DNA of 64,000 nt from the NCBI RefSeq assembly GCF_011947225.1, contig NZ_JAATVW010000003.1, positions 310,001-374,000 of the forward strand. Direction: 5' to 3'. This document shows, in pieces, positions 1-64,000 of the stretch. How positions within the stretch are numbered: position 1 is the first letter of the stretch; every line of letters begins with the position of its first letter. The translations under genes and the position numbers were made by a program. The notes beneath the pieces are model-generated. The model was not told the origin of the DNA. It searched no databases and saw nothing but the letters and a program-made list of their open reading frames with translations. Source of the stretch: Planosporangium flavigriseum. Lineage in GTDB: Bacteria > Actinomycetota > Actinomycetes > Mycobacteriales > Micromonosporaceae.

Positions 1-796
1 GGTTCGTCAGTGCCCCGACCTGCTCAATCCGCACGGTGACGGTGTCTCCGTCCGCCATCGGCCCCACTCCGGCGGGCGTGCCGGTCAGGATGACGTCACC
101 CGGCAGCAGCGTCATCACGTGTGACACATACGACACAAGAGTCACCGGGTCGAAGATCATGTCCCGGGTACGGCCGAGCTGGCGCACCTCCGCCTCGGCG
201 CCGGGCGGAGAGCCCGCCGGCAGCACCTCGCAGCGGACCTCGAGATCGGCCGGGTCGACGCCGGTGACGATCCAGGGGCCGAGCGGGCAGAACGAGTCGA
301 ACCCCTTGGCCCGGGTGAACTGGACGTCCTTGCGCTGCAGATCCCGCGCGGTCACGTCGTTTGCGACCGTGTACCCGAAGATGGCCTTCGCGGCGGCCGC
401 CTTGTCCGCGCGGCGCGCACCTGACGCCCCGATCACCACGGCCAGCTCGGCCTCGTGCTCAACCTGCTTGGACTGCGGTGGGAGCCGTACAACGTCGCCG
501 TGGCCGATCACGGACGTCGTCGGCTTGAGGAACATCAGCGGCTCGGCGGGGACGTCATTGCCCATCTCCGCGGCGTGCTCGGCGTAGTTACGGCCGATTC
601 CGACGACCTTGCTGGGCAGGATTGGCGAGAGCAGTCGCACGTCGGCGAGCGCCCACCGGTCACCGGTGAAACGGATCTCTCCGAACGGGTGCCCCTCGAT
701 CTGGGCCACGGTCAGCGCCTCCGCGCCAGCCTCGGGCTCCCCTTCGACGACTCCGAACGACATCCCACCGCTGTGGACGAAACGAGCAATACGCAT
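1..796 (-). CDS. Fumarylacetoacetate hydrolase-family protein (3' end cut by window edge)
   Basis: The minus frame is open from ATG at 796 to the window edge (265 codons). It reads as a complete FAH-type C-C hydrolase or decarboxylase lacking only its last residues. Visible motifs in order: ILPSKVVGIGRNYAEHA, PLMFLKPTTSVIG, VEHEAELAVVIG (metal-binding acidic residues) and, near the end, GDVILTGTPAGVGP. The family cleaves or decarboxylates acylpyruvate-like substrates with a divalent metal; the substrate here is unknown. A TAGATT hexamer 6 nt upstream of the ATG, with no Shine-Dalgarno, suggests a leaderless mRNA. It is divergent from the gene at 889. Confidence 0.9.
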   Translation of the reverse strand, partial: MRIARFVHSGGMSFGVVEGEPEAGAEALTVAQIEGHPFGEIRFTGDRWALADVRLLSPILPSKVVGIGRNYAEHAAEMGNDVPAEPLMFLKPTTSVIGHGDVVRLPPQSKQVEHEAELAVVIGASGARRADKAAAAKAIFGYTVANDVTARDLQRKDVQFTRAKGFDSFCPLGPWIVTGVDPADLEVRCEVLPAGSPPGAEAEVRQLGRTRDMIFDPVTLVSYVSHVMTLLPGDVILTGTPAGVGPMADGDTVTVRIEQVGALTN

Positions 797-888
797 CAGG
801 CAAATCTAGCCCGCGTCATGATCGGCAGGTACCGCGCGCCGGCACCACCAAGAGGAGCCCCGCCGGAGGGGCTGCCACACTGGAACCC

Positions 889-1809
889 GTGAAAATCGCC
901 GTCGAGATCCTGCCCGCTGATGTCTGGCGGCGCCGAAGGACGGCCTACGAACAGCGCATAGACGAGTGGATCACGCCGCACCTGACCCGCCGCCGGGCCC
1001 GGCTCAAACATCCGGTCGAGGACTTCCTGTTCACGTACTACTCGTACCGACCGGCGCAGTTGCGCCGCTGGCATCCCGGAGCGGGCGTACTCCTGGAGGG
1101 CGCGGGCGATCTCGGCCCCGGCTACCGGGACACGCCGGACGGCGTCACCGTGGACGTCGACGCGTTCATGGCGCGGCGCGGCGAGTCCGTCACGTGGATC
1201 CACGACCTGTTGACGGCCACCGCCTCCCGTACGCCGCACCTGGGCTGCTTCGGGCTGCACGAGTGGGCCATGGTCTACGGGCAGTCGGGCGACGAGATCC
1301 GCCACAACGCCTGGCCCCTGCGCCTGTCCCCCGCCGACACCGCCGCGGTGGTCGAGGAACGTGGCGTGAAGTGCAGCCACTTCGACGCCTTCCGGTTCTT
1401 CACGGCCCCGGCCCGGCCGCTGAACATACTCCAACCCTCGCGGGACACGCAGCGCGACAACGAACAGCCCGGCTGTCTGCACGCCAACATGGATCTTTAC
1501 AAATGGGCGTACAAGCTCAGCCCGCTCACGCCCAGCGAACTCGTCACCGACTGCTTCGCCCTGGCCCGCGACATCCGCGCCCTCGACATGCGGGCCAGCC
1601 CGTACGACCTGGCCGATCTCGGCTACCCGCCGGTCCGGATCGAGACCGCCGAGGGCCGCGCGGAGTACGCGGCGGCGCAGCGCGCGTTCGCGAGGCGCGC
1701 CGAGCCGCTGCGCGGCCGCCTGATCGAACTCACCAGCGCGCTCCTCGGCCAACCGGTAGCGGACGCGACAACCGCCGCGGCACCCGACGCGGCTAACGCA
1801 GGATGTTGA
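889..1809 (+). CDS. Conserved actinobacterial protein, usually labelled 3-methyladenine DNA glycosylase
   Basis: 306 aa from a GTG start. Recognised by family-typical stretches: DFLFTYYSYRPAQLRRWHPG near residue 45, CFGLHEWAMVY near 120, EQPGCLHANMDLYKWAYKL near 190 and ARDIRALDMRASPYDL near 225. Databases commonly call such proteins 3-methyladenine DNA glycosylase. I see no helix-hairpin-helix or other classical glycosylase signature, so that function is inherited annotation only. The rich set of conserved His, Trp and Cys residues suggests an enzyme. Its stop overlaps the convergent membrane-protein gene by 17 bp. Confidence 0.75.
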   Translation: MKIAVEILPADVWRRRRTAYEQRIDEWITPHLTRRRARLKHPVEDFLFTYYSYRPAQLRRWHPGAGVLLEGAGDLGPGYRDTPDGVTVDVDAFMARRGESVTWIHDLLTATASRTPHLGCFGLHEWAMVYGQSGDEIRHNAWPLRLSPADTAAVVEERGVKCSHFDAFRFFTAPARPLNILQPSRDTQRDNEQPGCLHANMDLYKWAYKLSPLTPSELVTDCFALARDIRALDMRASPYDLADLGYPPVRIETAEGRAEYAAAQRAFARRAEPLRGRLIELTSALLGQPVADATTAAAPDAANAGC

Positions 1810-2578
1810 TCGCCCTCGCCACCACGAGCGCGACGGTCGCCAGCGAGACCATCGACTGCCCCATCATCGTGAGCTTCGCCCAGCGCGACATCGGCAACGT
1901 GTCGGTCGGGCTGAACGCGGTGGAGTTGGTGAACGACAGGTACAGGTAGTCGACGAAGTGCGGCTCCCAGTCGCGGTGCGCCGCGTGCGGCGACGTCATC
2001 TGCGGGAACATGAAGTCCGGATAGTCATCGCGGGCGTTGGCCCGCGCGGCCGGCCCGCCCCGGTCGCCTTCCCAGTACCACAGCGCGAACACGATCATGT
2101 TGGTCAGCCAGATCGCGCCGCCGTTCAGCAGCAGTACCACCGCGTCGTTGGTGCCTCCGCCGTACACGATGCGGTAGACCAGCCGCCCGGCCGACCAGGC
2201 GGTCGCCAGCGACGCGACGATGACCAGGCCGATGGCGGCAGCCCGCAGCACGGGCCGCTCACGGTCGATCCGGTTCGGGTCGGCGACGACCAGGAACCCG
2301 AGCAGCAGCAGTTCGATCACGGGCAGCAGCCAGTGCGGGGTGAACGCGAGATCCTGGGGCAACTGGAGCTGCAGCGCGATCGCGACCAGGATCGCGATCG
2401 CGGCCGGCCAGCGCGCCTCCCCCCGCGTCTGCCGCAGCCAGCCGGGCAGGTTCTCCGGGTCGCGCCCGACAAGCCTTTCCAGCCGGAGGGCACGGGCCGC
2501 CAGAGTCGCCTCGGTCAGCGGCGGACGGCGACGATGTCCCTCCTCGCCGTCGCCGGCTTGCGCGCGCGGTCGTTTCAC
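1793..2578 (-). CDS. Integral membrane protein, unknown function, channel-like C-terminus
   Basis: About 261 aa if the GTG at 2578 is used; the frame stays open to 2731, but the extra 51 residues look non-coding (Arg-rich, low similarity expected). A charged N-terminus of about 60 residues is followed by five hydrophobic segments. The last two flank YLSFTNSTAFSPTDTLPMS, then WAKLTMMGQSMVSLATVALV. This resembles the pore loop and final helix of two-TM potassium channels but lacks the GYGD selectivity filter, so ion transport is only a suggestion. No clear ribosome site; the start is uncertain. Confidence 0.65.
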   Translation of the reverse strand: MKRPRAQAGDGEEGHRRRPPLTEATLAARALRLERLVGRDPENLPGWLRQTRGEARWPAAIAILVAIALQLQLPQDLAFTPHWLLPVIELLLLGFLVVADPNRIDRERPVLRAAAIGLVIVASLATAWSAGRLVYRIVYGGGTNDAVVLLLNGGAIWLTNMIVFALWYWEGDRGGPAARANARDDYPDFMFPQMTSPHAAHRDWEPHFVDYLYLSFTNSTAFSPTDTLPMSRWAKLTMMGQSMVSLATVALVVARAINILR

Positions 2579-2818
2579 ACCGCAGATTGTGTACGCCGAA
2601 AGGGTGACCCGGAACGCCCGGCGAAGGCGTGCCCATTCGACACGAATCGCCCTTACACGGTATGCGCAAAGTTGCGCTCCGTGAGAACTCGCCGCTGTCG
2701 GAGTAACGATTATCGGCAGGCAGCCGCCCATATTCCGGAGTTACCGCGCGGGTTGCCGGCTGGATACCGGACATCCTGACGGGTCGCGCAATCGCCTGAT
2801 CCGAATAGTCTCAACGGC

Positions 2819-5740
2819 ATGTCGCCGGGGGGGGTACCGGGCACTGTCATCGGGCGGGACTCCGAATTGGAGCTTGTCCGGTCGGCGCTGGCCGGGGTCG
2901 CCTCCGGCCGGGGCGGCGTCGTCCTCGTCGAGGGTGAGCCGGGCATCGGCAAGTCCGCCCTGCTACACGACGCCCTCGCCGGCACGGCCGAGCTGGGTTG
3001 TCAGCTCGGGTGGGTCGCCGCCGACGAGCTCAGCCCGCGTATCCCCCTGCGACTGCTCCTGGATTGCCTCGAGATCGAGTCGCGGTCACCCGACCGGGGC
3101 CGGATCGGTGTCGCCGCGCTCCTGGGAGGTCCTCCAACGGGCGCCTTCGCGTCCCGCAGCGATCCGATGGCCGCGGTGGTCGAACGGGCGCTGACGATGG
3201 TCGACAAGATGTGCACGGACGCTCCGGTCGTTCTCGTCGCCGACGACCTGCAGTGGGCCGACGAGACGAGTCTGCTCGCCTGGCACCGGCTGGCCCGTAC
3301 GGTCTCCCACCGCCCGCTGCTGCTGGTCGGCGCCTACCGCCCGGTGCCGAGCCGCGACGAGCTGGACCCGCTGCGGGACGACGCCGTGGCCAGCCGGGGG
3401 CTGGTCCGCCTCGCCCCGCTATCGGAGCAGACGGTCGCTGAGATCGCCGCCGGTCTCGCCGGCGCACCCATTGGCCCCCGGCTGCGGGCACTGACCGCCC
3501 ACGCCGGCGGGAACCCGCTGTACCTGCGGGAACTGATCGACGCGCTGCGGCGGGAAAAGGCGATCACGATCGACGCCGGGCAGGCGGAGCTGGCCGACGG
3601 GTGGAGCAAGCGAGCGCCTGAGACGCTCACGGCGGCGATCGCCGCGCGGCTGGGTTTCCTGTCCCACAACGCGACCACGGCGCTCCGGGTCGCCACGCTT
3701 CTCGGCCCCGAGTTCTCGATCGACGACGTGGCGACCGTTCTCCAGCTTCCGGTGACCGCGCTGCGCAGCGCGTTCGCGGAAGCGGCGGCGGCCGGGGTCG
3801 TGGCTACCGGCAACCGGCTGTCGTTTCGGCACCCGCTCATCCGGCACGCGCTGTACGAGGAGATGCCAGGGGTCGTTCGCTGCGCCCTGCACCGGCACGC
3901 GGCGCAGACGCTCGCCGCCGCCGGCGCGTCGGTAGAGCGAGTCGCCGCCCAGCTGCTGCCGGCCGGGCCCGCCGTCGACGGATGGGTCACGCAGTGGTTG
4001 GTACGGGCCGCGCCGGAGCTGGTCGACCGGGCGCCCCTGGTCGCTGCGGAGCTGTTGAGCCGGGCCACCGGCCAACTGCCGCCAGGGGAGCCGCACTGGG
4101 ACGAACTCGCGGGCGCGCTGGCGCGGGTGCTGTTCCGGCTCGGGCGCGACGCCGAGTCGCAGGCGCGGCAGATCCTCGCCCACACCGACCGCCCCGCCCT
4201 GGCTGCGGAGATGCGCTGGATTCTCGGCGAGCGGTTGCTGCGGGCCGGCCGCGCCCAGGACGCCCTCCACGTCGTCGAGCAGGGGCTCAGCCAGCTCGGT
4301 GTCCCGGTCGTCTGGCGGGCCCGGCTCGAGGCGATGTCGGCGCGGATCCACTCCACCTCCGCCGACGACCTCGACAAGGCCGAATACGCCGCCAGGGCGT
4401 CGCTGGCGTCGGCGAGCGCGTGCTCCGACCGGCTGGCGCTCGGCTACAGCCTGCTCAGCCTGTCGACGACCGCCCTGATGCGCCGGGACCAGGCGGCCCG
4501 ACTGTTCCACCTCGACTGCGCGCTGGACGTCCTCGCCGACGACATGGAGCACCTGGAGCTGCGGCTGCTGTTGCTGGGCAACCGGACACTCGCGCTGTCG
4601 ATCCTCGACCGCTTCGACGAGGCCGAGCGGACGCTCGCCGACGCCCACGCGCTGGCCGAGCGGCGAACAGGGTACGCCGGCCTGGCGCGCTTCCACGCCC
4701 CCGCCGCGGTCCTGTACTTCTGGACCGGCCGCTGGGACGAGGCTCTCGCCGTGCTGGACACGGCCGGGGACCTGCCGGACAGCCCCCGGCTGGCGCCGAT
4801 CGCGGCCGGGATCGTCTCGCTCATCGCCTGCCACCGCGACGACCGCGTCACGGCCACGGCTCGGCTGGACGCGTACCCGGTTCCGAAGACCGCGACCGCG
4901 TACCCCGATCACCAGACCGCGACCGCGTACCCCGATCACCAGACCGCGACCGCGTACCCCGATCACCAGACCGCGACCGCGTACCCCGATCACCAGACCG
5001 CGACCGCGTTCGATGTCGCCAACCGTGGCTTCCTGCTGTCCGCCCGCGCCGTCCTGGCCGAACGCGACGGCCAGCCGGCGGAGTCCCTGCGGGCCTGGCG
5101 GGAGCTGCTCGAGCCGCGGTACGCGCAGATGGAGCGGCACACGCTCATGCCGGACGTGGTACGGGCGGCGATGGCGGTGGGCGACACCGAAACGGCGCGC
5201 GAAGCCACCACGCTGTGCGAGCGGGATCCCGGTCTGCCCACTCCCGGGCGGGCCGCCGCGGTCGAACACTGTCTCGGACTGCTCACCGGCGACGTCGACC
5301 TGCTGACGAACGCTGGCCGCTATCTGCGAACGGTCGGACGGGTCGTGGCGTACGCGCGCAGCTGCGAGGACGTCGCGATCCTGCTGGCGCAGCGGGGCGA
5401 GCGGCGGGCCGCCAAGGCCGCCCTCAGCCCCGCCATGGACGCGTACGCGACCTTGGGCGCTCAGTGGGGCCTGCGGCGGGCCGCCGCCCGGGTACGCCCG
5501 TTCGGCATCCGTTGGGGCGCCCGCGGCCCGCGCCGGCGACCCGTCTCCGGCTGGGCGTCGCTGTCTCCCACCGAGACGGCGATCGCCCGGCTGGTGGCCC
5601 AGGGAATGTCCAATCCGGACATTGCTGGGGAGTTGCTGCTGTCGCCGCGCACGGTCCAGTCGCACGTATCCCACATCCTCGTGAAACTCAAGGCGCAGTC
5701 GCGGGTGGAGATCGCCCGCCAGGTACTCATCCACGGGTAG
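2819..5740 (+). CDS. LAL-type transcriptional regulator (AAA ATPase plus LuxR HTH) with an internal tandem repeat
   Basis: 973 aa. N-terminal AAA_16/STAND ATPase with Walker A GEPGIGKS (39-46) and Walker B VVLVADD ending at D142-D143, followed by QWAD. A long alpha-helical TPR-like middle follows, then a LuxR-type HTH (about 915-973: LSPTETAIARLVAQGMSNPD). LAL proteins activate catabolic or secondary-metabolite genes in response to a ligand; no target is evident here. Residues 691-731 are four perfect copies of a nonapeptide TATAYPDHQ plus a partial copy, unusual inside such a helical domain. A TAGTCT hexamer 7 nt before the ATG and no SD suggest a leaderless transcript. It is followed after 7 bp by a paralogue. 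Confidence 0.93.
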   Translation: MSPGGVPGTVIGRDSELELVRSALAGVASGRGGVVLVEGEPGIGKSALLHDALAGTAELGCQLGWVAADELSPRIPLRLLLDCLEIESRSPDRGRIGVAALLGGPPTGAFASRSDPMAAVVERALTMVDKMCTDAPVVLVADDLQWADETSLLAWHRLARTVSHRPLLLVGAYRPVPSRDELDPLRDDAVASRGLVRLAPLSEQTVAEIAAGLAGAPIGPRLRALTAHAGGNPLYLRELIDALRREKAITIDAGQAELADGWSKRAPETLTAAIAARLGFLSHNATTALRVATLLGPEFSIDDVATVLQLPVTALRSAFAEAAAAGVVATGNRLSFRHPLIRHALYEEMPGVVRCALHRHAAQTLAAAGASVERVAAQLLPAGPAVDGWVTQWLVRAAPELVDRAPLVAAELLSRATGQLPPGEPHWDELAGALARVLFRLGRDAESQARQILAHTDRPALAAEMRWILGERLLRAGRAQDALHVVEQGLSQLGVPVVWRARLEAMSARIHSTSADDLDKAEYAARASLASASACSDRLALGYSLLSLSTTALMRRDQAARLFHLDCALDVLADDMEHLELRLLLLGNRTLALSILDRFDEAERTLADAHALAERRTGYAGLARFHAPAAVLYFWTGRWDEALAVLDTAGDLPDSPRLAPIAAGIVSLIACHRDDRVTATARLDAYPVPKTATAYPDHQTATAYPDHQTATAYPDHQTATAYPDHQTATAFDVANRGFLLSARAVLAERDGQPAESLRAWRELLEPRYAQMERHTLMPDVVRAAMAVGDTETAREATTLCERDPGLPTPGRAAAVEHCLGLLTGDVDLLTNAGRYLRTVGRVVAYARSCEDVAILLAQRGERRAAKAALSPAMDAYATLGAQWGLRRAAARVRPFGIRWGARGPRRRPVSGWASLSPTETAIARLVAQGMSNPDIAGELLLSPRTVQSHVSHILVKLKAQSRVEIARQVLIHG
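4887..5010 (+). repeat. 27-bp in-frame tandem repeat, 4 copies plus partial
   Basis: Four identical 27-bp units start at 4887, 4914, 4941 and 4968, then a partial unit runs to about 5009. Each unit encodes TATAYPDHQ in the LAL regulator. The absence of third-position changes between copies implies recent expansion by slippage or unequal recombination. Units are contiguous with no spacers, so this is not a CRISPR array. Confidence 0.97.
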
Positions 5741-5747
5741 GCACCAG

Positions 5748-8417
5748 ATGCGGACAACTGTCGTGGGACGCGACGACGAGATCGCGCGCGTACGCACGCT
5801 CGCCCACCGCGCAGCCACCGGTTACGGCTCGACGATTCTGATCGAGGGCGAGCCCGGAATCGGCAAGAGCGCCCTGCTGGCCGTCGCCGCCGCCGAGGCG
5901 CGCCGGCTCGGCGCCCGCGTGCTGCGCGGCCGCGGCGTTCCGGTCGAGGAGCCGCCGCCGTTCGGGGTGGTCCGGTCGTGGCTGGACGCGGAGCTACCCG
6001 CTGATGGCGACTTCGCGCTCATCGAGCTGATTCTCGGTCGACTCGAGTCCTGGTGCGCCGTGGGACCGCTGGTCGTCCTCGTTGACGACCTGCAGTGGGC
6101 CGACACGTCGAGCCTGCTGCTGCTCGGCCGCCTCGGCCGCGCCGTCGGTCAGCTTCCGGTGCTGCTCGTCGCCGCGTACCAGCCGACGCAGCAAAATGCT
6201 CGACTCGACGTGCTGGTGCGCAGCCTGCGCGGTCAGGGCGCGGTGCCGATGCGGCTCGACCCGCTGACCGAAGACGACCTCGCGGAGCTGGTTCGGTTGC
6301 TCCTGGGCGTACCACCCGGGCCCGGCCTGCGCGAGTTGCTCGCGCAGGCCGGCGGTAACGCGCTCTACACGACCGAGGTGCTCGGGGCGCTCGCCCGTAC
6401 CGGGCGCCTCCAGGTCGCCGACGGGGTCGCGACGCTGCGCCGCGGCGCGGCGTCAGGCACCGTCCAGGCGGCACTGCTCGACCTGGTCCAGCGCCGGCTG
6501 GAGCCGTTGAGCGCGGACACCCGCGACCTGCTGCGGGCGGCCGCCGTCCTCGGCCCCGGTTTCGACCTGACCGAACTGGCGGCCGTCCTCGACCGGCCCG
6601 TGATCTCGCTCTGGCAACCGGTCAGCGAGGCCGTGACCACGGGCCTGCTCGTCGACGCCGGGGACCAGCTGGTCTTCCGCCACGAACTGGTCCGCCAGGT
6701 GCTCGCCGGCGGACTGCCCGCGACGGCCGCCGACGCGCTGCGGCTGCGGGCCGGCCGGGCGCTCGCCAGCGCGGGCGCGCGGGTCGAGCGGGTCGCGCGG
6801 CACCTGACGGCCGTCACCGGCCTCGCACCGGACCTCGTGGACTGGCTGGCGCGGGCGGCCGAGGCGCTGGTCGTACGCGCCCCGGAACTGGCCATGCCGC
6901 TGCTGGAGCGGACGCTGGCGCAGCGGTCCGCGGAGGCCCCGGCTGTGCTGCGTCTGCAGTACGCCCGGGCGCTGCTGTGGGCCGGGCGACCGGTCGAGGC
7001 GCGACGGGCGGCGCAGGCGGCGCTGCGCGTACCCGGGACGCCCCCGGTGGCGCTGCACTGGCTGCTGGCACAGGCGTACCTGCAGAGCGGCCGGGCCGGC
7101 AGCGCCCGGACCGTCGCCGAACGGGTGCTGGCCAGCGCCCGGTGCGGCGACGAGGAAGCGGCCCGCTTCCGTGCGCTCCTCGCGCTGTGCCTGCTGCTGT
7201 CGGGGCGCGCCGACGCCGCCGACGCCAGCGCGGGAACCGCGCTGGCCGGCGCCGACGGGTACGTCAGCGCGTACGCGTTGACGGTACGGGCGGGCGTCCA
7301 ACTGGTACGCCAGCGGCCACAGGCGGCGCTCCACCTCGCCGACCGGGCGCTCACGGCGCTCGGCAGCGACCCGGTACAGCCGGACCGCCCCTTCCCGCCG
7401 CACCTCGTGCGCGGGTTCTGCCTGCTGGAGCTGGACCGGTTCGCGGAGGCGGAGGCGGCTTTCACCGAAGGCCGTCGCCGCCTCGGTCGCACCTTCCGCA
7501 CGTGGCACCACATGGCCCTGGCTCGGCTGCGGTATCTCCAGGGGCGGTGGAACGACGCGCTCGCGGAGATCCGGGCGGGGCTCGACGTGACCGACTGCCC
7601 GGGCCTCGCCGGTGGGCTACGTAGCCAGGCCGCGCTGATCGCGGTGCATCGCGGCGAGGTCGACGCCGGAAGCCCGCACACCCCCGACCCGCACCCGTAC
7701 TGGGGATGGCTGCGCCTGGCGGCGCGGGCGCTGCGGTGCGAGCGCGACGGCGACCCGGAGCGCGCGCTGCTGGCCCTGCTCGACGCGGCAGGTCGCGGGT
7801 TGCCAGGTAGCTGCCTCGCCGCCGACCTCGCCCGGCTCGCCGCCAGCACCGGGCAGCGTTCGCGGGCCCGGGGGCTGGCCGACGGCTACGACCGCGTCGC
7901 GGCTGAGCATCCCGGCCCGCACGTGCGCGCCACCGCCCTGCTGTGCCGGGGCGTGGCCGAGGCGGACGCCGCGCTGCTGCTCGCCGCCGCCCAGGAGTTC
8001 GGCGAGGCCGGCCGGCCGCTGTACGAGGGTTACGCGTACGAAGAGGCGGCCGCCCTCCTCGCCGCGACCGGGTCACGCGTCCGGGCCCGGTCGGCGCTGG
8101 ACTCGGCGGTCAGGTGCTACGACCGGCTCGGCGCCGCCTGGGACCTCGATCGCGCGCAGGCGCGGCTGCGGGAGGCCGGCGTACGGCACCGGCACATCCG
8201 GCAGCGGCCGAAGACCGGCTGGGAGTCGCTGACCCAGACCGAGCGCCGGATCCTCGGCCTGGTGGCCGCGGGCCGGTCGAACCCGGACATCGCCGCCGAG
8301 CTGTACCTGTCCCGGCGGACCGTGCGGAACCACGTCTCGCACATCCTCGCCAAGCTGGGCCTCAGCTCGCGCGTCGAGTTGGCCGTCAGCGCGTACGAGA
8401 ACGGCGCGGTGGGTTAG
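5748..8417 (+). CDS. LAL-type transcriptional regulator (AAA ATPase plus LuxR HTH), second copy
   Basis: 889 aa, starting 7 bp after the preceding LAL gene and probably co-transcribed with it. Walker A GEPGIGKS at 34-41, Walker B LVVLVDD ending at D113-D114, long TPR-like helical region, LuxR HTH at about 828-889 (LTQTERRILGLVAAGRSNPD). The same architecture and several shared strings (EGEPGIGKSALL, DDLQWAD, SNPDIA, TVxxHVSHIL) mark it as a diverged paralogue. It lacks the tandem repeat. The ligand and regulon cannot be read from sequence. An insertion element lies 32 bp after its stop codon. Confidence 0.92.
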   Translation: MRTTVVGRDDEIARVRTLAHRAATGYGSTILIEGEPGIGKSALLAVAAAEARRLGARVLRGRGVPVEEPPPFGVVRSWLDAELPADGDFALIELILGRLESWCAVGPLVVLVDDLQWADTSSLLLLGRLGRAVGQLPVLLVAAYQPTQQNARLDVLVRSLRGQGAVPMRLDPLTEDDLAELVRLLLGVPPGPGLRELLAQAGGNALYTTEVLGALARTGRLQVADGVATLRRGAASGTVQAALLDLVQRRLEPLSADTRDLLRAAAVLGPGFDLTELAAVLDRPVISLWQPVSEAVTTGLLVDAGDQLVFRHELVRQVLAGGLPATAADALRLRAGRALASAGARVERVARHLTAVTGLAPDLVDWLARAAEALVVRAPELAMPLLERTLAQRSAEAPAVLRLQYARALLWAGRPVEARRAAQAALRVPGTPPVALHWLLAQAYLQSGRAGSARTVAERVLASARCGDEEAARFRALLALCLLLSGRADAADASAGTALAGADGYVSAYALTVRAGVQLVRQRPQAALHLADRALTALGSDPVQPDRPFPPHLVRGFCLLELDRFAEAEAAFTEGRRRLGRTFRTWHHMALARLRYLQGRWNDALAEIRAGLDVTDCPGLAGGLRSQAALIAVHRGEVDAGSPHTPDPHPYWGWLRLAARALRCERDGDPERALLALLDAAGRGLPGSCLAADLARLAASTGQRSRARGLADGYDRVAAEHPGPHVRATALLCRGVAEADAALLLAAAQEFGEAGRPLYEGYAYEEAAALLAATGSRVRARSALDSAVRCYDRLGAAWDLDRAQARLREAGVRHRHIRQRPKTGWESLTQTERRILGLVAAGRSNPDIAAELYLSRRTVRNHVSHILAKLGLSSRVELAVSAYENGAVG

Positions 8418-8449
8418 CAACCATCAGTGCCCACCCGGCGGCCCGGTAA

Positions 8450-8466
8450 GAGGCTGTGGACAGTTT
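8450..8466 (+). repeat. Left terminal inverted repeat of the IS5-type element
   Basis: GAGGCTGTGGACAGTTT; pairs with 10739-10755 with two mismatches, the inner 13 bases being identical. Preceded by the TAA target-site copy at 8447-8449. Confidence 0.85.
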
Positions 8467-8483
8467 CTCCTCAAGCCGACCCC

Positions 8484-9275
8484 ATGCTTGCCGACGGTTG
8501 TGGGGTGGCGTACTCAACTGATCTGACCGATGCGCAATGGCGGCTGCTCGCACCCGTTCTCGGGCGTGGTGGCTCGCGTGGTCCCCAGCCGGCTTTGGAC
8601 CGGCGGCTGGTGGTGAATGCCGTGTTGTACCAGGCGAAGACGGGCTGCCAGTGGCGGATGCTGCCGGCAGAGTTCGGCAGTTGGAACACGATCTGGCGCA
8701 CATTCGCCCGCTGGCGTGACCGCGGGGTGTGGCAGCAGGTCATGGACGTGTTGCGCCGGCACCTGCGCGTCGCGGCCGGCAGGGATCCGGAGCCGTCGCT
8801 GCTGATGGTGGACTGTCAGGTCGTCAAGGGCGGACGGTGCGGCGCTGACTTCCATGAGGGCCACTACAAGTACCGGCTGCGTGGCGCGAAACGTGCGGTT
8901 GCCGTCGATTACCTCGGGTTGCCGGTCACGGTGAACGTGACCGGCGCGCGCACCCATGAGGTGAAGGCAGCCCGCCAACTTCTGGACCGAGTACTGCCGG
9001 AGGCCGCACGGGTGGCGACGGTGATGGGCGACCGCGGCTTCCGCGGTCTGGCCACGCAGCTCGAGCGCGCCTACGGCGTCGAAACGGTCATCAAGCACGA
9101 CGAGAACCGGCCGAGGGGTGAGTTCCGACCGTTGCAGCCGTTGTGGAAGGTGGAAGCGGCGTTCGCCGACCTGGGCAGGTGGCGGCGGTTGGCCAGGTCA
9201 TTCGAGGGAACGTCCGCGTCGGCGACCGCGTGGATGCAGGTGGCCGCTGTCGGCGTCATGCTCCGGCAGGTGTGA
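8484..9275 (+). CDS. IS5-family DDE transposase
   Basis: 263 aa from ATG 8484. The frame is open to 8427, but that start lies outside the element's left end. N-terminal YSTDLTDAQWRLLAPVL with a DUF4096-like block, then CQWRMLPAEFGSWNTIWRTF. The catalytic triad appears intact: D110 (MVDCQVVKGG), D183 (VMGDRGFRG) and E224 (WKVEAAFADLGRWRRL). The usual DSQSVK around the first Asp reads DCQVVK here. It should cut and paste the element by binding the terminal repeats. No frameshift or internal stop is seen, so it may be active. Confidence 0.92.
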   Translation: MLADGCGVAYSTDLTDAQWRLLAPVLGRGGSRGPQPALDRRLVVNAVLYQAKTGCQWRMLPAEFGSWNTIWRTFARWRDRGVWQQVMDVLRRHLRVAAGRDPEPSLLMVDCQVVKGGRCGADFHEGHYKYRLRGAKRAVAVDYLGLPVTVNVTGARTHEVKAARQLLDRVLPEAARVATVMGDRGFRGLATQLERAYGVETVIKHDENRPRGEFRPLQPLWKVEAAFADLGRWRRLARSFEGTSASATAWMQVAAVGVMLRQV

Positions 9276-9324
9276 ACCGGCCGAGATCAGTGAACTGTCG
9301 GTGCCGCCTGGCACTATCACGCGC

Positions 9325-10680
9325 GTGATCGCGTCGCGGGAGAAGGCACCCAAGCATGGGCCGGGTCGCCTCGTCGTCGACGGCACCGACCACGTGCTGC
9401 ACCGCAAGGCGCAGTTCGCACTGCACCCGGGTGCTGCCGCCGAAGCCCGGCTCCTGGCGCTGCTCGCGGCGCTGTGCGAGTGCTACAACGCTGCCCTGGC
9501 CGAGCGCCGCGACGCGTACCGGGCTACAGGAAGAACCGTGTCGTTGTTCGAGCAGTACAACCAGATCAAGGATCTGCGCGGGGTGCGTGACGACGTGCTC
9601 GCGTGGGGTATCCAGCCGGTCCGGTCGGCGCTGAAACGCCTGGACGAGGCGATGGCCGCATTCTTCCGACGGGTCAGGGCCGGGCAGGTGCCCGGGTTCC
9701 CTCGGTTTAGGTCCCGGTCGAGGTTCGACACCGCCTGCTGGGACGAACCGACCTCGTGGAAGCTTGGCAAGGACGCCGAGACCGGCCGGTGGCGGCTGGC
9801 CGTGCAGGGCGTCGGGACCGTCGCGTTGTCGAAGAAGGCCAGCCGGCAGTTGGACCGCCTGGTCAAGCGCGGCGGGGATCCGGCCACGTTGACCATCACC
9901 CGCCGGCGGGCCGGGACCGGATGGGTGTGGCGCGCCACGGTCGGATTCAAGAACGTCACCACGCAGCCGTTGCCCGGCACCGGCCGGGTCATCGGGGTAG
10001 ATCGGGGTGTGGCCGTCACCGCCGCCACCAGCGACGGCCAGCTGCTGCGCTACCCGGCGCAGGCGCAAGCAGCGCGGGACACCGCGGTGCTGCTCGGGCA
10101 GTCCCTGGCCGGGAAGAAGCGCGGCTCGAGGGCGTGGCGCAAGACGGTACGCACCATCGCCCGTGAGCGGTGCAAAGCTGCCGCGATCGTGGACAACTGG
10201 GCACGTGAGACCGCCAAGACGATCGTGGCTGCGGCCGACGTGCTCGTCGTCGAGGACCTCGAGTTGAAGAACATGACCCGTTCTGCGAAGGGAACCGTCG
10301 ACAAGCCGGGGCGGAATGTGCGGGCGAAGGCCGGGTTGAACAGGTCCCTGTCGGGCGCGGCGCTGGGGAAACTCGCCACCAGGGTGGCCGTCAAAGCGGA
10401 AGAAGCTGGACGGACCCTGTGGCGTGTGAACCCCGCGTACACCAGCCAGGATTGCCCCGCGTGCGGCCACCGCCGCAAAGGCAACCGGGACCGTACCGTG
10501 TTCCGATGCCTGAACTGCGGGCATACCACACACGCGGACGTGAACGCCGCGGTGAACATCGCCGCCGCGGGCCAGCAAGCCCACACCGTCTGGCAGGCAG
10601 CCGGCGCGCCACCGCTGGCGCGGCCGAAACCGCGTCTGCGGCGGCGCACAGCAGATCAGCCGCTACCCGCGGCAGCGTAG
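9325..10680 (+). CDS. tnpB: TnpB-like RNA-guided nuclease (RuvC, OrfB family)
   Basis: 451 aa from GTG 9325, 49 bp after the transposase; upstream in-frame codons to 9118 overlap the transposase and look non-coding. RuvC-type residues are present: D226 (VIGVDRGVAV), E310 (VLVVEDLELKNM), D405 (HADVNAAVNI). A zinc-ribbon CPAC/CLNC lies at C377, C380, C395 and C398. TnpB proteins are omega-RNA-guided DNA nucleases that favour retention of their host transposon and are ancestral to Cas12. Normally TnpB accompanies a Y1 (IS605) or serine (IS607) transposase or stands alone; here its partner is a DDE transposase. Confidence 0.93.
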   Translation: MIASREKAPKHGPGRLVVDGTDHVLHRKAQFALHPGAAAEARLLALLAALCECYNAALAERRDAYRATGRTVSLFEQYNQIKDLRGVRDDVLAWGIQPVRSALKRLDEAMAAFFRRVRAGQVPGFPRFRSRSRFDTACWDEPTSWKLGKDAETGRWRLAVQGVGTVALSKKASRQLDRLVKRGGDPATLTITRRRAGTGWVWRATVGFKNVTTQPLPGTGRVIGVDRGVAVTAATSDGQLLRYPAQAQAARDTAVLLGQSLAGKKRGSRAWRKTVRTIARERCKAAAIVDNWARETAKTIVAAADVLVVEDLELKNMTRSAKGTVDKPGRNVRAKAGLNRSLSGAALGKLATRVAVKAEEAGRTLWRVNPAYTSQDCPACGHRRKGNRDRTVFRCLNCGHTTHADVNAAVNIAAAGQQAHTVWQAAGAPPLARPKPRLRRRTADQPLPAAA

Positions 10681-10755
10681 AACCACCGAAACACGACTGG
10701 CGCCGGGACGGCACCAGGGCCACGAGCCGAACGGACGAAAACTGTCCACAGTCCC
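10620..10755 (+). ncRNA. Candidate omega-RNA region at the TnpB 3' end (speculative)
   Basis: In characterised TnpB systems the guide scaffold overlaps the 3' end of tnpB and runs to the transposon boundary, with guide bases taken from flanking DNA. Here the tnpB 3' end and the following 75 bp contain a 9-bp stem (10697-10705 with 10709-10717, one mismatch, loop GGA) and a short GGAC/GTCC hairpin at the right terminus. If transcribed through, the guide would begin at 10756. Placement rests only on analogy and visible hairpins. Confidence 0.25.
10739..10755 (-). repeat. Right terminal inverted repeat of the IS5-type element
   Basis: The reverse complement reads GGGACTGTGGACAGTTT, matching the left end at 15 of 17 positions. 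Followed by the TAA target-site copy at 10756-10758. Confidence 0.85.
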
Positions 10756-10924
10756 TAAACCGTGGTCTGGTCCCGTCTTCTGCCGGCACTGTCGGCTCTG
10801 GCGGACGCACCGATCGTGACGACTGGGGTCAGATGGCGGTTGTTTCAGGACCGCCGCGAGGACGAATGTACGGGTAGAAAGTGCCGCTCGATATCCGCCC
10901 GGGCTGTTCCAGGAGATTTCGGCC

Positions 10925-11182
10925 ATGACCGTCTGTCCAAACTCCCCCCACGAGGTCGGCAACCGGATCGCCATCGCGAAGGTGACGCTCTCGGTTCACC
11001 GGATCCAGGCCGGCACCGGCCGCTGCGAGGCGTGCGGGCGCGAGTGCCCATGCGACGCCGCGAACAACGCCGCGAACACGCTCGCGGCGTACGGCCTGCC
11101 GGTGACCGAGCCGCAGCCGCAGCCGCAGATGCGCAACCAGCGCCGGTTCCTGCGCAGCCGCAAGTACCTGAACTGGCGCTAG
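10925..11182 (+). CDS. Small conserved-looking Cys-rich protein, unknown function
   Basis: 85 aa. ATG preceded by AGGAG at good spacing, which supports a real start. The sequence has a Cys cluster CEACGRECPCDAANNAANTL (about 34-53) that could bind zinc, preceded by an amphipathic stretch (GNRIAIAKVTLSVHRIQ) and followed by a Pro-Gln stretch and a basic tail ending SRKYLNWR. I do not recognise the family. It sits alone between the insertion element and an endonuclease V remnant, so context gives no function. Confidence 0.6.
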   Translation: MTVCPNSPHEVGNRIAIAKVTLSVHRIQAGTGRCEACGRECPCDAANNAANTLAAYGLPVTEPQPQPQMRNQRRFLRSRKYLNWR

Positions 11183-11257
11183 TCCCTAAGACGGCGCCGC
11201 GACAGCTGATCTGCCTGGCGGGTGGCCTCCGATAGCCGGTACCGGCGGCACAGCCCT

Positions 11258-11401
11258 AGCGCGGCGAGCAGCGATGGGATCTCACGGAACGACAACAACC
11301 CGGGTACGTAGCTCGAATGGCGCACAGTCCAGGCGTACGAGCGGTCGTAGCCGCTCCTGGATCGCCTGTGCCTCCGCGACGCTGGCCGGCCAGGGGTGCA
11401 C
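11258..11401 (-). pseudogene. Endonuclease V (nfi) remnant with internal deletion and frame change
   Basis: From GTG 11401 one minus frame reads HPWPASVAEAQAIQERLRPL, like the N-terminus of endonuclease V (deoxyinosine 3'-endonuclease). After LVRLD the similarity jumps to another minus frame, which reads SYVPGLLSFREIPSLLAAL, the family's conserved mid-protein block. Roughly 50-60 residues that should separate the two blocks, including the first catalytic Asp, are missing, and nothing recognisable follows. The gene is therefore internally deleted, frameshifted and truncated. This marks the 8.4-11.4 kb stretch as a zone of decay next to the insertion element. Confidence 0.65.
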
Positions 11402-11467
11402 AAGACTGCAGACTATCGCCGTGAAAATGTCGTGAGGATCCGGTGAAAGAGGGTAACCGAGAACGGC

Positions 11468-12481
11468 GTGCCGGTTACGTTCGCGAACGTGCTGCTCTCC
11501 CCCACCGCCACGGAACGAATCGCGCCGACCGCCGACTCCGCCCTACACATCGCGGGGTGGCTCGCGGTGGGCGGCACCGCGGCGTGGGCGCTGATCCGTG
11601 TGTTCGGGCTCGATCGCGTCGGCGGCCCACTGGTACAGCTCATCGCGTTCACCCCGTACGCCGCCGCAGGCGCCGTCATCCTGCTCGGACCGGCGTTGAC
11701 GCTACGCGCATGGTGGACCGCCGGAGTGGCGGCTGTCGCGGCAGTGGCGCTGCTGGTCTGTGTACTGCCCCGGTCCCTGCCAGACGGCGGGGTCGCCGAG
11801 GGGGCACGACTGCGCCTCCTCAGCTCGAACATGATGATCGGCGGTGCCGATGCCGGCGCGATCGTGGATCTGGTACGCCGCCGGGACGTACAGGTGCTCG
11901 CGCTGCAGGAGTTCACCCCGCAAGCCGAGCGGGCGCTCGACGCGGCCGGGGTGGCGGATCTGCTGCCCTACCGGGTCTCGCATCCGCAGCCTGGGGCCGG
12001 CGGTTCGGCGGTCTTCAGCCGATTTCCGCTGCGCGACGAGGTCCCGCATACCCTTCCGTCAGGGTTCACGCAGGCCATGGCGACGATCCTCGTGCCGGAC
12101 GCGGCCACGGTCACCGTCGAATCGGCCCACCCGTGCGCCCCGATCTCGCCATCCCTCGCGTCCTGTTGGCGCACCGATCTGTCGCACGAGCCGCGGGCCA
12201 GCACTGACGGCGTGGTACGGGTGCTGGCCGGCGATTTCAACGCCACCCTCGACCATGCGGACCTTCGGCGATTAATCGCCAGCGGGTACCGGGACGCGGC
12301 CGACGTCCGCGGGCAGGGGCTCACGGCGAGCTGGCCGTACGACGAGAAGTGGTGGATCCCCGGTGTGACGATCGACCACGTCCTCGCCGACCGCCGGGTG
12401 GGGGTGGCGGGGTACGGCGTGCACCGCGTTCCCCGCACCGACCACCGCGCCGTCTTCGCGGAACTCGTCGTTCCCCGCTAA
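11468..12481 (+). CDS. Membrane-anchored endonuclease/exonuclease/phosphatase-family protein
   Basis: 337 aa from a GTG start. Three hydrophobic segments (about residues 25-105) are followed by an EEP fold (about 115-337) with the family landmarks LSSNMMIGG, ALQEFTP (metal-binding Glu), LAGDFNATLDH, TIDHVLADR and RTDHRAV (catalytic Asp-His). EEP proteins with this membrane arrangement hydrolyse phosphodiesters or phospholipid head groups at the membrane; the substrate is unknown. The C-terminus overlaps the convergent cimA stop by 4 bp. Confidence 0.85.
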   Translation: MPVTFANVLLSPTATERIAPTADSALHIAGWLAVGGTAAWALIRVFGLDRVGGPLVQLIAFTPYAAAGAVILLGPALTLRAWWTAGVAAVAAVALLVCVLPRSLPDGGVAEGARLRLLSSNMMIGGADAGAIVDLVRRRDVQVLALQEFTPQAERALDAAGVADLLPYRVSHPQPGAGGSAVFSRFPLRDEVPHTLPSGFTQAMATILVPDAATVTVESAHPCAPISPSLASCWRTDLSHEPRASTDGVVRVLAGDFNATLDHADLRRLIASGYRDAADVRGQGLTASWPYDEKWWIPGVTIDHVLADRRVGVAGYGVHRVPRTDHRAVFAELVVPR

Positions 12482-14082
12482 GCCGCCGGCAGCCCCTGCC
12501 GGGCCAGTCCGTAGCTGAGCGCGTCGACGAGCGCGCGCCAGCTCGCCTCGACCACGTTCTCGTGTACGCCGACCGTGGTCCAGTCGCCGTCCTTTCCGGC
12601 CGTCTCCAGGAGCACCCGGGTCACCGCGCGGGTGCCGTGGCTACCTTCGAGGATGCGGACCTTGTAGTCGGCCAGCTCGAAGGTCGCGATCTCCGGGTAG
12701 TGCTTCACCAGGGCCACCCGGAGCGCCTCGTCGAGGGCGTTGACCGGGCCGTTGCCCTCGGCCGTGGCGATCACCCGCTCCCCGCGTACCCGTACCTTGA
12801 CCGTGGCCTCGCTCACGACCGAGCCGTCCTCGCGATGCTCGACGATGACCCGGTAGCTCTCCAGCGCGAACGGGCGGGTCAGTCCGCCGTTGAGCTCCGC
12901 GCGTACCAGCAGTTCGAACGAGGCGTCGGCGGCCTCGAACGACCACCCGGCGGCCTCCATCTCCTTGACCTTCGCGGTGACGTTGGAGAGCGCCTCGGGG
13001 TGGGCACCGAGGTCGATGCCCAGCTCCCGAGACTTGAGCTCGACACTCGCCCGGCCGGCCATCTCGGTGACCAGGATGCGCATGTCGTTGCCGACGACCT
13101 CCGGCTCCACGTGGTTGTAGAGCAGGGGGTCGACCTTGATCGCGCTCGCGTGCAGCCCCGCCTTGTGAGCGAAGGACGACGACCCGACATAGGCCTGGTG
13201 GGTGTCGGGGGCGATGTTCGCGATCTCCGCGATGGCGTGCGAGACGCGCACCATCTGGTCCAGGCACCCGTCCGGCAGGACGGGGAGCCCGAGCTTGAGT
13301 TGCAGGTTGCCGACGACGGCGAAGAGGTCGGCGTTGCCGGCGCGCTCACCGTAGCCGTTGGCCGTGCACTGGAAGTGCGGCACGCCGGCCTCCACCGCGG
13401 CGACGGTGTTGGCGACCGCGCAGCCCGTGTCGTTCTGGCAGTGGATACCGAGCTTGGCGACGACTTCCTCCGCGCTGATCCCCAGCCGCGCCGCGATCCG
13501 GTCGCTGACCCCGCCCACCATCTTCGTCACGCGAGAGGGCAGCATGCCGCCGTTGGTGTCGCACAGGACCGCCGCCTCCGCGCCGGCGGCGATGGCCGTC
13601 GCTGCGACCTCGCTGGCGTAGCGCGGGTCGGCGAGGTAGCCGTCGAAGAAGTGCTCGCAGTCGAGGAACACCCGGCGGCCCTCGGCGACGAAGAACGCGA
13701 CCGTGTCCCGTACCATCGCGAGGTTTTCTTCCAACGTGGTGCGCAACGCCCGCTCGACGTGGCGCACGTCCGACTTCGCGACCAGCGTCACCACCGGGGT
13801 CTCCGCGTCGAGCAGCGCCCGGACCTGCGGGTCGGAATCGACAGCGGTGTGGGCCTTGCGGGTGGCCCCGAACGCCACGAAGAGGGCGTGCTTGAGGTTG
13901 AGCTCGGTCCGCGCCCGCCGGAAGAACTCGGTGTCCTTCGGCAGCGCCCCCGGCCAACCACCTTCGATGAAACTTACGCCGAAGTCGTCCAGCAGTCGCG
14001 CCACCGCGAGCTTGTCGACGACCGAGTAGCTGACCCCTTCGCGCTGGGCCCCGTCGCGCAGCGTCGTGTCATAAACCTGCAT
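12478..14082 (-). CDS. cimA: Citramalate synthase
   Basis: 534 aa from ATG 14082, 10 nt after AGAAAGG; a GTG 21 nt further upstream is possible. DRE-TIM metallolyase with DTTLRDGAQREG near the start, FIEGGWPGALPKD, the metal-binding HCQNDTGCAVAN, then a LeuA-type allosteric C-terminal domain. The GGWPG motif and length fit the actinobacterial citramalate synthase branch rather than 2-isopropylmalate synthase. It condenses pyruvate with acetyl-CoA to give R-citramalate, the first step of the threonine-independent isoleucine pathway, continued by LeuCD and LeuB. Preceded by its own leader-peptide attenuator. Confidence 0.9.
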   Translation of the reverse strand: MQVYDTTLRDGAQREGVSYSVVDKLAVARLLDDFGVSFIEGGWPGALPKDTEFFRRARTELNLKHALFVAFGATRKAHTAVDSDPQVRALLDAETPVVTLVAKSDVRHVERALRTTLEENLAMVRDTVAFFVAEGRRVFLDCEHFFDGYLADPRYASEVAATAIAAGAEAAVLCDTNGGMLPSRVTKMVGGVSDRIAARLGISAEEVVAKLGIHCQNDTGCAVANTVAAVEAGVPHFQCTANGYGERAGNADLFAVVGNLQLKLGLPVLPDGCLDQMVRVSHAIAEIANIAPDTHQAYVGSSSFAHKAGLHASAIKVDPLLYNHVEPEVVGNDMRILVTEMAGRASVELKSRELGIDLGAHPEALSNVTAKVKEMEAAGWSFEAADASFELLVRAELNGGLTRPFALESYRVIVEHREDGSVVSEATVKVRVRGERVIATAEGNGPVNALDEALRVALVKHYPEIATFELADYKVRILEGSHGTRAVTRVLLETAGKDGDWTTVGVHENVVEASWRALVDALSYGLARQGLPAA

Positions 14083-14107
14083 GGGTCTGAAGCCTTTCTC
14101 CACAACG

Positions 14108-14166
14108 AAAAAGACCCCTCGCGAATGCGAGAGGTCTGCGCGCTCAGCGTCAAATGCTGGGCGCGC
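14108..14166 (-). promoter_or_regulatory. Transcription attenuator of cimA (two hairpins plus U-tract)
   Basis: On the minus strand a strong hairpin (14138-14166, GCGCGC arms extended by CAGC/GCTG) is followed by a terminator hairpin at 14112-14137, 11 paired bases with one G-U, then TTTTT (14108-14112), only about 25 nt before the cimA ATG. A complete intrinsic terminator directly in front of its gene, behind a leader peptide rich in Val, Leu and Ile, is the signature of ribosome-mediated attenuation by branched-chain amino acids. Confidence 0.8.
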
Positions 14167-14201
14167 TAGGGGCCAATAATCAGTACGATAGAGACGGTCA
14201 C
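14166..14201 (-). CDS. cimA leader peptide (MTVSIVLIIGP)
   Basis: A 12-codon reading frame, GTG at 14201 to TAG at 14166-14168, encodes MTVSIVLIIGP: six of eleven residues are Val, Ile or Leu, all between positions 3 and 9. The stop codon lies on the 5' base of the first attenuator hairpin, so a ribosome stalled on uncharged branched-chain tRNAs versus one at the stop would change RNA folding. No strong SD is visible. Confidence 0.7.
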   Translation of the reverse strand: MTVSIVLIIGP

Positions 14202-14511
14202 GCTAAGTACAGTGCCACACACGCCTACATCCCGGAAGAGCGTTTCCACATTTCGGGACGGCGTCGATACTACACGGCTCAGTCCGCCCGATCCGGCGGG
14301 GGCTCCTCGGGTACGGCCTCCTGAATGCCGGGCCGCCGGTCAGGCCGATCGAACGACGTGTCAGCCGGAGGCGGGACCGACCGGACCCGGGCCGTGAGCG
14401 TCAAAGTGGCCAGTGGCAACGCCGTGTACGAGGCCGTCGGCACGGGGAACCTCCCAGCACGAAGCGACAGTGCCGGATTGGACGCGCCTGGCCCCCGTAC
14501 GGTTCCCCGAA
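14202..14511. other. Non-coding stretch between the cimA leader and the ilvE terminator
   Basis: About 310 bp with no convincing gene; short frames on both strands have non-protein-like composition. It must contain the promoter for the cimA leader on the minus strand, but I could not identify a clear -35/-10 pair. Confidence 0.6.
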
Positions 14512-14551
14512 CGCCTGTGCGCCGTCCCTCGTGAGGGACGGCGCACAGGCG
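14512..14551 (-). terminator. Hairpin terminator after ilvE
   Basis: Perfect inverted repeat of about 19 bp (arms 14512-14530 and 14533-14551, core CGCCTGTGCGCCGTCCCTC) with a 2-nt centre, starting 11 bp after the ilvE stop. There is no U-tract, common for terminators in GC-rich actinobacteria. Confidence 0.8.
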
Positions 14552-14562
14552 GCGATGACGAA

Positions 14563-15660
14563 CTACAGAACGCGCCGCACCCAGCCGCGGGTGTCGGCGG
14601 CGCGACCGCGCTGGATATTGATGAGGGCCTCCCGCAGCTGCGTGGTGACCTGGCCGATACCGCCGTCGCCGATCACGAACTCGCCGCTGGACGAGCGGAC
14701 GGCGCCGACCGGCGTGAGCACCGCCGCCGTGCCGCAGGCGAACGCCTCGCGCAGCCGCCCGCTCGCCGCGTCGGTGCGCCACTGGTCGAACGAGTACGGC
14801 TCCTCGCGGACCTCACGGCCCTGCTCGCGGGCGAGCGTGATGATGGAGTCGCGGGTGATGCCGGGCAGGATCGTGCCCGACAGCGGCGGCGTGAGGAGGC
14901 TGCCGTCGCCGAACACGAAGAAGATGTTCATACCGCCGAGCTCGTCGACGTACTTGCCCTCTGTCGCGTCGAGGAACACCACCTGGTCGCAGCCGTGCTC
15001 GGCCGCCTCCGCCTGGGCGATCAGGCTGGTGGCGTAGTTACCACCGCACTTGGCCGCGCCCGTACCGCCCCGAGCCGCGCGGGTGTACTCGGTGGAGGCC
15101 CAGATCGTGACCGGCGCCATGCCCCCCTTGAAGTAGGGGCCGACCGGCGAGGCGATCACCACGTACAGGTACTCCGAGGACGGCTTGACGCCGAGGAAGA
15201 CCTCGCTCGCATACATGAACGGGCGCAGGTACAGGCTGCCCTCGGGGTCGCTCGGCACCCAGTCCCGGTCGATCTTGACCAGCTCGGTGAGCGAGTCCAG
15301 GAACAGCTGCTCGGGAAGCTCGGCCATCGCCATCCGGTGAGCGGACTCACGGAACCGGCGGGCGTTGGCGTCGGGGCGGAACATGCTGATGCCACCGTCG
15401 TCGACCCGGTACGCCTTCAGGCCCTCGAAGATCTCCTGCGCGTAGTGCAGAACCGACGTCGCGGGGTCCATGGGGATGGGCGCGCGGGCCTCGACCCGGG
15501 CGTCGTACCAGCCTTTGCCCTCGGCGTAGCGAATGGTGACCATGTGGTCGGTGAAGACCCGCCCGAATCCTGGGTTGGCCAGCAGAGCCGACCGTTCGGC
15601 GGCGGATACCGCTGCCGGATTCGGATGAATCTCGAACTCGAGGCTTTCACCGCCGCTCAT
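14563..15660 (-). CDS. ilvE: Branched-chain amino acid aminotransferase
   Basis: 365 aa, ATG preceded by GGAGGAC. Fold-type IV PLP enzyme: QEIFEGLKAYR near residue 75, DANARRFRESAHRMAM (98-113), the PLP lysine K204 in GTGAAKCGGNYATS, then SGTILPGITRDSI and EAFACGTAAVLTPVG. It transfers amino groups between glutamate and the keto acids of Leu, Ile and Val, the last biosynthetic step. It lies between cimA and leuB, all on the minus strand, but is flanked by strong hairpins on both sides and so is probably its own transcription unit. Confidence 0.95.
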   Translation of the reverse strand: MSGGESLEFEIHPNPAAVSAAERSALLANPGFGRVFTDHMVTIRYAEGKGWYDARVEARAPIPMDPATSVLHYAQEIFEGLKAYRVDDGGISMFRPDANARRFRESAHRMAMAELPEQLFLDSLTELVKIDRDWVPSDPEGSLYLRPFMYASEVFLGVKPSSEYLYVVIASPVGPYFKGGMAPVTIWASTEYTRAARGGTGAAKCGGNYATSLIAQAEAAEHGCDQVVFLDATEGKYVDELGGMNIFFVFGDGSLLTPPLSGTILPGITRDSIITLAREQGREVREEPYSFDQWRTDAASGRLREAFACGTAAVLTPVGAVRSSSGEFVIGDGGIGQVTTQLREALINIQRGRAADTRGWVRRVL

Positions 15661-15765
15661 ACATGTCCTCCGTGAAACTGGTGGCGTCCACGGCCACGAA
15701 GCCGTGCCTGCAACTTACCCCGAACGCTCGTTCACGAGGATCGCCGTCCGGTCAAAACACGCCGA

Positions 15766-15818
15766 TCAAGGACGAGTGGCGGGTGACTTGCCCCTTTTGG
15801 GGCACCACTCGTCCTTGA
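15766..15818 (-). terminator. Long intergenic palindrome between leuB and ilvE
   Basis: Outer arms of 14 bp, TCAAGGACGAGTGG (15766-15779) and its exact complement (15805-15818), enclose a second hairpin GCCCC-TTTT-GGGGC (15790-15803). It begins about 20 bp after the leuB stop, so it probably terminates leuB. The left arm is preceded by GA, giving GATCAAGGAC, similar to other hairpins in this window. Confidence 0.75.
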
Positions 15819-15836
15819 CCGACGAAAAAGGCTTGG

Positions 15837-16868
15837 TCAGGCGGATACCGCTGCGGCGAGCCGGTCGCCGACCTCTTCGGTGCGCAGCGGCGCCCCGGGG
15901 GTACGCCCGGCAAGCTCAGCGCCCACGGCCTCGGTGACCCGCCGCGCCGCCTCGGGGTGGCCGAGGTGGTCGAGCAGCAGCGCCACCGACAGCACCGCGG
16001 CGGCCGGGTCGGCCACGCCGCGGCCGGCGATGTCCGGCGCGGAGCCGTGTACCGGCTCGAACATCGACGGGTGCCGCCGCTCCGGGTTGATGCAGCCACT
16101 CGCGGCCAGGCCGATGCCGCCGGTCACCGCCGCGGCGATGTCGGTCAGGATGTCGCCGAACAGGTTGTCGGTGACGACCACGTCGTAGCGCTGCGGCTGG
16201 GTGACCATGAACATCGAGGCCGCGTCGACGTGCTGGTACTCGGTGGTGATGTCGGGGTACTCGGCCGCCACCTCGGCGAACGTACGCGCCCACAGCCCAC
16301 CGGCGTGGGTGAGCACATTGGTCTTGTGAACCAGCGTGACCTTGCGGCGGGGCCGCCGGGCGGCGCGGGCGAACGCGTCGCGGATGACCCGCTCAACGCC
16401 GTACCGGGTGTTGAGGCTCTCCTCGGTGGCGACCTCGGCGGCGGTGCCCGTGTGCATGTTGCCGCCGGCGCCGGCGTAGAGGCCCTCGGTGCCCTCCCGG
16501 ACGACCACGAAGTCGATCTCACCCGGCTTGACGTTGGCCAGCGGGCTGGACGTGCCCGGCCACAACCGCGAGGGGCGCAGGTTGACGTACTGGTCGAACT
16601 CGAAGCGCAGCTTCAGCAGCAGGCCCCGCTCGAGCAGCCCCGGCGGGACGGACGGGTCACCGACGGCGCCGAGCAGGATCGCGTCATGCTGGGCCAGCTC
16701 GGCCAGCACGCTGTCAGGGAGCACCTCGCCGGTGGCGTGGTAGCGGGCCGCGCCCAGGTCGTACTCGGTCGCCTCGGTACCGGGCAGCACCACGTCGAGC
16801 ACCTTGCGCGCCTGCGCGACAACCTCGGGTCCGATGCCGTCGCCGGCCACCACTGCGATCCGCGCCAC
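15837..16868 (-). CDS. leuB: 3-isopropylmalate dehydrogenase
   Basis: 343 aa from a GTG start, the short actinobacterial form. Isocitrate/isopropylmalate dehydrogenase fold: [16 protein letters not shown] at the start, [24 protein letters not shown], the conserved Lys in [13 protein letters not shown], metal-binding DAASMF...[13 protein letters not shown], and [14 protein letters not shown]. It oxidises and decarboxylates 3-isopropylmalate in leucine synthesis, and the methylmalate made from CimA product in isoleucine synthesis. Confidence 0.95.
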
Positions 16869-17205
16869 CGTTACGTCCGTTCTCTCGCTTGCGTACCGTC
16901 TGAAGGAACGTTAGGCCATCGTCCTAGCTTTCGGTACAGCGGGTTCACTTAGTGGACCCGGCCTTCCGGCAGGTCGACAGCACTCGCCGCCGCCGCATCG
17001 GCCGGTCGCACTGCGTCCGCTTCCCTGTGACCGCGCTCACACCGGACGGCGCGACCCCCGGGGCCTGCGCCCTCTTGTCACGCGTACGGGCCGCGACGAC
17101 GACCGTCTATTGACAGTGCAGCGACTGGAGTTGTTGGCTCAACACAAGCCCGTCGAGTCCCCCGTCACCGTTGTTGGCCGACATGGCGGAGAGCCGACAG
17201 GGATG
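16869..17205. other. Intergenic region between ilvC and leuB, no gene seen
   Basis: Roughly 340 bp without a supportable gene. In many actinobacteria a serA-type gene occupies this slot between ilvC and leuB; none is present. A 9-bp hairpin CGGGTTCAC-TTA-GTGGACCCG (16940-16960, one G-U) lies about 75 bp upstream of leuB and could be an operator or RNA element. TAACGT nearby may be the leuB -10 region. Nothing else is recognised. Confidence 0.5.
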
Positions 17206-17243
17206 CCCGGCGCCGGGGCGATGGTGGCCGCCTCGGCGCCGGG
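17206..17243 (-). terminator. Hairpin terminator after ilvC
   Basis: 15-bp stem with one G-U (arms 17206-17220 and 17229-17243, outer CCCGGCGCC/GGCGCCGGG) and an 8-nt loop, about 25 bp after the ilvC stop. Confidence 0.7.
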
Positions 17244-17268
17244 ATCACAATCCCCTACCGGGTGACGG

Positions 17269-18811
<1,543 letters not shown>

Positions 18812-18892
18812 GCCGCCGTCTCGCTTCGCTCGTCGGCGGCATGAGCCACCGATGGACTGAGTTTCATGATTCGCTCACTGCGTTCGCTCATG

Positions 18893-20728
18893 TCAGATGT
18901 CGTCCTCGTCGAAGCGCGGCCGCACGCCGCGGGCGAACATGATCTCGTCGTTGCTGGTACCGGCCGCGACCATGGGCCACACCATCGCGTCCTTGCCGAC
19001 GACGAAGTCGATGACCACCGGCTGGTCGGTGACCGCCATCGCCGCGGCGATGGTGTTGTCGAGGTCCGAGACGGTCTCGCAGCGCAGGCCCACGCAGCCG
19101 AGCGCCTCGGCCAGCTTCACGAAGTCCGGGATGCGGTGCTTGTGGGTGCCGAGATCGGTGTTGGAGTAGCGCTCGTCGTAGAAGAGCGTCTGCCACTGCC
19201 GCACCATGCCAAGGTTGCCATTGTTGATCACGGCGACCTTGATCGGGATGCCCTCGAGGGCACAGGTGGCCAACTCCTGGTTGGTCATCTGGAAGCAGCC
19301 GTCACCGTCGATCGCCCAGACCACCTTTTCGGGCGCGCCGGTCTTCGCGCCCATGGCGGCCGGCACGGCGTACCCCATGGTCCCGAGGCCACCGGAGTTG
19401 AGCCAGGTCGCCGGGTTCTCGTACTTGATGAACTGCGCGGCCCACATCTGGTGCTGGCCCACCCCGGCGACGTAGATCGCCTCCGGCCCGACCATCTCAC
19501 CCAGTCGCTGGATCACCTGCTGCGGCGCGAGCGTGCCGTCCGACGGCTCCTCCCAGCCCAGCGGGTACCGGTCGCGGAGGTCGCCCACCTGGGTCCACCA
19601 GTCGGTCAGGTCGGCCTTGTGGCCGGCGGCGTACTCCGTGCCGACCGCCGTGATCAGCTCGTCGATCACGTACCGGGCGTCGCCCACGATCGGCACGTCC
19701 GCGGTCCGGTTCTTGCCGATCTCCGCCGGGTCGATGTCGGCGTGCACGATCGTGGCGTGGGGCGCGAACGAGTCGAGCTTGCCGGTCACCCGGTCGTCGA
19801 AGCGGGCGCCGAGCGCCACGATCAGGTCGGCGCGCTGCAGCGCGTACACCGCCGAGACGGTGCCGTGCATGCCGGGCATGCCCAGGTGCTGCGGGTGCGA
19901 GTCGGGGAACGCGCCCCGGGCCATCAGCGTGGTGACCACCGGCACACCGGTCAGCTCGGCGAGCTTGAGCAGGCTGGCCGAGGCGCCGGCCTTGAGGACA
20001 CCGCCGCCGACGTACAGCACGGGCCGCTTCGCCGTAGCGATCAGCCGGGCCGCCTCGCGGATCTGCTTGCCGTGCGGGTGCAGCGTCGGGTGGTAGCCGG
20101 GTAGCTCCATCGTGGGCGGCCAGTTGAAGGTCGTCTGTGCCTGCAGGACGTCCTTGGGGATGTCGACCAGGACCGGACCCGGACGGCCGGTGCTGGCGAG
20201 GTGGAAGGCCTCCGCCAGGATGCGCGGCAGATCCTCGCCGGTCTGCACCAGGAAGTTGTGCTTGGTGATGGGCAGCGTGATGCCCTGGATATCGGCTTCC
20301 TGGAAGGCGTCCGTGCCGATCGCGCTCTTCGCCACCTGGCCGGTGATCGCCACCATCGGCACCGAGTCCATGTAGGCGTCAGCGATCGGCGTCACCAGGT
20401 TGGTCGCACCCGGGCCGGACGTCGCCATGCAGACGCCCACGCGGCCGGTCGCCTGCGCGTACCCGGTCGCCGCGTGGCCGGCGCCCTGCTCGTGGCGGAC
20501 CAGGATGTGCCGCACCTTCTTGGAGTCGAACAGCGGGTCGTACGCTGGCAGGATCGCACCGCCCGGGATACCGAAGACGACGTCTACGCCGAGCTCCTCG
20601 AGCGAACGGACAAGTGCGCTCGCGCCGCTCATCGGCCCCTCCGTGATCTGCGTCACGGGGCTCGGCGAGGCGGATGCGGAGGGCGCGGCAGGTCGGTGGG
20701 CGAGCATTTCTGGCGTTGGTCTGCTCAT
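18893..20728 (-). CDS. ilvB: Acetolactate synthase large (catalytic) subunit
   Basis: 611 aa from ATG 20728 (GAAGG 8 nt upstream); the in-frame extension to 20782 runs into the attenuator and is rejected. TPP-dependent enzyme with the catalytic Glu in [14 protein letters not shown], central FAD domain, and C-terminal TPP/Mg motif [19 protein letters not shown]...NNGNLG. It forms acetolactate and 2-aceto-2-hydroxybutyrate. The N-terminal 40 residues are a Pro/Ala/Ser-rich extension common in actinobacteria. First gene of ilvB-ilvN-ilvC, controlled by a leader-peptide attenuator. Confidence 0.97.
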
Positions 20729-20796
20729 CGGATCGCCTTCGGTTGAACGGGTGCGGACTCGCGGAGTATTCGGGGGCAACAAAAAGCCGGGGCATT

Positions 20797-20857
20797 AAAA
20801 AAGCCCACGTGCGGGATGCACGGGGGCTAGCGCGCCGACTTCAGCTCGGCGCGCTAG
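20797..20857 (-). promoter_or_regulatory. Transcription attenuator of ilvBNC (hairpin plus intrinsic terminator)
   Basis: Minus strand: perfect 12-bp hairpin with arms CTAGCGCGCCGA (20827-20857), then a GC-rich terminator stem (20803-20827, one mismatch) ending in TTTTTT (20797-20802), about 70 nt before the ilvB start. The leader peptide's TAG sits in the 5' arm of the first hairpin, as in the cimA leader. The U-tract after a strong stem in front of the operon indicates attenuation. Confidence 0.85.
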
Positions 20858-20889
20858 GTGATAAGTACTCGGCGAGACATGGTCGACAT
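20854..20889 (-). CDS. ilvB leader peptide (MSTMSRRVLIT)
   Basis: 12-codon frame from ATG 20889 to TAG 20854-20856, encoding MSTMSRRVLIT with consecutive Val-Leu-Ile codons two to four codons before the stop. A second in-frame ATG gives MSRRVLIT. No SD precedes it; the promoter at 20897-20925 would start transcription at about the ATG, suggesting a leaderless sORF. Confidence 0.75.
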   Translation of the reverse strand: MSTMSRRVLIT

Positions 20890-20893
20890 GGCG

Positions 20894-23221
20894 CTAACTT
20901 TGCCGCATCTCACGCCCTGAGTCAACCTGTCCCACTTCTTGGACCTTGATCCCTTCGTCACTCTCCTCGCCGTCACGGTCGTCCGGCGGCAGGAGAACGC
21001 CACGGAACAACGCCTCCACCCGCTCTGCCGGCATCGCGCGGCCGAACAGGTCCCCTTGCGCAAACCGGCAACCGGCCTCCTCCAGGATCCGCCGCTGTTC
21101 GACCTCGGTGATCCCCTCCGCGACCACGTCAAGACCGAGCCGGTTACCGAGCTGGACGACCACGTCGGCCAGCGGCGGTGCGAACCGTACCGCCGAATCC
21201 CCCGGCGGGGCGATGAGGGTCCGGTCAATCTTGAGGATGTCGACCGGCAGCGTGCGCAGCTGACCCAGTGACGAGTACCCGGAGCCGAAGTCGTCGAGCG
21301 CGACCCGTACGCCGGCCGCGCGCAGCGCGGTGAGCCGCTCGACCAGTTGCTGGACGTCCTGCGCCACCGCATGCTCGGTGACCTCGAGAACGAGGCGCTC
21401 CGGGGGCACGCGGTGCCGGCGCAGCACCTCGGCCACCCGCGTCACGTACTCCGGCGCGTGCAGCTCACGCGGGGACACGTTCACCGTCAGGTACAGCTCG
21501 TGGCCGTCGGCGATCCAGCGGGACAGCTGATGGCACGCCTCGTGCAGGACGAACTCGCCCAGCCGGTGGATGAGCCCCGCCTCCTCGGCGAGCGGGATGA
21601 ACTCGTCCGGCGGCACCGCACCTAGCCGCGGGTGGTGCCAGCGCAGCAGGGTCTCCGCCGCGGTCACCCGACCGTCCGGCAGGTGCACGACAGGCTGATA
21701 CACCAGCATCAGCTCACCGCGCTCGACCGCACCGCGCAGTTCGTGCTCCAGTTCGGTGCGCCGGCGCAGGAACCGGTCGTCGGCCAGGTCGTACTGCTCG
21801 ACCCGCTGCTTTCCGCGCTGCTTGGCGAAGCGCAGGGCGACGTCGGCGTTGCGCATCAGACCTTCGATGGTGTCGGCGGTCGAGCGGTCGGCCAGGCCGA
21901 TGCTGGCCGTCAGGAACATCGATGCGCCGTCCACCTCGTACGGCCGGCACAGCACGCTGAGCAGTCGCTCGGCGACCGCGGTCGCCTCGCTCGCGGGCGC
22001 CCGCATCAGTACGGCGAACTCGTCGCCGCCCAGCCGTACTGCCAGGTCACCGGGGCGGACGTTGGACCGCAGCCGCCCTGCGACCTCGACGAGCGCGGCA
22101 TCGCCGACGTCATGGCCGCGGGTGTCGTTGATGTTCTTGAACCCGTCGAGGTCGATCGCGAGCAGTACGCAGGGCTGCCCGCCCGGGACCTCCTCCTGCA
22201 GCGTCGTGAGCAACTGCCGGCGATTGGCGAGGCCGGTAAGCGCGTCGGTGTGGGCCATCTCCCGGAAGTGGGCCTCGCTGCTCGCCAGCCGGTCGGTGGT
22301 CCGGCGCAGGTCGACGCGGGCGAGCGCCTGCTGCGCGGCGAGCGCGCCACCGATGACCGTGGCGGTCGCGACGCTGATCTGGTCGATGGTGCCGTCGAGG
22401 AACAGCAGGCGGAACACGCACCCGAAGGCCGCGAGGACGACCAGGCCGAGGGAGACGACCAGCCCGTCGTAGGACCGGTCGGCCGGCCGCCGGAGCACCG
22501 GAGCGGTACGAACAGTCAACGCCAGGGCGAGCGCGCCGCACGCGTACCCCACGGCCGCCACGGCCGTGAGCACCCGGCTGCCGAAGAAGACGGCCGCCGG
22601 CAGCACGGACGCCATCAGGCACGGCGCGGCGGCGACCAGGCACAGCCGCCGGACGGAGGGCGACTTGAATCCGGCCGCCGCGAGCACACCCATCGCGACG
22701 ACCCCGACCAGGATCGGGCCGGCCACCACGGCGCAGGCGGCCTGCAGCCGCAGCGGGACCGGATCTCCGACGTAGTGCCGGTGCAGCGGCTCGACCACCA
22801 GCGTCCAGCCGGCATAGAACAGGCTCGCGCCGATGACCAGACCGTCGAGGACATGGCTCAGCAGCGCGCGGCCGCTGCTGACCACGCCGATGACGCCGAG
22901 CACCCCGATCAGGATCAACAGCGTCGACATCGCGGACCCGGCCGCCACCTCGCCCCCCAGGCGGGTCGGCGCCGATGCGCCGCTAACGGCCGCGTGGACG
23001 GCGGCGACCACCGGGCCGAGCGCGCCGATCGGAAGCGCCAGCGCCAGCAACAGGCGGGCCCGGCGGACATCGCCGCCCGCGAGTGCCTCACCACCCCCGG
23101 ACCGGGCGGCGTCTGCCCCGGACCGGGCTGCCCGGACCGTCACGACCGCGCACGGCACGGCCGCGGCAGCACAAACCGCCGCAGCCGGTGCGAGATCGTA
23201 AATGAGGCGCACGAACTCCAC
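20894..23221 (-). CDS. Membrane GGDEF-EAL protein (cyclic-di-GMP turnover)
   Basis: 775 aa from GTG 23221. About eight to ten hydrophobic segments fill residues 1-300. The GGDEF domain (about 322-490) has an intact catalytic LGGDEFAVLM (GGDEF 398-402) and substrate-site DLDGFKNINDTRGHDVGD. The EAL domain (about 500-755) has ETLLRWHHP in place of the EAL triplet (catalytic Glu kept), LEVTEH, ALDDFGSGYSSL, ILKIDRTLI and VAEGITEVEQ. Both synthesis and hydrolysis of c-di-GMP are plausible; the membrane part may be sensory. Its stop is only 4 bp from the ilvB leader ATG, so it may read into the attenuator. Confidence 0.92.
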   Translation of the reverse strand: MEFVRLIYDLAPAAAVCAAAAVPCAVVTVRAARSGADAARSGGGEALAGGDVRRARLLLALALPIGALGPVVAAVHAAVSGASAPTRLGGEVAAGSAMSTLLILIGVLGVIGVVSSGRALLSHVLDGLVIGASLFYAGWTLVVEPLHRHYVGDPVPLRLQAACAVVAGPILVGVVAMGVLAAAGFKSPSVRRLCLVAAAPCLMASVLPAAVFFGSRVLTAVAAVGYACGALALALTVRTAPVLRRPADRSYDGLVVSLGLVVLAAFGCVFRLLFLDGTIDQISVATATVIGGALAAQQALARVDLRRTTDRLASSEAHFREMAHTDALTGLANRRQLLTTLQEEVPGGQPCVLLAIDLDGFKNINDTRGHDVGDAALVEVAGRLRSNVRPGDLAVRLGGDEFAVLMRAPASEATAVAERLLSVLCRPYEVDGASMFLTASIGLADRSTADTIEGLMRNADVALRFAKQRGKQRVEQYDLADDRFLRRRTELEHELRGAVERGELMLVYQPVVHLPDGRVTAAETLLRWHHPRLGAVPPDEFIPLAEEAGLIHRLGEFVLHEACHQLSRWIADGHELYLTVNVSPRELHAPEYVTRVAEVLRRHRVPPERLVLEVTEHAVAQDVQQLVERLTALRAAGVRVALDDFGSGYSSLGQLRTLPVDILKIDRTLIAPPGDSAVRFAPPLADVVVQLGNRLGLDVVAEGITEVEQRRILEEAGCRFAQGDLFGRAMPAERVEALFRGVLLPPDDRDGEESDEGIKVQEVGQVDSGREMRQS
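20897..20925 (-). promoter_or_regulatory. Promoter of the ilvB leader
   Basis: TTGACT (20920-20925), 17-bp spacer, CAAAGT (20897-20902) on the minus strand, the best sigma-70-like promoter seen in the window. The expected start is about 7 nt downstream, at the leader ATG (20889). It overlaps the 3' coding end of the upstream GGDEF-EAL gene. Confidence 0.65.
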
Positions 23222-23390
23222 TGTGCCCCACTAGGTGGATCCTGTCCCAGCCCTTTCGTCCATTCGTCGTAGCGCTACAGGTCGTTTCCCCAACGTCGAT
23301 CAAGCGTCAGGGGTGTGATCTGTCCCGCCCCGTGGACAAGCACCGACCGGGGCCTGCCGGACCGCCACGGTCGGTGTCAAACTGGGGGCC

Positions 23391-25238
23391 ATGCCCGAAC
23401 TGCGGTCGAAGACATCCACCCACGGTCGAAACATGGCCGGCGCGCGAGCCCTGTGGCGCGCCACCGGCATGACGGACGGCGATTTCGGCAAGCCGATCAT
23501 CGCCATCGCCAACAGCTTCACCCAGTTCGTACCGGGACACGTGCACCTCAAGGATCTGGGCCAGCTCGTCGCGGGCGCGGTGGCCGAGGCCGGCGGCGTG
23601 GCGAAGGAGTTCAACACGATCGCCGTCGACGACGGCATCGCCATGGGCCACGGCGGCATGCTCTACTCGCTGCCCAGCCGGGAGCTGATCGCCGACTCCG
23701 TGGAGTACATGGTCAACGCGCACTGCGCGGACGCCCTGGTCTGCATCTCCAACTGCGACAAGATCACGCCGGGCATGCTCATGGCCGCGCTGCGGCTCAA
23801 CATCCCCACCGTCTTCGTCTCCGGCGGCCCCATGGAGGCCGGCAAGACGATCGCGATCGAGGGCATCGTCCACCCCAAGATCGACCTGATCGACGCGATG
23901 ATCGCGTCGGCCAACGAGGCGGTCACCGACGAACAGCTCGACCAGATCGAGCGCTCCGCCTGCCCGACCTGCGGCTCGTGCTCGGGCATGTTCACCGCCA
24001 ACTCGATGAACTGCCTCACCGAGGCGATGGGCCTGTCGCTGCCGGGCAACGGCTCGACCCTCGCCACCCACGCGGCGCGGCGCCAACTCTTCCTCGACGC
24101 CGGGCGGATCGTGGTGGACCTGGCCCGCCGCTACTACTCCGGCGACGACTCCAGCGTCCTGCCCCGCTCCATCGCGTCGCGGGAGTCGTTCGAGAACGCC
24201 ATGGCCCTCGACGTCGCCATGGGCGGCTCGACCAACACGGTGCTGCACCTGCTGGCCGCCGCCCGCGAGGCCGGGATGGACTTCTCGGTCGCCGACATCG
24301 ACGCCGTCTCCCGCCGGGTGCCCTGCCTGTCCAAGGTCGCGCCCAACAGCCCGAAGTACCACATGGAGGACGTGCACCGGGCCGGCGGCGTCCCCGCCAT
24401 CCTGGGCGAGCTCAACCGGGCCGGGCTGCTGCACAAGAACGTCCACTCGGTGCACGCCGACTCGCTGGACACCTGGCTGGCCGACTGGGACATCCGCGGC
24501 GGCAGCCCGAAGCCGGAAGCGCTCGAACTGTTCCACGCCGCTCCCGGCGGAGTCCGCACGACCGAGCCGTTCTCCACCTCCAACCGCTGGTCGAGCCTTG
24601 ACACCGACGCCGCCGAGGGCTGCATCCGCGACATCGAGCACGCCTACTCCGCCGACGGCGGCCTCGCGGTCCTCTTCGGCAACCTCGCGCCCGACGGCTG
24701 CGTCGTGAAATCCGCCGGCGTACCCGAGAACTGCCTCACGTTCCGCGGCCCCGCCCGCGTCTTCGAGTCCCAGGACGACGCGGTCTCCGGCATCCTCAAC
24801 AAGGTCGTCGAGGCCGGCGACGTCGTCGTCATCCGGTACGAGGGTCCGCGCGGCGGCCCGGGAATGCAGGAGATGCTCTACCCGACCTCGTTCCTCAAGG
24901 GTCGGGGCCTCGGGCAGGCCTGCGCGCTGATCACCGATGGGCGCTTCTCCGGGGGCACCTCCGGCCTGTCCATCGGCCACATCTCCCCCGAGGCGGCCGG
25001 CGGCGGCCTGATCGCCCTGGTTGAGGATGGCGACGAGATCTCAATCGACATCCCGAACCGGTCACTGGTGCTCAACGTCCCGGACGACGTGCTGGAGGCC
25101 CGCCGGATCGCGCAGGAGAAGCGCGAGCGCCCGTACACCCCGGTCGACCGGGAGCGTCCGGTCTCGGCGGCGCTGCGGGCGTACGCGTCGATGACGACCA
25201 GCGCCAGCGACGGCGCCTACCGGCGGGTGCCCGACTGA
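23391..25238 (+). CDS. ilvD: Dihydroxy-acid dehydratase
   Basis: 615 aa, ATG after GGGGG. Full-length IlvD/Edd family with iron-sulfur cysteines in [11 protein letters not shown] and [19 protein letters not shown], plus [19 protein letters not shown] and the C-terminal beta-barrel segment [20 protein letters not shown]. It dehydrates the dihydroxy acids made by IlvC to the keto acids used by IlvE. It is encoded on the opposite strand to the rest of the pathway, diverging from the GGDEF-EAL gene. Confidence 0.97.
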
Positions 25239-25306
25239 CGTAAGCGGTGTCGTTCCCGGCCGACCTGGGCACTATTCCAAGGTCGACAACCGGGAAGGAC
25301 CTCCGC

Positions 25307-25930
25307 ATGGTGGACTGGATCTTCACTGTCATCGATCGCCTCGGACCGCCCGGCGTGGGGCTGCTCATCGCGGCGGAGAACCTGGTCCCACCGATCCCGT
25401 CAGAGATGATCCTCCCGCTGGCCGGTTTCCGGGCCCGTACCGGCGCCATGCACCCGGTACTGGTGTGGACTGCCGCGACGCTCGGAGCGCTCGCCGGCGC
25501 TCTCGTCCTGTACGGGGTGGGCGCGTGGCTGGGCTACGACCGCTTGCACCGGCTGTCGCACCGTCGGTGGTTCATCCTCACCAGCCCGGACGACCTGGAC
25601 CGTGGACGGCGCCTGTTCGACCGCCACGGCTCCTGGATCGTGGCCCTGTCGCGCTGCGTGCCGATCCTGCGCAGCGTCGTGTCGCTGCCCGCCGGCGTCG
25701 CCCGCATGCCGCTCGTGCGGTTCAGCGTCCTGACATCCGTCGGCGCCGGCGTGTGGAACGCCGTGTTCATCGGGGCCGGCTGGCTGCTCGCCGACAACTG
25801 GCGCAAGGTCGATCAGTACACCGGACCGGCCGGAACCGTTATCGCCGCGCTGCTCGTCGCGGGCCTGGCCGGGCTCACGGTACGCCGGATCCGCGCCCGT
25901 CGGGCTCAGCAGGCGGCGGCGAGCCGGTGA
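25307..25930 (+). CDS. DedA-family membrane protein
   Basis: 207 aa from ATG 25307 (GGAAGGAC upstream). Typical DedA/SNARE-associated layout: AENLVPPIPSEMILPLAGF near residue 25 (the E-N-x-x-P-P-x-P signature), membrane segments, a re-entrant R-C-V-P-I-L-R block (SRCVPILRSVVSLPAGVARM, about 117-136), and a C-terminal helix with a basic tail. The family is implicated in lipid-carrier flipping and proton-motive-force homeostasis; the substrate here is not identifiable. Confidence 0.92.
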   Translation: MVDWIFTVIDRLGPPGVGLLIAAENLVPPIPSEMILPLAGFRARTGAMHPVLVWTAATLGALAGALVLYGVGAWLGYDRLHRLSHRRWFILTSPDDLDRGRRLFDRHGSWIVALSRCVPILRSVVSLPAGVARMPLVRFSVLTSVGAGVWNAVFIGAGWLLADNWRKVDQYTGPAGTVIAALLVAGLAGLTVRRIRARRAQQAAASR

Positions 25931-26001
25931 CGGCGGGATCTCGCTAACAAGTCCGGCCCCTGCCGTACGGGCCGCCCGTGCCCGGATGGGACGATGACCA
26001 C

Positions 26002-26394
26002 GTGCGCCAACAAAAGTTCCGGTACAACGCCGCGATCACCGTCGCCGCCGTCGTCGCGTTCTTCGGCGCCGTGCCGCTTGCCACGTCGCGCGCGTACCTG
26101 CTGCCGGTCGCCCTGGTGCCGCTGCTGATCGCGGTGTGGGGCTGGCGGGCCGGCACCGACGTCAGCCCTGCCGGGCTGCGCATCCGCGCCCTGTTCGGCT
26201 CGCGGCTCGTACCGTGGTCGCACGTTTCCGCGTTGGTGCCCGCCGACCGCAAGCGGGTCTACGCGGTCCTGACGACGGGCCGTCAGGTCCGGCTGCCCGC
26301 GGTCGGCGCCGCTGAACTCGCGGCCTTCTCGGAGGTAGCGGCGGCCAAGGCCGCCGCCCCCGAGAAGACGGACGACACCGAGACGGCTCAGTAG
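26002..26394 (+). CDS. PH-domain-like membrane protein
   Basis: About 130 aa from GTG 26002 (VRQQKFRYN); an upstream GTG at 25978 is possible. Two hydrophobic helices (about 10-50) are followed by a bacterial PH-like beta domain (GTDVSPAGLRIRALFGSRLVPWSHVSALV) and a charged Ala/Lys-rich tail. This is the common actinobacterial low-molecular-weight protein antigen 6 type PH protein, of unknown role. Its stop overlaps the convergent dehydrogenase by 7 bp. Confidence 0.8.
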   Translation: MRQQKFRYNAAITVAAVVAFFGAVPLATSRAYLLPVALVPLLIAVWGWRAGTDVSPAGLRIRALFGSRLVPWSHVSALVPADRKRVYAVLTTGRQVRLPAVGAAELAAFSEVAAAKAAAPEKTDDTETAQ

Positions 26395-27302
26395 CCGTCC
26401 GTCACGACATTCTCCAGCGGCTGTCCGGCCGCGAATCGGCGTACCTGCTCACCGATCAGCCGGTACGCCCGGGACTGGAACCCGCGCACCGATCCGGCGA
26501 CATGCGGGGTCAGCAGCAGGTTCGGCATGTCCCACAGGCGATGGTCGGCCGGCAGCGGCTCGGGGTCGGTCACGTCGACCGCCGCGGCGATGCGTCCGGT
26601 CGCCAGCTCGGCGGCGAGCGCCTCGGTGTCCACGACCGGGCCCCGGGCGGCGTTGACGAGCAGCGCCCCGTCGGGCATCGCGGCGAGGAACGCGGCGTCG
26701 ACCAGGCCGGTGGTCGCACGCGTCAGCGGCACGACGAGGACCACGATGTCGGCGAACGGCAGCAGCCGGGGCAGTTCGTCGACGCCGTGGACACCGTCCC
26801 GCGCCCGGCGCGCGACCAGCGTCAGCGACACCTCGAAGGGTTCGAGCCGGCGGGTGATCGCCGCGCCGATGGAGCCGGCGCCGACGATGAGGACCCGCTT
26901 GCCGGCGAGCTCGTCGGTCGGCCCGTACGCCCACTGCCGCCGCTCCTGCGCGCGGGCGAACGCCGGGAAGTTCCGTAGGTACGCGAGCACCGCTGCGACC
27001 ACCCACTCCGAGGTCGACGAGTCGTGCACGCCGCGCGCGTCGCACAGCGTCACACCGGCCGGCATGCGACTGACCCAGGCGTCCGCGCCCGCGGACATCA
27101 ACTGCACCACCCGGAGCCGCGGCATCTTGTCCAGCAGGTGGGTCGCATTCACCGTCGACAGGAACGGCGGCGTCCAGAACTCGACCGTGGCCGGGTCGGA
27201 AGGCAGGCTGGTGTCATCGCCGGTGAACACCTCGAGCGTGGTGTCCGGGGGCAGCTCACCGATCAGCGACCGGCCGGCCTCATGGGGGATCCACACCTTC
27301 AC
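26388..27302 (-). CDS. D-isomer-specific 2-hydroxyacid dehydrogenase
   Basis: About 304 aa from GTG 27302 ([10 protein letters not shown]); the frame extends to a start at 27347 with no better ribosome site. NAD-binding Rossmann motif [20 protein letters not shown], catalytic Arg in [16 protein letters not shown], Glu region [15 protein letters not shown] and His in [10 protein letters not shown], all in family order. It reduces 2-keto acids to D-2-hydroxy acids or the reverse; the substrate is unresolved. Divergent from the PQQ-type dehydrogenase gene. Confidence 0.88.
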
Positions 27303-27385
27303 GGGTGTCGACAGTATCGGCCCGGCGGTCTCCGGCGCTCCGTGCATCCGAGGAACGGCTGCACGCGACCGTTAGGCTGGACGGC

Positions 27386-28585
27386 GTGATCGCCCCCGCC
27401 TCCGCGCGCTTCGTCGATGGTGGCCAGCGAACGCGAGCCACGGCCGCCGTCCGGGCGGTGGTTGGCGCCCTGGCCGCGAGCCTGATCGTCACGGGCTGTT
27501 CGTTCGGCCCGCCCCCGCCGGATGAAGCCGGCTCGCCCCCGAAGCTGCCGACGCCCTCGGGCTCGGCCAGCGCCGGCCGGGACGACGTGAGCGTCGTCAC
27601 CGCGGTCGTGGCCAAGCACCTGGAAGTGCCCTGGGAGATCGGGTTCCTGCCGGACGGCGCGGCGCTGGTCACCGAGCGCGACAGCAGGCGGATCCTCCGG
27701 GTCGGTCCGGACGGCGGCTCAGGCGGGCTCAACGTCACCCCGGTGCAGACGATCGAGGACGCTGCCCCCGCCGGTGAAGGCGGGCTGATGGGGCTCGCCG
27801 TCTCCCCCGGCTACGCCACAGACAAGACCATCTTCGTGTACTACACGACCGCGACCGACAACCGCATCGCCAAGCTGACCCTCGGCGGGAAGCCGGAGCC
27901 GATCATCACCGGCATTCCCCGGGCCGCTGTCCACAACGGCGGGCGGATCGCGTTCGGCCCGGACGGGTTCCTCTACGCCAGCACCGGCGACGCCACCCAG
28001 CGCGCCAGCGCCCAGGACCCGAACAGCCTCGGCGGCAAGATCCTGCGGATGACCGCCGACGGCAAGCCCGCGCCGGGAAACCCGTTCAACAACCTGGTCT
28101 TCTCGTATGGGCACCGCAATGTCCAGGGGCTGGCGTGGGATTCGGCCAAGCGCCTGTACGCCACCGAGTTCGGCCAGGACACCTGGGACGAGGTCAACAT
28201 CATTGAGGCCGGTAAGAACTACGGCTGGCCCGTGGTGGAGGGCACAGCGCGCGACCCCCGCTTCGTCGACCCCATCGTGCAGTGGAAACCGGCCGAAGCC
28301 TCCTGCTCCGGCGCCGCCGTAGTAGCCGGCAAGATCCTTGCCACTGCCTGCCTGCGTGGCCAGCGGCTGTGGCTCACGCAGGTCACCGCGGCCGGTGGGA
28401 CGTTCGGCGCCCCTACCCCGGTCCTCGTCGGGGCGTACGGCCGGTTGCGCGCCGCCGTTCTGGCACCCGACGGCTCGTTGTGGGTCTCCACGTCCAACCG
28501 CGACGGCCGGGGCACCCCCAAGCCGGACGATGATCGAATCATCCGAGTCGTTCTCTCTGGTGCGGGAGGGGCCGACCGCAGCTGA
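27386..28585 (+). CDS. Secreted lipoprotein sugar dehydrogenase, PQQ-dependent (GSDH-like)
   Basis: 399 aa from GTG 27386, with TAGGCT 7 nt upstream and no SD. Lipoprotein signal peptide with lipobox VTGC (about residue 35) then a Pro/Ser-rich linker. The beta-propeller body shows the soluble glucose/sorbosone dehydrogenase pattern: [75 protein letters not shown] and [14 protein letters not shown]. It likely oxidises aldoses outside the membrane with PQQ; no PQQ synthesis genes are in the window. Confidence 0.9.
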
Positions 28586-28606
28586 CGGTCGGGCACTATA
28601 GATCGC

Positions 28607-30214
28607 GTGTCACCGTACGAAGCCTTGTTCAGTCGCGGCTGGCTCGCTACCGCCCGGCGCCGCCTCGACCCCGGCCTGCGGGTCGTGAGCCAGCGCGTGG
28701 CCCCGGCCACGCGCCACCGCCACGTCCGGCGCGCCGGCCGGCTGCTCGGCGTGCTCGTGGTCGCGGCGGTCGGCATGATCCTGGGCGTCCTGGTGGCCGG
28801 CCGGGTCTCCGCCGACGTCGGGCCGTTCCACGCGCAGTTCGCCATCACCCCGTCGGTGAACGGTGGAACGGACGTGGCGATCCCGCCGCTCGGCTCGCTG
28901 CACCTGGACAGCCACTCCGGCCCGGCGCACCTGTCGGTCCAGCTCACGTCGCTCGACCAGCAGCGCACGAAGGCCCTCGTGACCAACCCGGTGGCGCTCG
29001 ATCAGGCCAGCGGCGGCGTCGTCGAGGACCTGCGGACCGGCATGACCCGCCTGGTCTTCCAGGTCGCCGGGGTGTCCGTACTCGGGGCCATGCTGCTCGC
29101 CGCGCTGCTGTACCGCTCGATGCGGCGGGTCGCCACCGCGGGCGGACTGTCGCTGGCGCTCCTCGCCGGAACCGCGCTCGTGTCCCTTTCGACGTTCCGG
29201 CCGAGCGCCATCGAGGAGCCGCGCTACGAAGGGTTGCTGGTCAACGCGCCGGCCGTGGTCGGTGACGCCCGGCGGATCGCCGGGCGGTACGAGCAGTACC
29301 GCGCCGAGTTGCAGCGGCTCGTGGGCAACGTCGGCAAACTCTACGACACGATGTCCACGCTGCCGGTGTACGAGCCGGACAACTCCACGATCCGGGTGCT
29401 GCACATCTCCGACATGCACCTCAATCCGGCCGCCTGGTCGGTGGTCCGGACGGTCGCGCAGCAGTTCAATATCAACGTCATCATCGACACCGGCGACATC
29501 ACCGACTGGGGCAGCGAGCCGGAGGACTCCTACGTGGCGTCGATCGCCGCGTTGAAGGTGCCCTACGTGTACATCCGCGGCAACCACGACTCGCCGCGCA
29601 CCCAGGCCGCGGTGGCCCGCCAGCCGAATGCGCGGGTGCTCGACGGCGGGACGGTCACGATCGACGGGCTCACGATCGCGGGGATCGGCGACCCGGAGTT
29701 CACGCCCGACAAGTCCTCGCCCAACAACGCGCCCGGCGCCAACAACGGGGCCCAGCTGAAGATCAACTCTGGGCAGCTGCTGGCGAACTCGATCCTCGAG
29801 ATGCAGCGCGCCCCGGACGTCGCGCTCGTACACGACCCGGCCGCCGCGCCGCCGCTGGCCGGGCGGGTCCCGCTGACCCTGTCCGGGCACACGCACAAGC
29901 GCGAGGTGCGGCGGCTGGCCAACCCCGACGGCACCGCACCGGACGCCGCGCGCACTCTGCTGATGGTTCAGGGCTCGACCGGTGGGGCGGGCCTGCGCGG
30001 GCTGGAAGGCAAGGATCCGACGCCGCTCGCGCTGTCGGTGCTGTACTTCGACACGAAGAAGCACGAGCTGCAGGCGTACGACGACATCTCCGTCGGCGGC
30101 ACCGGCCAGACCGAGGTGACGCTGCAGCGCCACATCGTCAAGGAGGACAAGGGCGCGGGTACGGCACCGTCGGCAAGCCCGAGCCCTGTTCCGAGCCCAA
30201 GCCCCAGTCGCTAA
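28607..30214 (+). CDS. Membrane-anchored metallophosphoesterase
   Basis: 535 aa from GTG 28607. A membrane segment near residue 45 and another near 150-195 precede a calcineurin-like phosphoesterase domain (about 260-480) with the metal motifs VLHISDMHLN, IIDTGDITDWG, YIRGNHDS and TLSGHTHKREV. The C-terminus is an Asp/Pro/Ser tail. The domain is probably extracytoplasmic. Substrate unknown; family members cleave phosphomono- or diesters. It is convergent with gatB, separated by a 48-bp perfect palindrome. Confidence 0.9.
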   Translation: MSPYEALFSRGWLATARRRLDPGLRVVSQRVAPATRHRHVRRAGRLLGVLVVAAVGMILGVLVAGRVSADVGPFHAQFAITPSVNGGTDVAIPPLGSLHLDSHSGPAHLSVQLTSLDQQRTKALVTNPVALDQASGGVVEDLRTGMTRLVFQVAGVSVLGAMLLAALLYRSMRRVATAGGLSLALLAGTALVSLSTFRPSAIEEPRYEGLLVNAPAVVGDARRIAGRYEQYRAELQRLVGNVGKLYDTMSTLPVYEPDNSTIRVLHISDMHLNPAAWSVVRTVAQQFNINVIIDTGDITDWGSEPEDSYVASIAALKVPYVYIRGNHDSPRTQAAVARQPNARVLDGGTVTIDGLTIAGIGDPEFTPDKSSPNNAPGANNGAQLKINSGQLLANSILEMQRAPDVALVHDPAAAPPLAGRVPLTLSGHTHKREVRRLANPDGTAPDAARTLLMVQGSTGGAGLRGLEGKDPTPLALSVLYFDTKKHELQAYDDISVGGTGQTEVTLQRHIVKEDKGAGTAPSASPSPVPSPSPSR

Positions 30215-30217
30215 CAC

Positions 30218-30265
30218 GATCTTGGACACTTGGACCGGTCATGACCGGTCCAAGTGTCCAAGATC
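30218..30265. terminator. 48-bp perfect palindrome between convergent genes
   Basis: Arms of 23 bp beginning GATCTTGGACACTTGGACCG, centred on AT at 30241-30242, with no mismatch. It sits between the metallophosphoesterase stop (30214) and the gatB stop (30272), so it can act as a bidirectional terminator. The sequence closely resembles the hairpin at 49666-49719 (GATCTTGGACGCCTGG). Confidence 0.85.
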
Positions 30266-30271
30266 CGCGCT

Positions 30272-31771
30272 TTAGGCGGCGCCGAGCCGGGAGAGGATCA
30301 GGTCCCGTACGGTCTTGGCGTCGGCCTGGCCCTTGGTGGCCTTCATGACCGCGCCGACCAGGGCACCGGCGGCCGCGACCTTGCCGTCGCGGACCTTCTG
30401 CGCCACGTCCGGGTTGGCGGCGATCGCCTCGCCCACGGCCGCGGTGAGCGCGCCGGTGTCGGACACGACCTCCAGCCCGCGCGCCGCGACGATCTCGGCC
30501 GGACTGCCCTCGCCGGCCACCACGCCTTCGAGGACGGCCCGAGCGAGCTTGTCGGTCAGCTTGCCCTCGTCGACGAGGCGAGCAAGCTCAGCGACGTGGG
30601 CCGGCGTGGCACCCACCTCGGCGAGTTCGACGCCGGCCTCGTTGGCCCGCCGCGCCAGCTCACCGAGCCACCACTTGCGGGCGGCGTCGGGCGACGTACC
30701 CGCGGCGACGGTGGCCTCGATCAGCTCCACCGCACCGGCGTTGACGATCGACTCCATGTCGTGCTCGGAGACGCCCCACTGCTCCCGCAGCCGCTCACGG
30801 CGTACCCGCGGCGGCTCCGGCAGGGTGGCCTTCAGCTCCTCGACCCACACCGGGTCCGGCGCGAGCGGCACCAGGTCCGGGTCCGGGAAGTACCGGTAGT
30901 CCGTCGCCTCTTCCTTGCTCCGCCCGGGCCGGGTGTCGCCGGTGTCCTCGCGGAAGTGCCGGGTCTCCTGCGTGATCCTGCCGCCGGCGTCGAGGACCGA
31001 CGCCTGGCGCAACATCTCCGACCGGACCGCCCGCTCGACCGACCGCAGCGAGTTGACGTTCTTAGTCTCGGTACGGGTGCCCCACTCCGCTCCCGGCCGG
31101 TTGAGCGACGTGTTGACGTCGCAGCGCAGCGAGCCCTGCTCCATCCGTACGTCGGAGACGCCCAGCGAGCGGATGATGTCGCGGAGCTCAGTCACGTAGG
31201 CCCGCGCCACCTCGGGCGCGAGCGTCCCGGCGCCGGCGACCGGCTTGGTGACGATCTCGACCAGCGGGATGCCGGCCCGGTTGTAGTCGACCAGCGACTC
31301 GGTCGCGCCGTGGATGCGGCCGGTCGCACCGCCGATGTGCAGCGTCTTGCCGGTGTCCTCCTCGAGGTGCACCCGCTCGATGCCGACCCGTACCGTCTTG
31401 CCCTCGACCTCGACGTCCAGGTAGCCGTCGACGCACAGCGGCTCGTCGTACTGGCTGATCTGGAAGTCCTTCGGCATGTCCGGGTAGAAGTAGTTCTTCC
31501 GGGCGAACCGGCACCACGCCGCGATGGAGCAGTTGAGCGCCAGGCCGATGCGGATCGTCGCCTCGATGGCGGCCTTGTTGGCCACCGGGAGGCTGCCGGG
31601 CAGGCCCAGGCAGACCGGGCAGACCTGGGTGTTCGGCTCGGCGCCGAACTCGGTCGGGCACGAGCAGAACATCTTGGTGCGGGTACCCAGCTCGACGTGG
31701 GTCTCGAGGCCGATCACCGGCTCGTAACGGGCGACGACCTCTTCGACGGTCGCCGGGGCGGTCGTGGTCAT
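30272..31771 (-). CDS. gatB: Aspartyl/glutamyl-tRNA amidotransferase subunit B
   Basis: 499 aa. N-terminal catalytic domain with [21 protein letters not shown], zinc cysteines [10 protein letters not shown] and [32 protein letters not shown] and [12 protein letters not shown]-terminal GatB/YqeY tail domain (about 350-499). It phosphorylates Glu-tRNA(Gln) or Asp-tRNA(Asn) and amidates it with ammonia channelled from GatA. It overlaps the gatA stop by 4 bp (ATGA), showing translational coupling. Confidence 0.97.
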
Positions 31772-33267
31772 GAGTTGCTCCCAGTCAGGGCGGGCGGCGT
31801 CAGCGGCGGGATCGCGGTCTCCAGGGCGGCGGCGACGCGGTACATCCGGTCGTCGGCCATGGTCGGGGCCATGATCTGCAGGCCCACCGGCAACCCCTCG
31901 GACACCCCGGCCGGCACGGAGATCGCCGGACCGCCGTACAGGTTGGTCGGGATCGTGTACAGGTCGGCGAGGTACATCTGGTACGGGTCGGAGGTACGCG
32001 AGCCGAACGGGAACGCCACGAACGGCGTGGTCGGCGACACCAGCACGTCCACCTGCTCGAAGGCCGCGTTGAAGTCCCGCGTGATCAGCGTACGGACCTT
32101 CTGCGCCTGGCCGTAGTAGGCCTCGTAGTAGCCGCTCGACAGGGCGTACGTGCCGAGCATGATCCGCCGCGTCACCTCGGGGCCGAAGCCGGCCTCCCGG
32201 GTCAGCGACATGACCTCCTCCAGCGAGCGCTGGCCGTCGTCGCCGACCCGCAGGCCGTAACGCACGCCGTCGAAGCGGGCCAGGTTGGACGACGCCTCAC
32301 TCGGCGCGATCAGGTAATAAGCGGGCAGCGCGTACTCGAAGTGCGGGCAGGACACCTCGACCACCTCGGCGCCGAGCTTGACCAGCGCCTCGATGGCGTC
32401 GCGCACCGCCGCGGCGACGCCGGGCTCGGCGCCCTCGCCGGAGAACTCGCGGACCAGACCGATCCGGACACCGGTCAGGTCGCCGGTGGCACCCAGGCGG
32501 GCCGCCTCGACCACGGCCGGTACCGGCGCCGGGATCGACGTCGAGTCGCGCGGATCGTGGCCGCCGATGACCTGGTGCAGCAGCGCCGCGTCGAGCACGT
32601 TGCGGGAGACCGGGCCGGGCGTGTCCAGCGACGACGAGAAGGCGATCAGGCCGTACCGGGACGTGCCGCCGTAGGTCGGCTTGGACCCGACGGTGCCGGT
32701 GACCGCGCCGGGCTGGCGGATCGATCCACCGGTGTCGGTGCCGATCGCCAGGGGCGCCTCGTACGCGGCGACCGCCGCGGCCGAGCCACCGCCGGAGCCG
32801 CCGGGGATGCGGTCGAGATCCCACGGGTTGCGGGTCACGCCGTACGCCGAGTACTCCGTCGACGAGCCCATCGCGAACTCGTCCATGTTGGTCTTGCCGA
32901 GCATCACCATGCCGGCGGCGTTGATCCGCTCCATGATGGTGGCGTTGTACGGCGGCCGCCAGCCTTCGAGGATCTTGGAGGCGGCCGTCGTGGGCACGCC
33001 CTTGGTGGCGATCACGTCCTTGATCGCGATCGGCACGCCGGCGAGGGGGCCGAGCTCCTCGCCGCGGGCGCGGGCCTCGTCGACCTTGCGCGCCGCGGTG
33101 ATCGCACCGTCGGTGTCGACGTGCAGGAAGGCGTGCACCCGGTCGTCGACCTGAGCGATGCGGTCGAGGTGGGCGCGGGTGACCTCCTCGGCGGAGACCT
33201 CGCCGCTGGCGATCATTCGACCGAGCTCAGCGGCGGTCGCCTTCGTTACGTCAGTCACGGCGGTCAC
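31768..33267 (-). CDS. gatA: Aspartyl/glutamyl-tRNA amidotransferase subunit A
   Basis: 499 aa from GTG 33267, preceded by GAGGAGG; the open frame further upstream overlaps gatC and is rejected. Amidase signature family with catalytic Lys K83 ([12 protein letters not shown]), the Ser-rich loop [12 protein letters not shown] and nucleophile region [14 protein letters not shown] (Ser-cisSer-Lys triad). It hydrolyses glutamine to feed ammonia to GatB. 4-bp overlaps with both gatC and gatB. Confidence 0.97.
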
Positions 33268-33563
33268 GCCTCCTCGTCCAAAATCCGCGGCACCCGGAAC
33301 CGGCCGTCCTGCGCGTCCGGAGCGCCGGACAGCGCCTCCTGCTGGGTCAGCCCTGGCTGCACGACGTCGTCGCGCAGAATGTTCGTCAGCGGGATGGAGT
33401 GCGACGTCGGCGGGATGTCCGCCGCGGCCACCTCGCCCACGCGGGCGACTGCTTGCAGGATCACGTCGAGCTGCCCAGCGAACGTGTCTAGCTCGGTTTC
33501 GTTCACGGCGAGCCGCGCGAGACGCGCGAGGTGCGCGACCTCCTCGCGGGAAATGGCAGCCAT
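33264..33563 (-). CDS. gatC: Aspartyl/glutamyl-tRNA amidotransferase subunit C
   Basis: 99 aa, ATG with AAAGGGG upstream. Typical Gat[20 protein letters not shown], a helical middle and C-terminal [11 protein letters not shown], which wraps GatA and stabilises the complex. First gene of gatC-gatA-gatB. A possible promoter TTATCG-18-TAGACT lies upstream on the minus strand. Confidence 0.96.
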
Positions 33564-33672
33564 GCGGGTGCCCCTTTGCGGGTTGAAGGAAGATTTCCGG
33601 ACCTTGCGAGTCTATTTGCCTAGTCCGGCAGCCGATAAAGGATATGCCGTGTGGGCAGCGGGCTGCCACTCT

Positions 33673-33726
33673 CATGATCACCAAGAGTTAGCGGCGTCAT
33701 AGCACCGCAAACTCTCGGTGATCATG
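33673..33726 (-). terminator. Long palindrome after ligA
   Basis: 22-bp arms (33673-33694 and 33705-33726, outer CATGATCACC) with two imperfect positions, 31 bp after the ligA stop and before the gatC promoter region. The outer CATGATC is shared with hairpins near 54.6 and 55.7 kb. Confidence 0.7.
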
Positions 33727-33756
33727 GGATCGGCTTCCGGTTGAACTGTTCTTCCG

Positions 33757-36057
<2,301 letters not shown>

Positions 36058-36078
36058 GCGCGGATCTTGGGGCGCGAC

Positions 36079-38229
36079 TCAGCGCGACGGCACGAGCTCA
36101 GGCGCGGCCTCGGGGGCGGCCTCGCTCTCGCGGATGCCGAACCTGCGCCACACCCGCTCCAGCGGCCCGGGCAGCCACCAGTTCGCCGGGCCCAGCAGCC
36201 GCATGGTCGCCGGGACCAGCAGCGCGCGGACGATGGTGGCGTCGATGACGATCGCCACGAGCATGCCGACCCCGATCATCTTGATGACCGTGATCCCGCC
36301 GGTGGCGAACGCGCCGATGACCACGATGAGCAGGACGGCGGCGCTGGTGATGATGCCTCCGGTGCGCTGGAGGCCGGTGGCCACGGCCAGGGCGTTGTCA
36401 CCGCCTGTGTCCCACTGTTCGCGGATGCGGCTGAGCAGGAACACCTCGTAGTCCATGGACAGGCCGAAGGCCATGGCCAGGATCAGGATCGGCTGGGTGG
36501 CCTCCACCGTGCCGGTCGAGGTGAAGTGAAGCACCCCGGACAGGTTCCCGTCCTGGAAGATCCAGACCAGGGCGCCGAACGACGCGGTGAGCGACAGCAG
36601 GTTCATCACGATCGCCTTCAGCGGCAGCAGCAGCGACCCGAACGCGAGGAACAGCAGCACGAAGGTCACGCTGAACACCCACAGCGCCATCCACGGCAAC
36701 TTCGCGCCGATGCCGTGCAGCAGGTCGACCAGGTTCGCGGTCTCCCCACCCACCGTGACCGTCGCGCCCGCCGGTGCGGGCAGGTCACGGACGTGGGCGA
36801 CCAGCGACCGGGCCGGCGAGGAGTACGCGTCCAGGTCGTGCGCGACGTCGACGACGGCGCGGTTGCCCGAAACCCCGGCGACGGCGGCCCCCCTCACTCC
36901 GTCCAGGCTCTTCAACGAACCGACGTACCGCTCGAGCGCGGCGGGCGTGGCGCCCTCCACGACGACCCGGATCTTCTCGCCGCCGCCGGGGAAGTCGGCG
37001 ACGAGCCGCTCGGCCACCTCCCGGCTCTCCACTCCGTTGGGCAGCGCCCGGTGGTCGACGCCGCCGAACTGCACTCGCAGGAACGGTGAGCCGGCCAGCA
37101 GCAGCACCGGCACGATCACCGCCACGTACAGGATGGGCCGGCGCATGACGCTGCGCGCGATCCGGTACCAGGCGCCGTGGCCCTCCGCCGCCCCCTCGCG
37201 TCGGCGTAGACCCGGCAGGCGGAGCGCGTCGACCCGGCGCCCCAGCACCGCGAGCAGTGCCGGAAGCGCGGTCAGCGCGGCGAGCATGGCGACGCCGACC
37301 GCGGCGATGCCGCCGAGCCCCATGGACCGGAAGAACACCTGCGGGAACAGCAGCAGCGAGGACAGCGACACCGCCACGGTGACCCCGGAGACGGCGACCG
37401 TACGCCCGGCGGTCGACATGGTGGCCACGAGCGCCTGCTCGACATCGCGGCCGGCGCGCAACTCCTCCCGGAAGCGGCTCACCACGAACAGGGCGTAGTC
37501 GATGGCCAGGCCGAGCCCGAGCATCGTCACGATGTTGATCGCGAACACCGATACCTCGGTGAACCCAGTGATCACCCGCAGCACCGTGAAGGCGCCCAGG
37601 ATCGCGACACCGCCCACGGCCAGTGGGAGGCCGGCGGCGACCAGACCGCCGAACACCACGACGAGCAGGATCAACAGGACCGGGAACGACAGCATCTCGG
37701 CCTGGGCGATGTCCTTGCTGACCTGGTTGTTGATGTCCTGGTTCAGCGGTACGCGGCCACCCTTGGTCACCGTGAAGCCGGCCGGCGCGCGGACCTTGCC
37801 GGCGAGCCGATCGTAGGTGTCGGCTGCCTGGCTGCTGTCCCCGGCGAAGCGGATCGCGGCGTACGTGGCGTGCTGGTCCCGGGACACCATTGTGGGCGAC
37901 TTGGTGGTCCAGTACGTGGCGACCATGTCGACGTCCGCGGCCGGCAGCGTACCCACCACATCCTGGACCGCCTGCCGGAAAGCGGGGTCGGCCACGGTCA
38001 GGTCAGGATGCTCGACCAGGAGCACGACGTCGGCGCCGCGACCGCCGAGGACGGTTTGGGCCGCCTTCGCCGCCCGGTAGGACTCGCTGCGGGTGTCTTC
38101 GAAGCCGTCGCCGGCGAGGGCGCCGAACACCCCGGTCCCCCACACTCCCGCGAACACGACCACGAGCGCGGTACCGATCAGAAACCAACGCCGGTACCGG
38201 AAGCTAGCCCGCCCCAACAACGCAAACAT
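36079..38229 (-). CDS. MMPL-family RND transporter
   Basis: 716 aa with about twelve membrane helices. N-terminal helix then a large extracytoplasmic loop, a TM block containing IDYALFVVSRFREELRAG (proton-relay Asp-Tyr pair), a second loop, and the repeated block ending LSMDYEVFLLSRIREQW. This two-fold design is the MMPL/RND export fold used for lipids, siderophores or drugs. Substrate unknown and no neighbouring regulator. TAATTT 6 nt before the ATG with a TTGATC-like -35 suggests a leaderless transcript. Confidence 0.93.
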   Translation of the reverse strand: MFALLGRASFRYRRWFLIGTALVVVFAGVWGTGVFGALAGDGFEDTRSESYRAAKAAQTVLGGRGADVVLLVEHPDLTVADPAFRQAVQDVVGTLPAADVDMVATYWTTKSPTMVSRDQHATYAAIRFAGDSSQAADTYDRLAGKVRAPAGFTVTKGGRVPLNQDINNQVSKDIAQAEMLSFPVLLILLVVVFGGLVAAGLPLAVGGVAILGAFTVLRVITGFTEVSVFAINIVTMLGLGLAIDYALFVVSRFREELRAGRDVEQALVATMSTAGRTVAVSGVTVAVSLSSLLLFPQVFFRSMGLGGIAAVGVAMLAALTALPALLAVLGRRVDALRLPGLRRREGAAEGHGAWYRIARSVMRRPILYVAVIVPVLLLAGSPFLRVQFGGVDHRALPNGVESREVAERLVADFPGGGEKIRVVVEGATPAALERYVGSLKSLDGVRGAAVAGVSGNRAVVDVAHDLDAYSSPARSLVAHVRDLPAPAGATVTVGGETANLVDLLHGIGAKLPWMALWVFSVTFVLLFLAFGSLLLPLKAIVMNLLSLTASFGALVWIFQDGNLSGVLHFTSTGTVEATQPILILAMAFGLSMDYEVFLLSRIREQWDTGGDNALAVATGLQRTGGIITSAAVLLIVVIGAFATGGITVIKMIGVGMLVAIVIDATIVRALLVPATMRLLGPANWWLPGPLERVWRRFGIRESEAAPEAAPELVPSR

Positions 38230-38234
38230 GTGGA

Positions 38235-38259
38235 CAAATTACGCGAAAGATCCTCAGAT
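38235..38259 (-). promoter_or_regulatory. Promoter of the MMPL transporter gene
   Basis: On the minus strand ATTGAT/TTGATC, 15-16 bp spacer, TAATTT ending 6 nt before the ATG at 38229. There is no Shine-Dalgarno between them. Confidence 0.5.
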
Positions 38260-38338
38260 CAATCGGCTGACATGCCGGGCGGTTACCTCCCGGCGGTCGC
38301 CTCCTAAGCTCGCCTGCAGACGTTGCGGGAGGTCGGCG

Positions 38339-38788
38339 GTGCGTACGGCGTTGGTGTGGTTGGCGGTCCTGATCGTGATCGCCGCGCTGGCGTGGTGGCG
38401 CCTGCGGCGGCGGCCGGCCCGGCCCCGGCTGCGCAGCGAGCCGCCGGACGCGTCGTGGCGTACCCGCCCGCAGCCGGGCGAGATCTGGTGGGCCGACGTG
38501 CCGTTCGAGGACGGCACCGGCCACAAGGTGCGCCCCTGTCTCGTCCTACGCACGCACCAACGTCAGGTCGAGGTACTGAAGATCACCAGCCAGGACCAGA
38601 GCGCCCGCCGGGACCACGTCGAGATCCCGACCAAGGCGTGGGACCGCAGGGCGACCCACAACAGCTTCCTGGACCTGTCCGGCCCGTTCCAGCTGCGCGA
38701 CGCCGCCTTCTCCCGCAAGGCGGGCACGGTCGACCCGAAGACCTGGCGCGCCGTACGGGAATTACACCGCACCGGCTGGGTCTCCTGA
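38339..38788 (+). CDS. Membrane-anchored PemK/MazF-like protein
   Basis: 149 aa from GTG 38339 (GGGAGGT upstream). One N-terminal hydrophobic helix (TALVWLAVLIVIAALAWW) and a basic linker, then a PemK-like barrel: QPGEIWWADVPFEDGTGHKVRPCLVLR, LKITSQD, FLDLSGPFQLRDAAF. PemK/MazF proteins are usually soluble mRNA interferases paired with an upstream antitoxin. Here there is a membrane anchor and no antitoxin frame next door, so a toxin role is doubtful. Divergent from the MMPL gene and convergent with the MetE-like gene. Confidence 0.82.
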   Translation: MRTALVWLAVLIVIAALAWWRLRRRPARPRLRSEPPDASWRTRPQPGEIWWADVPFEDGTGHKVRPCLVLRTHQRQVEVLKITSQDQSARRDHVEIPTKAWDRRATHNSFLDLSGPFQLRDAAFSRKAGTVDPKTWRAVRELHRTGWVS

Positions 38789-38798
38789 CCGGAAAACG

Positions 38799-39800
38799 TC
38801 ACTCCTCGCGCAGGCGCCGCCCGGCGTCCCGGCAGGCCTTCATGACCGAGCGCGCGTACTCCATCGTCGTGCCGGCGAGCCCACACGTCGGGGACACCAC
38901 GACCTGCTCCGGCAGCCGGGTGGCGGGGAAACCGAGCTTGGCCCAGACCTCGCGGACCCTTGACGCGGCCTGAGCCGACGACGGCGGCCGGCCGTTGGCC
39001 GGCTCGCGGGTGTCCACGACCCCGGCGATCAGGCCCAGCCCGGCGTCGAGCGCCTCGCCCAGCGGGTCGAGATCCGACAGCAGCGTCAGGTCGAGCGCGA
39101 CGGCCGCGGCGCCGGCACCGCGTACAAGATCAATGGGTACGTCCGGAGCGCAGCTGTGCACGATCACGGGTACGCCAGCAGCGTCGATGACGCTGGCCAA
39201 CGCGGACCTGGCGGCTGTCTCCTCCACCGCGCGCAGGGTGCCGAAGCCGCTCTCCGTCGGCACCCTGCCGGCCAGCGCGGCGGGCAGCGACGGCTCGTCG
39301 AGCTGGAGCAGCAGCTGGGCGCGCGGCAGGCGGGCGGTCAGCTCGGCGACGTGACCGCGCAGCCCCTCGGCGAGGGACTCGACCAGCTCGCGGACGGCGC
39401 CCGGGTCGCGCAGCAGCCGGCCGCCGGCCGGCAGCTCGATCGACGCCGCGAGCGTGAACGGGCCGGCCGCCTGCACCTTGAACGGGCCCGCGTAGTCGGC
39501 GGCCTGTTCGGTCACCGCGTCCAGGTCGCGTTCGAGCAGGTCGCGGGCGACCCGCAGGTCGTGGCCGGGGCGGGCGGCCACCCGCCAGCGGTTGGCGTAC
39601 ACCTCGACCGGCAGGTCCACCAGTAGCCCCGCGCCGCGCCCGATGAGGTCCGCGCCCGGCCCGCGAGCGGGCAGCTCCGGCAGGTGCGGCAGGTCGGGCA
39701 GCTCGCCGAGCACGATGCGGACCGCCTCGACGATGTCGGTGCCGGGTAGCGAGCCGATACCGGTGGCGGCGCCCGGTGGCCAGGGCCAGGAGTTGCTCAT
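38799..39800 (-). CDS. Cobalamin-independent methionine synthase-like protein (MetE C-domain)
   Basis: 333 aa, only the catalytic half of MetE. ATGIGSLPGTDIVEAV at the start, QAAGPFTLAASI, QLDEPSLPAAL, zinc-type ligands in VIVHSCAPD (His-x-Cys) and SPTCGLAG (Cys). Actinobacteria commonly carry such a stand-alone gene beside ligA and mnmA; it probably transfers a methyl group to a thiol, but whether it makes methionine is unknown. It begins 18 bp after the mnmA stop on the same strand. Confidence 0.85.
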   Translation of the reverse strand: MSNSWPWPPGAATGIGSLPGTDIVEAVRIVLGELPDLPHLPELPARGPGADLIGRGAGLLVDLPVEVYANRWRVAARPGHDLRVARDLLERDLDAVTEQAADYAGPFKVQAAGPFTLAASIELPAGGRLLRDPGAVRELVESLAEGLRGHVAELTARLPRAQLLLQLDEPSLPAALAGRVPTESGFGTLRAVEETAARSALASVIDAAGVPVIVHSCAPDVPIDLVRGAGAAAVALDLTLLSDLDPLGEALDAGLGLIAGVVDTREPANGRPPSSAQAASRVREVWAKLGFPATRLPEQVVVSPTCGLAGTTMEYARSVMKACRDAGRRLREE

Positions 39801-39818
39801 GAGACGTGAGGCTACCGC

Positions 39819-40916
39819 TCAGGCGGGCGCGCCCGCCCGCTCGGCCGTGGTGATCGTGGCCGACCCGAGCACGATGTCCCCGGCCGGGTCGGGGCGGTAC
39901 GCGACGACCGCCTGGCCGGCCGCGATGCCGCGCACCGGCCGGTGCAGTTCCGCGACGAGCCGGTCCGAGTCGACCCGGACTCCTGCCCGCACCGGCTCGC
40001 CGTGTGCGCGCAGCTGCACCTCGCAGTCGATCTCCGAGGAGGGCACCTCGCCGGCCGTCCACACCGGACGCTCGCCGTGCACCCGGTCCACCTCGAGCGC
40101 CTCGGCCGGGCCGACGGTCACGGTGTTGGTGACCGGGGTGATCGAGAGGACGTACCGGGGCTTGCCGTCGGCCGCTGGCCGGCGCAGGTCGAGCCCGCGC
40201 CGCTGGCCGACGGTGTACGCGTACGCCCCCTCGTGCGTGCCGACCACCTCGCCGGTGGTGGCGTCGACGATGTCGCCGGGCGTCCCACCGAGGCGTGAGT
40301 GCAGGAAGCCGCGGGTGTCGCCGTCGGCGATGAAGCAGATGTCGTGGCTGTCCGGCTTCTCGGCCACGGCGAGGTCCCGCCGCGCGGCCTCCTCCCGTAC
40401 CTGCGCCTTGGTGGAGTCACCGAGCGGGAAGATCGAGTGGGCCAGCTGCTCCCGAGTGAGGACGGCCAGCACGTACGACTGGTCCTTGCCGAGGTCGACC
40501 GACCGGCGCAGCAGGCCGTCCGCGCCCAGCCGGGCGTGGTGACCGGTCACCACCGCGTCGAAGCCGAGGGCGAGCGCCCGGTCGAGCACGGCCGCGAACT
40601 TGATCTTCTCGTTGCAGCGCAGGCACGGGTTGGGGGTACGGCCGGCCGCGTACTCGGCGACGAAGTCGTCGACGACGTCGGCGTGGAACCGGTCGGCCAT
40701 GTCCCAGACGTAGAACGGGATGCCGATCACGTCCGCGGCGCGCCGGGCGTCGCGCGCGTCTTCGAGGGTGCAGCAGCCGCGCGCCCCGGACCGGTACGTC
40801 TGCGGGTTGCGCGACAGCGCCAGGTGCACGCCGGTCACGTCGTACCCGGCCTCGGCCGCCCGGGCAGCCGCCACCGCCGAGTCGACCCCGCCCGACATCG
40901 CCGCAAGAACCTTCAC
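39819..40916 (-). CDS. mnmA: tRNA-specific 2-thiouridylase
   Basis: 365 aa from a GTG start. PP-loop [10 protein letters not shown] (8-17), catalytic cysteines in [12 protein letters not shown] and [24 protein letters not shown] and the C-terminal beta-barrel. Adds sulfur to U34 of Lys, Glu and Gln tRNAs using persulfide sulfur. It follows the cysteine desulfurase gene by 21 bp, which probably supplies that sulfur. TAACCT 8 nt before the GTG may be a separate leaderless start. Confidence 0.95.
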
Positions 40917-40937
40917 GACTACTGAGGTTAGCCGGTG

Positions 40938-42116
40938 TCAGACGCGGGCGGCCCGGACGGCCCCGGCCCGCCGGGCCCGCTCCACGGCGGCGGGCAGCGC
41001 GGCGACCACGGCATCGACCTCGGCGAGCGTCGACGTGTGGCCGAGGGTGAACCGCAGCGACGAGCGCGCCCGGTCGTCGTCGGCGCCCATCGCCAGCAGG
41101 ACGTGTGACGGCTGGGCGACCCCGGCGGAGCAGGCCGATCCGGTCGAGCAGGCGATCCCCTGCGCGTCCAGCAGCAGCAGGAGCGCGTCGCCCTCGCAGC
41201 CTGGGAAGGAGAAGTGGGCGTTGCCGGGCAGCCGGTCGACCGGATCGCCGTTGAGGATGGCATCCGGCACCGCCTGCCGCACGCCGGCGATCAGCGCGTC
41301 GCGGATCTCGCCGACCCGGGCGGCGTACTCGGCCCGCCCCTTCACCGCGATCTCCACCGCGGTGGCGAACGCCACGATGCCGGGGACGTCGAGCGTGCCG
41401 GAGCGCACGTCGCGTTCCTGTCCGCCGCCGTGCAGCAGCGGCGTGCACTCGATGTCCCGGCCGAGCACGAGGGCGCCAACCCCGATCGGACCACCCAGCT
41501 TGTGGCCCGTCACGGTGAGCGCGGCGGCACCACTGCCGGCGAAGTCGACGGGCACCTGACTGACGGCCTGGATCGCGTCGGTGTGCAGGGGGACTCCGTG
41601 CGCGGCGCAGATCTGCGCGAGCTCGGCCACCGGCTGCACCGTGCCTACCTCGTTGTTGGCCCACATCGCCGTGGCGAAGGCGACCTCGTCGCCGTACTCG
41701 TCGAGCGACGCCCGCAGCGCGTCGACCTCCATGCGCCCCAGCCCGTCGACGGGCAGCCAGGTCACCCGGGCGCCCTCCTCGCGGGCGAGCCACTCCACGG
41801 AGTCCAGCACGGCGTGGTGCTCCACCGCGGACGCGATGATCCGGGTACGCGCCGGCTCGGCGGCACGGCGCGCCCAGAAGATGCCCTTGACGGCGAGGTT
41901 GTCACTCTCGGTGCCACCGCTGGTGAAGATCACCTCGGAGGGCCGGGCGCCCAGCGCGGCCGCGATCCGCTCGCGCGACTCCTCGACCCGGCGGCGGGCG
42001 TGGCGGCCGGGCGCGTGCAGCGACGAAGCATTGCCCAGTTCACGGGCGGTTGCCGCATAAGCGTCCAGCGCCTCGGGCAGCATCGGCGTGGTCGCGGCAT
42101 GATCCAGGTAGGCCAT
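40938..42116 (-). CDS. iscS: Cysteine desulfurase (IscS/NifS family)
   Basis: 392 aa from ATG 42116 (GGAAGCG upstream); the in-frame extension to 42182 is Arg/Pro-rich and rejected. [50 protein letters not shown] lysine K206 in [16 protein letters not shown], and catalytic C329 in [16 protein letters not shown]. It converts cysteine to alanine and an enzyme persulfide. Coupling to mnmA suggests tRNA thiolation as a main role; no Fe-S scaffold genes are adjacent. Confidence 0.93.
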
Positions 42117-42182
42117 CGCTTCCAGCCTATCGGCCCCGGGACGGCGCCCCGATCGGCCCCGCTGCGGTGCTGGCGCGATCAA

Positions 42183-42229
42183 AGAAAGGTGCCTTTTCCG
42201 CGCAACCTGCGCGGAAAAGGCACCTTTCT
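42183..42229 (-). terminator. 22-bp perfect hairpin after etfA
   Basis: Arms AGAAAGGTGCCTTTTCCGCG... (42183-42204 with 42208-42229), no mismatch, 3-nt loop, 9 bp after the etfA stop. The left arm is preceded by GATCAA. Confidence 0.85.
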
Positions 42230-42238
42230 GTCACACAC

Positions 42239-43201
42239 TCAGCCCTTGCGCTTGCGGATCTCCTCCGCCGCCTGCGGCACGACCTTGAACAGGTCGCCCA
42301 CGACACCGAAGTCGGTCAGCTCGAAGATCGGCGCCTCTTCGTCCTTGTTGACCGCGACGATCGCCTTGGACGTCTGCATGCCGGCCCGGTGCTGGATGGC
42401 GCCGGAGATGCCGAGCGCCACGTACAGCTGCGGGGAGACCGTCTTGCCGGTCTGGCCGACCTGGAACTGGTGGGGGTAGAAGCCGGAGTCGACAGCCGCG
42501 CGCGAGGCGCCGACCGCGGCGCCCAGCAGGTCCGCCAGCTCCTCGACCAGTTTGAAGTTGTCGCCGCTGCCGACGCCGCGACCGCCGGAAACGACGATCG
42601 ACGCCTCGGTGAGCTCCGGACGGGAGCCCTTCTGCTCGGCGACCCGGTTGGTCACCTTGGCGAGCTTGTCGGCGTCGGTCACCTCGACCGTGAGGTTCTC
42701 CACCGCCGGCGAGGCCGGCGCGGGAGTCGGGTTCACCGAGTTGGGCCGCAGGGTCACCAGCGGGATGCCCTTGGTGACCTTGGACTTCACGATGGTCTGG
42801 CCGGCGAAGACGACCTGGGTCGCGGTGCCGTCCGCGTCCAGCCCGACCGCGTCGGCCAGGATGCCGTTCTCCAGCTTGACCGCCAGGCGACCGGCGATCT
42901 CCTTGCCCTCCTGGCTGGAGGCGAGCAGCACGGCGGCCGGCGACACCGACTTGACCAGGTTGGCCAGCACGGTGGCCTTCGGCGCGACCAGGTGACCGTC
43001 GATCTCCTCGCTCTCGGCCGCGTAGATCTTCTGCGCGCCGTACTCCGCGAGCTTGTCCTGCAGCTTGGCGACCGCACCGGGCCCGCCGAGGACGACCGCC
43101 GACGGCTCGCCCAGCTCACGGGCGATGGTCAGCAGCTCAAGCGTGACCTTCTTGACGCCGAACGCCTGCGTGGCCTCGACGACGACGAGTACTTCTGCCA
43201 T
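42239..43201 (-). CDS. etfA: Electron transfer flavoprotein alpha subunit
   Basis: 320 aa. N-terminal alpha/beta domain ([12 protein letters not shown]) and C-terminal FAD domain with [57 protein letters not shown] and [23 protein letters not shown]. With EtfB it accepts electrons from acyl-CoA dehydrogenases and passes them to ETF:quinone oxidoreductase. It starts 14 bp after etfB on the same strand. Confidence 0.97.
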
Positions 43202-43215
43202 CTCTTTGGCCCCTC

Positions 43216-43995
43216 TCAGACGAACTTCTCGCTGGCCAGGTACTCCACCAACTTCAGGCCACCGTCACCGGAGTCGGTGATCTTGTTACCGGCCTGACGC
43301 GGCGGGCGCTTGCTGTGCTCGACGACCGCGCTGGTGGCGCCGTCGAAGCCCACCTCGGACGCGGCGATACCCAGGTCGGCGAGCGACTTGGTCTCCAGCG
43401 GCTTCTTCTTGGCCGCCATGATGCCCTTGAAGGACGGGTACCGCGGCTCGTTGATGGTGTCCCACACGCTGACCACGGCCGGCGTCGAAGCCGTGACGAC
43501 CTCGTAGCCCTCCTCGGTCTGCCGCTCGATCGTGAGCGACGAACCGTCGACGGTCAGCTTGCGCGCGCCCGTGAGCGCCGCGATCCCGAGCCGCTCGGCG
43601 ATCATGTGCGGCATCACCTGCACGCGACCGTCGGTCGACTCGGCGCCGCAGATGATCAGGTCGGCGTTTAGCTGGCCGATCGCTGCCGCGAGCACCTTCG
43701 ACGTGGCGACGGCGCACGAGCCGTGCAGAGCCTCGTCGACGACGTGGACGGCCGAGTCGGGACCCATCGAGAGCGCCTTGCGGATCGACTCGCTCGCGCG
43801 GTCGGGACCCACGGTCAGCACGACGACCTCGCCGCCGTGCTTCTCCTGGATCTGCAGGGCCTCCTCGATGGCGTACTCGTCCATCTCGTTGATCACATTG
43901 TTGGCCGACCCACGGTCGACGGTGTTGTCGTCACTGCGCAGGTTGCGCTCCGCACCGGAGTCCGGCACCTGCTTGACGAGTACGACGATCTTCAT
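43216..43995 (-). CDS. etfB: Electron transfer flavoprotein beta subunit
   Basis: 259 aa from ATG 43995 (GGAGAACG upstream). KIVVLVKQVPDSGAERNL, NEMDEYAIEEALQI, VVLTVGPDRASESIRKALSMG and CGAESTDGRVQVMPHMIAE are family signatures; the beta subunit holds AMP and the dehydrogenase contact loop. First gene of the etfB-etfA pair. A TTACC-4-AGTAA palindrome at 44108 lies upstream and may be a repressor site. Confidence 0.97.
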   Translation of the reverse strand: MKIVVLVKQVPDSGAERNLRSDDNTVDRGSANNVINEMDEYAIEEALQIQEKHGGEVVVLTVGPDRASESIRKALSMGPDSAVHVVDEALHGSCAVATSKVLAAAIGQLNADLIICGAESTDGRVQVMPHMIAERLGIAALTGARKLTVDGSSLTIERQTEEGYEVVTASTPAVVSVWDTINEPRYPSFKGIMAAKKKPLETKSLADLGIAASEVGFDGATSAVVEHSKRPPRQAGNKITDSGDGGLKLVEYLASEKFV

Positions 43996-44107
43996 CGTTC
44001 TCCGACGTCCTCCTGCTCGACAGAGTCCGTGTAACACGGGTTGTACGCCCAGCCACACGTTACGGGACGATTCAAGGCGACCCTGGACCGCCTGGACGCC
44101 TCAGATG

Positions 44108-44121
44108 TTACCCGCCAGTAA
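44108..44121. promoter_or_regulatory. Operator-like palindrome upstream of etfBA
   Basis: TTACCCGCCAGTAA, flanked by G on both sides. Half-sites TTACC and AGTAA with a 4-bp spacer recur at 49636-49649. It lies 113 bp upstream of etfB and 60 bp upstream of the small gene at 44181. The form resembles TetR-family operators of fatty-acid genes in actinobacteria. Confidence 0.5.
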
Positions 44122-44180
44122 GTTAATGTCCCCCTTGAACCTGCGTGACTCGGCTCACCGTTCTCCAGTCAGGAGGCACA

Positions 44181-44354
44181 ATGGAGCCCGCGTCTGATAT
44201 GTCAGGTTTCTTCGTACCGGTCGTCATCTCGGTACCGGACGATTCGGAAGCGCCCGTGCGCCACCGGGTACAGGTCGGCAACCCCCGGTGTACGTGCGGA
44301 CTACCGCGCGAGGAGTGCGTGCGCCGGCGGGTCCGGGCACTGTGGGGCACATAA
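44181..44354 (+). CDS. Small protein with a CxCxxxxxxC motif, unknown function
   Basis: 57 aa. AGGAGG 5 nt before the ATG is one of the best ribosome sites in the window. The second half, VGNPRCTCGLPREECVRRRVRALWG, has three Cys and a basic C-terminus; possibly metal-binding. I do not recognise the family. It ends 7 bp before the DUF202 gene and may be co-transcribed with it. Confidence 0.65.
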   Translation: MEPASDMSGFFVPVVISVPDDSEAPVRHRVQVGNPRCTCGLPREECVRRRVRALWGT

Positions 44355-44361
44355 TCGCGGC

Positions 44362-44742
44362 GTGATCAGCTCCATACGCACGTGGTTCGACCCGAGCGAC
44401 AGCAACCGGGTCGGTGAACGACCCGACTACCGCTTCTCCCTGGCGAACGAGCGCACCTTCCTGGCCTGGCTGCGCACCGGGCTCGCGCTAATCGGCGGCG
44501 GCCTCGCGGTCGCGCAGTTCCTGTCCGGCGGGATCGCCCGCGACGCGCTCGCGCTCGCCCTGTTCACGCTCGGCGGCCTCGTCGCCGTACGCGCGCTCGA
44601 CCACTGGGCGCGCAGCGAACGGGCCATCCGCCAGGGCGGCGAACTGCCACCGTCCCGCTTCCCCGCCGTCCTCGCCCTGCTGGTCGCATTCGGCGCCGGC
44701 GCCCTCGTGGCGATGGTCCTCGCCGGAATCGTCGGCACGTGA
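44362..44742 (+). CDS. DUF202 (YidH-like) membrane protein
   Basis: 126 aa from a GTG start. Signature LANERTFLAWLRTGLALIGGGLAVAQ (about 27-52) followed by two more hydrophobic helices, the DUF202 three-helix plan. Function of the family is unknown. It overlaps the next gene by 4 bp (GTGA), and that gene encodes another DUF202-like protein. Confidence 0.85.
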   Translation: MISSIRTWFDPSDSNRVGERPDYRFSLANERTFLAWLRTGLALIGGGLAVAQFLSGGIARDALALALFTLGGLVAVRALDHWARSERAIRQGGELPPSRFPAVLALLVAFGAGALVAMVLAGIVGT

Positions 44743-45062
44743 ACGGCGAAAACCGCGGCGACCGGGGACTGCAGCCCGAGCGTACGCGGCTGGCCTGGCG
44801 ACGGACGGCCCTGGCCGCGACGGCGGTGTCCGTACTGGCCGCCCGGCTGGCGGTCGGCACCCGGCTGACCGCGTACGGGGCACTGTGCGTGGCCGCCGTG
44901 GCACTGCTCTGGCTCGCGGTCGTCACGGCATGCCAACGGCGGATCAAGGCCCTGGCCGCCCCCCGGCCGACCGCCGCCGGCCGGGTACCGGCGGTGCTCG
45001 CGGCCGCCGTCGCCGGGTACGCCCTGCTCGGCGCGCTTCTCATGGCCCTGCCCGGAGGCTGA
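44739..45062 (+). CDS. DUF202-like membrane protein, second
   Basis: 107 aa from GTG 44739. GLQPERTRLAWRRTALAATAVSVLAARL is a diverged DUF202 signature (ERTxLAWxRT), followed by two helices. Translationally coupled to the preceding DUF202 gene, suggesting a heteromeric membrane complex. Confidence 0.8.
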   Translation: MNGENRGDRGLQPERTRLAWRRTALAATAVSVLAARLAVGTRLTAYGALCVAAVALLWLAVVTACQRRIKALAAPRPTAAGRVPAVLAAAVAGYALLGALLMALPGG

Positions 45063-45117
45063 GACGCGCTCCGCACGGGCCTACGCCCGGGCTGGGATCT
45101 GCGCGATGATAAGCGCC

Positions 45118-45519
45118 ATGACGCGCCTGTTCGTCTTGTTCGCGCTCGTCGACCTGATACTCCTGGTCGTCGCCCTGATCGGCTGCCTGTCCGCTGAGGA
45201 CTACGAGATCCGCGCGCTGCCGAAGGCGGCCTGGGTGCTGATCATCCTGTTCCTCTCACCGGTCGGCGCCATCGCGTGGTTCGTCGCGGGGCGGCCGCAG
45301 CGCGAGGCCGCAGCCCGACCAGGGCGCCGGCGGGCCGGCTCGGGATTTCCCGAGAACTCCCGGCCCCTCGCCCCCGACGACGACCCCGAGTTCCTCCGCG
45401 ACCTCGCCGCGCGCACCCGGCGCGACGACGAGGATCTGCTGCGCCGCTGGGAGGAGGACCTGCGCCGGCGCGAGGAGGAGTTACGCCGGCGACAGTCGAC
45501 GGACGAGACCGAGGGCTAG
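45118..45519 (+). CDS. PLDc_N-type membrane protein with charged coiled tail
   Basis: 133 aa from ATG 45118; an in-frame ATG 12 nt upstream overlaps a GATGAT/GATAAG -10-like stretch, so a leaderless start at 45118 is favoured. Two hydrophobic helices with the phospholipase D-nuclease N-terminal pattern (IRALPKAAWVLIILFLSPVGAIAWF) and a C-terminal Arg/Glu heptad-like helix (about 95-130). No PLD catalytic HKD motif. Probable small membrane scaffold of unknown role. The stop overlaps the convergent HAD gene. Confidence 0.8.
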   Translation: MTRLFVLFALVDLILLVVALIGCLSAEDYEIRALPKAAWVLIILFLSPVGAIAWFVAGRPQREAAARPGRRRAGSGFPENSRPLAPDDDPEFLRDLAARTRRDDEDLLRRWEEDLRRREEELRRRQSTDETEG

Positions 45520-46223
45520 GCCGGCTGCGGGAGCCGCTGCCCGACGCCCAGCAGGCTCGGGACCTCGACCACCGAACCGAGCACCTGGGTCGCGCCGGCG
45601 GCGAGCAGCGTGGGCCGATCGCAGTCCCCGGTGAGTACTCCCGCGACGAGACCGGCGCCGGCGCGGCAGCCGGCGATCATGTCGAGCGGGGTGTCCCCCA
45701 CGACGGCTACCCGGCGCACGTCCGCCACGCCCAGCCGCAGTGCCGCCACGAGCACCTGGTCCGGGTACGGCCGGCCACGACCGGCGTCTGCCGGCGAGAT
45801 CGCCAGATCGACCAGGCCCCGCCAGCCGATGGCGTCGATGATCGCCTCCCGGGTCGTCCTCGCGAAGCCGGTCATCAGCGCCACCTTCACACCGTCGGCG
45901 CGGACCGCCTCGATCGCCTCGGCCGCCCCCGGGATCGGAGTGACGGCGCCCTCGTCGACGAGGAGCCCGTACGCCTCTTCGAACGTCTCGTTGGCCGCCC
46001 GCGCCCGCCGTTCATCCCCGCCGAGCAGCAGCCGAAAAATTTCGATCTTGCTCTGCCCCTGGGTCTTGCGGACCACCGTCCGCATCCGGTCGTACTCCAC
46101 CGTCCCCGGAGCAACCCCCTGGCCGGCGACCGCCACGGTAAAGGCCTGGTCAACCAGGCCTTCATCGCGGATGGTAGTCCCCGCCATATCGATACAGACA
46201 ACCTGCCAGCGCGCCACTCCCAC
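45516..46223 (-). CDS. Phosphonatase-like HAD hydrolase
   Basis: 235 aa. HAD motif I as CIDMAGTTI (nucleophile Asp, general-acid Asp replaced by Ala as in the phosphonatase subfamily), a helical cap with TQGQSKIEIFRLLLG, motif II ALMTGFARTTRE, motif III Lys/Arg region and motif IV VAVVGDTPLDMIAGCRAGAG. Related to phosphonoacetaldehyde hydrolase, but the cap lysine that forms the Schiff base is not evident, so the substrate is unknown. Confidence 0.87.
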   Translation of the reverse strand: MGVARWQVVCIDMAGTTIRDEGLVDQAFTVAVAGQGVAPGTVEYDRMRTVVRKTQGQSKIEIFRLLLGGDERRARAANETFEEAYGLLVDEGAVTPIPGAAEAIEAVRADGVKVALMTGFARTTREAIIDAIGWRGLVDLAISPADAGRGRPYPDQVLVAALRLGVADVRRVAVVGDTPLDMIAGCRAGAGLVAGVLTGDCDRPTLLAAGATQVLGSVVEVPSLLGVGQRLPQPA

Positions 46224-46437
46224 ACCCTTCGTTGTCGCAAATCGGTTCCGGGGGTTCGGTCCAGTGGAGCACTCTGATACGGCGCAAATATGAACGCGGC
46301 GTGACTTTCAGCACATGTTATGCCCAGATATTAAGGGCCGCCTGATCCCTCATCCCTGCGGCACAACAGCCGACACTGTGCATAGAGCGCAAACCTGCAC
46401 AGGGCCGGTGGCGCAACCCAGGATCCGGAGCGGGCGC

Positions 46438-47973
46438 ATGTTCGGTGCCAAACGTCGCGCGGCCAGGCAGGCCGGGCCGATGAAGCCTGTCCCCCGCGAC
46501 CTGGAGGCCCTTGAGCAACTGCTGTTGAACCTGGACGCGGCCGTCGACGAGGCCGGCGCGTACCGCATCTTCATCGACAGCTTCGTCGGGGCGATGGGCT
46601 TCAGCTACGGCAGCGTATGGCGGGTGGACCCGACCGGCCACCTGGAACTGCGCCACGAGACCGGCGCGTTGGCGGAGCACATGCCGACAGCCTCGAGCGC
46701 ACCGAGCGCCGTCCGGGTTACCGAGGCGATCCGGTCGCGCCGGGCGGTCGTCGTCCGTGACCTCGCCGAAGCTCGCGACTGCCCGCGCTGTGTGTCGGCG
46801 CACCAGGCCGGTGCGTCAACCGCGATCTTCACCCCGATCGTCGCGGACGGGCGGGTCGTCGCCGCCATCGAGTACTTCGCGCCGGAGTCCGTCGGGCTGC
46901 ACGGCGCCCGCCTGGACAAGGTGCTGGCTGTCGGTCGCATCGCCGAGAAGGGCCTGCTCGGCGCGATCGCGGCCGGACGGCTCAAGAAGGTCGCCGACGA
47001 CCGGCAGGCGGTGACCGCCGTGGTGAGCCAGCTCAGCGAGGCGAACGATGTCGACACCGCCCTCCGGGTCGCCACCGGGAGTGTGCGCACCGCGTTCGGC
47101 TGGTCGTACGGGTCGTGCTGGATGCTTGACGAGACCGCGAACGTCCTCCGGCTCGGCGCCGAGTCGGGGTCGGTGAGCGACGAGTTCCGCACGGCGACGA
47201 CGGCGGCGACTTTTGCCGAGGGCGAAGGACTGTCCGGACGGGCGTGGCACGAGCGCGACCTCGTGTTCGTCAACGACCTCGCCGAACTGACCGACTGCGT
47301 ACGGGTGGCGGCCGCGCGCCGCACCGGGTTCCGCTCCGGCATCTGCTTCCCGGTCATGCGCGGTGACAAGGTCATCGCCACGATGGACTTCTTCGCCACC
47401 GAAGCGGTCGAACTGTCGGACTCGCGCATGTCGGCGCTCCGCGACGTGCAGCAACTGATCTCGCAGCGGCTGGACGACCTGTACCGGGCCGAGGTCGAGG
47501 CGGCCAGCGCGCGTGCCCTGTTGGACACCGTCTCCCAGCTTCGCGCGGCGACCGAGGACGCCGCCCGGGTGGCCGACGAGGCGGTGTCGCGGGCGGACAC
47601 GATGACCGGCGAGGTCGACTCGCTGAGCCAGGCCTCGACCGCCGTCGGCGACGTCATCAAGATCATTTCAGCGATCGCGCAGCAGACCAACCTCCTCGCG
47701 CTCAACGCCACGATCGAAGCCGCCCGCGCCGGCGAGGTCGGCAAGGGCTTCGCCGTGGTGGCCAGCGAGGTCAAGGACCTGGCCCGGGAGACCGCCGAGG
47801 CCACCGAGAAGGTCGCCGAGCAGATCGCGGCCATCCAGTCGAACACCGGCGCCGTCGCCACCGGCATCCACGCCACGAGCGAGATCATCGGCAGGATGGA
47901 CGCCGTGCAGACCCGCATCACCGAGGTGCTCGAGCGGCAGGCCGCGATGGCCCAGGAGTTCAGCGGCCGGTAA
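46438..47973 (+). CDS. Soluble GAF-GAF methyl-accepting chemotaxis-like protein
   Basis: 511 aa from ATG 46438 (GGAG upstream); earlier in-frame codons are not protein-like. No membrane segment. Two GAF domains (about 25-170 and 190-345), both with Cys/Asp-containing loops such as [10 protein letters not shown] and [10 protein letters not shown], then an MCP signalling helix with the hairpin tip [20 protein letters not shown] and [20 protein letters not shown]. It would relay a cytoplasmic ligand or redox signal to CheA-type kinases if present; none are nearby. Confidence 0.88.
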
Positions 47974-47978
47974 AGCGT

Positions 47979-49601
47979 TTACGCCAGGTTCGACGAGCGC
48001 GGGTACGCGTCCTCCGGGTCGGTCAGCACGTTCACCAGGTACGGCACGCCGGAGTCGAACGCGCGCCGCAGCGCCGGACCGAGGTCGCCGGCCTTCTCCA
48101 CGGTCTCGCCGGCGCCGCCCAGCGCGCGGACGACGTCGTCGTAGCGCAGGCCGGCCTGGAGGTCGGCGGCGACGTCGTAGCCGTACATCATCCGCATCGG
48201 GTGCTTCTCCAAGCCCCAGATGCCGTTGTTGCCGACCACGATCACGACCGGCAGGTTCTGGCGTACCAGCGACTCGACGTCCATCAGCGAGAAGCCGGCC
48301 GCGCCGTCGCCCATCAGGACGCAGATCTGCCGGTCCGGGTAGGTGACCCGGGCGCCCATCGCGTACCCCATGCCGGTGCCCAGGCACCCGTACGGGCCCG
48401 GGTCCAGCCAGGTGCCCGGCTGGGCCGGCTCCAGGTACTTGCCCGCGTAGGACACGAAGTCTCCACCGTCGCCGATCGTGACGGCGTCGCGGTCGAGCAC
48501 CTTGCGCAGTTCGCCGTAGACCCGGCTGGGCTTGATCGGGTCGGTGTCCGCCTCGAGGGCGTCGACCTCCTTGGCCTTCGCGGCATCCTCCGCGGCGCGC
48601 AGGGTCGCGACCCAGTCCTCGTGGTCGGCCCGCACACCGGCGTAATCGGCGAGGTTGGACAGGATCAGGCGCAGATCGCCGGCGGGCGAGGCGGCCGGCG
48701 ACACGTGCGCGGCCTTCTGCGACGGCGCGTCCACGATGTGTACGACCTGGGCGTCACCGAACTCGCCGAAGCCGAGCCGGAAGTCGAGCGGGGTGCCGAT
48801 CACGCACACCACGTCGGCGCCCGACATGGCGACCCGCCGGGCCTTGGCGAACGCGAGCGGGTGCTCCGGCGGCAGCGCGCCGCGCCCCATCCCGTTGGTG
48901 AACACGGGTATCCGCAGCGCCTCGGCGGCCTCGCGCAGCGCGGTCACGGCGTTGCCGGTGTAGACGTCGGACCCCGCGATGATGACCGGCCGCTGCGCGC
49001 CCGCGAGCAGGGCCGCCGCCTTCGCCACCTCGTCCGGGTCGGGCTCGATCACCGGGACGTCGACCGGGCCGGGGAGGTTGACCTCGGCGCGAGAGAAGAT
49101 CACTTCGAGCGGGAAGTCGAGAAAGACCGGGCCACGGTGGGCGGTGAGCGCGATGGTGGCCGCCTCGTGCACCTTCGCCGGGATGTCCTCGGTCGCGAAC
49201 ACCGTCTCCGCGTGCTTGGTCACCGGTCGGACCAGCGGCAGGTGGTCCATCTCCTGGAGGCTGCCCGAGCCCCAGCGAAACTGCGGCGCCCGGCCACCCA
49301 TCACGACGACCGGGGACGCGTTGAAGTGCGCGCTCGTCAACCCGGAGATGCCGTTGGTGACGCCGGGGCCGGCGGTGAGGACGGCCAGCGACGCTCGGCG
49401 CTGGAGCTTCGCGACCGCCTCCGCGGCGAAGACCGCCGACTGCTCGTGGCGTACATCCACCAGCCGCACGTCGGCGCGCTGCGCCGCGTCGTACAGCGGA
49501 AAGACGTGCCCGCCCGAGAGCGTGAACATCTCGGTGACGCCGAAGGCCGCAAGCGTCGCGAGGGCAAGCTCCCCGCCATGGCCTTCGTACCGCTCCGTCA
49601 T
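47979..49601 (-). CDS. TPP-dependent enzyme of the IlvG / 2-hydroxyacyl-CoA lyase type
   Basis: 540 aa, RBS AGGAGGAG. TPP fold: FTLSGGHVFPLYDAA, RHEQSAVFAAEAVAKL (catalytic Glu), TAGPGVTNGISGL, MGGRAPQFRWGSGSLQEMDH, and Mg-TPP motif MGDGAAGFSLMDVESL with NNGIWG. Actinobacterial relatives are annotated acetolactate synthase (IlvG), but a bona fide ilvB is already present and the sequence also fits 2-hydroxyacyl-CoA or oxalyl-CoA lyases. An operator-like palindrome 35 bp upstream is shared with etfBA, favouring a fatty- or acyl-acid role. Confidence 0.85.
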   Translation of the reverse strand: MTERYEGHGGELALATLAAFGVTEMFTLSGGHVFPLYDAAQRADVRLVDVRHEQSAVFAAEAVAKLQRRASLAVLTAGPGVTNGISGLTSAHFNASPVVVMGGRAPQFRWGSGSLQEMDHLPLVRPVTKHAETVFATEDIPAKVHEAATIALTAHRGPVFLDFPLEVIFSRAEVNLPGPVDVPVIEPDPDEVAKAAALLAGAQRPVIIAGSDVYTGNAVTALREAAEALRIPVFTNGMGRGALPPEHPLAFAKARRVAMSGADVVCVIGTPLDFRLGFGEFGDAQVVHIVDAPSQKAAHVSPAASPAGDLRLILSNLADYAGVRADHEDWVATLRAAEDAAKAKEVDALEADTDPIKPSRVYGELRKVLDRDAVTIGDGGDFVSYAGKYLEPAQPGTWLDPGPYGCLGTGMGYAMGARVTYPDRQICVLMGDGAAGFSLMDVESLVRQNLPVVIVVGNNGIWGLEKHPMRMMYGYDVAADLQAGLRYDDVVRALGGAGETVEKAGDLGPALRRAFDSGVPYLVNVLTDPEDAYPRSSNLA

Positions 49602-49635
49602 CGCCGCTCCTCCTGTCGCGTACCGCCCGCGTAGG

Positions 49636-49649
49636 TTACCGCCGAGTAA
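49636..49649. promoter_or_regulatory. Operator-like palindrome upstream of the TPP enzyme gene
   Basis: TTACCGCCGAGTAA, 35 bp upstream of the ATG at 49601, with the same half-sites, spacing and flanks (G before, GT after) as the etfBA site at 44108-44121. Confidence 0.5.
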
Positions 49650-49665
49650 GTAGATCGCGCTACGG

Positions 49666-49719
49666 CCCGATCTTGGACGCCTGGGCCGGCTATCGGCGGC
49701 CTAGGCGTCCAGGATCGGG
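49666..49719 (-). terminator. Long palindrome after the enoyl-CoA hydratase gene
   Basis: 22-bp arms CCCGATCTTGGACGCCTGGG... (49666-49687 with 49698-49719) with two G-U-compatible differences, 12 bp after the echA-type stop. Sequence sibling of the 48-bp palindrome at 30218. Confidence 0.75.
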
Positions 49720-49731
49720 GAGATCCTCGGC

Positions 49732-50505
49732 CTAGCGTCCGCGGAACTCCGGCTTGCGCTTCTCGACGAACGCCGCCATGCCCTCGGTCCGGTCCTCGGT
49801 GGCGAACAGCGCGGCGAACAACTCGCTCTCCCACGCCAGCCCCGAGGCCAGGTCCATGTCCAGACCGCGGTCCACCGCCAGCTTCACCGCCCGCAGCGCC
49901 AGCGCCGGCCCGGAGACGTACTTCTGCATCATCGCCACGGCCGCGCCGTACACCTCGCCGGCCGGCACGACCTTGTCGACCAGCCCCATGCTCAGCGCCT
50001 CGTCGGCGTCGACGAACCGGCCCGACATGCACAGGTCCTTGGCCTTCGCCGGGCCGACCAGCCGGGCCAGCCGCTGGGTGCCGCCCGCCCCCGGGATGAT
50101 GCCCAGGTTGATCTCGGGCTGGCCGAGCTTCGCGTCGGCGGCGGCGATGCGCCAGTCGCAGGCGAGGGCGAGCTCGCAACCGCCGCCCAGGGCGTAGCCG
50201 GTGATGGCCGCGACGACGGGCTTGGGAATGCGGGCGACCGCGTCGATGGCGCGGGAGATCTCCTGCGCGCGGGGGGCCATGTCGGCGTACCCCATGCCCG
50301 CCATCTCCTTGATGTCCGCGCCTGCGGCGAAGACCTTCTCCCCGCCGTACACGATGACGGCGCGCACCGCGTCGTCGACGCTCGCCTGGTGTGCGGCCTC
50401 CCGCAACTCCTCCTGGACCTGGATGTTGAGCGCGTTCATCGGCGGCCGCTCCAACCGGATCGTGCCGATGCCGTCCGCCGTCTCCAGACGTACGAGCTCT
50501 CCCAC
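49732..50505 (-). CDS. Enoyl-CoA hydratase/isomerase family protein
   Basis: 257 aa. Crotonase fold with oxyanion-hole motifs [17 protein letters not shown] and [21 protein letters not shown] and catalytic-Glu region [24 protein letters not shown]. Both Glu positions typical of hydratases are present, so 2-enoyl-CoA hydration in beta-oxidation or amino-acid breakdown is likely. On the same strand as the TPP gene but separated from it by a terminator-like palindrome. Confidence 0.92.
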
Positions 50506-50565
50506 TACGCCAGCCTCCTCACGTCGTCGTGACCTGGCGGCAGCCTATCGATGTGTCGGGTGCGC

Positions 50566-50991
50566 TTACCGGGCCCCCGCCGACCGTATCGGCGAGCGGC
50601 GCGCATCCGTCCACCGCTCGTCGACATCGACGATCTCGTGTCCGAGCGGGAACAGCGACACGGGTACGAGCTTGAGGTTGGCGATCGCCAGCGGGATGCC
50701 GATGATCGTGATCGCCTGCGCGATGGCGGTCAGAATGTGGCCGAGCGCGAGCCACCAGCCGGCGACGAGGAACCAGATCACGTTGCCGAGGGCCGAGGCG
50801 ACGCCCGCGCTCCGCTTCGGCACCACCGTGCGCCCGAACGGCCACAGCGCGTAGTTGGCCATCCGGAACGACGCGAGGCCGAACGGGATCGTGACGATCA
50901 GCAGGAAGCAGATCAGCCCGGCGACCGCGTACCCGAGGGCGAGCAGCAGGCCACCGAAGATCAGCCAGAGGATGTTCAGAACGAACCGCAC
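50566..50991 (-). CDS. YccF-family membrane protein
   Basis: 141 aa from a GTG start. Two YccF repeats, each with ITIP/IIGIP-F-G-type turns: LNILWLIFGGLLLALGYAVAG, IVTIPFGLASFRMANYALWPFG, then GNVIWFLVAGWWLALGHI and ITIIGIPLAIANLKLVPVSLFPLG. Four membrane helices; function unknown. CACTAT 6 nt before the start with no SD suggests leaderless translation. Confidence 0.9.
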   Translation of the reverse strand: MRFVLNILWLIFGGLLLALGYAVAGLICFLLIVTIPFGLASFRMANYALWPFGRTVVPKRSAGVASALGNVIWFLVAGWWLALGHILTAIAQAITIIGIPLAIANLKLVPVSLFPLGHEIVDVDERWTDARRSPIRSAGAR

Positions 50992-51013
50992 ACCTCAATA
51001 GTGCGCGGCGGAC

Positions 51014-51850
51014 TCAAATCGCCCGGGCCGCGTACCTTCCGTCGGTGACCGTGACCGCCAGTGGCAGCCCGAACGTCTTCGACAGGTTCTCCGCGGTCAG
51101 GGTGTCGCGCAGCAGGCCCGCCGCGACGACACCGCCCTCACGTACCAGCAGCGCGTGCGTGAAGCCCGGCGGGATCTCCTCGACGTGGTGGGTCACCAGC
51201 ACCATGGCCGGCGCGTCCGGGTCCTGCGCCAACTCGCCGAGCCGGCGTACCAGGTCCTCCCGGCCGCCCAGGTCGAGCCCTGCCGCCGGCTCGTCGAGCA
51301 GCAGCAGTTCCGGGTCGGTCATCAGGGCCCGCGCGATCTGGGTCCGCTTGCGCTCACCCTCGCTCAGGGTCCCGTACGCGCGGTCGGCCAGCGCCGCCAT
51401 GCCCAGCTGCGACAGCAGCGCGTCGGCCCGCGCCACGTCCATCCGGTCGTAGCTCTCCCGCCACCGGCCCAGCACCGAGTACGACGCGGTCACCACGACG
51501 TTGCGTACGGTCTCGTCCGGCGGGATGCGCTCGGCGACCGTGGCGCTGGCCAGGCCGATCCGGGTACGCAACTCGTGGAGGTCGACCCGGCCGAGCCGCT
51601 CCCCCAGCACGTGCACGGTGCCCTGGGTCGGGTGCAGCCGCGCGGACGCCAGGCTGAGCAGTGTCGTCTTCCCGGCGCCGTTGGGGCCGAGCACCACCCA
51701 GCGCTCGTCGAGTTCGACGCGCCAGTTGACGTCCCGTACGAGATAGGTGTTTCCCCGCCGCACGCTCACCGAGTCGACGGCGATCACGATGTCCTGGTCC
51801 ACGGGTGCCGGTGCTGTCACGGGCTGAGCAGGCGCAAACACGCCGCCCAT
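51014..51850 (-). CDS. ABC transporter ATP-binding protein
   Basis: 278 aa. Walker A GPNGAGKTTLL, Q-loop region, ABC signature TLSEGERKRTQIARAL, Walker B LLLLDEPAAGLD, H-loop VLVTHHVEEIP. Best fits soluble or ModF/iron-type ATPases without a covalently linked membrane domain; no permease gene is adjacent. It starts 26 bp after the ROK-repressor stop on the same strand, so the two may be co-transcribed. The first 20 Pro/Ala-rich residues may not be translated. Confidence 0.88.
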   Translation of the reverse strand: MGGVFAPAQPVTAPAPVDQDIVIAVDSVSVRRGNTYLVRDVNWRVELDERWVVLGPNGAGKTTLLSLASARLHPTQGTVHVLGERLGRVDLHELRTRIGLASATVAERIPPDETVRNVVVTASYSVLGRWRESYDRMDVARADALLSQLGMAALADRAYGTLSEGERKRTQIARALMTDPELLLLDEPAAGLDLGGREDLVRRLGELAQDPDAPAMVLVTHHVEEIPPGFTHALLVREGGVVAAGLLRDTLTAENLSKTFGLPLAVTVTDGRYAARAI

Positions 51851-51876
51851 CCAATCACGCCGCCGATCCGCGGGTG

Positions 51877-53058
51877 TCAGGAGCCGTTGATGGTCGAGCC
51901 GAAGACCTCTTCGCGTACGGCCTCCAGCCCGGTCAGCAGCGCCCCGTTGAGCACCGGCTCGCCACCCACCTCGGTGCTCACCACCCGCGGCGAGGCGAGC
52001 GAGATCGCGGCGACCTCGTGCTGCACCCGCTGGGCCAGCGCCGCGCTGCCGGCCTGGCCGATGTCACCGGCGAGGACGACCAGCGCCGGGTCGAGGACGA
52101 CACCGACAGCGGCGACCCCGAGCGCGATCCGGCGGGCGATCTCGTCGAGGACCGGACCGCCGCGGGTGCCCGCGGCGATCGCGGCGCGTACCGCGTCCGC
52201 GCCGCTGGAGGCCTTGAACCCGTGCTCGCGGGCTACCGCACGGACCGCGTCGGCGCCGATGAGCTGCTGGAACGAGCCCTTGGACCGCCGGGAGACGTCG
52301 CGCGGCACCTCCGAGCCCGGCACCGGCAGGTATCCGATCTCGCCCGCGGCGCCGGTCGCGCCACGGTGCAGGCGGCCACCGAGGACCACCGCGAGGCCGA
52401 CCCCCCGGCCGATCCAGACGAGCACGAAGTCGGAGACGCCGGCGGCGGCGCCGGTGTGCTGCTCGGCGATGGCGGCGAGGTTGACGTCGTTCTCGAACAC
52501 GACCGGGCGATCGAGGTCCTCGCGGAGCGCCGCGAGCAGGCCCCGGTGCCACTTCGGCAGGTCCCAGGCGAACGAGATCTCGCCGGACCGCGGGTCGACC
52601 AGGCCCGGGGTACCGAGAACGATGCGGCGTACCCGCTCCAGCGGCGCTCCGGCGGCCTCGGCTGCCTGGACGACGGCGGAGTGCACGACGCGTACCGGGT
52701 CGTCGGCGTCCCCGATCTCGACGTCCACCCGGCCGGCGACCGTCCCGGTGATGTCGGCGGCGGCGGCGACCACGTGCTGCGGCCCGACCTCGACCCCGAC
52801 GACGTACGCGGTGGCCGGTACGACCGCGTACATCTGGGCATTGGGGCCGCGTCCGCCGGCGAGCTCGCCCACGCGGGTGACGAGACCGCGCTCCTCTAGC
52901 CGTTCGACCAACTGCGAGGCAGTGACCTTGGACAATCCGGTGAGCTCCCCCAGTTGCGCGCGCGTGAGCGGGCCCTTGGCGAGCAACAGCTCAAGGGCTG
53001 CGCGGTCGTTGAGGGCGCGCAGCAGGCGGGGCGTACCGGGGATAGGAGCTCGACTCAT
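51877..53058 (-). CDS. ROK-family transcriptional repressor
   Basis: 393 aa. N-terminal winged helix (about 10-70: PLTRAQLGELTGLSKVTASQL, recognition helix) followed by a sugar-kinase-like ROK domain with ENDVNLAAIAEQ and GRGVGLAVVLGGRLHRGATGAAGEIG. The usual ROK zinc cluster (CGxxGCxE) is absent after GEIGYLPVPG, so it may not bind zinc. Likely sensor of GlcNAc-type or other sugars. Divergent from the NagZ-like gene, with an AT-rich palindromic intergenic region between them. Confidence 0.9.
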   Translation of the reverse strand: MSRAPIPGTPRLLRALNDRAALELLLAKGPLTRAQLGELTGLSKVTASQLVERLEERGLVTRVGELAGGRGPNAQMYAVVPATAYVVGVEVGPQHVVAAAADITGTVAGRVDVEIGDADDPVRVVHSAVVQAAEAAGAPLERVRRIVLGTPGLVDPRSGEISFAWDLPKWHRGLLAALREDLDRPVVFENDVNLAAIAEQHTGAAAGVSDFVLVWIGRGVGLAVVLGGRLHRGATGAAGEIGYLPVPGSEVPRDVSRRSKGSFQQLIGADAVRAVAREHGFKASSGADAVRAAIAAGTRGGPVLDEIARRIALGVAAVGVVLDPALVVLAGDIGQAGSAALAQRVQHEVAAISLASPRVVSTEVGGEPVLNGALLTGLEAVREEVFGSTINGS

Positions 53059-53070
53059 GGGATAACGACC

Positions 53071-53120
53071 TTAAATGCTTAACAAGCTTTACTAATCACT
53101 GTGATCAGCTTAAGAATAGA
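53071..53120. promoter_or_regulatory. AT-rich operator/promoter region between the ROK and NagZ genes
   Basis: A markedly AT-rich 50 bp in a very GC-rich region. Plus-strand promoter TTTACT (53088-53093), 17-bp spacer, TAAGAA (53111-53116), reading toward the hexosaminidase gene. ATCAC-T-GTGAT (53095-53105) lies inside the spacer, and partial repeats of GCTTAA flank it, suitable for binding by the divergent ROK repressor. Confidence 0.55.
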
Positions 53121-53189
53121 GTTAGCGTACGGGCTGGCATCCGAGCCCGGACACCTCGGTGCAGGGGTCGGATCAGCGAGGGAGAGATC

Positions 53190-54629
53190 GTGGCGATTGA
53201 TGCCGGTCTGCGACGGCTCGCCCTGCGAACCCTCCTTGCGTCGTTCCCCGGCCCCAGCGCTCCGGATTGGGCCACCGACCTGATCTCCGACGGGCTCGCC
53301 GGCCACGTGCTGTTCGGGTTCAACGTCGTCGACCACCCGCAACTCGCCGCACTCACGGCCGGTCTGCGCGCGGCCCGGGCCGACGTACTGATCGGCATCG
53401 ACGAGGAGGGCGGCGACGTCACCCGGCTCGCCCATGCCGGCGGCAGCCCGTACCCCGGCAACGCCGCGCTCGGAATGGTCGACGACACCGACCTCACCCG
53501 GCGCATCTACCGCGCCATCGGCGCCGAACTCGCCTCCCTGAGCATCGACCTCGACATCGCGCCGGACGTCGACGTCAACACCGACGACGACAACCCCGTC
53601 ATCGGTACCCGCAGTTTCGGCGCCGACCCGGCTCGCGTCGCTGCGCACGCCGCGGCGGCCGTCACCGGACTGCAGGAGGTCGGCGTCGCGGCGTGCGCCA
53701 AACACTTCCCCGGTCACGGCGCGACCGTCACCGACTCCCACCTCGAGTTACCGGTGGTAGACGCGCCCGTCGGGGTTTTGCGCACCCGGGAGCTCCCGCC
53801 GTTCGTCGCGGCGGTCTCCGCCGGAGTACGAACGATCATGACCGCGCACATCCGGGTGCCCGCGCTGACCGGGGCGCTGCCTGCCACCTTCAGCCAGCCG
53901 GCCCTGGTCGACCTGCTGCGCCGGGAGATCGGCTTCGCCGGGGTGGTGATCAGCGACGCGCTGGAGATGCGCGGCTCGGTCGACTACGCCGGCAGCATCC
54001 CGCAGGCGGCCGCGCTGGCCCTCGCCGCCGGCTGTGACCTGCTCTGCATCGGCGCCCGCGTGGATCTTGACTTGGTCGAGGGTGTCGCCGCCGAGATCGT
54101 GACGGCCATCGGCGACGGTCGGCTGCCGCTCACCCGCGTCGAGGAGGCCGCCGAGCGGGTCGCGGCGCTGGCCGCGTGGGCGCGGCCCGTCCCGGGCTCC
54201 GTCGACCCGGACATCGGCTACCCGGCCGCCCTGGGAGCCGTACGGGTCGAGGGCTCACTCGACGGCCTCGGCGCTCCCCTGGTCGTCCAACTGGAAGCCG
54301 CGTCGTCCGCCGCGATCGGCCACGTGCCGTGGGGCCTCGGCCCGCACCTGGACTCCACGGAACAGATCCGGGCGACGCCGGCCCAGTGCGATGCGGTGAG
54401 CCTGACGCGGCGGGCCGGGGACCGGTCGATCGTGTTCGTCGGGCGGAACCTGCACCGGCTGCCCGGCGCGCCCGCCCTCATCGAGTCCGTGGCCGCCATG
54501 GCTCCCGTGATCGTGGTCGAGATGGGCTGGCCGTCGAAGTGGCGCCCTCGCAGCGCACGAGCGTTCGTGACGACGCACGGCGCGAGTCGCGCCAACGGCC
54601 GCGCCGCCGCCCGCACCCTCTTCCCCTGA
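53190..54629 (+). CDS. Beta-N-acetylhexosaminidase (GH3, NagZ-like)
   Basis: 479 aa from GTG 53190 (GGGAG upstream). GH3 barrel with IGIDEEGGDVTRL, SIDLDIAPDVDVN, NPVIGTRSFGADP, the catalytic His loop KHFPGHGATVTDSHLELP and nucleophile VISDALEMRG (Asp), then a C-terminal alpha/beta domain. No signal peptide is visible, so it acts in the cytoplasm, as in muropeptide or chitooligosaccharide recycling. Probably controlled by the divergent ROK repressor. Ends in a convergent region with a strong palindrome. Confidence 0.92.
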   Translation: MAIDAGLRRLALRTLLASFPGPSAPDWATDLISDGLAGHVLFGFNVVDHPQLAALTAGLRAARADVLIGIDEEGGDVTRLAHAGGSPYPGNAALGMVDDTDLTRRIYRAIGAELASLSIDLDIAPDVDVNTDDDNPVIGTRSFGADPARVAAHAAAAVTGLQEVGVAACAKHFPGHGATVTDSHLELPVVDAPVGVLRTRELPPFVAAVSAGVRTIMTAHIRVPALTGALPATFSQPALVDLLRREIGFAGVVISDALEMRGSVDYAGSIPQAAALALAAGCDLLCIGARVDLDLVEGVAAEIVTAIGDGRLPLTRVEEAAERVAALAAWARPVPGSVDPDIGYPAALGAVRVEGSLDGLGAPLVVQLEAASSAAIGHVPWGLGPHLDSTEQIRATPAQCDAVSLTRRAGDRSIVFVGRNLHRLPGAPALIESVAAMAPVIVVEMGWPSKWRPRSARAFVTTHGASRANGRAAARTLFP

Positions 54630-54637
54630 CCCCCCCT

Positions 54638-54697
54638 CCTCATGATCATGAAGGATTCGGGGTGCTGGGACGCCCCGAATCCTTCATGATCATGAGG
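54638..54697. repeat. 25-bp palindrome overlapping the end of the AbiEi/DUF559-like gene
   Basis: Perfect 25-bp arms CCTCATGATCATGAAGGATT... (54638-54662 with 54673-54697) and a 10-nt loop. It follows the NagZ-like stop by 8 bp and overlaps the last 16 codons of the convergent gene. Near-identical in theme to 55683-55736 (CATGATCxTGAAxGATTCGGG). Confidence 0.85.
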
Positions 54698-55617
54698 CAA
54701 GCTGGACCGCACCGGCGTCCCACGCCGCGCCAGCCGGCCAACCGGAGCACCGTCGCCACCTGTGCTGCCACCGCACACGGCTGCCCGGTGACATCGGCCC
54801 AGCCGTACCGCAGCACCCGCCTTCCATCTACGACCGAGGCGTTGTCCCGGCGCAGGTCGCGCCACCTCGCCTCGTCGGGGTGAGCCGACCGGCCATCCAA
54901 CTCCACGACCACACCGAACTCGACGTATCGCACATCGTCGTAGAACCGGCCGCCGACGCGACCAACCGTGTGCTGGCGGCTCCCGCGGGGCAGACCATGC
55001 GCCCGCTCGACATCACGCAGGTATCGCAGTTCGAGAGGCGACTGGGCGCCGTCGGCTACATCGTTCACCGCGGCAAGCAACTCCGTCCTCCAACGCACCT
55101 TCTTCCGCACGTCAATTGCCGCAGCGATCCGGTCCGGCCGAGTGACTCGACGTCCACATGCGCGAGTGACCCAGCCGAGCGCGTCGCTCAACCGATCGCT
55201 GCTCTGTGTCAGGTCGACCACGGTCTCCTCGATTCGCGTCTGCGGCGGTAGACGCGTCGGATGGCGTGCCGACTCAGCACGGATTGAGTTGTGCAACTCG
55301 AGTCCGGAGACGGCGGCCACCCGCCGATTCGGCGGAACGGTGACGTGGAATGGACTCTGCGGCCCGTCAACCAGACCAATGACCTCAGCAGCCGATTGGT
55401 GGCTGAGAACGGCACCAGGGCCAGCACAGAGCACGGCCGCCCACAGTAGACAATCGCGTGGCGGTGTGCCGCTGAACGTCGCGTAGACGGTGCGGAAAAG
55501 CCTCTGCCACCGCTGCGCGCGAAGCTGAGCCTTGATGTGGTCAAGCGTCAAACCACAGTCAATCACCTGCTGGCGCGTCAGCGCACCACACTGGCGTTCC
55601 ATAATCTCGTCGAGCAC
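54646..55617 (-). CDS. AbiEi-like winged helix plus DUF559/Vsr-like nuclease-fold protein
   Basis: 323 aa from GTG 55617. N-terminal region (about 5-60) resembles the AbiEi antitoxin winged helix (GALTRQQVIDCGLTLDHIKAQ). The C-terminal part (about 190-285) resembles DUF559 restriction-endonuclease folds: SPLELRYLRDVERAHGLP, YVEFGVVVELDGRSAH (PD-(D/E)xK-like acidic residues D227/D228, E239, D241) and RYGWADVTGQP. Such stand-alone fusions are common in actinobacteria and of unknown function; no AbiEii toxin is adjacent. The last 16 codons lie inside a palindromic repeat. Confidence 0.8.
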   Translation of the reverse strand: MLDEIMERQCGALTRQQVIDCGLTLDHIKAQLRAQRWQRLFRTVYATFSGTPPRDCLLWAAVLCAGPGAVLSHQSAAEVIGLVDGPQSPFHVTVPPNRRVAAVSGLELHNSIRAESARHPTRLPPQTRIEETVVDLTQSSDRLSDALGWVTRACGRRVTRPDRIAAAIDVRKKVRWRTELLAAVNDVADGAQSPLELRYLRDVERAHGLPRGSRQHTVGRVGGRFYDDVRYVEFGVVVELDGRSAHPDEARWRDLRRDNASVVDGRRVLRYGWADVTGQPCAVAAQVATVLRLAGWRGVGRRCGPACLMIMKDSGRPSTPNPS

Positions 55618-55682
55618 GCGGTACAGGCTGCTGGAACCGGCCGGCTCCCCGCTGCCCCTGTGGACAGCTCATCCACAGCCTC

Positions 55683-55736
55683 CATGATCCTGAAAGATTC
55701 GGGGCGCTGGAGCGCCCCGAATCTTTCAGGATCATG
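55683..55736 (-). terminator. 26-bp perfect palindrome after the glutamate dehydrogenase gene
   Basis: Arms CATGATCCTGAAAGATTCGG... (55683-55708 with 55711-55736), 2-nt loop GG, no mismatch. Begins 14 bp after the glutamate dehydrogenase stop. Sequence sibling of the 54638 element. Confidence 0.85.
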
Positions 55737-55749
55737 AGGACGACCGCCG

Positions 55750-58700
55750 CTACGCTGCGGTGGTGCGCACCAGCGTGCGGATCTGGCGGAGGAGCACCGA
55801 CAGCGCCGCCAGGTCGGCCCCGGTCTCGTCGAACTCGACCATCGCCTTGTCGATGCGGGCGATCGACGCCGTGTTGGCCTGCTCCCACTCCAGCACCCGC
55901 TTCTCGGCGTCGCCACCACTCGGCGTGGCAGCGAGCACCTCAGCGGTCAGCCCGGCCAGGGCGGCGTACAGGTCGTACCGCAGCGCCATCCGCGCCATGG
56001 TCTGCCAGCGATCCTCCCGCGGCAGCGCCGAGATCTTCGACAGCAGCGGGTCGACGCGCAACCGCTCGGAGAGCGCGAAGTACACGCCCGCCACCTCGTC
56101 GATCGAGCAGCCCGTCGTGTGCGTCGTCTCCACGATGTCGAGCAGGCCGAACGAGTAGAACAGGCGGGTCGCGTGCTCGGCGACCGCCTCAGGCAGGCCG
56201 AGCTTGACCATGGACTCGACGTTGGTGCGCAGCGCGCGGCGCTCGAGGCCCCGGAACAGCGTGCCCATCTTGGGCAGCAGCGCCGTGACGCCGGGCCGGA
56301 AGCGCGCGATCTCCGCGGGCACGTCCAGCGGTGAGCGGCGGTTGGACACGAGCCACCGTACGGCCCGGTCGAGCAGCCGGCGCATCTCCAGGTACACGGC
56401 GGTCTGCGCCTCGGTGTGCACCTGGTTGTCGAGCGACTCGACCGCTTCCCACACGCCACGCAGCCCGAACACCTCACGGACCACCACGTACGCCCGCAGG
56501 ACGTCCGCCGCGCTCGCTCCGGTCTCCTCCATGGCACGGAAGGCGAACGACGTACCCCCGCGGTTGACCGCCTCGTTGACCAGCTGCGTCACCACGATCT
56601 CGCGGCGCAGCGGGTGCGCACGCATCTGGTCGGCGTACCGCTCGCGAAGCGGTGTCGGGAAGTAGTCGACGAGCACCTCGCCGGTCCACTCCTCGTCCGG
56701 CAGGGCCGAGTCGCGCAGCTCGTGTTCGAGGGCGATCTTCGTGTACGACAGCAGCACCGCGAACTCGGGCGTGGTCAGCCCGATCCCCTCGGCCGCCCGG
56801 GCGGCCATCTCGTCGTCACCGGGCAGCGCCTCCAGCTCCCGGTTGAGCTGCCCGCGCTGCTCCAGGTCGGCGATCATGCGACGGTGCACGGGCAGCAGCG
56901 ACCGGCTCTGGACGCGGGCGTTGCCCAGCGCGCACGCCTGGGCGTAGTTGTCGCGCAGGACCAGCTCGCCGACCTCGTCGGTCATCTCCGCCAGCAGAAC
57001 GTTGCGCTGCTCGAAGTCGAGGTCCACCGCCCCGAGCAGGATCTTGATGTTGACCTCGTGGTCGGAGCAGTCCACCCCGGCCGAGTTGTCGATGAAGTCG
57101 GTGTAGATGTAGCCACCGCGACTCGCGAACTCGACCCGGCCGCGCTGGGTGAGCCCGAGGTTGCCGCCCTCGCCGACGACCTTGCACCGCAGGTCACGGC
57201 CGTTGACACGGACCGGGTCGTTGGTTTTGTCGCCGACTTCGGCGTGCGACTCGGAGCTTGCCTTCACGTACGTGCCGATGCCACCGTTCCACAGTAGGTC
57301 GACCGGGGCCTTCAAAATCGCCTTGATCAGGTCCACCGGGGACAGTGAGGTCACGCCAGAGTCGAGACCGAGCGCCTCACCCATCTCCGGGGAGACCGGG
57401 ATCGACTTCGCGGTACGCGGCCAGACGCCACCGCCCTTGGAGATCCGGGACGTGTCGTAGTCGGCCCAGGACGAGCGGGGCAGCTCGAAGAGCCGGCGGC
57501 GCTCCTCATCCGACGACGCCGCGTCGGGAGCCGGGTCCACGAAGATGTGCCGGTGGTCGAACGCGGCGACCAGCCGGATGTGCTCGGAGAGCAGCATCCC
57601 GTTGCCGAAGACGTCGCCGGACATGTCGCCGACCCCGACGACGGTGAAGTCCTCGTTCTGGATGTCGCGGCCGAGCTCCCGGAAGTGCCGCTTGACCGAC
57701 TCCCACGCGCCGCGGGCGGTGATGCCCATCTTCTTGTGGTCGTAGCCGGCCGAGCCGCCGGAGGCGAACGCGTCGCCCATCCAGAAGCCGCGCTCGAGCG
57801 AGATCTCGTTGGCGATGTCGGAGAAGCTCGCCGTGCCCTTGTCCGCAGCCACGACCAGGTACGGGTCATCGTCGTCGTAGCGCACCACCTCGGCGGGTGG
57901 GACGACCGTGGCGCCGTCGAGGTTGTCGGTGACGTCGAGCATCGCCGAGATGAACAGCTTGTAGCACTCGACGCCCTCGGCCTGGTAGGCCTCGCGGTCG
58001 GCGCTGGTCTCCGGCGCCCGCGCGGTGCCGCCCGCGGACGGCACCGCGCGCTTGAGCACGAAGCCGCCCTTCGCTCCGGTCGGCACGATCACCGCGTTCT
58101 TGACCATCTGCGCCTTGACCAGGCCCAGGATCTCGGTCCGGAAGTCCTCGCGCCGGTCCGACCAGCGCAAACCGCCACGCGCCACGTCGCCGAAGCGCAG
58201 GTGCACGCCCTCGAAGCGCGGCGAGTACACGAAGATCTCGTACTTGGGTCGGGGCTCCGGCAGGTCCGGCACCCGCTTCGGGTCGAGCTTGAAGGCGACG
58301 TACGACTTGGGCCGCCCGCCGCTGCGCTGGAAGAACGACGTACGCAGGGTCGCCGCGATCAGGTTGAGGTAGGCGCGCAGGATCCGGTCCTGGTCGAGGC
58401 TGGTCACCGCGTCGAGCTGGTTGTCCAGCGCCTCGGTGAGCTGCCGCGCCTGCGCGGCCCGGTCTTCCTCGGACAGCGGCAGCCGCGGGTCGAACCGGGT
58501 CTCGAACAGCGCCACGAGCAGCGCCGCGATCCCCGGGTACTGCAGGAACGTCTCCTCCATGTACTCCTGCGAGTAGACCGTGCCGGCCTGGCGCAGGTAC
58601 TTGGTGTACGCGCGCAGCACCACCACCTGCCGCCAGGTCAGCCCGGCGGTGAGCACCAGCGCGTTGAATCCGTCGATCTCCGCCTCGCCGTGCCACACCG

Positions 58701-60816
58701 CCGAGAACGCGTTCTCCATGTGCGGCCGGGTGTCGGCCAGCTCCCGGGCGTCGGCCGGCAGGCTCAGGCCGAAGTCGTACAGGTAGATGGACGCGTCGTC
58801 GCGCTGCACCTCGTACGGGCGCTCGTCGGTCACCCGCACCCCGAGGGAGTGCAGCACCGGAAGCACGGTCGACAGCATCATCGGCTCGCCGTACCGGAAG
58901 ACCTTGAACCTGACGTCGCGGTCGTCGGAGCGGCGCCGGTACACGTGCATCGCGAGCTGACCCGGCTCGTCGAGCAGTTCCAGCTTGGCGATGTCCTTGG
59001 CCGCCTCGCGCGGGGTGTGCTCGTCCTTGTACGCGTCCGGCAGCGCGTCGCTGTACCTCCGGCACAGCCGCTTGGCCTGCTCCTCGCCGAGCTTGCGTTC
59101 GAGCACCAGCTTGAAGTCCGCGTCCCACAGCCGAATGGCGTCGGACAGCTGGCGGATCAGCGCGTCGACGTCGATGTCGCGCGGCGGGTTGGCCGGGTCG
59201 GTACGCACGATGAAGTGGATCCGGGCGAGCAGCGACTCCGACACCCGGGTGGTGTAGTCGACCCCGACGCCGTTGAGCTCGCGCAGCAGGATTTCCTGGA
59301 GCTTGAGCCGGCTGGGTGTGGTGAACCGGTCCCGCGGCAGGTAGACCAGGCAGGAGATGAACCGCCCGTACGCGTCGCGACGCAGGAACAGGCGCAGTTG
59401 CCGCCGCCCCGCCGTACGCAGCACGCCCATCACCGTGCGGTACAGCTCCTCGGTGCCGATCTGGAAGAGCTCGTCGCGCGGGTAGGTCTCCAGGATCTCC
59501 AGCAGGTCCTTGCCGGAGTGGCTGCGCGGGGACAGCCCCGAACGCTGGATGACCTCGTTGACCTTCCGCTTGACCACCGGCAGGTCGCGCACGCTCGTGC
59601 GGTAGGCCGACGAGGAGAACAGGCCCAGGAAGCGACGCTCGCCGACGACGTTGCCGTCATTGTCGAAGATCTTGAAGCCGACGTAGTCGAGGTACGCCGA
59701 GCGATGCACGGTGGCGCGCGAGTTGGCCTTCGTGATGATCAGCAGCCGCTTCTCGAGCGCCTTGGCGTACGCCTCGGGGGTCATCGACGACAGCACGCGC
59801 GGCGCGGTCCGGTCGGCGCGCAGGATGCCCAGGCCGGTACCGAGGACGGCCTCCAGCAGCCGCTCGCCGTCGCCGGAGTCGACGAGCCGGTACTCGCGGT
59901 AGCCCAGGAACGTGAAGTGGTCGTCGACGAGCCAGCGCAGCAGTTCGACCGAGTCGGTGATGTCCTTGTCCGGCACCGGCAGGTGGGCTCCGGCCAGCTC
60001 GTCGGCGAGCGCGAGCGCCTGCAGGCGCATCTTCGGCCAGTCCTCGACTGCCTCGCGTACGTCGGTGAGGACCCGGTTCAGGTCGTTGGTGATCTGCTCG
60101 AGCGTCTTCTCGTCGCGGATGCGGTCGACCTCGATCCGCATCCAGCTCTCCACAATGTCACCGGGGTCGGCGTCCGAGGGCTCCACACCGGTACGGATTT
60201 CGCGCAGCGCGCCGAGCGGCTCGCGGCGGACCACCACCAGCGGGTGGGCCAGCAGGTGGATGTCGAGGTTCTCCGACGACAGCGCGGCGGTCACGGAGTC
60301 CACCAGGAACGGCATGTCGTCGGTGACGATCTCGATCGCGGTGTGCTCGGCCGCGGCAGCCGCCGGGGTGACCCTCAGCTTCAACTGGCCGCGCAGGCGC
60401 TCGCCGGCGAGTTCCCGGTGGGACTCGGTTGCGGCGACCAGGTCCGGCGCGGTCCGCCCCACCAGTTCCTCGTCGGTGACCAGCCGCCAGTAGTGCCCCA
60501 CCAGCTTGGCCAGGCCCCGGTCGCCGGTGTCGGTGGCCAGCGCTATCGCGTCGGTGACCAGCCGCTCCGCGTTCGGTAGGGGGTGTTCGAGCTCGACGTC
60601 ATCGGCGAGCCCACCCTCCAGCCGGTGCGCCGGGGCCGCCTTCTGGACTCTGCTCAACGCCCCGTCGGCTCCCGGCCAACCGTTCGCCGGATCGGCGTCG
60701 AGGCCTCCCGTACCGGTCAGGGTCTCCTCAAGAGTCGCAGCGTCCAGGCCGACCTGGGCCACCCGGGCCCCGGAGCCGGACACGTCATCGACACCCGCCG
60801 CAGTGTCGCGGTCCAT
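55750..60816 (-). CDS. NAD-dependent glutamate dehydrogenase, large (GDH-180) type
   Basis: 1688 aa from ATG 60816 (GGGGAG 7 nt upstream); an ATG at 60888 in the same frame with AGGTGG is an alternative. Long N-terminal regulatory part with ACT-like modules, then the catalytic core [20 protein letters not shown] and catalytic Lys in [15 protein letters not shown], and [17 protein letters not shown]. C-terminal helical extension. It converts glutamate to 2-oxoglutarate and ammonia and is usually allosterically controlled. Single-gene unit, divergent from the PBP gene. Confidence 0.94.
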   Translation of the reverse strand: [1688 protein letters not shown]

Positions 60817-61085
60817 GCGTGTACTCCCCTCGCCCCCACGACGCTGTGGGGGACCGTCTGTTTCCAGCCTAGGACCTACTTCGTCCATACCCGATCCACC
60901 TAAAGGGATCCCACCGTCAGGGCGACCCGGTATGCCCATTCGGGCAACAGCGGACTATCGGAAAGCGGACAAGCAGCGTGTTTGACCGGAAATTCCACGT
61001 GCACGAATTTGGCATCGTGGCGGACAATGCCGGATCGGGTCCCCGTGCGTTCACCTACGGGGACGGTCACGGGGAAGGAAACGAC

Positions 61086-63005
61086 ATGGCACTACCGGGT
61101 AGGCGCGGCCTGAGGCGCTGGACCGCCGGTCTCATCGGCTCCGCTCTGCTCGTGGGAGGTCTGAGCGCCTGCTCCTCGACGCCGCCGGACGACACGTTCA
61201 ACAGGTTCGCCCAGGGCCTCGCGAACGGCGACTTCGGCAGCCTGAACGTGACCACCTCGGCGGGTCAGCCGGTCAGCAAGGACATGCTGACCAAGCTCGA
61301 AGGTGACCTCGCCGGCAAGAAGCCGGCCATCAAGGTCGACAAGCCGGCGGTCAAGAACGACTCCGCCACCGCCACGCTCAGTTACTCCTGGCCCGTCGGC
61401 AACGGCGTGAAGTGGGATTACAAGAGCCTCGTCAAGGCCCAGAAGGCCAAGGACGACAAGTGGCAGGTCTACTTCGACGCCGCGACGCTGCACCCCGACC
61501 TGACCGCCACCGACACGATCGCCATCAAGCGCACCGCTGCGGACCGCGGCAACATCCTGGACGGGTCGGGCGCGCCGCTCACCTCCAAGCAAAAGATCAT
61601 CACGGTACGCGTACAGCCGAAGGAAGTTAACGACGCCGACGGCACGGTGAAGATCCTCGACGCCGCCCTCAAGTCGGTCAAGGCCGACGTCGGCGACATC
61701 GACCTCAGCGCCCTGCCACAGGAGATCAAGGCCGGCGGGACCGCTCCCATCGACGTCATCTCGCTGCGCGAGTCGACCTACGTCAAGATCCGAAGCACGA
61801 TCCACGACCTCGCCGGGCTGTACTTCGGCGAGAGTTCCCGGACGCTCGCGCCGACGTCCACGTTCGCCAAGGCGCTTCTCGGTCGAGTCGGGGACGTGAC
61901 GAAAGAGGTCATGGACAAAAACCCCGGCAAGTACCAGATCGGCGACCAGGTCGGCCTCGGCGGCCTGCAGCAGCAGTACGACGACCTGCTCGCCGGTTCG
62001 CCCGGGGTCTCGGTCGTGATCCCGGGCGCGGACGCCAACGCGGAGCCCAAGAAGGTGCTCTTCACCGCGGACCCCAAGCCGGGCGCCGCCCTCAAGACCA
62101 CCCTCGACCCGACGGTGCAGAACGCCGCCGAGGCCGCGCTCGCCGGCCAGCAGACCCGGTCGGCCCTCGTCGCCGTGCGGATCAGCGACGGGGCGATCGT
62201 CGCCGTCGCGAACGGCCCGAACGGCGGCGACCTGAACTTCGCCCTCACCGCGCAGGTACCGCCCGGCTCCACGTTCAAGGCTGTCACGGCCCTCGGGATC
62301 CTCGACAACGGCTCGGCGAACGCCAACACGGTCGTACCGTGCCCCAAGGAGTACACCGCCCAGGGCGGCACGCCGATCCACAACGCGCACGATTTCGTAC
62401 TGGGCGACGTCCCACTGCACGTCAACTTCGCCCAGTCGTGCAACACGGCGTTCGCGCAGTTGGGAGCGAAGCTAGGCCCCGACGGCCTGGCCGCCACCGC
62501 GAAGACGGTCGGCATCGGCATCCCGTGGGATCTCGGCACCCCCGCCTTCAGCGGCACCGTCGCGACCGGCGCCGACTCGGCGGAGCAGGCCGCGGCGGCC
62601 TTCGGGCAGGGCAAGACGCAGGTGTCGCCGGTAGCCCTCGCCGGCGCCGCGGCGGCGATCGCCCGCGGCCAGTGGCAGCAGCCAAAGTTGATCACCGAAC
62701 CGGCGCCGGCCAAGCCGGCAGAGCCCGGCCCGCAGCTCAAGCCCGAGTCGGTGGCGGCGCTGAAGCAGATGATGCGCGAGGTCGTCACCGACGGCACGGC
62801 GAAGTCGATCAGCAGCACGCCCGGTGCACCGCTCTACGGCAAGACCGGCACCGCCGAGTACGACAACAACGACCCGAACAAGACGCACTCGTGGTTCATG
62901 GGCTTCCGCGGCGACATCGCCTTCGCGGTGTTCGTCGAGAACGGCGGTCTGAGCAGCGACGCGGCCGTACCGGTCGCCGGCAAGTTCTGCGCAGCCCTGA
63001 AATGA
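61086..63005 (+). CDS. Lipoprotein-type class B penicillin-binding protein (MecA-like N-terminus)
   Basis: 639 aa from ATG 61086 (GGAAGGAA upstream); upstream in-frame codons are rejected. Signal peptide with lipobox LSAC. NTF2-like MecA_N domain (about 35-150), PBP dimer domain with RTAADRGNILDG, transpeptidase with active-site S395-T-F-K398, S451-C-N453 and K586-T-G. Cross-links peptidoglycan outside the membrane; PBP2A-like N-domains are common in actinobacteria and do not by themselves prove beta-lactam resistance. Confidence 0.95.
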   Translation: MALPGRRGLRRWTAGLIGSALLVGGLSACSSTPPDDTFNRFAQGLANGDFGSLNVTTSAGQPVSKDMLTKLEGDLAGKKPAIKVDKPAVKNDSATATLSYSWPVGNGVKWDYKSLVKAQKAKDDKWQVYFDAATLHPDLTATDTIAIKRTAADRGNILDGSGAPLTSKQKIITVRVQPKEVNDADGTVKILDAALKSVKADVGDIDLSALPQEIKAGGTAPIDVISLRESTYVKIRSTIHDLAGLYFGESSRTLAPTSTFAKALLGRVGDVTKEVMDKNPGKYQIGDQVGLGGLQQQYDDLLAGSPGVSVVIPGADANAEPKKVLFTADPKPGAALKTTLDPTVQNAAEAALAGQQTRSALVAVRISDGAIVAVANGPNGGDLNFALTAQVPPGSTFKAVTALGILDNGSANANTVVPCPKEYTAQGGTPIHNAHDFVLGDVPLHVNFAQSCNTAFAQLGAKLGPDGLAATAKTVGIGIPWDLGTPAFSGTVATGADSAEQAAAAFGQGKTQVSPVALAGAAAAIARGQWQQPKLITEPAPAKPAEPGPQLKPESVAALKQMMREVVTDGTAKSISSTPGAPLYGKTGTAEYDNNDPNKTHSWFMGFRGDIAFAVFVENGGLSSDAAVPVAGKFCAALK

Positions 63006-63017
63006 CTCGGATCCGGC

Positions 63018-63051
63018 GACACTTGGCGGGCCTGTCACCCCGCCAGGTGTC
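63018..63051 (+). terminator. Hairpin terminator after the PBP gene
   Basis: 13-bp stem GACACTTGGCGGG with its complement (arms 63018-63030 and 63039-63051, one G-U), 12 bp after the PBP stop; between convergent genes. Confidence 0.7.
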
Positions 63052-63141
63052 CCCGAGCAGATCGGGCAGACCCTGCAGGGCTTGAGAACTTTTTCACACA
63101 GCGCAGCCAGGGGTCCGGTCGCGACGACGGTCGGATTCGGT

Positions 63142-64000
63142 TCAGGCGGTCTCGGCCGGTGGCACGTGCGTCGCGGACGGATCCGCCGGAGGGCGGGACG
63201 CGGGGACCTGACCGCTACCGGCGGCGCGTACCTGCTCGGCCAGCCCGGCGAGCGGCGAGCGCTTCGCCGCCTCAGCCGGAGCCGGCGTGGCCGGTTCCTT
63301 TTCAGCGGTCGAATCTTCGTTCGGCGCCTCCCGCCGACGCAGCGGGGTGCCTCCGACGCGCCGTCGTGACAGCGCGGCCCGGTCGGCATTGAGGTCGGCC
63401 ACGCTCATCCGGTCGAGCGGCGAGCGCTGCGCCGCCACCTTCGCCGGAGACGGTTGCGCGTTGACCGTGGGAACCTCAGCGGCCCCGGTCGGTTCGCCCG
63501 CGTCGTCATCGCCTTCGGGCTGCGCGCTCTCGGCCGCGACCGCAACCGGTGCGAGCGGCACCGGCTCCTCCTCCGAACGCGGCTGCGGCACCGGCACGGT
63601 CGGGGTCAGCACGTCCCAGTCCAGCGGCGCGACGCCTGCCGCTGGCGCCAACCCCACCACGAGCGATTCGACGAGTTCGGCGGCGTACGCGCCCGTCGGG
63701 TCGTAGTCGGGGTCGAAGACAGTGATCTCCACGCCCAGGCAGTTCGGCGTGGCCACGAGGCCGGAGAGCAGAAGTTCCAGTTCGGCGTACGCGATCCCGC
63801 CCGGATCGGGCGCGTCGACCGCCGGCATCACCGCCGGGTCGAGCACGTCGACGTCGAGGTGCACCCAGTACCCGAGGCAGTCACCGAGCACCCGGCGCGC
63901 CCACTGCGCGGAGCGGGCCGCGCCTTCGGCCCGCAACTGCGGCACCGGACGGTGGGCGATGCCGGCCGCGTTCAGGTCGAACCGGTGCTCGTCGTGGGTA
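63142..64000 (-). CDS. Arginase-family hydrolase with long Pro/Ala-rich C-terminal extension (5' end cut by window)
   Basis: The frame is open from 64000 (no start in window) and its core matches ureohydrolases: HRPVPQLRAEGAAR, then YWVHLDVDVLDPAVMPAVDAP with the metal-binding DxDxxDP (here DVDVLDP), and ITVFDPDYDPTGAYA. About 130 residues after the catalytic domain are Pro/Ala/Glu-rich and not part of the standard fold. Substrate unresolved (arginine, agmatine or a related guanidino compound). Start and N-terminus lie beyond the window. Confidence 0.83.
   Translation of the reverse strand, partial: THDEHRFDLNAAGIAHRPVPQLRAEGAARSAQWARRVLGDCLGYWVHLDVDVLDPAVMPAVDAPDPGGIAYAELELLLSGLVATPNCLGVEITVFDPDYDPTGAYAAELVESLVVGLAPAAGVAPLDWDVLTPTVPVPQPRSEEEPVPLAPVAVAAESAQPEGDDDAGEPTGAAEVPTVNAQPSPAKVAAQRSPLDRMSVADLNADRAALSRRRVGGTPLRRREAPNEDSTAEKEPATPAPAEAAKRSPLAGLAEQVRAAGSGQVPASRPPADPSATHVPPAETA

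What the first reader, a model, noticed from the sequence alone, without database searches (positions are those of the whole stretch)
8450..10755. IS5-type transposon carrying an intact TnpB nuclease inside its own terminal repeats
One pair of 17-bp ends (15/17 identical) with flanking TAA copies encloses both a complete DDE transposase and a complete TnpB (RuvC D226/E310/D405 and zinc ribbon intact). I recall TnpB with Y1, serine or no transposase, not routinely with an IS5 DDE enzyme. A cut-and-paste element that leaves an empty site would benefit from an RNA-guided nuclease that cuts that site and forces repair from a sister copy, giving transposon retention in a new lineage.
Basis: partly seen in the sequence, partly recalled or inferred. 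Interest (0 to 1): 0.85.

Follow-up and report, generated by a model that had tools for sequence, protein, structure and literature searches.

The report
Cut-and-paste transposon with RNA-guided nuclease
This soil bacterium carries a jumping gene that moves by an ordinary cut-and-paste enzyme but also encodes an RNA-guided DNA cutter (a TnpB, the kind of protein from which CRISPR Cas12 is thought to descend), and the same partnership recurs in distant bacteria, which suggests that cut-and-paste transposons too may use guide RNAs to avoid being lost.

Summary
Window 8450-10755 is one discrete element: 17-bp inverted repeats, a TAA duplication, an intact IS5-family DDE transposase and an intact TnpB. 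All three other genomes of the genus show the empty site with one TAA. The pair is not accidental: two Kineosporiaceae genomes carry the same DDE-TnpB element with the same ends (L058, L205). Related elements with a different TnpB (type A) occur in Miltoncostaea, Acidimicrobiaceae, other actinobacterial MAGs and this very genome. All TnpB-bearing transposases sampled fall on one side of one branch of the DDE tree, but their TnpBs have two origins, IS200/IS605-like (window type) and IS607-like; a single TnpB clade is rejected (p=0.0005). In type A, about 206 nt of conserved, covarying non-coding RNA runs from tnpB to the right end; at 33 junctions the flank then differs. That is the omegaRNA-plus-guide layout. 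TnpB is under purifying selection. Best reading: an RNA-guided retention module on cut-and-paste transposons. Cleavage, TAM and retention are inferred; the window's own RNA rests on three sequences with weak folding statistics. Papers seen place bacterial TnpB with IS200/IS605, IS607 or alone; two key papers are not held.

The parts
8447..8449 (.). left copy of the target-site duplication, TAA
   Evidence: single TAA in the empty sites of 3 of 3 congeners
8450..8466 (+). left terminal inverted repeat
   Evidence: (pair I5); same ends in L058 and L205
8484..9275 (+). IS5-family DDE transposase, D110/D183/E224 present, no internal stop
9325..10680 (+). TnpB, RNA-guided endonuclease family, RuvC D226/E310/D405 and zinc ribbon present; likely GTG start by alignment with the ATG of L058 and L205 (the open frame begins upstream)
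10591..10755 (+). putative omegaRNA scaffold: 3' end of tnpB plus 75 nt after its stop, up to the right end (the 5' limit is arbitrary)
   Evidence: inference from position, from the type-A RNA and from three sequences; weak on its own
10733..10747 (+). terminal hairpin whose 3' arm lies in the right inverted repeat, followed by an 8-nt tail ACAGTCCC
   Evidence: same place in L058, L205 and, with another sequence, in type-A L065
10739..10755 (-). right terminal inverted repeat
10756..10758 (.). right copy of the target-site duplication, TAA
10756..10778 (+). flanking DNA expected to be read as the guide (first base and length not known)
   Evidence: inference by analogy with type-A junctions and with TnpB of ISDra2 (PMC8612924, passages read)

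Best explanation
The element is a cut-and-paste (DDE) insertion sequence of the IS5 family that carries an RNA-guided nuclease module as a recurrent partner. The DDE transposase moves the whole unit between its inverted repeats into TNA sites (shown from sequence: ends, duplications, empty site). tnpB lies next to the right end and is read towards it. Its transcript continues through a structured scaffold that ends at the right inverted repeat, so that the next nucleotides, the host flank, become the guide (conservation and covariation shown for type A; inferred for the window's type B). When the transposon leaves a site, the rejoined flank is cut by TnpB, and repair from a sister copy puts the transposon back (inferred). 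The same DDE clade has held two different TnpB lineages, the window's being IS200/IS605-like.
For: Boundaries: inverted repeats enclose both genes. Empty site in 3 of 3 congeners. RNA: in type A the about 206 nt after tnpB match in 13 of 15 genomes chosen for this DDE clade, 36 places; at 33 of 33 junctions set, the right end is followed by T and then differing flank; pairwise difference 0.119 against 0.376 at tnpB third codon positions, lower in 91 of 91 pairs, flanks 0.744; 45 pairs, 97.6% of cells paired, 8 pairs with changes on both sides; 0 of 500 shuffles as high on four of five measures, 6 of 500 on the fifth. Selection: TnpB dN/dS median 0.145 in 14 sequences; RuvC D/E/D in 21 of 21. 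DDE tree: all 22 TnpB-bearing rows among the 41 on one side of a branch (100/100), 0 of 19 on the other. Two TnpB origins: one clade rejected, p-AU 0.0005.
Against: No transcript, cleavage assay or TAM assay. Only three window-type elements were found, and the other two have damaged DDE genes (a stop in L058; a stop and a frame break in L205). For the window type the RNA evidence is weak: the three-sequence fold has an unfavourable covariation term (+1.67), and single folds are not outstanding for the window (24 of 200 shuffles as good) or L205 (38 of 200), only for L058 (5 of 200). No left-flank motif beyond C-TNA is seen in 15 type-A copies, so a TAM cannot be told from the transposase's own target. 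19 of the 41 DDE rows lack TnpB (2 on contigs that end too early to tell), and some TnpB-less relatives hold other open frames in that place, so TnpB might be a passenger. My idea that the last base of the right end is changed in TnpB carriers to avoid self-cutting fits 15 of 15 type-A elements (G) against 29 of 29 TnpB-less ones given (C), but 6 further TnpB-less relatives also have G.
Confidence: 0.74

Rival explanations
1. TnpB is an ordinary passenger. This IS5 clade behaves like a transporter IS that carries a gene between transposase and right end; sometimes that gene is a tnpB, sometimes something else, with no part in the element's own life.
For: TnpB-less relatives hold other open frames in the same place: a 198-aa frame in L070 and frames in Chloroflexi L059, L060, L068 (whether these frames are genes was not tested). 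Type-A elements in L065 and L080 also carry a GNAT acetyltransferase gene on the other strand.
Against: In all 23 loci with a TnpB match it lies downstream of the DDE gene on the same strand, and where both ends were set it is next to the right end. The type-A RNA stops at the end and is more conserved than synonymous sites. Two TnpB lineages were taken up in the same arrangement. Tails of four TnpB-less Chloroflexi-group elements, compared by eye, share only the repeat.
Confidence: 0.15
2. TnpB and its RNA act mainly as a regulator (damping transposition or expression), with a guide used for binding rather than cutting.
For: PMC8612924 (passages read) says that an inhibitory effect of ISDra2 TnpB on excision and integration was reported earlier. 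[quoted passage not shown] that they are nuclease-dead TnpB relatives is recalled.
Against: The RuvC triad is intact in 21 of 21 TnpBs, which a pure binder would not need.
Confidence: 0.09
3. Chance nesting: a lone TnpB element fell into an IS5 copy once in this genome.
For: Single full copy in this draft genome; no match to the TnpB at E <= 1e-70 in the other 353 family genomes, where only up to 4 candidates each were scored.
Against: Same pair and ends in L058 and L205; the three window-type rows form one group in both the DDE and the TnpB tree with the same inner order.
Confidence: 0.02

Closest known systems
ISDra2 and other IS200/IS605 elements (Y1 TnpA + TnpB + right-end RNA)
   Same: TnpB grouping with the window's; guide RNA from the right end, guide = flank, target motif at the left flank (PMC8612924, passages read)
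   Different: Y1 single-strand 'peel and paste' without target duplication there; DDE transposase, inverted repeats and TNA duplication here
IS607 elements (serine TnpA + TnpB + reRNA)
   Same: 4 of 4 type-A TnpBs tested score highest on the IS607 TnpB model, though only L069 passes its cut-off, and type A sits beside IS607 TnpBs in the tree; IS607 reRNA takes an invariant flank base into its scaffold (PMC10711439, passages read), as TNA may be here
   Different: no serine recombinase; DDE transposase with inverted repeats
Fanzor1 in eukaryotic DDE transposons (Mariner, IS4-like, Sola, MuDr, hAT)
   Same: a TnpB homologue captured by DDE transposons with inverted repeats and target duplications (PMC3627910, PMC10711439, passages read)
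   Different: eukaryotes and their viruses; Fanzor proteins, traced in PMC10711439 to one lineage of IS607 TnpBs; relation to the TnpBs here not tested
IS5 family, TNA-duplicating group (recalled as the IS1031 group)
   Same: transposase model NF033580, G...C ends, TNA duplication
   Different: TnpB-less relatives here are mostly about 0.9-1.5 kb, some 1.6-2.1 kb

Membership tests
IS5 family insertion sequence | IS5-family DDE transposase with DDE triad | tested here: met
   NF033580 181.7 bits, cut-off 110; D110, D183, E224 by my assignment
IS5 family insertion sequence | terminal inverted repeats and short target duplication | tested here: met
   17-bp ends, TAA duplication, empty site in 3 of 3 congeners
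IS5 family insertion sequence | transposition activity of this copy | not testable with these tools
   single copy in the host draft; needs an assay
TnpB RNA-guided endonuclease family | family profile above curated cut-off and RuvC D/E/D | tested here: met
   NF040570 201.6 bits, cut-off 100; PDB 8bf8, a TnpB, E 4.5e-16; triad in 21 of 21
TnpB / OMEGA system | omegaRNA from the right end with flank as guide | tested here: inconclusive
   met in silico for type-A relatives; for the window type only three sequences: tail differences 0.26-0.34 against 0.44-0.54 at third positions, but 0.32-0.42 without the repeat, and weak folding statistics
TnpB / OMEGA system | RNA-guided DNA cleavage | not testable with these tools
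   needs biochemistry
IS200/IS605 family transposon | Y1 TnpA, no target duplication (no inverted repeats: recalled) | tested here: not met
   the transposase is DDE; inverted repeats and TAA duplication present
IS607 family transposon | serine recombinase TnpA | tested here: not met
   the two main genes between the ends are the DDE and TnpB genes; the remaining overlapping frames were not scanned
IS1341-type lone TnpB element | TnpB without a transposase in the element | tested here: not met
   DDE gene within the same ends

The most novel reading that the evidence does not exclude
One bacterial cut-and-paste transposase clade has taken up RNA-guided TnpB nucleases at least twice, from IS607-like and from IS200/IS605-like stock. 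Each time the guide RNA was rebuilt so that the transposon's own right inverted repeat forms the last hairpin before the guide and the transposase's target site (C-TNA, or G-TNA in the window type) serves as the nuclease's target motif. TnpB would thus be a general retention module independent of transposase chemistry, mirroring what Fanzors did in eukaryotes.
Probability: 0.55. Interest if true: 0.86.

Novelty: new variant of a known kind. Interest (0 to 1): 0.78.

Why it matters
The passages read of two papers describe bacterial TnpB as tied to IS200/IS605 and IS607 (PMC3627910; [quoted passage not shown] Bao and Jurka (PMC3627910) even argue against a mere passenger role on the ground that TnpB would otherwise be present in many IS types. 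A bacterial DDE lineage with TnpB shows that the nuclease is not bound to single-strand or serine-recombinase transposition. It also gives a system in which the retention model can be tested with a cut-and-paste enzyme whose empty site is clean, and it offers a prokaryotic counterpart to the capture of Fanzors by eukaryotic DDE transposons.

Tried and rejected
Chance nesting was rejected (recurrence in L058, L205 and type-A elements). A single TnpB origin within the DDE clade was rejected (AU test; the program warns of long branches in that tree). The first genome-contig scan, with the window TnpB alone, found no relative. The family search for the TnpB at E <= 1e-70 found only the window's own copy among 354 genomes (up to 4 candidates per genome scored). 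Rfam: window region at E <= 5 gave two matches far below their gathering scores; 15 loci at gathering threshold gave only an unrelated cobalamin riboswitch. The viral-contig scan with the DDE alignment gave 29 loci (25-44% identity in the best segment), none with a TnpB match at E <= 1e-6 in the stretches fetched. NCBIfam models do not settle the origin of the window-type TnpB: the window scores IS200 104.0 and IS607 84.6 bits, L058 IS607 89.2 and IS200 80.9, all far below cut-off; its placement rests on the tree.

The idea that TnpB carriers alone have a changed last base at the right end is only partly upheld: 15 of 15 type-A elements have G and 29 of 29 TnpB-less elements have C (that script allowed only T.A at the junctions, so T and A there are by construction, and I gave it 29 of 41 TnpB-less elements for which one search printed a repeat), but 6 further TnpB-less relatives (L070, L072, L075, L089, L227, L228) also have G (whose pattern itself ends in CAG within 2 mismatches). 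A search for a longer TAM found nothing beyond C-TNA on the left in 15 copies and TNA-G on the right. Tails of four TnpB-less elements of the Chloroflexi group were compared for a relic RNA; by eye only the inverted repeat was conserved.

Rows dropped: DDE tree 60 rows, out of the 80 loci, 9 earlier loci, the window and L205; left out were duplicates, truncated loci, L092, L094 and most of the distant ones; no TnpB match was found in any of L088-L137. omegaRNA: 34 of 36 places fetched (the other two lie in L056 and L057), 33 junctions set (L197 not); alignment 29 of 33 candidate sequences (L193, L195, L200, L201 dropped; L202 too short). dN/dS: of the copies with a TnpB match I gave 15 with near-complete matches and 1 was dropped for a stop; of 11 DDE genes given 3 were dropped for stops. 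The first type-B third-position run used a wrong frame for L058 and was replaced.

Literature searched: (9 searches; some lists capped). No title or abstract start listed there describes a bacterial IS5/DDE-TnpB element; passages were read in four papers only (PMC10711439, PMC3627910, PMC8612924, PMC9956272). Two papers recalled as relevant (TnpB/Cas12 diversity 2023; transposon-encoded nucleases 2023) are not held, so an earlier description is not excluded.
Full report
What is there. Window 8450-10755 is bounded by 17-bp inverted repeats (15/17) with TAA on both sides. It encodes an IS5-family DDE transposase (8484-9275; NF033580, 181.7 bits) and, 49 nt further on, a TnpB (GTG 9325 to 10680; NF040570, 201.6 bits). 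The TnpB matches the solved TnpB 8bf8 (recalled as that of ISDra2) at E 4.5e-16. Both active-site triads are present. The host draft has one full copy. The genus is inferred to be Planosporangium, because one congener's contig (G003:C64, 13,064 bases) has the same length and carries the same element as a Planosporangium thailandense contig.

Empty site. The left flank is found in 3 of 3 other genomes of the genus. The window's flanks joined across the element align through the junction in each of them, and the alignment shows one TAA where the window has two.

Not a chance pair. A TnpB follows the DDE gene on the same strand in 15 of those 80 and in 8 of 9 other loci. The closest relative, Kineosporia rhizophila L058 (DDE 74%, TnpB 51%), and L205 from the same family (DDE 67%, TnpB 48%; 73% DNA identity with L058 over 2,457 bases) carry the window-type TnpB with the same ends. 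The flanking triplets are TTA/TGA in L058 and TAA/TAG in L205, so of the three only the window shows a clean duplication. The two other relatives of the class sample (L227, L228) gave no TnpB match, and neither did L017.

Two TnpB types. The other TnpBs (type A) lie in a Miltoncostaea oceani plasmid (L019), in Acidimicrobiaceae and other actinobacterial MAGs, in one MAG labelled Acidobacteriota (L086), in the congeners L016 and L018, and in a second element of this genome (L015). The four compared are 24-26% identical to the window's. Four of four tested score highest on the IS607 TnpB model, one of them above its cut-off. For the window type the models disagree (window nearer IS200, L058 nearer IS607, all far below cut-off). 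In a 33-row tree type A is one group (97/97) beside IS607 TnpBs, the window type is one group (100/100) among IS200/IS605 TnpBs, and holding both together is rejected (p-AU 0.0005; the program warns of long branches; references came from plasmid records). In a 60-row DDE tree all 22 TnpB-bearing transposases are among the 41 rows on one side of a branch (100/100), with 19 TnpB-less rows there (L071 and L076 on contigs too short to tell) and 0 of 19 on the other side (root not known). The split of type-A TnpBs into L019/L054 and the rest is also seen in the DDE tree, where L019/L054 lie with the Chloroflexi rows and the window group. One reading is an early gain of type A, loss in the Chloroflexi group and replacement by type B in the window lineage; separate gains are not excluded.

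The RNA. In type-A elements the stretch from the tnpB stop to the right end, about 206 nt, is highly conserved, stops at ...ACGCTG, and is followed by TNAG and then unrelated flank (8 elements). A DNA search found it in 13 of 15 genomes, 36 places. Of 34 stretches fetched, 33 gave a junction: T at +1 in 33, A at +3 in 29, G at +4 in 27, then no clear preference. In the 15 copies with a well-matched left end the left flank is C-TNA (C in 15, T in 15, A in 14) and 14 have identical duplications. The region differs by 0.119 per pair, tnpB third positions by 0.376, flanks by 0.744; the region is below third positions in 91 of 91 pairs. An RNAalifold structure of 45 pairs on 29 copies is kept in 97.6% of cells (slid versions 24-42%), 8 pairs have changes on both sides, and 0 of 500 shuffles reach four of the five measures (6 of 500 the fifth). 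Its last hairpin is formed with the inverted repeat, and the L065 3' end folds better than 200 of 200 shuffles. A scaffold ending at the transposon end with the flank as variable tail is how the ISDra2 guide RNA is laid out (PMC8612924, passages read). In the window type a similar final hairpin and 8-nt tail are seen in three sequences, and the tail differs less than third positions (0.26-0.34 against 0.44-0.54), but much of this is the repeat itself (0.32-0.42 without it). Single folds are unremarkable for the window (24 of 200 shuffles as good) and L205 (38 of 200), better for L058 (5 of 200), and the joint fold has a covariation term of +1.67. This is supportive, not proof.

Selection and decay. 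TnpB dN/dS is 0.145 (median; 14 sequences of 15 given), DDE 0.091 (8 of 11 given). RuvC residues are present in 21 of 21 TnpBs; the DDE glutamate is K in L078, 1 of 19. Several copies are decayed: stops in the DDE of L058, L016, L081 (fetched again as L176), L084, L086 (again as L172) and L188, and a stop in the TnpB of L181. Others are derivatives: L184 has tnpB and RNA but no DDE match; L196 (400 bp, TAA/TAA) and L199 (about 277 bp) have the RNA and ends only.

How it most likely works. Shown from sequence: a DDE element with TNA duplication, a precise empty site, recurrent linkage, conserved RNA to the right end in type A, purifying selection. Inferred: the RNA carries the flank as guide; TnpB cuts the rejoined site after excision; repair restores the element. 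In a CTNAG target the left flank offers C-TNA. Type-A right ends finish in G, so the occupied right junction reads G-TNA and would be spared if C-TNA is the motif; the window type shows the mirror (left G-TNA in 3 of 3, right end C). Six TnpB-less relatives with G at the right end weaken this argument.

What is known. Passages read in PMC10711439 and PMC3627910 say that bacterial TnpB belongs to IS200/IS605 and IS607, while Fanzors occur in many eukaryotic transposons, DDE ones included. PMC9956272 (passages read) recognises IS605, IS607 and IS1341 groups. Nine searches of the held library list no title or abstract start on a bacterial IS5/DDE-TnpB element. Two important papers are not held, so an earlier mention there is possible.

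Noticed in passing
L015 (G000:C67:158500-163500), element about 159788-162232 of that contig: The host genome carries a second, intact-looking DDE-TnpB element of the other (type A) kind, TAA/TAA, with both reading frames open.
   Followed up: partly
L196 (element 400 bp), L199 (about 277 bp), L184 (about 2.0 kb): Non-autonomous derivatives: omegaRNA plus ends only, or tnpB plus omegaRNA without a DDE match; RNA-only miniature elements would carry guides of their own.
   Followed up: partly
L065:5871-6413 minus; L080:5876-6274 minus: Two type-A elements also carry a GNAT acetyltransferase gene on the opposite strand between DDE and tnpB.
   Followed up: partly
L070:5888-6484; L059, L060 and L068 after the DDE gene: TnpB-less relatives of the same DDE clade have other open frames between transposase and right end, as if the position were a passenger slot; whether they are genes was not tested.
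   Followed up: partly
L080:6525-7610 minus: A reading frame resembling an IS110-type transposase (label recalled, not tested) lies inside the type-A element, which would explain its 4.4-kb length.
   Followed up: no
L055 (G431:C1:1306500-1312500): A copy whose middle is deleted, joining the start of the DDE gene to the end of tnpB, with intact ends and TCA/TCA.
   Followed up: partly
window 10925-11182 plus: Small open frame with a cysteine pattern like a zinc ribbon just right of the element; no Pfam or NCBIfam match; this flank is shared with all three congeners, so it is not part of the element.
   Followed up: partly
L054:1061-1245 minus: A cobalamin riboswitch (Rfam RF00174, 81 bits) lies in the same fetched stretch as a type-A element.
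   Followed up: no
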